Source: Deltaproteobacteria bacterium (lineage in GTDB: Bacteria > Myxococcota_A > UBA796 > UBA9615). Taken from it: DNA of 34,034 bases. Each line of letters begins with the position of its first letter. The first letter of the stretch is position 1. The translations under genes and the position numbers were made by a program. A model generated the notes under the pieces. It did not search any database and had not been told where the DNA came from. It saw nothing but the letters and a program-made list of their open reading frames with translations. Of this stretch, positions 1 through 34,034 are shown one piece after another. The stretch lies in NCBI GenBank assembly GCA_023954745.1, contig JAGSHC010000043.1, positions 1 through 34,034 of the forward strand, written 5' to 3'.

Positions 1-133
1 AAGGACCCGGCCCACGCTCAGGATTGGTCACGCCGTGATCGTCTACCATTTCGATCTGCGGTGCAGGACGCGGGGGGGCTGCGGGACCTGGAGTGCCATG
101 GCCGGGGCGAAATACGAAGGGACTTCCACCCCC
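1..133. other. Left edge, no gene assigned
   Basis: No complete gene is visible before the kinase. The kinase frame stays open back to base 35, and two other start codons exist (35 and 98). The translated segment is Cys/Arg-rich and does not look like a kinase extension. The promoter of the following operon should lie here or further left, but I see no convincing -35/-10 pair. Confidence 0.4.
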
Positions 134-1195
134 ATGACCGAGACCCTTACCAGGGAAGATCCTGGTGAGTTGTCCGCGGCGTCCGGCGGTGACAAGGGGC
201 AGGCGCCCTTCTCCGACGCCCCCACCATCGCGGGATATCTGGTGGAGGGCCCCCTCGGACACGGCGGCATGGCCGAGGTCTACAAGGCGCAGCGCCTCGG
301 TACAGCCGGAGTTCCCGTCCCTTGTGTGATCAAGACCATTCTCTCGGGCAAGGTCCACGATGCCCGCTTTCAGCAGAAGTTCCTGGCCGAGGCGCGCATC
401 CATGCGCAGATGAGCCACCCGAACCTCGTGCAGGTGCTGGATGTGGGGCGGGTCGATGACCGCTTGTTCATCGTGATGGAGTGGATCGACGGCCTCGATG
501 CGGCGGATCTCGTGCGCTCCGCGCGCAAGCGCCGGGTGGGCATTCCGCTCCGCCACGTGCTGTTCGTACTCAAGCAGACTCTGCAGGGCCTGCACCATGC
601 ACACACCCACGGCGGGCAGGGGTTCGTCCACCGCGACATCTCGCCGGGGAACGTATTGGTCTCTCGTCAGGGCGCGGTGAAGTTGGCGGACTTTGGGGTC
701 GCCCGGTCGGCGGAAGCTCTGGCCGCGGACTCGCGTCGCACCCTCGCTGGGAAGCTGCACTACTTCGCCCCCGAGCTCGTGACCGGCAGCGCCGGCGCGT
801 CGACCCGGAGCGACGTCTTTGCGATGGGCGTCACCTTTTGGGAGATGCTGACGTGCGCGCCGCTGTTCAGCCGGCGGGCGCGGTGGCCGGAGCTCCGGCA
901 GGAGATCGCGAGCTTCGACCCCCGCGCCCTGCTCGAGAAGGAGCTCACGCTGCCGGACGGGGTCGAGGAGATCGTGCTCCGTTGTCTGGCTCCCCGTCCC
1001 GAGTCGCGCTATGCCACCGCCCTCGAGTTTCTCGAGGAGGTGAACGACTTCGCCTACGAGTCGGGGCTTCGCCTGCTGGACGCGCACTTCGCGGGATATG
1101 TGGAGCGGGTCCTCGCGCTGCGCCAGGGTTCGACGGCGGAGTCGCTGGGGGTGAAGCTGCAGGAGGAGATGACGAAGGGCGGCCAGCCCAGGTGA
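134..1195 (+). CDS. Hanks-type Ser/Thr protein kinase
   Basis: Cytoplasmic eukaryote-like Ser/Thr kinase that should phosphorylate protein targets using ATP. From ATG 134 the product is 353 aa. Visible motifs are the glycine loop GHGGMAEV (about 42-49), the ATP lysine in CVIK (K67), the helix-C Glu (about 86), the catalytic loop HRDISPGN (166-173), DFG (186-188) and the APE-type FAPE (211-214). No transmembrane segment or sensor domain follows the catalytic domain, so input probably comes from partner proteins. ATG 134 was chosen because GAAGGGA lies 11 bases upstream and the kinase fold begins soon after; ATG 98, with GGAG 5 bases upstream, is a real alternative. The stop overlaps the next gene's GTG start by GTGA, which implies coupled expression. 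HRDISPGN resembles myxobacterial kinases. The substrate is unknown. Confidence 0.95.
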   Translation: MTETLTREDPGELSAASGGDKGQAPFSDAPTIAGYLVEGPLGHGGMAEVYKAQRLGTAGVPVPCVIKTILSGKVHDARFQQKFLAEARIHAQMSHPNLVQVLDVGRVDDRLFIVMEWIDGLDAADLVRSARKRRVGIPLRHVLFVLKQTLQGLHHAHTHGGQGFVHRDISPGNVLVSRQGAVKLADFGVARSAEALAADSRRTLAGKLHYFAPELVTGSAGASTRSDVFAMGVTFWEMLTCAPLFSRRARWPELRQEIASFDPRALLEKELTLPDGVEEIVLRCLAPRPESRYATALEFLEEVNDFAYESGLRLLDAHFAGYVERVLALRQGSTAESLGVKLQEEMTKGGQPR

Positions 1196-2985
1196 ATCCG
1201 AACGGGGACACCGATGAGATGGGATCGGCCAGCCGGCAGCTGGAAGATCTGCTCGATCTGTTGCACGTGGCCCTGGGCGACATGCGGCTCTATGGCGCGC
1301 GGCATCCGATGACGATCCAGCGCCTGCATGAGGCGTGGGTTCGCCTCGACGAGTCCCTGCAGACCTTCGGTTCCCTCCGCTTGCTCTCTGGCCATGACGG
1401 CCTCTCCTGGGAGGGCATCGTCGTGCGCGGGGAGACCGACGACAAGGAAGGGCTCGGCAGGCTGCTCCATCGGGAGGGGATTCGGGCGCTGACCCTGAAC
1501 CAGGGCATCGACCAGGGCGAGCTCAGCGCGCTCCTCCAGACCCTGCGGGTGAACCTCTCGCTGCCGGAGAACGAGGAAGAGACCCTCGAGTCCCTGCTCT
1601 GGCAGGTCGGCTTCCAGTTCGTGGAGGTGGAGGCTCTGCTGGAGCTTCGCGAGGCGGAGGTGCTGTCGGGCGAGCTGTGGCGCCGAGGAGATGCCGACGC
1701 TGCGGGGCAGGTAATCAGACAGCTGCTGTCCTTGCGGGTGGACGGCCCCTCGGGCGGAAGCCGGCTGGGCGCAAAGGTCTCCGAGGCAGCGCTGCATCGC
1801 GCGGTGGCCGAGTCCGACCTCTCCGGGTTGGGTGGGGGTGATGGGTCGCATTCCCTGGCGGACCACGGACGTTGGCTGCGCACCCTCAACACCGAGGGCA
1901 GTCAGGACCACGCGGAGCTGTCGGCGACCAAGGAGGCCATCGCCTCGGATGATCCGGGGCGGCTGCTTTCCCGGCTCGTGATGCTGCTCCTCAAGGTGGC
2001 CCTGGCCGATCGCGACGAGCTGGGGGGAGACGAAGCGCTGGGGCTCGCGCGCACAGCGACGGACGAGCTGTTTCGGCGAGGTCTGCCCGGAGGAGTGCTC
2101 GCGCTGGTGGAAGGCGCCCCCGAGGTGCTGCGCAGCGCTCCCCCCGAGGCCATGCACCGACTGGGGGATGTCCTGCGGTTCACGGAGTCGGTCACCCAGC
2201 CCGCCCGGGTCGCCGGCATGCTCGTGAAGCTCGACCCCGCGACTCACACGGACGACCAAGGCCTCGCACGGCTGGTCAACTGGCTGCCGGACTCGACGCT
2301 GGAGCAGGTGCTGGAGTCGGCTGGCCGTCAACTCACTGCCGATCAGCGCTCGTGGCTGCTCCAGATTCTGGGGGAAGCAGCTCAGGAGCGATTCGAGGGC
2401 TGGCTGGACGACCTCGGGCGTCAGCCCCAGGCGCGGATCGTGGCCATCATCCAGCTCCTGCGAAACCTCAAGAGCGACGCGGGCAGGGTGAGTCGCCGGG
2501 AGCTCATGGAGCACCCTTCTCGGGAGGTCCGCATGGCGACCCTGGAGTGGTACACCGAAGACCTCCCCGACGCAGACGCTGCCTTGCTGCTCCCCAGCTT
2601 GCTCGACCGACACCCGGGGGTCCGGAAGGCAGCCCTGGAGGTGTTCGCCCGACATCGGCACCCCAAGGCGTACACCTGGCTGCGCGGTCGGGTGGAGCGG
2701 GGGTACGACTCCCTGGACCCCGAGCTCAAGCGTGACCTGTGCATTGCGTTGGGTCGCGTCGGCGGCGACATGGGCATCGAGCCCCTCAAGCAGATCTTCG
2801 AACGCAAGGTGCCCGTGTTTGGTGGCAAGGACGCCTCCGTCGATCTCGTGGCCTCGTCCATGGGGTTGGCGGCGAGTGGCTCGGTGCAAGCGAGGGTCGC
2901 TCTGGAGAAGGGTGCCTCCTCGCTCAACCGCACCCGCCGGGCTGCGTGCCAGGAAGCCCTCCAGCGTTTCGGGAGGTGGAAGTGA
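1192..2985 (+). CDS. HEAT-repeat protein in kinase operon
   Basis: 597-aa protein without signal peptide or membrane segment, so probably cytoplasmic. The N-terminal part (about 15-160) is helical, with a segment reading LYGARHPMT and then a Leu-rich region. The C-terminal third (about 410-597) has HEAT-like helical pairs, for example HPSREVRMATLEWY and HPGVRKAALEVFARH, a fold that usually binds proteins. GTG 1192 sits in the GTGA overlap with the kinase stop; ATG 1219 is an alternative start nine codons in. The product is probably a scaffold, substrate or adaptor for the kinase and for the HD-GYP-like protein that follows with another GTGA overlap. That role is inferred from context; no catalytic motif is seen. 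Confidence 0.9.
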   Translation: MNPNGDTDEMGSASRQLEDLLDLLHVALGDMRLYGARHPMTIQRLHEAWVRLDESLQTFGSLRLLSGHDGLSWEGIVVRGETDDKEGLGRLLHREGIRALTLNQGIDQGELSALLQTLRVNLSLPENEEETLESLLWQVGFQFVEVEALLELREAEVLSGELWRRGDADAAGQVIRQLLSLRVDGPSGGSRLGAKVSEAALHRAVAESDLSGLGGGDGSHSLADHGRWLRTLNTEGSQDHAELSATKEAIASDDPGRLLSRLVMLLLKVALADRDELGGDEALGLARTATDELFRRGLPGGVLALVEGAPEVLRSAPPEAMHRLGDVLRFTESVTQPARVAGMLVKLDPATHTDDQGLARLVNWLPDSTLEQVLESAGRQLTADQRSWLLQILGEAAQERFEGWLDDLGRQPQARIVAIIQLLRNLKSDAGRVSRRELMEHPSREVRMATLEWYTEDLPDADAALLLPSLLDRHPGVRKAALEVFARHRHPKAYTWLRGRVERGYDSLDPELKRDLCIALGRVGGDMGIEPLKQIFERKVPVFGGKDASVDLVASSMGLAASGSVQARVALEKGASSLNRTRRAACQEALQRFGRWK

Positions 2986-4646
2986 GCGACGACCGCTACC
3001 GCCGCACGCGCACGCGCCCCGGAGTGACCGTTCCGGGCGTCGAGCGGCCGAAGCGGACCCACTCCGGGCTCACCTCGGCGGGGGGGACCCGTCCAGGGGC
3101 CCGCGTACCGCGGGAGCGCATCGAGCCAGACAACGTGGTGGCCCGTGGCGAGCGCTGGGCTGAGGACCGTCGTCGGCGCCGGGAGGTGGCGCATCTGGCG
3201 CGCAGCTTCCTGATCAAGCTCGACTCGCTGGCGCGGCTCCTGATCGTGCACCACGCGGGCAACGATGCCGTGCGCAAGGTGCTCGCCGGCATCGCCCAAG
3301 ACCTCGACCAACTGCACGACCAAGAGGGCGACGTCGCCATCGTGATGGCCGAAGGCCACGCCTTCGTCAACGGGGTGTGGGTGCGGTCGTCGCGTCGGGC
3401 CTACGAGGCGGTGAAGCTGCTCAGTGAGGGGCTCGACGACCTCGAGGGGCGCGGCATCGTGCTCGAGGAACAGGCGGGGCTCCGGGGGGTCGTCGAGCTC
3501 GCTCGACTGCTGCGGGCCAGCAAGCGGACGGACTCGGACGAGGACCGCCGGAACGCTGCACGGGACCTCTCCGGCATTCGCCTGATCCCGATCACGCAGG
3601 CCGACGAGGCCCGCTTCAGCTCCCATGAGTCGACCATCAAGCTTCTGTACGACGGGCTCGAGACTCTCTCGCGGATGGAGCTGGCCAACCTGGACCTGTT
3701 CCTGCGGCGGAGGCAGCGCGCCCTGGTGCGTACGCTGGTGCAGCTGGCGGAGGACGACCCCGAGCAGCTGCTGAGCATCACGGCCATCCGTGACCCCACC
3801 ATGCCTCAGGCCGCTCACACCCTGATGGTGACCATCTATGCGGTCGCCATCGGGCGGGAGATGGACCTCAGCCGCAAGGACATGATGCGGCTCGGGGTGG
3901 CGGCGCTGAATCACAACCTGGGTGAAGCCCAGGTGCCGGTGGATGTGTTCCGCCAGAAGCGCAAGCTGATGCGGCATGAGCGGGAGACCATCGAGAAGCA
4001 CCCGTTGCTGGGAATGAAACATCTGCTGGTGCACTACGGCTACGGCGCTCCGTCGGTGGAGCGGGCCATCGTGGCGGCGGAGCACCACGTGCACTGGGAC
4101 GGCTCGGGCGGCTACCCCTTTACGAGCGGCGAGGCGCGGCACGCCTTCTCCCGTGTGGTGGCGGTCTGCGACGTGTTCGACGCTCTGTGCTGCGATCGGC
4201 CGCACCGGGTCGGCTATCCGCCGGACCAGGCCGTCAAGTTGATGATGCGTCAGGCCGGGCGCGAGCTGGACCCCGTCTTCTGTCGAGCGCTGGTGAGGCT
4301 CGTGGGTCGCTACCCACCCGGCTCCCTGGTGGAGCTCGACTCTGGCGAGTGGGCGATCGTGCTGGGCCCCGGGGCCGGAGCGTCGCCCATGCTGCGCCCG
4401 CGCGTTCTGCTCATCGCGGACCAGGACGGATTCGAGCATCCAAAGCCCATCGCGGTAGACCTGGGTGAGAGATATCCCCGCCGACGCGCATGGTTGCGTA
4501 CGATCGCGAGAACGCGTGACGCTCGCCGGCTCGGTGTGCGCCCCGCGCGGTATCTGCTCGCGGATCGCGTCGAGGTACCGCCGGTGCGGCTCGACCACGA
4601 CGTCGTACGGAACCGGCCGCAAGGCCCTTCAAGGGAGTCTGAGTGA
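2982..4646 (+). CDS. Divergent HD-GYP domain protein
   Basis: 554-aa protein whose second half matches the HD-GYP family, which typically hydrolyses cyclic-di-GMP in the cytoplasm. Visible signatures are KHPLLGMKHL (about 339-348), HHVHWDGSGGYP (368-379) and DVFDALCCDRPHR (397-409). The metal-binding HD...GK signature is altered to HNLGE (311-315): the Asp is Asn and the Lys is Glu. Activity may therefore be reduced, changed or lost, and the protein may act as a binding receptor. The N-terminal 280 aa is Arg-rich at first, then helical, with no domain I can name. GTG 2982 lies 5 bases after GGGAGG and overlaps the HEAT gene stop by GTGA. The 3' end overlaps the next gene the same way. Confidence 0.9.
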   Translation: MSDDRYRRTRTRPGVTVPGVERPKRTHSGLTSAGGTRPGARVPRERIEPDNVVARGERWAEDRRRRREVAHLARSFLIKLDSLARLLIVHHAGNDAVRKVLAGIAQDLDQLHDQEGDVAIVMAEGHAFVNGVWVRSSRRAYEAVKLLSEGLDDLEGRGIVLEEQAGLRGVVELARLLRASKRTDSDEDRRNAARDLSGIRLIPITQADEARFSSHESTIKLLYDGLETLSRMELANLDLFLRRRQRALVRTLVQLAEDDPEQLLSITAIRDPTMPQAAHTLMVTIYAVAIGREMDLSRKDMMRLGVAALNHNLGEAQVPVDVFRQKRKLMRHERETIEKHPLLGMKHLLVHYGYGAPSVERAIVAAEHHVHWDGSGGYPFTSGEARHAFSRVVAVCDVFDALCCDRPHRVGYPPDQAVKLMMRQAGRELDPVFCRALVRLVGRYPPGSLVELDSGEWAIVLGPGAGASPMLRPRVLLIADQDGFEHPKPIAVDLGERYPRRRAWLRTIARTRDARRLGVRPARYLLADRVEVPPVRLDHDVVRNRPQGPSRESE

Positions 4647-5209
4647 GGTCCCAGTTCGTTCCTGCTGTATCTGCTGTCGCTGTTGTTCTCTTCCTCGCCT
4701 CGTTCCTCGCTCCGTCGACCTCTTCGGCGAAGGCCCCCAATCCCCTGGGGGGTGCCTACGTGTTCGTCGGGGGCGGCGCTGGTGCCCAGTTCGGCGCCGA
4801 CCTGCGGGCCGCTCCCACGGCGACCTTTCGCTGGGGTCCGTCCCTGGAGCTCGGAGGCGACCTCGGACCCCTGACGACTGCCGTGGGCGTCGACCTGCGG
4901 GTGCCCGTGGGCACCTTCGTCTCGAATCCCTTCGACCTCGACATCGTCGGGGGGGTGGGTCTGCTGACGCCGACGCCTCTCGTGCGGCTGTACGTGCGCC
5001 TGCGTGGTGGCCTCGGGCTGCGTTTCACGAAGGGCGCCAAGGCAACGACGAGCGTCATCGTCGCCCCGGACCTCGGCCTTCGGTTCCGACTGCCGGGGAC
5101 GAAGGCGGCCTTCCAGATCGGGATCGCCGCTGGACCTCGCATCGTCCCCGTGAACCTCACGGCCTCGGCGATCGACGTCGAGCTGCGCCTCGGGATGAAG
5201 TTCCCCTGA
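4643..5209 (+). CDS. Small outer-membrane beta-barrel-like protein
   Basis: 188-aa exported protein. Residues 1-29 form a signal peptide (hydrophobic core VAVVLFLASFLA, Ala-X-Ala type end near SSAKA). The mature part is Gly-rich with alternating hydrophobic strands, such as GAYVFVGGG, LRLGMKFP and the VRLYVRLRGGLGLRF segment, as in small outer-membrane barrels. It ends in KFP, close to a C-terminal aromatic signal. GTG 4643 follows AAGGGAG by 5 bases and overlaps the HD-GYP gene stop by GTGA, making this the fourth gene of the cluster. A barrel coupled to cytoplasmic signalling genes may be an output or a co-regulated envelope part. The exact function is unknown. Confidence 0.85.
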   Translation: MRSQFVPAVSAVAVVLFLASFLAPSTSSAKAPNPLGGAYVFVGGGAGAQFGADLRAAPTATFRWGPSLELGGDLGPLTTAVGVDLRVPVGTFVSNPFDLDIVGGVGLLTPTPLVRLYVRLRGGLGLRFTKGAKATTSVIVAPDLGLRFRLPGTKAAFQIGIAAGPRIVPVNLTASAIDVELRLGMKFP

Positions 5210-5254
5210 CCCCGGTGGGCGCGCTGCGCGGTCAAACTTCGTAGACTGCCCGCC

Positions 5255-6796
5255 ATGTCCCGACTGCACTTCCCCGTCCTTGTGTCCCTCCTCTCCGGCG
5301 TCGTCGGCATGCCCGCCTTGGCGTCCGCGGGCTCCGTCTGCGTGGCCAAGGCCGACACCCCGGTCGTCTCCGCTGCGGTGGTCGGGGAGGGAACCCCCAT
5401 CGGCTTCGTGGGCCCAAGGCAGTGCTTCGGTGTCCTCGAGCGGCTCGAGGGTCGTACTCGGGTCCTGCTCAAGGGCGGCGGCTTCCGGGGCGAGGTCGAG
5501 ATCGCCGACGACCACCTGCTCTACGAGCTCGCTGAAGACGTGCCCATGCGGCTGCGCGCGAAGGACGAGCCCTTCGGGCTGGCCCTCGCCGGGACCGGAG
5601 TGATGATCGAGAAGAGCTCCGCCGATGGTGTTGTGGTGCGGACCGTGGATGGTCGGGTTCAGGCGCGCTTTCTCGTGGAGGACGGCGTGATGCTGCCCGC
5701 GGAGAGCTGGCCGACCATGGAGCCGGACGAGGTGCACCCGGGGGGCAAGTGGCCGGAGGCCGAGCACGCACTCCCGCCGTCGTCGGTGACGCTCACGGGC
5801 AAGTCTGGGGCTCGAGCGATCGTGGGTCCGCCGCTCTTCGCGCTGTCGGAGGTGCTCATCGATCCCGCCATTGGTGCGCTCCGCTACACGGTGACGGACG
5901 CCGACCAGGAGGACGCCGAGACAGTCCGCATCGTCGGTCCCACCTTCTGGGTGATGGGCACGGTCGAAGACATCGACTGGCGCCGTCTGTCCATCAAGGG
6001 ATCCAAGGACGACGAGAACGCCCCTGACGAGGACGGCGACGGTCTGCGTGATGGCTGGGACGGCTGGGACGAGCACAAGGGCTACGCGGTGAGCGCGCCC
6101 GTGGCCCCACATCCCCGTGAGGTTGCGAGCAAGGAGGCGCCCCTTGCCTTCGAAGCAAAGGGAGACCGCTTCGCCGTGCTCATCCCCGGTGCTCGGGTGC
6201 GGGTGGTGCAGACCGATGGCCCCTGGCTTCAGGTCGAGCATGTGTGGGCTGGAGGCACCGTCACCGGCTGGCTCGACAAGAAGCGCCTCATCAAGGAGGG
6301 CAAGGAGCAGACGACGCCCCAGGTGGCGCTGCCGAAGGCCACCGTCGTGACGGTGGGAGAGCCAGTGCTCGCCTGGGTGAACAAGGGCCCCGAGCAGGCC
6401 ACCGACAAGGACGGTGAGCCGAAGGTCGACAAAGAAGGCGAGCCCGTCGTCGACCCCAACGAGACACACATCGAGGAGCCGGACTACGCGACGGTGTGGC
6501 TGCGCCGCATGCTCCGAGAGCGCATCGACCGCCTGCGCTACTTCTACGGGCGGGAGCTGGCTGGCAATCCCACCGCCACCGGGGCGATGACGCTCTCGAT
6601 CACCATCGACGAGGAGGGGGTCTTCACCACCGAGCTCGTCGATGTGACCTTGCAGGACGACGACCTGAAGGAGTTGGTCGGCGAGATGCTCGCTGAGTAC
6701 GAGCCCGAAGAGCGGAAGATCAAGAAGAGCCGGCGGGACACCAAGGACTACAGCCTCTCGCTGAAGGTCACGGTGACGTTCGCCCCGCTCAAGTAG
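5255..6796 (+). CDS. Exported protein, SH3-like plus AgmX/TonB-C-like domain
   Basis: 513-aa protein with a signal peptide (residues 1 to about 25, ending PALASAG). The middle holds an SH3b-like stretch around 310-345 (ARVRVVQTDGPWLQVEH, then GWLDKKRL). The last 100 residues resemble the AgmX/PglI C-terminal and TonB-C families: a helix RIDRLRYFYGRELAGNP followed by strands GAMTLSITIDEEG and a C-terminal KVTVTF. Family members usually carry Cys where this one has Phe in LRYFYGREL. It is probably periplasmic and may bind peptidoglycan or an envelope partner. It follows the kinase operon after 45 bases, on the same strand, without an obvious Shine-Dalgarno sequence. Function is inferred from fold resemblance only. 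Confidence 0.85.
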   Translation: MSRLHFPVLVSLLSGVVGMPALASAGSVCVAKADTPVVSAAVVGEGTPIGFVGPRQCFGVLERLEGRTRVLLKGGGFRGEVEIADDHLLYELAEDVPMRLRAKDEPFGLALAGTGVMIEKSSADGVVVRTVDGRVQARFLVEDGVMLPAESWPTMEPDEVHPGGKWPEAEHALPPSSVTLTGKSGARAIVGPPLFALSEVLIDPAIGALRYTVTDADQEDAETVRIVGPTFWVMGTVEDIDWRRLSIKGSKDDENAPDEDGDGLRDGWDGWDEHKGYAVSAPVAPHPREVASKEAPLAFEAKGDRFAVLIPGARVRVVQTDGPWLQVEHVWAGGTVTGWLDKKRLIKEGKEQTTPQVALPKATVVTVGEPVLAWVNKGPEQATDKDGEPKVDKEGEPVVDPNETHIEEPDYATVWLRRMLRERIDRLRYFYGRELAGNPTATGAMTLSITIDEEGVFTTELVDVTLQDDDLKELVGEMLAEYEPEERKIKKSRRDTKDYSLSLKVTVTFAPLK

Positions 6797-6817
6797 CTGT
6801 CGCCCTTCGGGGACGTA

Positions 6818-6843
6818 GACGGCCCCATTCGATGGGACCCGTC
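6818..6843. terminator. Hairpin between convergent genes
   Basis: An interrupted stem GACGG/CCGTC encloses CCCA-TTCGA-TGGG, just after the plus-strand stop at 6796 and touching the minus-strand stop at 6842. The position suits a two-way terminator. There is no T-run on either side, so this is a weak call. Confidence 0.35.
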
Positions 6844-7630
6844 AGACCACGATCCTGACGCCGCCCTCGGCGGAGTTGGTGAGCACCACGCGGTGCGCGC
6901 GGCGAGAGATCTGCGCGCTGCGCTCGATGCCTTCGGCCACCGCAGTCAACAGGAGCACCTCGTTCTGGGGAGTGTCCCAGTGGAGGCGCGTCGGAATACC
7001 GACCATCTGCGGCGGCGTCCCCATCAGCCAGGTGCCGGCCCTGAAGTCGAGGCGCAGACTGACCTTGCTGTACAGCTCCAGTGAGCTCTGGTTGACGATC
7101 TCCAGGGCGCGCGACTGGGCGGTTGCTGCGAAGCGCATCCACTCGGGCTCGTCCTCGGTCGGATTCGCTTCGTAGTAGCGCGCGGTCATGTCGTCCCAGG
7201 TCCAGGACCAGGAGCCGTCGGGGAGGCGCTCGGTGGGCTTGCCGAGCCAGCCCACGACCCACTTCCAGTTTCCTCGCGGGTTCGAGCGTTCGAAGTACAC
7301 GTTGGCTGCCCGGAGCTGCGGGCCGAGCCCCACCCGTGTCCCATCCCGGCGGGCGTAGTCACACCCGGGGACGGAGGAGAGGAAGGTCCGGGGCCCCAGA
7401 CAGATCCCGTCGGCGAACTCCAGTGTGGCGCGCAGGGTTCGATCGGGCCAGCGCATGCGCGCGCTGGGCATCCCTCCGATGTTGGACGATGCGGCCTTGT
7501 GGGTCGTGAGGATGCTGCGCACCTGCCCAGGCGTGCTGTGCCAGGGCAGCTCCCCCTCGGGGCCGATGGGGAAGGCGTGGAGCTGGCGCCGGCGTGCGCG
7601 ACGCCAACGACTGAAGGGACCACCATCCAT
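6842..7630 (-). CDS. Hypothetical protein next to CsgG-like gene
   Basis: 262-aa protein that I do not recognise. It has no signal peptide; the N-terminus is basic (RWRRARRRQ). The sequence is rich in Trp and Arg, with alternating strand-like segments such as NWKWVVGWLG, SWSWTWDD and RLDFRAGTWLMG, suggesting a beta-rich fold. The start lies 9 bases after the stop of the CsgG/FlgO-like gene on the same strand, with a weak AGGA upstream, so the two are probably one operon. Context suggests a cytoplasmic partner or regulator of that exported protein, but nothing in the sequence proves it. Confidence 0.75.
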   Translation of the reverse strand: MDGGPFSRWRRARRRQLHAFPIGPEGELPWHSTPGQVRSILTTHKAASSNIGGMPSARMRWPDRTLRATLEFADGICLGPRTFLSSVPGCDYARRDGTRVGLGPQLRAANVYFERSNPRGNWKWVVGWLGKPTERLPDGSWSWTWDDMTARYYEANPTEDEPEWMRFAATAQSRALEIVNQSSLELYSKVSLRLDFRAGTWLMGTPPQMVGIPTRLHWDTPQNEVLLLTAVAEGIERSAQISRRAHRVVLTNSAEGGVRIVV

Positions 7631-7639
7631 GTGGAGATC

Positions 7640-9958
7640 CTATCGGTCGGTCGGGGCCGCGGGTTTCAACTGGAGTGAATCAAGGCCCACGTACCCCTGC
7701 CCACGGATCAGGAGCCCCGCGAATCCGTCGATGGGAGCGGGCGCGCTGAAGCGCGTCCTCGTAGAGCCCGCGTTGACGGTCACGGTCTTGCCGTCGACAC
7801 GAATGGCGAGCTTGATCGGGCCCTTTGCCTTGCCCAGATCCTTCTCCGCGACGACGGTCTCTTCAAAGGCGTTCTTCCGGTCGTAGCTCCCCCGGTCGGA
7901 CTCGGTGAGTGACACCCACTGCAGCGTGTGTCCGCGCAGCCGCACCATCCAGCCGCTCATGGGACGAGAGAGCACGTACTCCTCGGTGCGTGGGTCCTTC
8001 TGCTTCTTGCAGTTCACATCGACGAGCCCGAGGAGGATTCCCACCTCGGGCTGCTTGGAGGGAATGTCTCCGGGCTGCAGCCCATCGGGGCGCGTCTCCC
8101 CCCGCACGCCCTTGGGCCAGAAGTCGGCCGCTGGGGAGAAGTCGAGGTGGGTGCTGATGCTGCCCGAGGACAGCGGCCGCGCTCCAAAGAGGGCCAGGGC
8201 CGCCGTCTCTGCGTCCTCCTTCGGCTCGAAGTACCGCAGGTCGTCGGCGCGGAGCGGGTCGGTTCGCGCGCCGGTTCGAAAGGCCCAGGCCGCCTGGTGG
8301 GCCCAGAGGGGCTCGTCGCCGAGGAGCACGTAGTCGTCCATGTCCACCTCGCGGGCCCTGTTCAGCTTTTCGAGGCCCTCGGGTGTGGGCCGAGCGCCTC
8401 TGAAGTGCTCGGCGCCGTACTTCACGGTGGGTCCGTGGGACCACGACATCTCGGGGGCGAGCAGCAGCCACTCGCGCATCAGCGCCTCGTCCTTTGCCGC
8501 GGCCAACAGCTCAGCGAGCTCCTTGTTGTCCTCGATGTCCTCGGCGATGCCACGCACGGCGCCCGCGTGCGTCTGCCGCTTGCTGCGGGCGGCCAGGAGC
8601 CGGGTGCTGTCGTCGAGGCGCAGCACAGCGCGGTACGCCTCGATGAGCTTCTCCTCCATCTCCTCGCGCCAATAGTCTTTCGCCCCGATCTCGGCCCCTT
8701 GACGGGCCAGCTCCTCGAGGAGCGCGACCTCTTCGGCACGATCGAGGTGCAGGCGTCGCGCGGTCCAACTCGGGTAGCGCATGTCGGAGAGCAAGGCGTT
8801 CACCCGGTTCTCCGGGTAGTCGGCCCCGTAGCGCCACAGGTGCTCCCGCGCTCCGGAGAAGTCCTCGTCGAACTCCCCGGGCTCCGGCAGTCCGCGCCAG
8901 AATCGGTCCGACACCATCCGGGGCAGGGCAGGCCACTCGTTGCTCGCCTCGGCGAACCAGGCCTGGGTCAGCGCGTCGGCCGTGCGCTGCATGGCGAAGC
9001 GGTCTTCCACCGCCCGCAGCTCGTGCAGCTTGCCCGCATTCCGGCCGACGTTTCCGTAGGCCACCGCGAGCAGGTAGAGGGCGGTGAGGCGCTCCTCCCG
9101 GGCGTCGGCCTCTTGCTTCTCGGCCTGCCCCCAGAGCCTGGCGAGTACGCCGCTGAGGTCCTGGCGCTCCTTGTCTTCCAGAAGCCGCTCGCGTTCGCGC
9201 CGACCGGCCTCGAGCTGGACGGAGCGCGCCCGCAGCTCCGAGACGATGCGCTCGTAGTCGCCAAGGGTGTAGGCGGCGAGCTGGAAGTCCGTGTCGGTGG
9301 TCGCGGCCGTCCGGAGCTTGGCGAGTGCCTCGTCGTAGTCTCTGGAGTCAAAGGCGGACAGGCCCTCGGAGAACGCGCGAAAGGCTCCGAAGTCGGCGGT
9401 GTGAATGCGGGCCAGCTTCGCCCGGACCTTCGGCTCCAGGGTGCCGCCTCCAGCCGTGGCGAGGGAGCTGGCGAGCTGCTTTGCGAGGTCCTTCTCGAGC
9501 TCGAAGAAGGCGTCGCGCTCCCCGTCCACGGCCGTGGCGAGCAGGACCTCCCCTCGGAGATCGACGAGGCGGGCGTCGATCTGCATCCGGCCGCCGTCCA
9601 CCACGAAGGTGCCGGTGAGCATGTGGGTGACGCCGAGCACCTTGCCCAGCTCCACGGCGGTGGTGGGGTCCACGTACTCGGACTGCTGGAGGTCCAGCTC
9701 GCTCACGACTTCGGCGAGTCGCTCCCGCTCGACGAGGGTGAGGCCGCTGACGAAGGAGAGGTCGGTGATGAGCATGGACTGGAGTCCCTTGCCCAGGGGC
9801 GCCAGCGCCGGATCCGTGGATGCGCTCGTGAAGTCGAGGACGGCCACCCGCATGCCCGCATTGGCGGTCGCCTGGGGCGTCGCGGACCAGACCGCGAGGA
9901 GGGCAAGGGCCGCAATCGGGTACAGAAGGGCCTTGTTTCCAGCAAAACTCGTGGTCAT
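7640..9958 (-). CDS. Exported CsgG/FlgO-like protein with C-terminal beta-sandwich
   Basis: 772-aa exported protein. A signal peptide covers about 1-34 (LLYPIAALALLAVWSA, ending ATANA); there is no lipobox Cys. Residues 36-167 match the CsgG/FlgO/TolB-N-like family: MRVAVLDFTS, LITDLSFVSGLTLVERERL, LGKVLGVTHMLTGTFVVDGG, MQIDARLVDLRGE. In that family this domain sits in the periplasm, often in outer-membrane secretion or assembly systems. A TPR-like helical region follows (about 190-560), containing GLSAFDSRDYDEALAKL. The last 180 residues look like a LamG/DUF1080-type beta-sandwich (WMVRLRGHTLQWVSL, IKLAIRVDGKTVTVN, GFAGLLIRGQGYVGLDSL). It is much longer than CsgG (about 270 aa). The role may be envelope assembly or carbohydrate binding; exact function unknown. 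Confidence 0.88.
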   Translation of the reverse strand: MTTSFAGNKALLYPIAALALLAVWSATPQATANAGMRVAVLDFTSASTDPALAPLGKGLQSMLITDLSFVSGLTLVERERLAEVVSELDLQQSEYVDPTTAVELGKVLGVTHMLTGTFVVDGGRMQIDARLVDLRGEVLLATAVDGERDAFFELEKDLAKQLASSLATAGGGTLEPKVRAKLARIHTADFGAFRAFSEGLSAFDSRDYDEALAKLRTAATTDTDFQLAAYTLGDYERIVSELRARSVQLEAGRRERERLLEDKERQDLSGVLARLWGQAEKQEADAREERLTALYLLAVAYGNVGRNAGKLHELRAVEDRFAMQRTADALTQAWFAEASNEWPALPRMVSDRFWRGLPEPGEFDEDFSGAREHLWRYGADYPENRVNALLSDMRYPSWTARRLHLDRAEEVALLEELARQGAEIGAKDYWREEMEEKLIEAYRAVLRLDDSTRLLAARSKRQTHAGAVRGIAEDIEDNKELAELLAAAKDEALMREWLLLAPEMSWSHGPTVKYGAEHFRGARPTPEGLEKLNRAREVDMDDYVLLGDEPLWAHQAAWAFRTGARTDPLRADDLRYFEPKEDAETAALALFGARPLSSGSISTHLDFSPAADFWPKGVRGETRPDGLQPGDIPSKQPEVGILLGLVDVNCKKQKDPRTEEYVLSRPMSGWMVRLRGHTLQWVSLTESDRGSYDRKNAFEETVVAEKDLGKAKGPIKLAIRVDGKTVTVNAGSTRTRFSAPAPIDGFAGLLIRGQGYVGLDSLQLKPAAPTDR

Positions 9959-10030
9959 GTGGGGGCGATCCTACCCACACGGCTCAAAAGCGACCGGGCA
10001 AGCTGCCGGACAGATCGGCCAGGAGACCCA

Positions 10031-10624
10031 ATGAACAACATGAACACCTCGATCCTTCTCGCTCTCCTTCTCGGTCTCGCCGGGTGTAGTTCTCCCCCCA
10101 GCGGGAATCTGATCATCGGGGACGATGACGACGCGGTCGGGGACGATGACGACGCGGTGGGAGACGACGACGACTCCGTGGGGGATGACGACGACTCCGT
10201 GGGGGACGACGACGACGCGGCAGGGAATCCCTTTGAGGGGACCTGGTTCGGCGGGATGGGGATCTTCAGCGACGAGCAGGGCTTCGAGATCTGCGAGGGC
10301 AAGTCCGTGTTCGAGGTGGACTCCGCCGGCGACATGGTCGGCAACGGCTCCTGCGATCTGCCCGGAGGACCCGGGGGGGGCGGAGACGCCGAGTTCGAGT
10401 TTGGAGGCTCGCTCGATGACGAGGGGCAGCTCTCCTCCGGCGTCGTCCTCTTCAACCGTGGAGACTCGGTTCAGGAGTACGAGCTCGGCGGCGGCGTCTT
10501 CGAGGAGCAAGGCGACGAGGTCCTCTACGTCACCTGGGGGATGACCTTCGGTGGAGGTGGCGGCGGCTTCCAAGTGACCGGCGAGGGGTACGCCTGGCGC
10601 GACTTCGACGGCAACGGCTTCTAG
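10031..10624 (+). CDS. Lipoprotein with GDDDD heptad repeats
   Basis: 197-aa predicted lipoprotein. The signal peptide has lipobox LAGC with acylated Cys19. Residues 30-64 are five copies of a GDDDD-(A/S)-(V/A) heptad, forming a long acidic tether. The remainder is Gly- and acid-rich and beta-like (FEGTWFGGMGIF, GEGYAWRDFDGNGF), possibly a small barrel or calycin-like domain. ATG 10031 was chosen because AGGAG ends 6 bases upstream. The gene is divergent from the CsgG-like gene (72-base gap) and convergent with the NHL lipoprotein. The acidic heptads could bind Ca2+ or act as a spacer from the outer membrane. No enzyme motif is seen. Confidence 0.88.
   Translation: MNNMNTSILLALLLGLAGCSSPPSGNLIIGDDDDAVGDDDDAVGDDDDSVGDDDDSVGDDDDAAGNPFEGTWFGGMGIFSDEQGFEICEGKSVFEVDSAGDMVGNGSCDLPGGPGGGGDAEFEFGGSLDDEGQLSSGVVLFNRGDSVQEYELGGGVFEEQGDEVLYVTWGMTFGGGGGGFQVTGEGYAWRDFDGNGF
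10118..10222 (+). repeat. 21-bp tandem repeat coding GDDDD heptads
   Basis: Five in-frame 21-bp units (GGN GAY GAY GAY GAY plus two codons) within the lipoprotein gene. The units differ at synonymous sites, so the array is not a recent slippage product throughout. Confidence 0.9.
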
Positions 10625-10659
10625 GCCAGCGGGGGCGCCGATGGCGGCGCAACCCCCAA

Positions 10660-10702
10660 GCAGAAGGCCCCGGCGAGAGTGACTCTCGCCGGGGCCTTCT
10701 GC
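10660..10702. terminator. Perfect 21-bp inverted repeat between convergent genes
   Basis: The arms 10660-10680 and 10682-10702 are exact reverse complements of 21 bases, separated by one base (10681). The core is AAGGCCCCGGCGAGAG with its complement. It lies 36 bases after the plus-strand stop and 30 bases beyond the minus-strand stop at 10732. It should form a very stable RNA hairpin in both directions and so terminate both transcripts or protect their 3' ends. No T-tract follows on either strand. Confidence 0.75.
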
Positions 10703-10731
10703 GTCGGGCCGCGGAGGGCGGCCGTCGGGGA

Positions 10732-11877
10732 CTACTCGCCCGAGGGCACGCTGATCCGGAGGACCTCGTCGTTCTCGGCGTCGACGACCCAGAGGTTGCC
10801 GTCACCGTCGAACTCCATGCCCATGAGGGCGCCGTCTTCCATGCCGGTGTCGAGGTAGTCGATGAGGTTGCCGTCCATGTCGAAGGCCCAGATCCGCCCG
10901 CTGCGGTTGTCGTTGGTGAAGATCATGTCGTCGTGAATGGCGAGGCCCGAGGGCCGACCCATCTCGTCGATGCTCTCGCCGTCCACCAGCGTCCAGCAGT
11001 CGCCGCCCTCGTACGCCACCTGGCGCTGGATGCCGTCGTAGTTGGGGCTGATGTTGCCGCCCTGCTCGCCGCTGCGCGCGTCGTGCACCGCGATGCGGTT
11101 GTTGCCGGTGTCCGCGAAGACGACATAGTCGTTGTCGTGGTCGTACTCCATGTGCGAGGGGATGTCCTCGCGCCAGCGCACCTCACCCTCGACGTGCCGC
11201 TCGATCTCGCCGTCGCTGTGATCCGCCCCGCCGGGGCCGTGGTCGTCGTTGAAGAAGTAGCGGGTGAGGCTGTCGTTGTAGCCGTCGAAGATCCAGAAGG
11301 TCCGGTCCTCTTCCCAGGCGATGCCCATCCCATTGGGGCTGTTGTGCAGCATGTCGAGGTGACCGCCGTGGCCACCGTCGTAGATGTCCAGGTCGTCCGT
11401 CCACAGGGTGGGCCCCATGAAGTCCTCGGGCGTGCCGTTCGGGCCCTGGGTCAGGTCGTCGGTCTCGTGGATGGAGGCCCAGGTGCCGTCGTCCGCGAAG
11501 GCGAGGGCCGATGGCTGCGCCAGGAAGTGCGCCGAGCCGCCGGTGTTGCCGCGGTAGACCGACTCCTGGTCGTCCGTGCCGGCGTCCAGGAGGATGACGG
11601 AGCTGTCGTCGCCCCGGTTCACGATCCACAGCTCGTCGTCGCGCTGCGGGTGGAACTCGAGGTCACGGGGGATGAACAGACCGTCGGAGTCGTCAGCCAT
11701 CACGTCGACCGTGAGCTCGGAGATGTCGTGGGAGCCGCCGCCCAGGATGGCGACGCTGTCGTCGTCGTCGCCGCCGCCGCCGCCGTTGCCGCTGGGGTCA
11801 CAGCCCGTGGCGATGAACGTGGACAGGCCGAGGGCGCAGAGGAGCGAGGTGCGGCCGAGAAACTGAAGGTCGAGCAT
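10732..11877 (-). CDS. NHL/beta-propeller-like lipoprotein
   Basis: 381-aa predicted lipoprotein with lipobox IATGC (Cys26), followed by a Gly5-Asp4 linker (GGGGGDDDDS). The mature part has repeated strand blades typical of NHL or six-bladed propellers, for example PRDLEFHPQRDDELWIVNRG near the start, PSGLAIHDDMIFTNDN, and MGMEFDGDGNLWVVDAENDE near the end. It is rich in Asp, His and Trp. Its place is the cell envelope, with binding or propeller-type lyase/hydrolase activity possible; no catalytic set is identified. ATG 11877 was preferred over 11931 because GGGAGA lies 5 bases upstream and the signal peptide begins there. It follows the radical SAM-like gene on the same strand after 93 bases. 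Confidence 0.88.
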   Translation of the reverse strand: MLDLQFLGRTSLLCALGLSTFIATGCDPSGNGGGGGDDDDSVAILGGGSHDISELTVDVMADDSDGLFIPRDLEFHPQRDDELWIVNRGDDSSVILLDAGTDDQESVYRGNTGGSAHFLAQPSALAFADDGTWASIHETDDLTQGPNGTPEDFMGPTLWTDDLDIYDGGHGGHLDMLHNSPNGMGIAWEEDRTFWIFDGYNDSLTRYFFNDDHGPGGADHSDGEIERHVEGEVRWREDIPSHMEYDHDNDYVVFADTGNNRIAVHDARSGEQGGNISPNYDGIQRQVAYEGGDCWTLVDGESIDEMGRPSGLAIHDDMIFTNDNRSGRIWAFDMDGNLIDYLDTGMEDGALMGMEFDGDGNLWVVDAENDEVLRISVPSGE

Positions 11878-11922
11878 CGATTCTCCCAAAGAAGTGCTGC
11901 GTGACTGTAAGCGTTGGAGGGC

Positions 11923-11954
11923 GCGTGGCAAGTCAAGGATTCGCCACGCCTTTT
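11923..11954. terminator. Possible terminator hairpin
   Basis: A 7-bp inverted repeat, GCGTGGC (11923-11929) and GCCACGC (11943-11949), has a 13-base loop and lies just after the stop of the radical SAM-like gene on the minus strand. The T-run (CTTTTC, 11950-11955) is on the plus-strand side, so for the minus-strand transcript it is a hairpin without U-tract. It may weaken read-through into the NHL lipoprotein gene. Confidence 0.3.
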
Positions 11955-11970
11955 CAAATCCTGATTGATG

Positions 11971-13290
11971 TCAGATCCACTGGCGGGTGCGACTCATGCG
12001 CAGAGCCATGCGCGTCATGTCCCCCAGGGGCAGCTCGCCGCTCCGCACGAACCCGACGTCATGTTGAAGCCGGAAGAGCCGTTCGAACAGCCCATCGGCG
12101 GTTTGACTCATGGCCGACACCACCGCCTTCTCGAGCCAGGGCATCTGCGCGGCGTAGGGCACGAGCCAGGCCAGTCGCTGCAGCTCGGGGCTGGTGACCG
12201 CATCCGGATCGTCCCAGAGGGTGAAGCAGAACGCGTGGTCCGGGCGGAGTCGAGCCACCAGCTCGACGGTGCGCACGGCGCTGTCGGGCGTCTCGCCCGG
12301 CACGCCCAGGAAGCTCACCGTCTGGACACGGATGCCCCGCTCCCGCAGACGCGCCACCACGGCCTCGACTTGCTCGTCAGGGATGGCGGTGCCCGCGACC
12401 TGTTGTCGGAGCTCCGGGTCGCCAGACTCGATCCCGAGCCGGACGGTGTCGCAGCCAGCGTCTGCGAGCTGGTCGATCACCCGGGGGGGCAGCTGGTCGG
12501 GCCGCGCCATGCAGCCAAAGGGCAGCTCCACCTCGACCGTGTAGCGCTCGAGGAAGGCAGCGAGCCAGGCGTGGTCGCCACACACCGAGTCGTCGCGAAA
12601 CCCGAAGCGCGTGTAGAAGGGCCGCCGCTGCTTCATCATCTGCACGCGGGAGATCGCCCCCTGCACGCTGTGCTTCCGGGCGGGGGCGAACCTGCGCCGA
12701 AGCTCCGCCGCGCCGATGCGGAAGCCGGCGTGCAGGTTCTCTACGGTGCCGCGGCCCAGGAGGATCGGCGCGGTCTTCTGGTCCTGTACGAAGCGGTAGC
12801 GGCGGTAGATCTCGAAGTCGGCCGCCGGCGTCTCATCGAGGTCGCCCACCGGCTCCCTCGGGGGGCCGGCGTCGAGGGCACCCTCGTGGACACCCACCGT
12901 GCCCATGCAGCCGCGCAGGGTCTTCTCCAGGCTGATACGCCACAGAAGCTCCGAGACCGTCTCGTCCGGGTCGCCCGGCAAGACGAAGTCCACGCCGTCC
13001 AGCAACGCCAACTCCGGATGACTGCTGGGGAACTCTCCGATGAAGCACACCGGTGGTCCTCCCAGGGCTCGGCTCAGGGCCGCTCCCGTGGCTCGGGCCC
13101 AGTCGACGAACCCCCCGGCGACATGGACCACCAACAGTCCGGGAGCGAAGCGGCGGACAGCCCCCACCACATCGCGCTCCGCCCCGGGGAGGAAGACGCG
13201 GGCCGAGTGCCCCCGGAACACGGCCTGGGCGGCGACGACGGCGACGTAGGGATCCGGCAGAGGATCCTTCTGGAGGAAGGCGACACGCAT
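11971..13290 (-). CDS. Radical SAM-like protein lacking all cluster cysteines
   Basis: 439-aa protein with the layout of B12-binding-type radical SAM enzymes. An N-terminal Rossmann-like region (1-110; VCFIGEFPSSHPE, GVDFVLPGDPDE) replaces the cobalamin domain. A TIM-barrel-like part follows, containing LADAGCDTVRLGIESGDPEL and VQTVSFLGVPGETPDSAV, which match the family's GIESG and G-PGET signatures. At the position of the [4Fe-4S] motif (RGC-x3-C-x2-C) it reads GRGTVENLHAGF (179-190), with Thr182, Leu186 and Gly189 where Cys is expected, and none for a CX4CX2C register either. The frame is intact, so this is not a sequencing break. It begins 13 bases after the intact radical SAM gene and may be its partner subunit or substrate-binding homologue. 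No clear Shine-Dalgarno sequence precedes ATG 13290. Confidence 0.85.
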   Translation of the reverse strand: MRVAFLQKDPLPDPYVAVVAAQAVFRGHSARVFLPGAERDVVGAVRRFAPGLLVVHVAGGFVDWARATGAALSRALGGPPVCFIGEFPSSHPELALLDGVDFVLPGDPDETVSELLWRISLEKTLRGCMGTVGVHEGALDAGPPREPVGDLDETPAADFEIYRRYRFVQDQKTAPILLGRGTVENLHAGFRIGAAELRRRFAPARKHSVQGAISRVQMMKQRRPFYTRFGFRDDSVCGDHAWLAAFLERYTVEVELPFGCMARPDQLPPRVIDQLADAGCDTVRLGIESGDPELRQQVAGTAIPDEQVEAVVARLRERGIRVQTVSFLGVPGETPDSAVRTVELVARLRPDHAFCFTLWDDPDAVTSPELQRLAWLVPYAAQMPWLEKAVVSAMSQTADGLFERLFRLQHDVGFVRSGELPLGDMTRMALRMSRTRQWI

Positions 13291-13303
13291 GAACTGGGTG
13301 GGG

Positions 13304-14788
13304 TCAGTCGCCGGCGGGGTGCATGCGGCCCGGCGCGACGCGGCGCGCCAGGATGCGGGCGGCGGGGTTGAAGAACTCGGGCCGGAACTGGTCGGCCAGG
13401 GTCAGGGCAGCCTTGATGACGTTCTTCGCCTTCACCGGGTCGGCCGCCATGCGCTTCGCTGTGTGCAGGATGAATCCCGGGTTCAGGTAGAAGCTTCGGT
13501 AGGCGTCCGAGAACGCAGCCTCGACGAACTCCTTGTCCTGCCAGCCCGGCGGCACGAACACCGCTTGCTTCTGGAGCTTGAAGCAGTCGATGTAGTCGTC
13601 CGGCGTCCAGCCCAGCTCTTCCCAGGCGGGCGAGCCGGGAGGGGGCCGGTAGAGCGAGAACACCGCGACGTCGAGCTCCTGGGCCAGCGCGTTCTTGACC
13701 GTGGTCTTCACGCTCTGGGGGGTCGTGCCAGGCACGCCGACCATGAAGAGGCCGATGACGTCGATCCCCGCCTTGTGGGCCGCGCGCACCGCCGCCCCGG
13801 CCGAGGCCACGGTCAGGTCCTTGTTCAGGTCCCTGAGCATGTCGTTGTCCAGGACCTCCATCCCACAGAGCACCTGGTGGCACCCGGCGGCGGCCATGGC
13901 GTTGAAGATTCCCTCGTCAACCTGTGACGCCCGCACGTAACAGGACCACGTGATGGGGTTGCCGCGCTTGCGGAGCTCGGAGCAGAAGTCGTAGATCCAG
14001 TCCTTGCCCACCACGAAGTCGTCGTCGACGAAGGCGACCTCCTTGGCTCCAAAGCGCTGGTTCACTGCGGCGACCTTCTCGGCGGCGACCGCGGGGGAGT
14101 GGCGGCGGTAGCGGTTCTTCAGCCCGAGCGCCGACGTGCAGTAGGTGCACTTCGCGTAGGCGCAGCCGCGGAACATCTCCATGTAGACGGCCGGCGTCTG
14201 CACGACGCGCATGGGCGGTGCCGAGTAGCGCTGGACCTCGAGCAGGTCGTAGGCCGGCAGCGGCATGTCGTCCAGTTCGCGCTGGGGGATGCGGTCGGTG
14301 TTGCGGCGCAGGGTGTCGCCGTCCCGCCACATCGTCCCCGCGACGCCGTCCACCCCCTGTCCGGCCGCCAGTCGCCCGATGAGCTCGACTGCAGTCTCCT
14401 CACCCTCGCCCATGCAGGCGATGTCCACGTGAGGGTTCTCCATCACGTGCTCGGGGAAGAGGCTCGGGTGAGGTCCTCCGACGAAGATGGGCACGTCAAA
14501 GGTCTGCTTGAGGCGGGTGGCGATCTCGGACGCCGCGGGCCAGAGGATCGTCGTGCTCGAGATGCCGATGGCCTCGGGGCCAAAGCGGCGCAGGTACTCG
14601 ACGATCCCGGAGGCGTCGATGTCCAGCGCGGGCGCGTCGACGACCTGCACCTCGTGTCCGGCTTCTCGGAGGCACGCGGCCACACAGATGGCCCCCAGGG
14701 GCACGGCGTTGTGAAACGCTCGGCGCCGCATCATGCCGTACAGCATGCGCCCGTAGTCGAACGGCGGGACGACGATTGAGACCTTCAC
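13304..14788 (-). CDS. B12-type radical SAM protein
   Basis: 494-aa cytoplasmic enzyme. Residues 1-150 form a cobalamin-binding-type Rossmann domain (PLGAICVAACLREAGHEV, IGISSTTILWP, PIFVGGPHPSLFPE, CMGEGEETA). The radical SAM cluster motif is RGCAYAKCTYC with Cys209, Cys214 and Cys217, a CX4CX2C spacing instead of the usual CX3CX2C. Barrel signatures follow: AFVDDDFVVGKDW, GCHQVLCGMEVLD, VIGLFMVGVPGTTPQS. Such enzymes use SAM cleavage for methylations or rearrangements on unactivated carbon; the substrate here is unknown. GTG 14788 follows GAGGAG by 5 bases. It lies 58 bases after the globin lipoprotein gene and 13 before the cluster-less homologue, all on one strand. Confidence 0.9.
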   Translation of the reverse strand: MKVSIVVPPFDYGRMLYGMMRRRAFHNAVPLGAICVAACLREAGHEVQVVDAPALDIDASGIVEYLRRFGPEAIGISSTTILWPAASEIATRLKQTFDVPIFVGGPHPSLFPEHVMENPHVDIACMGEGEETAVELIGRLAAGQGVDGVAGTMWRDGDTLRRNTDRIPQRELDDMPLPAYDLLEVQRYSAPPMRVVQTPAVYMEMFRGCAYAKCTYCTSALGLKNRYRRHSPAVAAEKVAAVNQRFGAKEVAFVDDDFVVGKDWIYDFCSELRKRGNPITWSCYVRASQVDEGIFNAMAAAGCHQVLCGMEVLDNDMLRDLNKDLTVASAGAAVRAAHKAGIDVIGLFMVGVPGTTPQSVKTTVKNALAQELDVAVFSLYRPPPGSPAWEELGWTPDDYIDCFKLQKQAVFVPPGWQDKEFVEAAFSDAYRSFYLNPGFILHTAKRMAADPVKAKNVIKAALTLADQFRPEFFNPAARILARRVAPGRMHPAGD

Positions 14789-14846
14789 GGACGCTCCTCT
14801 TGCAGCCGGCCGGCATTGTAGAGCGGGGTTTGGCCGCCAGCCACCG

Positions 14847-16172
14847 TCAGAAGAGTCCGTCGCACTCGGTGGGGTCCGCGATGATCTGCGTGCAGAGCGC
14901 CGGGAGGTTCATCGCCTGGACGATGATGTCCACGTCCTCTTGCGGAACCTCGTGGTAGAGCAGCGCATCTACGAGGATGAAGGCGACCTCCAAGAATTCG
15001 GCAGGACCGATGGGCGCACTCTGGGGAGCGGCGGAGGTGACTCCGTCGTGGGACTCCACCATCCCGCGACACTGCCGTCCCTCGGCGTCCAGGGCCGGCT
15101 CGAAGGCCTCCCCGCCGTAGTCGAAGGGACCATCGAGGCCACCGAGCAAGCGGGTGAGGCAGACGGCCAAGACCGGGGAGTACTCGGGAAGCCCGTCGTC
15201 GTTGAGGAAGTAGCGAGACACCTCGGCGTGCATCGAGAGCTTGGTGGCGAAGGTCTGTGCGACGGTCCCGATCCCCGGGCGCCGCCCGAGTCGTTGGTAG
15301 AGCGACGCGTCGCTGTCGGGGTCCTCGACGATCTGGTCGCCGAGGGCATTGAGGCTGGCGCGCAGCACGTCAAGGTCTTCGGGGGGAACCCCCTCGGCCG
15401 AGCCCGCGGCGTCGAAGATCGCGAGCCAGTCATCGAAGTCCGCCCCGCTGATCCCGAGCCCTGCGTGGACCGCGCCCATGTCCGTGTCGCACTCCGACGG
15501 GACCGGAGACCCTTGATCCACCATGGAGACGAGCATCTCGCCGAGGCAGATCTCCATCTGCTCGTGATCGACGGAGTCGTTGCGGAAGTACCCGCTGACC
15601 GATGACGTGGCGATCTGGCCTTCGATGATGCGTCCAGCGAGGGAGCGCAACCCCTCGGGTCCGCCAAGGCGCTCGAGCAAGGGGGGCAGTGCAGCGGTGA
15701 CGGTGACGGACGCCGAGATGGCCACGTCGTCCGCGGTCCACGCCGTGCGGTCGTCCCGAGCGACCGACAGCGTCACGGTGTGGGAGCCGGCTGCCTCGGA
15801 GCAGCGGGCGAGGTTTGCCCGCGCCGGTGACGTGGTCGCGATGGAGTTGAAGGCGGTGCCGTCGGCATTGCAGGTCTCTCCGTCCACCTGCACCACGACG
15901 TGACCGCACGGGCCGTCGCTCGCGAGGCAGGTCCCCGGGGCCTTGAGGATCAGGTTTGTGGTCGTGAAGTCGACCATCAGTGACCGCTCCGCATCGGGGG
16001 CCGTGGCGACCACCGCTCCTTCGGTCGGCGTGACGATGGTCACCGTGGGGGCGGTCCCGTCCCCGTCGGGATCGGGGTTTGGCTCCACGGAGGCAGCGGG
16101 CCCGCAGCCGCAGCCAGCCAGGACGAGGACGGTTAGGATCGCTCGCAGGGAGCGGGAAGCAAGGAACGGCAT
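14847..16172 (-). CDS. Lipoprotein with Ig-like and two truncated-globin-like domains
   Basis: 441-aa predicted lipoprotein (lipobox LAGC, Cys21). Residues 41-160 look Ig-like (PTVTIVTPTEGAVV, HVVVQVDGETC, GSHTVTLSVARDD). Residues 165-284 resemble group-1 truncated haemoglobins: LLERLGGPEGLRSL, SGYFRND, MEICLGEML, then MGAVHAGLGISGADFDDWL, where His236 aligns with the proximal haem ligand. Residues 290-431 are a second copy: SLYQRLGRRPGIGTVAQTF, VSRYFLND, LAVCLTRLLGG, MVESHDGV (His375) and FLEVAFILVDALLYHEVP. The distal B10 Tyr of classical members is absent in both. Cys residues within the globin-like parts may form disulfides, fitting an extracytoplasmic site. ATG 16172 was chosen for the signal peptide; ATG 16199 is an alternative. 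Only 25 bases separate it from the divergent aminopeptidase gene. The globin calls are by eye. Confidence 0.8.
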   Translation of the reverse strand: MPFLASRSLRAILTVLVLAGCGCGPAASVEPNPDPDGDGTAPTVTIVTPTEGAVVATAPDAERSLMVDFTTTNLILKAPGTCLASDGPCGHVVVQVDGETCNADGTAFNSIATTSPARANLARCSEAAGSHTVTLSVARDDRTAWTADDVAISASVTVTAALPPLLERLGGPEGLRSLAGRIIEGQIATSSVSGYFRNDSVDHEQMEICLGEMLVSMVDQGSPVPSECDTDMGAVHAGLGISGADFDDWLAIFDAAGSAEGVPPEDLDVLRASLNALGDQIVEDPDSDASLYQRLGRRPGIGTVAQTFATKLSMHAEVSRYFLNDDGLPEYSPVLAVCLTRLLGGLDGPFDYGGEAFEPALDAEGRQCRGMVESHDGVTSAAPQSAPIGPAEFLEVAFILVDALLYHEVPQEDVDIIVQAMNLPALCTQIIADPTECDGLF

Positions 16173-16197
16173 GTCCCGATGATAGGCTCCGCGGTCC

Positions 16198-18876
16198 ATG
16201 CCCCGCACGCCTCTTCCGTCTCTCGTTGCGGCGTCCCTGCTCGTCGCTGCCTTCCTCCTCTGCACCTTCGCGCCAGGCTCGGTCGAGGCCGAGGAAGCGG
16301 TCCCCGGGCTCCAGTCCGACGGGCGTGGGGTGAAGTCTTCGGCGCGCACCGTCGACATCTCTGACCTGGACCTGGACCTCGAGGTCGACGTCGTGGGCGG
16401 CACGGTGAAGGGCACCGCGACCCACACTCTGACGCCGCTGCGCACTGGACTCCTCGAGATTCGGCTGCACGCCGTCGCTCTCGACGTGTCGGTCGTCACC
16501 ATCGACGGGGCGGCGGCTCCCTTTCGCGTCTTGCCCGAGCAGCTGGCCATCACCCTCCCCGCTCCGAGCGTCAGGGGCGCGACGCACACCGTGGCCGTCA
16601 CCTATTCCGCGTCGCCCCAGTTGGGTCTGCACTTCCGTCGCCCGGGCCCCACCTCCCCCGACACCTACGCCGAGGCGTGGTCGCAGGGGGAGAACACGGA
16701 CAACCGCCACTGGTTCCCCACCTGGGACGAGCCCAACGACCGATTCACCTACCGAGGAGCCTTCACGGTCGCCGATCGGTTCACGGCCGTGAGCAACGGG
16801 CGCATGGTGAACAAGCAGCCAGCGCGACCCGGGTGGACGACCTGGACCTACACGCTTCAGGAGCAGGACCTCGTCTCGTATCTCGTGATGTTCGCCGCGG
16901 CCGAGTACCGCCTCGTGAGCGAGCGCTGGCGGGAGCGGCCGCTCATTGGCTACCTGCCGCCGGACGTCGATGACGCCACGGGGCAGCGTGCGCTGGCGCG
17001 GACCGCCGACATGCTCGACTTCATGAGCTCCGTCACCGGCACCGAGTACCCATACCCCGGCTACAGCCAGGTGTTCGTCCAGCGCTTCATCTACACGGGG
17101 ATGGAGAACACGACCGCCACGGTGCTCGAGCGCAACCTGCTCTTCCCAGAAGAGCTCGCTGCCCACAAGAGTGGGACTGAGTCGGTGGTCGCCCACGAGC
17201 TTGCGCACCAGTGGTTCGGCGACCAGCTCACGTGCCGCGACTGGAGCCACATGTGGCTCAACGAGGGCATCACCACCTTCCTCGAGGGTTGGTGGTGGGA
17301 CCACGCGCACGGGCCCGAGGAGGGAGCCGACAAGAAGTTCGGTCGGGTCAACGGCACCGTGCAGGGCGAGAAGAAGAACGCTCGCCCCCTGGTCGTGGAC
17401 TTCTTCACCCGCGAAGGGACGCGCCAGAGTCACAACGTCTATCGCAAGGGGAGCGCACTCATGTGGGGCCTGCGCGCGCTGCTGGGCGAGGCGGACTTCG
17501 GGGAGGCGTTCCGCGCGTACGTCTCGAGGAATCAGCACGGGATGGTCACCACGGACGATCTCCAGCGCGCCTTCGAAGAGGCCAGCGGTCTGGATCTCGA
17601 CTGGTACTTCCAGCAGTGGGCCTACCTCGCGGGTCACCCCGTCCTGGAGGTGAAGCACGCGTGGGACGCCGAGCAGGGCACCCTGCGCGTCGACCTGGCG
17701 CAGACCCAGGAGGTCACGGGCAACACGCCGCTGTTCGTGCTCCCGGTGGACCTGGAGATTGGAACCCCGAGCGGAATTCAGCGGCATCGCGTGTGGCTCG
17801 AAGGCGCTGAGGCCTCTCTCGTCCTCCCGTTGGCTGGCGGCGTCTCCTGGGTTGGCGTGGACCCCGAGGGCGGCTTGCTCGCGGATGTGCAGCAGACGCA
17901 GACGGACGCGGAGTGGTCGGCGATTCTCGGGAGCGACGCCAGCGCCTACAGCAAGCGGCTGGCATGGCACGCCGTCGTGAACCGCGAGCAGCCGCCGGAC
18001 GAGACTCTGCGCGCCGCGGTGGTCGGGACGCTGATGAGTGGCGACGCGCATCACGTGTGGCGCGGGCTCGCCGCCGAAGCCTTGGGCGAGTGGAAGGACG
18101 AGTCCTCGGTGCAGACCCTGATTCGTGCCCTGGGACGGTTCGGGGGAACGAGCGGCACAGGGGCCCCCGGCCTCGCGGCCCAGACCCGACTTCAGGCAAC
18201 CCTGGGCAGGGTGCTCGGCAAGGCGCCGGCCTCTCCGGGGGTGATCGCCGCCTTGAAGGCGCTGCACGCGCGGGGTGGGAACGAGTACGTCACGAGTCGC
18301 GCCCTGCAGGCGCTGTCCAAGGTGGATGGCGACGAGGCCTTGCCCCTCGCGCGGGCGGACCTCGCCCGGGATGGTGGGCACAACAACCAGCGCTGGCGCT
18401 ACGCCTTCGACGTGCTCGGCGCCCACGGCGACCGCAAGGACCTCGACCGCCTCGACCGCTTTCGCAGTCCCAACGTCTTCCACTGGTCCCGCTCCTCTGC
18501 CCTGCGGGCCTCGGCAAAGATCGCCAATCGTCAGCCGCTGGGCGACGCGCGCGACGCCGCGCGCCGGCACGTCGCGAAGGACGCGGAGGCCACCCTCGCC
18601 GACCTGAATCTACGAGGGGTGCAGGGGGCCGTCGGCATCCTCGGCAGCGTGGGAGACCTGGACTCGGTCAAGAAGCTTCAAGCCGCGCGAAGCGCGTGCA
18701 CCGTCGGCGTCGTCCGGGATGCGATGACGGGCGCCATCGAGTCGATCCGGACCCGGAAGGAAGAGGATCCCGAGCCGAAGGAAGACGATGGCCAGCTGAC
18801 AGCCCAGGTCAAGAAGCTCCAGGAGCAACTCGACGCGCTCGGTGAGAGGCTCGATGCGCTCCAGGACAAGCAGTAG
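16198..18876 (+). CDS. Exported M1 family metallo-aminopeptidase
   Basis: 892-aa protein that removes N-terminal residues from peptides with a zinc site. A signal peptide covers about 1-30 (LVAASLLVAAFLLCTFA, ending SVEA), so it acts outside the cytoplasm. Residues 50-240 are the N-terminal beta domain. YTGMENTTATVL (299-310) is the GxMEN substrate-binding motif, HELAH (333-337) with Glu356 in LNEG gives the zinc ligands, and Tyr415 in NVYRKGS is the usual catalytic Tyr. After about residue 530 comes a helical, HEAT-like region (WRGLAAEALGEW, VTSRALQALSKV, ALRASAKIA), ending in a short coiled coil (QVKKLQEQLDALGERLDAL). The next gene starts 3 bases after its stop, so the two form an operon. 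Confidence 0.95.
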   Translation: MPRTPLPSLVAASLLVAAFLLCTFAPGSVEAEEAVPGLQSDGRGVKSSARTVDISDLDLDLEVDVVGGTVKGTATHTLTPLRTGLLEIRLHAVALDVSVVTIDGAAAPFRVLPEQLAITLPAPSVRGATHTVAVTYSASPQLGLHFRRPGPTSPDTYAEAWSQGENTDNRHWFPTWDEPNDRFTYRGAFTVADRFTAVSNGRMVNKQPARPGWTTWTYTLQEQDLVSYLVMFAAAEYRLVSERWRERPLIGYLPPDVDDATGQRALARTADMLDFMSSVTGTEYPYPGYSQVFVQRFIYTGMENTTATVLERNLLFPEELAAHKSGTESVVAHELAHQWFGDQLTCRDWSHMWLNEGITTFLEGWWWDHAHGPEEGADKKFGRVNGTVQGEKKNARPLVVDFFTREGTRQSHNVYRKGSALMWGLRALLGEADFGEAFRAYVSRNQHGMVTTDDLQRAFEEASGLDLDWYFQQWAYLAGHPVLEVKHAWDAEQGTLRVDLAQTQEVTGNTPLFVLPVDLEIGTPSGIQRHRVWLEGAEASLVLPLAGGVSWVGVDPEGGLLADVQQTQTDAEWSAILGSDASAYSKRLAWHAVVNREQPPDETLRAAVVGTLMSGDAHHVWRGLAAEALGEWKDESSVQTLIRALGRFGGTSGTGAPGLAAQTRLQATLGRVLGKAPASPGVIAALKALHARGGNEYVTSRALQALSKVDGDEALPLARADLARDGGHNNQRWRYAFDVLGAHGDRKDLDRLDRFRSPNVFHWSRSSALRASAKIANRQPLGDARDAARRHVAKDAEATLADLNLRGVQGAVGILGSVGDLDSVKKLQAARSACTVGVVRDAMTGAIESIRTRKEEDPEPKEDDGQLTAQVKKLQEQLDALGERLDALQDKQ

Positions 18877-18879
18877 CCG

Positions 18880-19794
18880 GTGTCCATCGCGGCTCCCGGG
18901 GGCCCTCGGTTCGTCCGGGACGCCGCTTGGCAGCACTTGCTCGACCAGGTGTCCTTGGGCGTGCGCGCGCCCGGCACCGAGGGCCACGCGGCCTGTGCGC
19001 GACTCTTCGAGGACCGACTCGCGGAGATCGCGGCGCGATCGGGGGCGGTGGGAGAGCCCTGGCGGCAGTCCTGGCAGCAGGAGTTTCGCGGGGAGCAGAT
19101 CACGCTGACCAACGTGCTCGTGACCATCGAAGGGCGTCGGGGGGCGAGCTCGGGGGGGCCGGCTCCCACGACGCTGCTAGGCAGTCACTACGACGCGCGC
19201 TGGCAGGCGGACAACGAGGATGATCCCCGACTCGTCGCCGCGCCAATCCCCGCGGCCAACGACGGCGGCAGCGGAACTGCTTGCCTGTTGGAGCTGGCCC
19301 GCGCGTTTGGCGAGGAGCCGCCCGATGGGGATGTCGTGCTCGCCTTCTTCGACGGGGAGGACCTCGGCGGGATCGATGATCTGCCCTACGCGGTGGGCTC
19401 CCGTTGGTTTGTGGAGCATGGGCTCGATTGGGGCGATGGGATCGCGGATCGCCTCGCCGTCGATCGGGTCATCGCGCTCGACATGATCGGTGGACGAGGC
19501 GCGAAGCTGAACATCGAGGGGAACTCACTGGTGCACAGCGAAGAAGCCCGCGCGCTGTTCCAGCGGCTGTTTCGCACAGGGCGCGAGGCCGGCCGCGCCG
19601 CGTTCTTCGGGGGCAAGGAGCGCTGGATCTACAGCGATCACGGGCCCTTCCTCGACGCGGGGATGCCCGCGCTGTGTCTCATCGACATCGACTATCCGCA
19701 GTGGCACACCCAGCGCGACCTGCCGGCCGCGTGCGCCCCGGAGCCCATCGCCGAGGTGGGTCAGACGCTCCTCGAGGTCTTGCGCCAGAGCTGA
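18880..19794 (+). CDS. M28 family, glutaminyl-cyclase-like zinc enzyme
   Basis: 304-aa protein of the M28 aminopeptidase/glutaminyl cyclase fold. Visible motifs are GSHYDAR (101-107), ANDGGSG (126-132, Asp128 as zinc ligand), FFDGED (157-162, Glu160 catalytic and Asp161 zinc ligand), ALDMIGG (199-205, Asp201), YSDHGPF (251-257, Asp253) and QWHTQRD (274-280, His276 zinc ligand). The single mononuclear-type set, with a DH motif and WHT, is closer to glutaminyl-peptide cyclotransferase than to two-zinc aminopeptidases. Cyclases convert N-terminal Gln to pyroglutamate. No signal peptide is seen from GTG 18880, so it is probably cytoplasmic, unlike its neighbour. The start lies 3 bases after the M1 peptidase stop. 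Confidence 0.88.
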   Translation: MSIAAPGGPRFVRDAAWQHLLDQVSLGVRAPGTEGHAACARLFEDRLAEIAARSGAVGEPWRQSWQQEFRGEQITLTNVLVTIEGRRGASSGGPAPTTLLGSHYDARWQADNEDDPRLVAAPIPAANDGGSGTACLLELARAFGEEPPDGDVVLAFFDGEDLGGIDDLPYAVGSRWFVEHGLDWGDGIADRLAVDRVIALDMIGGRGAKLNIEGNSLVHSEEARALFQRLFRTGREAGRAAFFGGKERWIYSDHGPFLDAGMPALCLIDIDYPQWHTQRDLPAACAPEPIAEVGQTLLEVLRQS

Positions 19795-19818
19795 GGGCGG
19801 GCGACCCTGAGCAGGTCC

Positions 19819-20979
19819 ATGTCTCCAGTCACGACCCACGTTCCCGACGACGCAGTTCGCCCCTTTGTGGCCCGCCTCGACATGCCCACCCCCCGCGAGC
19901 TCTTCGACGCGCTCTCCGAACGCGGCTACGTCGGCCAGAGGGAGGGGCGGAGGGCGCTGGCGCTGATGGCCCATCGCCACGTGCGTCGCCTCCGGTCGAT
20001 CTTCGTCGACGGGGTGGCCCGCGATCGACTGCCCCGCAAGGAGAACCTGCTCCTCGTGGGCCCCACCGGGTCAGGCAAGACGTTTGCGGTGGAACTGATG
20101 TTCCGCGAGATGTTGGGGTTGCCCACGGCGATCATCGACGTGACCACCCTGTCGGAGACCGGCTACGTCGGTGGGGACGTCTCCTCGGTGCTGACCCGGC
20201 TGCTCTATGCGGCCGAGATGGATCCCGCCCGCGCCCGAGTCGGTGTCGTCTGTCTGGACGAGCTGGACAAGATCGCTGGGGGCTCCAACAACGCGGTGTT
20301 CGCCGGTGCGGGCACGACCAAGGATGTCACCGGTCTCGGGGTGCAGCGAGAGCTGCTCAAGCTCCTGGAGGCCACCGAGGTGCCCGTCTCGACTGGCATG
20401 GACCACTCGAGCTACCACCAGTCCGTGCTGATGCGGACCGATGACATCTCCTTCGTGGCGGCGGGGGCGTTCAGCGGGCTCAAGACTCTGACTCGGCGCC
20501 GCGCCGCAGGGGGAGGGATGGGCTTCGGTCAGGACCGGATCGAGAAGGAGTCCATCGCGGTGCGCTACGAGCCCGAGGAGCTTGAGAGCGCGGCCGTCTT
20601 CCAGAACTACGGCTTTCTGCCGGAGTTGGTGGGTCGCTTCGCGCGGATCGTGCCGTTCGAGCCGCTGGATGCAGCGGCGATGCGGGAGATCCTCGAGCGG
20701 CAGGTGCTACCGGCGCGCCGCCTGGAGCTGGAGCTGGCCGGCATCGCCCTCGATGTCACCGATGAGGTCGTCGACCACCTCGTGAGGCTCGCGCTGAAGA
20801 GGGAGACCGGCGCGCGCGGGCTCGCGTCGGCTCTGACGCGCGCCCTCGAGGAGGCAGCGTTCGAGGCCTTCTCGGCAAAGGGAGCCAAGCGCGTCCGCGT
20901 CGCCCTCGATGGGGCGAGCATCGTGGCAGACGTCGAGCGCGGGGTCGGTTGGACTCGAGACGAGAGCGCGGCGGACTGA
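19819..20979 (+). CDS. ClpX-like AAA+ unfoldase without zinc domain
   Basis: 386-aa ATPase clearly of the ClpX family. Visible are Walker A GPTGSGKT (81-88), pore loop GYVG (115-118), Walker B VCLDELDK (144-151), the VQRELLKLLE segment, MGFG (234-237) at the place of the IGF ClpP-docking loop, and GFLPELVGRF (265-274) with the arginine finger Arg273. Sensor 2 lies in ETGARGL. ClpX normally has an N-terminal Cys4 zinc-binding domain for adaptors and about 420 aa; here there is only a short Cys-free lead of about 25 residues. The RKH loop region is also replaced. It is therefore probably an accessory ClpX paralogue with its own substrates; whether it docks with ClpP is open. It begins 24 bases after the cyclase-like gene. 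Confidence 0.9.
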   Translation: MSPVTTHVPDDAVRPFVARLDMPTPRELFDALSERGYVGQREGRRALALMAHRHVRRLRSIFVDGVARDRLPRKENLLLVGPTGSGKTFAVELMFREMLGLPTAIIDVTTLSETGYVGGDVSSVLTRLLYAAEMDPARARVGVVCLDELDKIAGGSNNAVFAGAGTTKDVTGLGVQRELLKLLEATEVPVSTGMDHSSYHQSVLMRTDDISFVAAGAFSGLKTLTRRRAAGGGMGFGQDRIEKESIAVRYEPEELESAAVFQNYGFLPELVGRFARIVPFEPLDAAAMREILERQVLPARRLELELAGIALDVTDEVVDHLVRLALKRETGARGLASALTRALEEAAFEAFSAKGAKRVRVALDGASIVADVERGVGWTRDESAAD

Positions 20980-20994
20980 GCGCCGGACAGCGTC

Positions 20995-21342
20995 TCAGGA
21001 AGGATCGGGGCTCGGCTCCGGCACCGGCCCGATCGTGTCCGACGGGACCTCGACCACCTTGACGTCCATGTAGCTGTTCGTCAGGGGAAGACCCAGCAGG
21101 CGAAGCAACGAGTGCAGGTGCCGCGAGTGGTTCTCGATGCTGTCGTCGTTCACCTTGTTCCCGATGGGGATGCCGACAAAGTCGACTCCACCGGCTTTTC
21201 CGACGCGCAGTCGCTCCCACATCGCCTTGAGATGGGCGGCGTGGTTGGACGCCTCGCGGAGGGCCTTGCCGCCGTCTGCGCCCATGAACGCGACGACAAG
21301 CGTCTCGAGGCTCGGGGGGGCGGGGGTCGTTTCGTCCGTCAT
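20995..21342 (-). CDS. Small hypothetical protein
   Basis: 115-aa soluble protein that I do not recognise. It has a Pro-rich start, a helical centre (ALREASNHAAHLKAMWERL, HSRHLHSLLRLLGL) with several His residues, and a Pro/acid-rich tail (VPEPSPDPS). There is no signal peptide or membrane segment. The start is well supported: GGAGG lies 6 bases before ATG 21342. It is convergent with the ClpX-like gene (15-base gap) and follows the TPR-thioredoxin gene by 69 bases on the same strand. Confidence 0.7.
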   Translation of the reverse strand: MTDETTPAPPSLETLVVAFMGADGGKALREASNHAAHLKAMWERLRVGKAGGVDFVGIPIGNKVNDDSIENHSRHLHSLLRLLGLPLTNSYMDVKVVEVPSDTIGPVPEPSPDPS

Positions 21343-21411
21343 GGGCGGCCTCCAGCTCGCGGTCTCAAATCACACATTGCGGAGCGTGGTAGCACACCTG
21401 TGCGCTCGGGC

Positions 21412-23519
<2,108 letters not shown>

Positions 23520-23523
<4 letters not shown>

Positions 23524-24605
23524 CGTCGACCTCCACCCCGTCGCGCCACGGCTTCGTCCGTGGACTCGGCCCAGCGCGCGTCGAACCACTCCTCCAGGGC
23601 CTGGACCGGCAGGCTGAGGTCCGTCCAGGCTCCTACCTCGCGGTTGCGCTCGAACCCGCTGGTGGAGATGTTCGCCGACTGGATCTGGGCGGTGTCGTCG
23701 ATGAGGAAGGCCTTGGCGTGGGTGATCACCTCGACGGTCTCCCACCGCATGTCGACTCCCCGCTCCTCGAGCCACTCCACGGCTGCCTCGTTGCGCTCGT
23801 TGTTGTCGAACTGCCAGTCGGACCACTCGGCGACCCCTCGCACCGTGACGCCGCGGTCCGCCGCGTCTGCGAGGGCCCCGTACACCTGCATCGCTGGCGA
23901 AGACAGGTTGTTCGGCTGGAGGAATGTTCCGTAGAGGGTGAAGTCCACTCGCTGCCGCGCGCCGTTGATGGACTCCAGGAGGGAGGGGAGGAGGAGGTCG
24001 TCGGCAAGGGCGATGACTCGAGCGCCGTCGGTGTCCTGAGCCGGGGGCAGGACCCGTTCGCTCGCGTTGGCCCAGACGTTGTCGAACCACGCCTCGAGCC
24101 AGGCGACCGGCGCGCCGTTGCTCAGGCGGAGGTTGCACTCGTGGTTTCGGCTGATCGACGAGGTGCTCCAGTTGGTGGAGCCCACGAGCGCATCGTCTCC
24201 GTCGGCGATGAGCATCTTGCTGTGCACCGTGGTGTCGGGGAACAGGTCCGTCTTTGCATCGACGCCCCGGTTGATCAGGCTCTGGGCGGCCCCGGCGTTC
24301 GACTCGATCTCGTCGTCCAGCAGCACCTTGACGGTGACACCCCGGTCCACGGCGTCTCCCAGCGCGGTGACCACCTGGCTGGTGGAGGTACCCGAGAACA
24401 GCTCGAACTGGGTGACGAGGACACGGCTCTCCGCGTTGGCTACGAGATCGAGCAGCGCCGGCAGGTAGTCACCGTCGCAGACCAGCTCCGCGTTGGGCTC
24501 GCCGGGACCCGGTTGGTCGGGCTTGCAGCCCACGGTGGCGCAGCCGCACAGCAGCGCGGCGAGGCTGAGGGCTCCGAGCCGAACTACGCCGTGGGACGGG
24601 CTCAT
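23520..24605 (-). CDS. Phospholipase-D-like lipoprotein (two HKD motifs)
   Basis: 361-aa predicted lipoprotein (signal peptide, acylated Cys22 most likely; Cys20 is also possible). Two HKD catalytic motifs are complete: VHSKMLIAD (His128, Lys130, Asp135), followed by GSTNWS, and THAKAFLID (His296, Lys298, Asp303), followed by SANIS. The family cleaves or transfers phosphodiester bonds in phospholipids, cardiolipin or nucleic acids. Its location is the outer envelope, and the sequence alone does not tell substrate. The stop overlaps the start of the TPR-thioredoxin gene by GTGA, so the two are made together. Several Cys in the mature N-terminus (CATVGC, ELVC) could be thioredoxin targets. Confidence 0.92.
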
Positions 24606-24652
24606 TGCGCGGGCCCGAAGACCTGATTGACGCCCGATCTTGACCGGCGCAA

Positions 24653-25285
24653 TCAGCGCTTCTTCCGAGGCTTGCTGTGGTGCGTGGGCACGTCACCGAA
24701 GATGCGCTCCTCGGGCTCCTCGGGCTCGTCCAGCTCCAGATCGAGCTCGTCGTCGTCGTCGTCGTCGTCGTCGGGGGGCCGCCCGTGCTCGGTGGCCATC
24801 GCCTGGGGACTCGCGCTGGCGCCGGCGTAGGCGGGCGTGGACGCTGCGATCTCGGCGAGGGAGGTGGAGATGTTGTTCAGCGACACGGGGAACGTGACCG
24901 GGCCTGCGCCCCCCACCATCCCACCGCCGGAAGGCGAAGGCGAAGCCGGAGCCGACGCAGCAGCCATGAGCGACTGGGCGGGAGGGCGCTGGGCCAACTC
25001 TGCCCGCACTGCGGACTCGGGGCTCCCCCCGTCGAGCAGTTGGACTTCGCCGAAGCCGTCCTTGCGTTCGCTCACCGCGGTGGCGACGAGCTCGACGCCG
25101 CGCAGCGTGGGGTGGGTCGTCACCTGGAGGTAGGCCCGGGCGAGGGCGGCCAGGGTGGGCTCCTGAAGCGTGATCACGTCGCCCGAGGCCGTCTCGATGC
25201 GGGCCGCGACCCGCTCCTCGCCTTCCGGGACACCGACGAGCACGCGACGGACGCCTCGGTTGCGCAGCAACAGGTTGAAGTCCAT
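24653..25285 (-). CDS. Hypothetical protein with Asp8 run
   Basis: 210-aa soluble protein that I do not recognise. The N-terminal 95 residues look like a compact alpha/beta domain (RRVLVGVPEGEERVAARI, DVITLQEPTLAALARAYLQV, GVELVATAVSE). A low-complexity Ala/Pro/Ser/Gly linker follows, then an acidic segment with eight Asp (from a TCG repeat) plus ELDLELDEPEEPEE, and a basic tail KPRKKR. There is no signal peptide, so the Asp run here is not a lipoprotein tether. It is divergent from the B-box gene (29-base gap). Confidence 0.75.
   Translation of the reverse strand: MDFNLLLRNRGVRRVLVGVPEGEERVAARIETASGDVITLQEPTLAALARAYLQVTTHPTLRGVELVATAVSERKDGFGEVQLLDGGSPESAVRAELAQRPPAQSLMAAASAPASPSPSGGGMVGGAGPVTFPVSLNNISTSLAEIAASTPAYAGASASPQAMATEHGRPPDDDDDDDDELDLELDEPEEPEERIFGDVPTHHSKPRKKR
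24747..24773. repeat. TCG triplet microsatellite, nine copies
   Basis: Nine perfect TCG triplets on the plus strand encode the Asp run of the minus-strand hypothetical protein. It is prone to length change by slippage in steps of one residue. Confidence 0.9.
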
Positions 25286-25314
25286 GGTGGGAACCTACCA
25301 GCCCCTCATCGTCT

Positions 25315-25842
25315 ATGTCCTCGTCCCTCCCCACCGCCCCTGCGTTGCCCGCGGGGGCCCGCTGCGCAAGCCATCCCGACCGGGACGCAACCCGCGCTTG
25401 CGCGCGATGCGGCTCGTTCGTCTGTGCGAGCTGTCTCGTGGGGGGAGAGCTGTGCGTCAGCTGCAAGCGACGTCTCCTGGCCGAGGGCACCCCCTGGACT
25501 CCCCAGGAGAAGGCACGAGCGGAGGCGCGGCGGTACCGGGGGTGGAGCGAGCGCGGGCTGCGCCTCGAACTGGTGGTGGCGGCGGTGGGCGCCCTCGTGG
25601 GCGCGGGCGCCGCGGGGGGCTGGCTGCCGGGGGTGTTGCGCTTCGTGGGGACGGGGACCTGGCTGCTCGCCTGTGCCCTCGGACTCGGGGTGGCGGCGTC
25701 GGCGGGCCTGGGGTGGAGCAAGTCCGAGGCGGGACGCCCTGGGCCAGCGGTGCAGGGCGTCTACCCGTCGAGTCAGGCGCTGCTGCTGGCGGGGTTGGGC
25801 CTGCTGCCCCTGGCGCTCAGCCTCGCGTCGCTACTGTCCTGA
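25315..25842 (+). CDS. B-box-type zinc-finger membrane protein
   Basis: 175-aa protein. Residues 17-50 carry a Cys/His pattern C-x2-H-P ... C-x2-C-x4-C-x2-C-x6-C-x2-C (Cys17, His20, Cys29, Cys32, Cys37, Cys40, Cys47, Cys50), as in B-box-type zinc fingers, which bind zinc and mediate protein contacts. A charged linker follows (EKARAEARRYRGW), then three hydrophobic segments (about 79-98, 104-125 and 150-174). The finger should face the cytoplasm from the inner membrane. Bacterial proteins of this plan are known, but their function is mostly not. The last 12 bases overlap the convergent lipoprotein gene. Confidence 0.82.
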   Translation: MSSSLPTAPALPAGARCASHPDRDATRACARCGSFVCASCLVGGELCVSCKRRLLAEGTPWTPQEKARAEARRYRGWSERGLRLELVVAAVGALVGAGAAGGWLPGVLRFVGTGTWLLACALGLGVAASAGLGWSKSEAGRPGPAVQGVYPSSQALLLAGLGLLPLALSLASLLS

Positions 25843-26235
25843 GTCATCGTCGTCGCCCGAGTCGTCGTCGTCCCCGGCTGGCGCCAGTTCGCCGGTCGTG
25901 AAGGCGAAGGTGATGGGATCGGAGCCGCCGAGCCAGGTGAGCACGACCGTGTAGTCCGTGAGCGGCTCGAAGTCACCGTCGGGCTGCCACGCCCAGACGC
26001 TGCCGTCCCCCACCTCCTGTCGAGAGCCGGGAGTGGGTCCGTCTGCATCGGTGACCGCGAAGCTCACCCCGAGGACCGGAGCCGTCCACTCCGCAGTCAC
26101 ATCCTGCGTCGGGGGCACGTCGGAGGTTCCATCCGCCGGAATCACCAGGACGAGCTCACCGGGACCCACAGGGTCGTCGTCTCCCGGGGGGCAGCCGGCC
26201 AGGGCGAGGGCCAGTAGCGGGGCCCAGCCCCTCAC
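25831..26235 (-). CDS. Small Ig-like lipoprotein with C-terminal Asp repeats
   Basis: 134-aa predicted lipoprotein starting at GTG 26235, which overlaps the upstream lipoprotein gene's stop by GTGA. The lipobox is LAGC (Cys15), followed by PPGDDDP. The mature part reads like an SbsA/Big-type Ig domain: LVIPADGTSDVPPTQDVTAEW and FEPLTDYTVVLTWLGG, then TFAFTTGEL. It ends with GDDDDSGDDDDSGQ, so the Asp repeat sits at the C-terminus rather than after the lipid anchor. It is probably paralogous in plan to the upstream gene. The longer upstream frame is only the antisense-like continuation without a signal peptide. Confidence 0.78.
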   Translation of the reverse strand: MRGWAPLLALALAGCPPGDDDPVGPGELVLVIPADGTSDVPPTQDVTAEWTAPVLGVSFAVTDADGPTPGSRQEVGDGSVWAWQPDGDFEPLTDYTVVLTWLGGSDPITFAFTTGELAPAGDDDDSGDDDDSGQ

Positions 26236-27353
26236 TGCTGCTCGTCGTGCCACTCGGGGCACAGCTCGTAGACCCCGTCGCCGTCCTCGTCGTACTGGGC
26301 GTCGGACCCGTCGCAGATGACACCGATGAAGTGGCTGTCGATGATGTCGACGCATGTGCGTTCGCGAATCGACGAGGCGCGGGTCTGGCCCTCGTAGTCG
26401 GTCAACTCGATCCGCAGGCACTTGTCCTCACGCGTGCCCGTCGGGCAGCGCACGCACTCGCTGCCCCCGAACTCGGGGAACACGTCACAGAAGCTGTCTC
26501 CCCCGAAGGGACCGTCCGACGGGATGAGGCCATCGAGGGCCCAGGTCGAGGAATGCAGGGTGAGCGAGTGCACGAACAAGCCCTGCCGGTCAGGCAGCAC
26601 GGAGGCGTCGAGGACCCAGTCCTTGAGCTGCAGGTTGCCTCCGAGGCCGCCCAGATCTCCTGCGCCGAAGCGGTCGCCCGATGCGGTGATGCGGGGGTTG
26701 TCCCAGATCCCGGGCCGGTCGTCTTCGGTGCCCAGGACGCCGTCCGGGCCGGCCGTGATGGTCGTCGTCTCCTGGCATTGGTCCTGAAGTTGAGTCCCCG
26801 CCACCGTGGGCGCCACCACGAGGTCGATGAACCCCTCGTCCAAGGCCGAGTCTTCCTGCACCGCCATGAGCAGAGCCAGGTCTTGCCCCTGGGGCAGGCC
26901 CGGCACGTTGCTGAGGTCGCCGAAGGGCTCGATGATCACGGCCCAAGCCATCTCGGGCAGCTCCTCGAGATCGCCGTCGTCCAACGGGAAGCCGAGAAGG
27001 CTCGTCTCGAACTCGAAGCGGAGGGAGCCGCTGGCCCAGGTCACGTCCACCACCCAGTCCACGTCGGGACTGAAGGGCTCGTCCGGCACGAAGCGCCGCA
27101 CGACCTCGTTCTCGTTCCCCAGCACGGTGCCGGCGACGTCGGTGCCCGTCCGCGGGCGCACGGTGATGGCGACGTCCTTGGGGACCCGATCGAACTCCAC
27201 GATCACTTCGGTCGTGCCGGGCACGTTGTTCTCGTCGTCCTCGGGGTCGGTCCCGACGACGGAGGCGGGCAGGTCTGGGGTGCCGGTGGGTTCCTCGAAC
27301 GGCGTGCAACCCACGAGGGCGGCGAGGAGCAGGACGGGGAGGAGACGGGTCAC
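26232..27353 (-). CDS. Ig-like lipoprotein with Cys-rich C-terminus
   Basis: 373-aa predicted lipoprotein from GTG 27353 (lipobox LVGC, Cys16). Residues about 20-130 form an SbsA/Big_5-type Ig-like domain (SVVGTDPEDDENNVPGTTEV, VIVEFDRVPKDVAITVRP). A beta-rich middle follows, and the final 80 residues contain several Cys (CDVFPEFGGSECVRCPTG, DKCLRIEL, RTCVDIID, VICDG, ELCPEW) that probably form disulfides. YDEDGDGVYE near the end resembles a Ca-binding DxDxDG loop. GTG 27353 was preferred over 27482 because the upstream residues are Arg-rich and lack a signal peptide. The stop is coupled to the next lipoprotein by GTGA. Function unknown, envelope. Confidence 0.82.
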   Translation of the reverse strand: MTRLLPVLLLAALVGCTPFEEPTGTPDLPASVVGTDPEDDENNVPGTTEVIVEFDRVPKDVAITVRPRTGTDVAGTVLGNENEVVRRFVPDEPFSPDVDWVVDVTWASGSLRFEFETSLLGFPLDDGDLEELPEMAWAVIIEPFGDLSNVPGLPQGQDLALLMAVQEDSALDEGFIDLVVAPTVAGTQLQDQCQETTTITAGPDGVLGTEDDRPGIWDNPRITASGDRFGAGDLGGLGGNLQLKDWVLDASVLPDRQGLFVHSLTLHSSTWALDGLIPSDGPFGGDSFCDVFPEFGGSECVRCPTGTREDKCLRIELTDYEGQTRASSIRERTCVDIIDSHFIGVICDGSDAQYDEDGDGVYELCPEWHDEQQ

Positions 27354-27354
27354 G

Positions 27355-27380
27355 GCGCTAGCGTAGCGCTCAGGAGCGCT
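27355..27380. other. Two overlapping short hairpins in 31-base gap
   Basis: GCGCTA-GCG-TAGCGC (27355-27369) and AGCGCT-CAGG-AGCGCT (27365-27380) share bases and are mutually exclusive. They fill the gap between two minus-strand lipoprotein genes. They may stop or tune read-through, or cover the ribosome site of the downstream GTG. Confidence 0.4.
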
Positions 27381-27384
27381 CGCA

Positions 27385-29502
27385 TCAGGGCGTCGCCGAA
27401 CCCTCCGGGGCGTCCGGAGTCTCGGGCGTCGCCGCCTTGGCCGCGAGCTCTTCCTTCCAGCGCTTCTCCCAGAGGGTGTCACCGCGGTATCGCTGACTGG
27501 CCTCTCGCAGCTCCTGCATCTTCGCTGGATCGACGCCAGGCCAGGTGCGGCCCTCGTCGATGTTCAGGCGGCTCCAGATGGGCCCGCCGGGGTACTCGTC
27601 CCCGCGGGCCTTGAAGGCCATGTTGCGCTCGGTGCCGATGACTGCGCTCATGTTGTGCTGCACGAAGTCGTTGCGGATCGAGGTGTCGATGAGACCGCCG
27701 TCCCAGCCGCCGAACGCCTTCTTCTTGTTCTTCACCCACCACATCATGTCGGGGTCGTACTGACTCAGGTTCTCGTGGCGGATGGTCTCCAGCAGGAGGT
27801 CCCACACCCAGTCGCACTCCTTGCCCGCAACGCGGCAGGTGTCCGTGACGGCCACGAGGCCTTCGCCCCGCGTGGCGGCCGGCGTGCTGCGCGGCGGGTT
27901 GTAGTAGCCACCCTGGAAGTCGCGGTAGTCCTTCCACATGGGGCGGTTCTTCTCGTACTGGAACTGCACCGCCCGGGCGAGGTTGAGCGAGTGGTCGAGG
28001 TACTTCTCGTCCTTCGTCGCCTGGTAGAGGTAGCTCAGGGCGATCATCAGCCAGTGGTCGTTGGCGAGGCTCTTCTCGGTCTTGCCGGCGTCGCGCACGT
28101 CGATGAGCCAGTCGCTGGCGGCGCGGGCGGTGTTGAGCCACTTCTCGTCCGGGTTCCAGGCGTGCAGTCGCAGCAGGCCTAGGATGGCCTCGCCCGGGTA
28201 ATACGCGCTGTCGTCGGTGTCGGTGGGCGGACCGCCCGGCTTCATGGCCGGGAAGTAGATGAACTCGCCGTCTTCCTTGAGGGACGCGACGATGAAGTTG
28301 CCGAACTTGATGGCGTCGTCCTTGTAGGTCTCGTAGTCGCCCGTGGCCTCGCCGTACTGGTCGAGCATCACGAGCGCCAGGCCGGCACCGCCGAGCTTGA
28401 CCTTGTTCCCGGGCGACAGGATCCACTTCGTGGGGCCGCCACCGAAGGGGCCCGTGCGCTCGTCCTCGCGGCACTTCGAGAACAGGAACTTGATGGCCTG
28501 CTCCGACGCGAGTCGGTAGGGCTCGTACTTGGTGCGGTCGTAGGCCTGCAGGATCGAGTAGGTCGTCCCGCCATGGCGAAGGAGGTTGTAGCTGTTGGAG
28601 TCCCGGTCCTTGGCGACGTAGTACTGGTACCGGATCTTGCCTTCAGCGGTGATCGACGAGACGAGGTAGTCGGCGGCCCAGACGGTGCGCTGGAGCAGCA
28701 GGTCCTCGTTCAGATCATCGAAGTCCCAGCGATGCATGCGGTACGTCCGCACGATGTCGGGGGTCTCCTTGCCGGCGGGGTCGCCCTCGACCCAGGAGCT
28801 CGTGTAGAGCCGGGTGTAGGGGAACTCCTCGGGAAGGGAAGCCATGGAGCTCTCGCGCCGCTTGAGGGCCTTGACGACGTTCTTGCGGGGGATGCCGCGG
28901 GTCTTCTTCGCGGAGGAGAAGATCGACTGCTCGAGGACCTCGCTGGGGAGGATGTACGTAGACGCGCCCTCGTGGGTGACCCAGTACCCGTAGATCCCGA
29001 CCTCGCGCTTCTTGGGCTTCTCGATGGCGCGCTTGAAGTTGCGGTCCTTGACCTTGCGGACGATGTCGATCTTGATGCGAACGTCGCTGCCGGCCTTCTG
29101 CGCCTTCGCGATGGCGTTGCCGTTGGTGCTCTTCAGCTGCTCGGCCGCCGCCCTGACCGAGTCGGCGAGGGTGGCTCCAGTCCCGGTTCCGCAGATGTTG
29201 GGGCGCTCGACCCCGTAGACGCAAACGAAGGCGCGCCGGCCCGGGAGCGCGCTGAGGTCGGTCTCGGAGCCGGGGGCGGTCCCGTAGAGCGTGGCGCGCG
29301 ACAGGTCGAACGCCTCGCGCAAGACCTCCTTGTCGGCCATTGCCTGCTCGATGGCGTCATCGCCACCGGACTGGCCGAGAGCGGACCCGGGATCGGAGGA
29401 GGAGCCGCCGCCGCCGCAACTCGCGAGTGGGATCACCCCGAGAGCCAGGAGGACGAGGAGGGCGAAGGGGGGCGCGGAGAACCGGCGTGTTTGCATCGAC
29501 AT
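27385..29502 (-). CDS. Large lipoprotein, AMMECR1-like plus alpha/alpha-toroid domain
   Basis: 705-aa predicted lipoprotein (lipobox LASC, Cys29, then CGGGGSSS). Residues about 75-240 distantly resemble an AMMECR1-type domain (RRAFVCVYG, TLADSVRAAAEQL, STYILPSEVLEQ, EFPYTRLYTSSWVE). From about 260 to 660 there are helical hairpins typical of an (alpha/alpha)6 toroid, as in glycosidases, epimerases and C5-epimerase-like proteins: YYPGEAILGLLRLHAWNPDE, WLNTARAASDWLIDVRDAG, LANDHWLMIALSYLYQAT, YLDHSLNLARAVQFQYE. A carbohydrate-acting role at the cell surface is likely but unproven; no catalytic residues are assigned. The start is either of two nearby ATGs (29502, 29496). Confidence 0.85.
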   Translation of the reverse strand: MSMQTRRFSAPPFALLVLLALGVIPLASCGGGGSSSDPGSALGQSGGDDAIEQAMADKEVLREAFDLSRATLYGTAPGSETDLSALPGRRAFVCVYGVERPNICGTGTGATLADSVRAAAEQLKSTNGNAIAKAQKAGSDVRIKIDIVRKVKDRNFKRAIEKPKKREVGIYGYWVTHEGASTYILPSEVLEQSIFSSAKKTRGIPRKNVVKALKRRESSMASLPEEFPYTRLYTSSWVEGDPAGKETPDIVRTYRMHRWDFDDLNEDLLLQRTVWAADYLVSSITAEGKIRYQYYVAKDRDSNSYNLLRHGGTTYSILQAYDRTKYEPYRLASEQAIKFLFSKCREDERTGPFGGGPTKWILSPGNKVKLGGAGLALVMLDQYGEATGDYETYKDDAIKFGNFIVASLKEDGEFIYFPAMKPGGPPTDTDDSAYYPGEAILGLLRLHAWNPDEKWLNTARAASDWLIDVRDAGKTEKSLANDHWLMIALSYLYQATKDEKYLDHSLNLARAVQFQYEKNRPMWKDYRDFQGGYYNPPRSTPAATRGEGLVAVTDTCRVAGKECDWVWDLLLETIRHENLSQYDPDMMWWVKNKKKAFGGWDGGLIDTSIRNDFVQHNMSAVIGTERNMAFKARGDEYPGGPIWSRLNIDEGRTWPGVDPAKMQELREASQRYRGDTLWEKRWKEELAAKAATPETPDAPEGSATP

Positions 29503-29697
29503 CGTGGCGACGATTAGCCGTGGGGAACGAGCCGGTCAAGGGTCGAGGTCAGAGCCGCTCCCCCATCCACGCGAGTTGGTGGAGCTGCTGTCCGTTGGGG
29601 AGCCGCCCGGCGGGTTCGGCCGCAGTTGTGGGGAGTTGGCTCAGGAACGAGGGCTAGCGCAGCGGTCCTGGTCGCTCAGACCCCCTACTGGTTTCGC
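29503..29697. other. Longest gene-free gap (195 bases)
   Basis: Lies between thiC and the toroid lipoprotein gene. I see no ORF, RNA gene or strong promoter. Beyond the thiC stop there is an imperfect direct repeat (CTGGTCGCTCA at 29669 and CTGGTTTCGCTCA at 29688). The region must hold the toroid gene's promoter unless it is read through from thiC. Confidence 0.5.
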
Positions 29698-32284
<2,587 letters not shown>

Positions 32285-32385
32285 GGTGGCTCCGAGTCAG
32301 ACGTATTCGCGCCGCAATCCTGCGGATTCCGTGCCGTGGGTCAAGGGCCTTCTGGACCCGGTCGTCGCCAGGTGTGCCACGTGGC

Positions 32386-32808
32386 TCAGATTCCGAACTT
32401 CGAGCGCAGCGTCTTGCCGCTCGCTGCGCCGGTCACTCGCTGATCTTCTTCGCCGCCCTTGAAGAGGATGAGCGTGGGGATCGACTGAATCTTGAACTCC
32501 GAGGCGAGGTGCGGGTTCTTGTCCGTGTCCACCTTCGCCAGAAGGACGTCCCCGCTCAGCTCCCCCGCCAGCCGCTCGAATTCGGGGGCCATGGCCTTGC
32601 ACGGCCCACACCAGACGGCCCAGAAGTCCACGAGGACGGGCACGGGGGAGTCCCGGAGCATGATGCGGAAGTCGTGGCCGTTCTCTACCGGCACGGGCTT
32701 CGCGGGCGGCGGCAGGGGCTCCTTGCACTTGCCGCACTTGGGGCCCTGAAGCATGCGAGGAAGGGGGAGGCGGTTCTTGGCGGAGCAGTTGGGGCAGCTG
32801 CGAATCAT
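32386..32808 (-). CDS. trxC: Thioredoxin 2-type protein with N-terminal zinc ribbon
   Basis: 140-aa cytoplasmic thioredoxin. Residues 5-28 carry two CxxC pairs (CPNC at 5-8, CGKC at 25-28) forming the zinc ribbon typical of thioredoxin 2. The thioredoxin domain has VDFWAVWCGPCKAMAPEFE (active Cys66 and Cys69), LLAKVDTDKNPHLASEF and the cis-Pro segment SIPTLILFKGG. It reduces protein disulfides and, in known TrxC proteins, serves in oxidative stress. Length matches the family. ATG 32808 has GGAGG 5 bases upstream. It is divergent from the threonine aldolase gene (86-base gap, which should hold both promoters). Confidence 0.95.
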   Translation of the reverse strand: MIRSCPNCSAKNRLPLPRMLQGPKCGKCKEPLPPPAKPVPVENGHDFRIMLRDSPVPVLVDFWAVWCGPCKAMAPEFERLAGELSGDVLLAKVDTDKNPHLASEFKIQSIPTLILFKGGEEDQRVTGAASGKTLRSKFGI

Positions 32809-32894
32809 GGGACCTCCCTCGAGGATGGTGCTGGGTGCCGGCGAAGGCGAATGTGGTCACGTCGTTCCGGGGCGCAAGTCGTTAGCATCGGACC

Positions 32895-33926
32895 ATGCGA
32901 CACGACTTCCGCTCCGACACCGTCACCGTACCCACCTCGGCCATGCGCGCGGCCATCGCCAGCGCGCCGGTGGGCGACGACGTCTTCGGCGACGACCCCA
33001 GCGTCAACGAGCTGCAAGAGCGGGGCGCGGCGCTGCTCGGCAAGGAGGCCGCCCTCTTCGTGCCCTCGGGGACGATGGCGAACCAGGTGGCCATTCGAAC
33101 TCACACCGAGCCCGGCGACGAGATCATCGCCGAGGCCACGTCCCACATCTTCCTCTACGAGGGCGGTGGCTTTGCCGCGCTGTCCGGGGTCTCTCTCCGG
33201 CAGGTGGCCGGTGCGGGAGGAATCCTCGATCCCGTGGACGTCCAGGCGGCGGTGCGCCCCGCTGGCGGGCTCTCGCACTACCCCGTGAGCAAGCTGATCT
33301 GCGTGGAGAACACCGCCAACCGCGCCGGTGGAACCATCTATCCGCCGCCGACTCTGCACGCACTGCGCGCGGTGGCAGACGCCGAAGGCCTGCGCATGCA
33401 CCTCGATGGAGCGCGCCTGATGAACGCGGCCGTGGGTCTCGGGGTGTCCGTCGACGCCCTCTGCGCCCCATTCGACAGCATCTCGCTCTGCCTGAGCAAG
33501 GGGCTGGGGGCCCCGGTGGGCTCCCTTCTGGTCGGCAGTCGGACGTTCATCGATCGGGCGCATCGGTTCCGCAAGATGTTCGGCGGTGGGATGCGCCAGG
33601 CCGGAGTGCTGGCAGCGGCTGGGGTGCACGCCCTGGACCACCACGTCGAGCGGCTCGCAGAGGACCACACCCGGGCGCGGCGGCTCGCCGAGGAGATGGC
33701 GGTGCTTCCGGGCATCCGCGTGAATCTCGAGACGGTGCAGACGAACATGGCCTACGTCGACTTCCAGGGCACCGGCCGGGCCGCCGCCTGGTGGGTTGGG
33801 GTCCTGGCGGAGGCGGGTGTGTTTGCTGCCGCGACGGACGTGACCACGGTTCGGTTCGTGACTCACCTCCAGGTGGGCGACGACGCGGTCGATGCCGCCG
33901 TGAAGGCCGTGGAGGCGGCGCTGTGA
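32895..33926 (+). CDS. ltaE: Low-specificity L-threonine aldolase
   Basis: 343-aa PLP enzyme that splits L-threonine or allo-threonine into glycine and acetaldehyde in the cytoplasm. Fold-type I signatures are complete: [11 protein letters not shown] at the N-terminus, [36 protein letters not shown] (His84 stacks on PLP), [22 protein letters not shown] (Asp171) and [16 protein letters not shown] with the PLP lysine Lys202. The length is normal for the family. The stop overlaps the next gene's GTG start by GTGA, so an unrelated-looking lipoprotein is co-translated with it. Confidence 0.95.
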
Positions 33927-34034
33927 GGGCGGTCCACCTCCTCTTCGCCTGCGTTGGGCTCCTGTGCGCGGGCTGCGGATCCGATGACCACCACGCGAAG
34001 GGCGAGCACCACGCGAAGGGCGAGCACCACGCGA
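33923..34034 (+). CDS. Lipoprotein with His-rich HHAKGE repeats (partial)
   Basis: The 5' end of a gene cut by the window edge. GTG 33923 overlaps the aldolase stop by GTGA. The first 18 residues are a clear lipoprotein signal ([18 protein letters not shown], acylated Cys18). GSDD follows, and then a hexapeptide HHAKGE repeated two and a half times before the sequence ends. The paired His residues suggest binding of zinc, copper or nickel outside the cytoplasm. Total length and any downstream domain cannot be seen. Confidence 0.75.
33989..34034 (+). repeat. 18-bp tandem repeat coding HHAKGE
   Basis: Two full identical copies (33989-34006, 34007-34024) and ten bases of a third, in frame. The copies are identical at every base, which points to recent expansion. 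The array continues past the window edge for an unknown number of units. Confidence 0.9.

Follow-up and report, generated by a model that had tools for sequence, protein, structure and literature searches.

A predicted lipoprotein with two truncated-haemoglobin domains of the TrHbN type and its exported relatives

The window, meaning the whole stretch of DNA that was analysed, is 34,034 nucleotides long and contains on its minus strand a gene (14847..16172) for a predicted lipoprotein of 441 residues with two truncated-haemoglobin (TrHb) domains. The reading frame begins with an ATG at 16172 and its stop codon ends at 14847. Its G+C content by codon position is 0.69/0.50/0.86, similar to that of the neighbouring genes, and these values together with the homology given below rule out an overlapping-frame artefact. 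All features of the protein lie on the minus strand. Residues 1–21 (16110..16172) form a signal peptide, MPFLASRSLRAILTVLVLAG, that leads into the lipobox cysteine Cys21. The lipobox of the initial annotation is directly legible in the translation as LAG followed by C21, with Gly at position +2, and export and lipidation at Cys21 are predicted from it. The following β-domain (residues 40–160, 15693..16055) contains Cys82, Cys89, Cys101, and Cys124 and is tentatively assigned as Ig-like: Big_7 matches with an E value of 0.007 and 17.4 bits, below its cut-off of 24.1, and AlphaFold models the region as β-strands of low pLDDT. The relative L004 has a comparable cysteine-containing stretch. The remainder is occupied by TrHb domain 1 (residues 165–284, 15321..15680) and TrHb domain 2 (residues 290–433, 14874..15305).

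Downstream, the same strand carries two radical-SAM genes, of which the closer one has a B12-binding domain. Upstream lies a divergent gene for an M1 aminopeptidase with HEAT-like repeats. The two starts are 25 bases apart (16172–16198), so the promoters either overlap the opposite gene or are shared. The aminopeptidase also adjoins the globin gene divergently in genome G004, but G001 and G002 contain it with no adjacent globin gene, the place of which is taken, as judged by eye, by an acyl-AMP-ligase–like reading frame in G001 and by other acidic-repeat lipoproteins in G002. A functional pair of aminopeptidase and globin was therefore rejected, and the arrangement looks like an inherited position. 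The scan of ten neighbouring genes brought up no gene that points to O2 or NO metabolism, none for haem uptake, and no cytochrome.

Both group-1 truncated globins that had been read from the sequence alone are confirmed at these places, although not by the standard profile. Pfam Bac_globin on the single sequence scores 18 bits against a curated cut-off of 21 and covers residues 232–280, and domain 2 has no match in the direct Pfam search. The NCBIfam scan of the protein gives nothing above cut-off, a single-sequence phmmer search against the PDB gives only chance-level matches, with two TrHb1 chains at E values of about 1–2, and a single-protein scan of the genome contigs gives no relative. 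Since Bac_globin matches 11 of 14 family domains at E values up to 1 (best 1.3e-10), the weak score reflects a limit of the profile. Standard profiles overlook the most diverged members, the window protein among them. A profile of relatives that left out the window protein and its nearest relative, that of G004, scores 55.7 bits on domain 1 and 60.8 bits on domain 2 (best of 4,000 shuffles, 9.2), a result biased in favour of the window protein in that the relatives were picked by similarity to it. The family profile built without any window sequence finds group-1 TrHbs in the PDB with an E value of 3.4e-15, and with the window rows included it finds TrHbN there at 1.5e-19. It is this family profile, and not the single-sequence Pfam score, that establishes group-1 homology. 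The fold leads to the same assignment. The globin region is modelled by AlphaFold (AF2) with a pLDDT of mostly 80 to 97, lower in the loop preceding the F helix of domain 2; domain 2 modelled alone has a mean pLDDT of 84. TrHbs rank first in Foldseek for the full model (TMt 0.83 to HbN and 0.90 to SbHbN), and domain 2 matches HbN and SbHbN mostly at TMt 0.76 to 0.82. Both domains thus adopt, in their models, the 2-on-2 globin fold of solved TrHbNs (TM about 0.8–0.9).

The residues of the haem site were numbered by alignment to HbN, the sequence of which was checked against 1IDR, and the codons named in this paragraph were checked. The proximal histidine F8 is His236 in domain 1 (15465..15467), aligned to His81 of HbN, and His375 in domain 2 (15048..15050). 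Both had been proposed in the initial annotation and are upheld by the alignment as well as by the near-universal F8 His of the family, which is present in 102 of 103 distinct domains; CD1 is Phe in 101. The pocket of domain 1 is formed by Ile183 (B10), Phe196 (CD1), Met206 (E7), Cys209 (E10), Leu210 (E11), and Trp249 (G8), and that of domain 2 by Ala309, Phe322, Leu335, Cys338, and Leu339 at B10 to E11 in the same order and a Val at G8. Across the 103 family domains, B10 is mostly Val, Leu, Ile, or Ala and never Tyr, E7 is Leu in 79, E11 is Leu in 92, and G8 is mostly Leu, Phe, Met, or Val. Trp249 (15426..15428) is the sole Trp at G8 in this set, and it may bring back a polar contact or constrict the pocket.

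The pairs His236/Phe196 and His375/Phe322 provide the F8 His and aromatic CD1 that characterise TrHbN. Tyr-B10 and Gln-E11, the mark of TrHbN-1, are replaced by Ile/Leu in domain 1 and Ala/Leu in domain 2, and the hydrophobic B10, E7, E11, and G8 of TrHbN-2 are represented by Ile, Met, Leu, and Trp in domain 1 and by Ala, Leu, Leu, and Val in domain 2. TrHbN-2 proteins, with these four positions hydrophobic, are associated with low O2 affinity (PMC11904497), and for TrHbN of the Na/Nc type, Leu at E7, E11, and G8 leads to a predicted low O2 affinity (PMC4720485). The pocket of the window domains resembles this published type. The missing distal Tyr, pointed out earlier as a loss, is indeed absent, but it does not represent local decay, as the pocket matches the known TrHbN-2 or Na/Nc kind (PMC11904497, PMC4720485). 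Binding of haem, and of O2 or NO, would be expected of such domains.

The one exception at F8 is domain 1 of L004/L072 in G004, where Phe takes the place of His and the cysteine pair is retained; it may be a TrHb domain that has lost its haem. Because of this Phe, a second haem does not appear essential in the lineage of the window and G004. This Phe and the long branches of domain 1 in the trees point to domain 1 as the weaker haem site in this lineage. Most of the work probably falls to domain 2, with domain 1 the more degenerate site.

Both domains contain a pair of cysteines. In domain 1, these are Cys209 at E10 (15546..15548) and Cys228 just ahead of the F helix (15489..15491), presumed from co-occurrence to be its partner. 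In domain 2, they are Cys338 at E10 (15159..15161) and Cys368 ahead of the F helix (15069..15071), which occupies an invariant column and is the presumed disulfide partner; Cys209 and Cys338 were placed by the alignment, with codons checked. Disulfides Cys209–Cys228 and Cys338–Cys368 are predicted on this ground. This class, E10 together with pre-F, comprises 54 of the 103 family domains, and neither cysteine ever occurs alone. A second class has cysteines at E16 and in the EF loop, and the two classes together account for nearly all family domains. A further pair close to the C terminus, Cys427 and Cys437 (14862..14894), lies in invariant columns and is conserved in the tandem relatives.

The cysteine pairs go along with export. 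For this comparison, 40 further loci were collected with the family profile, about half of which are short reading frames, and a gene was called exported if its N-terminal extension contained a hydrophobic run. The cysteine pair is present in 60 of 63 exported but in 1 of 29 non-exported TrHb genes, counts in which the rows are related by descent and the seed profile was built of exported members, so that the Fisher value calculated on them does not serve as a reliable probability. Tyr-B10 is found in 1 of 103 exported domains versus 19 of 29 non-exported ones. A stricter signal heuristic, tried first, pointed in the same direction with more misassignments, and the looser one was picked after that result. 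The only exported domain with Tyr-B10 is L147, which is placed in the tree among the non-exported proteins, so the filter has probably misclassified it as exported. Relatives also fuse their globins to modules of an extracytoplasmic type (P_proprotein, LTD). Paired cysteines and the loss of Tyr-B10/Gln-E11 hence appear to mark the exported TrHbs as a class, one that is widespread and apparently undescribed.

The window protein is not alone in its architecture. At E values of at most 0.01, the whole protein matches in 22 of 94 genomes, including the window's own, with some matches restricted to the N-terminal part. The best relative, 37% identical over the full length, belongs to G004, another genus of the same family. 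Further relatives across the phylum were found with domain 2 alone as the query, and the pattern search used a tandem alignment of four rows. Among the named relatives are Nannocystis species, of which several have multiple paralogues, and Myxococcales and Kofleriaceae bins. Several of the loci collected from the same phylum match Nannocystis and Myxococcales sequences exactly or are interleaved with them, so Myxococcota is probably the phylum. Across it there are exported TrHbs with one, two, or three domains, and single-domain exported ones are also found in Nitrospira and an Acidocella bin. The gene itself is patchy in its own order, being present in two of seven genomes, those of the window and G004. 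The suggestion that an envelope-tethered tandem would be an unusual device does not hold, since export and tandem arrangement are both common among the TrHbs of the phylum and periplasmic TrHb domains are known from cable bacteria (PMC11976967).

In a tree of 90 rows, all second domains with E10 Cys, including that of the window, form one clade (100/98), and the first domain of the window pairs with that of G004 beside the first domains of Nannocystis (94/88). A second tree with other rows retains the clade of second domains (98/93), but in it the first domain of the window and that of G004 stand elsewhere, on long branches; domain 2 of the window also has a long branch. As all second domains form one clade, the tandem is probably old, with good support from domain 2 and weaker support from domain 1. 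In class-mates (family f7), the E16-Cys tandems cluster apart in both trees and therefore formed separately from the E10-Cys tandem. Proteins with Tyr-B10 group with HbN and the TrHbN of Tetrahymena and Synechococcus (95/92), apart from the exported domains; SbHbN was not part of the trees. At least five changes of the exported label are required on the starred branches of the second tree, so no single origin of export is established.

The relatives vary in composition. Five loci (L005, L007, L021, L032, and L099) each encode three TrHb domains in one predicted lipoprotein. The tandem TrHb lipoprotein L091 (G365) has a C-terminal extension that matches a proprotein-convertase P-domain, and the Nannocystis loci L052–L060 and L071 are tandem TrHb lipoproteins with C-terminal extensions that look alike by eye. 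L035 (G204, reading frame 1–1635, cut at its 5' end) encodes a tandem TrHb followed by a lamin-tail–like region and, at the C terminus, the c-type haem motif CFPCH, possibly a TrHb–cytochrome fusion outside the cable bacteria. L097 (G370, reading frame 1336–2736) is an exported single TrHb with weak carboxypeptidase-regulatory and sub-threshold cupredoxin-like matches. The window genome has one other TrHb, L001 (G000:C63:16195-16548), which scores 123 bits to Bac_globin and apparently belongs to group II as judged by eye; the exported-family profile does not pick it up on contig C63.

For the ligand and the physiological role, we infer from these patterns, with a probability of roughly 0.6, an envelope-tethered and disulfide-braced pair of haem proteins of TrHbN-2 likeness that binds a diatomic gas weakly and reversibly. 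The protein would leave the cytoplasm, receive its lipid at Cys21, and be fixed to the outer membrane or some other face of the envelope, where the Ig-like domain would serve as a spacer bearing the two 2-on-2 TrHbN-type globins. Each globin would hold haem b via its F8 His, with an apolar distal pocket like that of TrHbN-2, and would be braced by the disulfide from the E10 Cys to the start of the F helix. Such a brace would suit folding outside the cytoplasm, and the non-exported homologues are without these cysteines. With Tyr-B10 and Gln-E11 missing, bound O2 would not be stabilised, so that O2, and likewise NO or CO, would be bound and quickly released. This would fit a cell-surface protein that buffers or delivers a diatomic gas and does not run an NO-dioxygenase cycle.

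The foremost alternative, although an unlikely one, is an extracytoplasmic redox protein, the haems of which would transfer electrons or would reduce O2 or peroxide, a role suggested for the TrHb–pentahaem fusions of cable bacteria. The periplasmic TrHb domains of these bacteria, which occur in a family of proteins that also have an Ig-like domain, form a precedent (PMC11976967), and the c-type haem motif of L035 and the cupredoxin-like match of L097 point in the same direction. No reductase domain is present, which would make ferric haem likely outside the cytoplasm. However, the CXXCH motif is found in only one listed reading frame of the family and not in the window protein, and there is no cytochrome among the ten neighbours scanned. 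The TrHbN-2 SbHbN does react with peroxide, but this chemistry needs Tyr-CD1 (PMC11904497), and CD1 is Phe in the window protein.

Decidedly doubtful is a role in carrying or storing haem, with a surface lipoprotein that captures haem and hands it on and the globin fold as a cradle. With its predicted anchor at the surface and its haem domains in tandem, the protein is built along lines reminiscent of haem-capturing surface proteins, and F8 His and CD1 Phe are retained where the ligand-stabilising residues are not. Apolar pockets, however, are also those of known gas-binding TrHbN-2, the scanned neighbours include no haem-uptake genes, and bracing by disulfides is expected to hold haem and not to release it. 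Somewhat less credible again is a haem-free scaffold, in which the fold would be kept as an adhesion or spacer module. Haem-free globin folds exist elsewhere, domain 1 of L004 has no F8 His, and the branches of both first domains (window and L004) and of the second domain of the window are long, but the conservation of F8 His and CD1 Phe across the family (102 and 101 of 103) is hard to explain without haem, and the window protein retains both residues in both domains. Least probable of all is a thiol-gated haem sensor, in which the redox state of the envelope would switch gas binding in the lipid-anchored tandem globin, the closed disulfide leaving a five-coordinate haem open to gas and its reduction letting the E10 thiol(ate) reach the iron and close the site, with the E10 residue known as the sixth iron ligand in some TrHbN proteins (PMC11904497).

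The window protein belongs to an exported set of TrHbs, marked by paired cysteines and an apolar pocket, that recurs as lipoproteins of one to three domains in predatory and environmental bacteria. With this set it becomes testable which tasks haem proteins perform on the bacterial surface, and in what way TrHbs fold and acquire haem outside the cytoplasm.

Truncated haemoglobins are usually regarded as cytoplasmic single domains. In the open-access literature, which the search covered with subscription journals mostly outside it, no description of a lipid-anchored or tandem TrHb was found. Periplasmic TrHb domains are already known from cable bacteria, and the lipid-anchored tandem variant is new in this literature. 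The cable-bacteria proteins, lPHCt, are pentahaem cytochromes of the periplasm that carry one or two TrHb domains together with an Ig-like domain (PMC11976967), proposed to act as an alternative terminal oxidase (PMC11976967, PMC12093952). Likened by description, they resemble the window protein in having at most two TrHb domains outside the cytoplasm, as predicted for the window protein, and their family has an Ig-like domain, which is tentative in the window protein; the window protein, in contrast, has no multihaem cytochrome and has a predicted lipid anchor. SbHbN from Shewanella benthica (PDB 8UGZ and 7TT9), described as the first member of the TrHbN-2 clade to be studied (PMC11904497), is similar in its F8 His, its hydrophobic B10, E7, E11, and G8, and its fold (TMt to 7TT9 of 0.90 for the full model and 0.81 for domain 2). 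SbHbN was studied as a single domain of 116 residues, and its cysteines at E16 and F10 are too distant for a disulfide (PMC11904497), whereas the window protein is a tandem with signal peptide and lipobox and has its cysteines at E10 and ahead of F. HbN of Mycobacterium tuberculosis (TrHbN-1, 1IDR) has the same fold (TMt 0.83, rmsd 1.7 Å) and likewise an F8 His and a CD1 Phe, but its Tyr-B10/Gln-E11 correspond to Ile/Leu and Ala/Leu in the window domains, and in the tree it joins the phylum's non-exported homologues, separate from the exported proteins. The exported TrHbs of Nitrospira, Acidocella, and Kofleriaceae (L061–L070) have in common with the window protein an N-terminal export signal, an apolar pocket, and paired cysteines, but consist of a single domain and belong to the other cysteine class, E16 with the EF loop.
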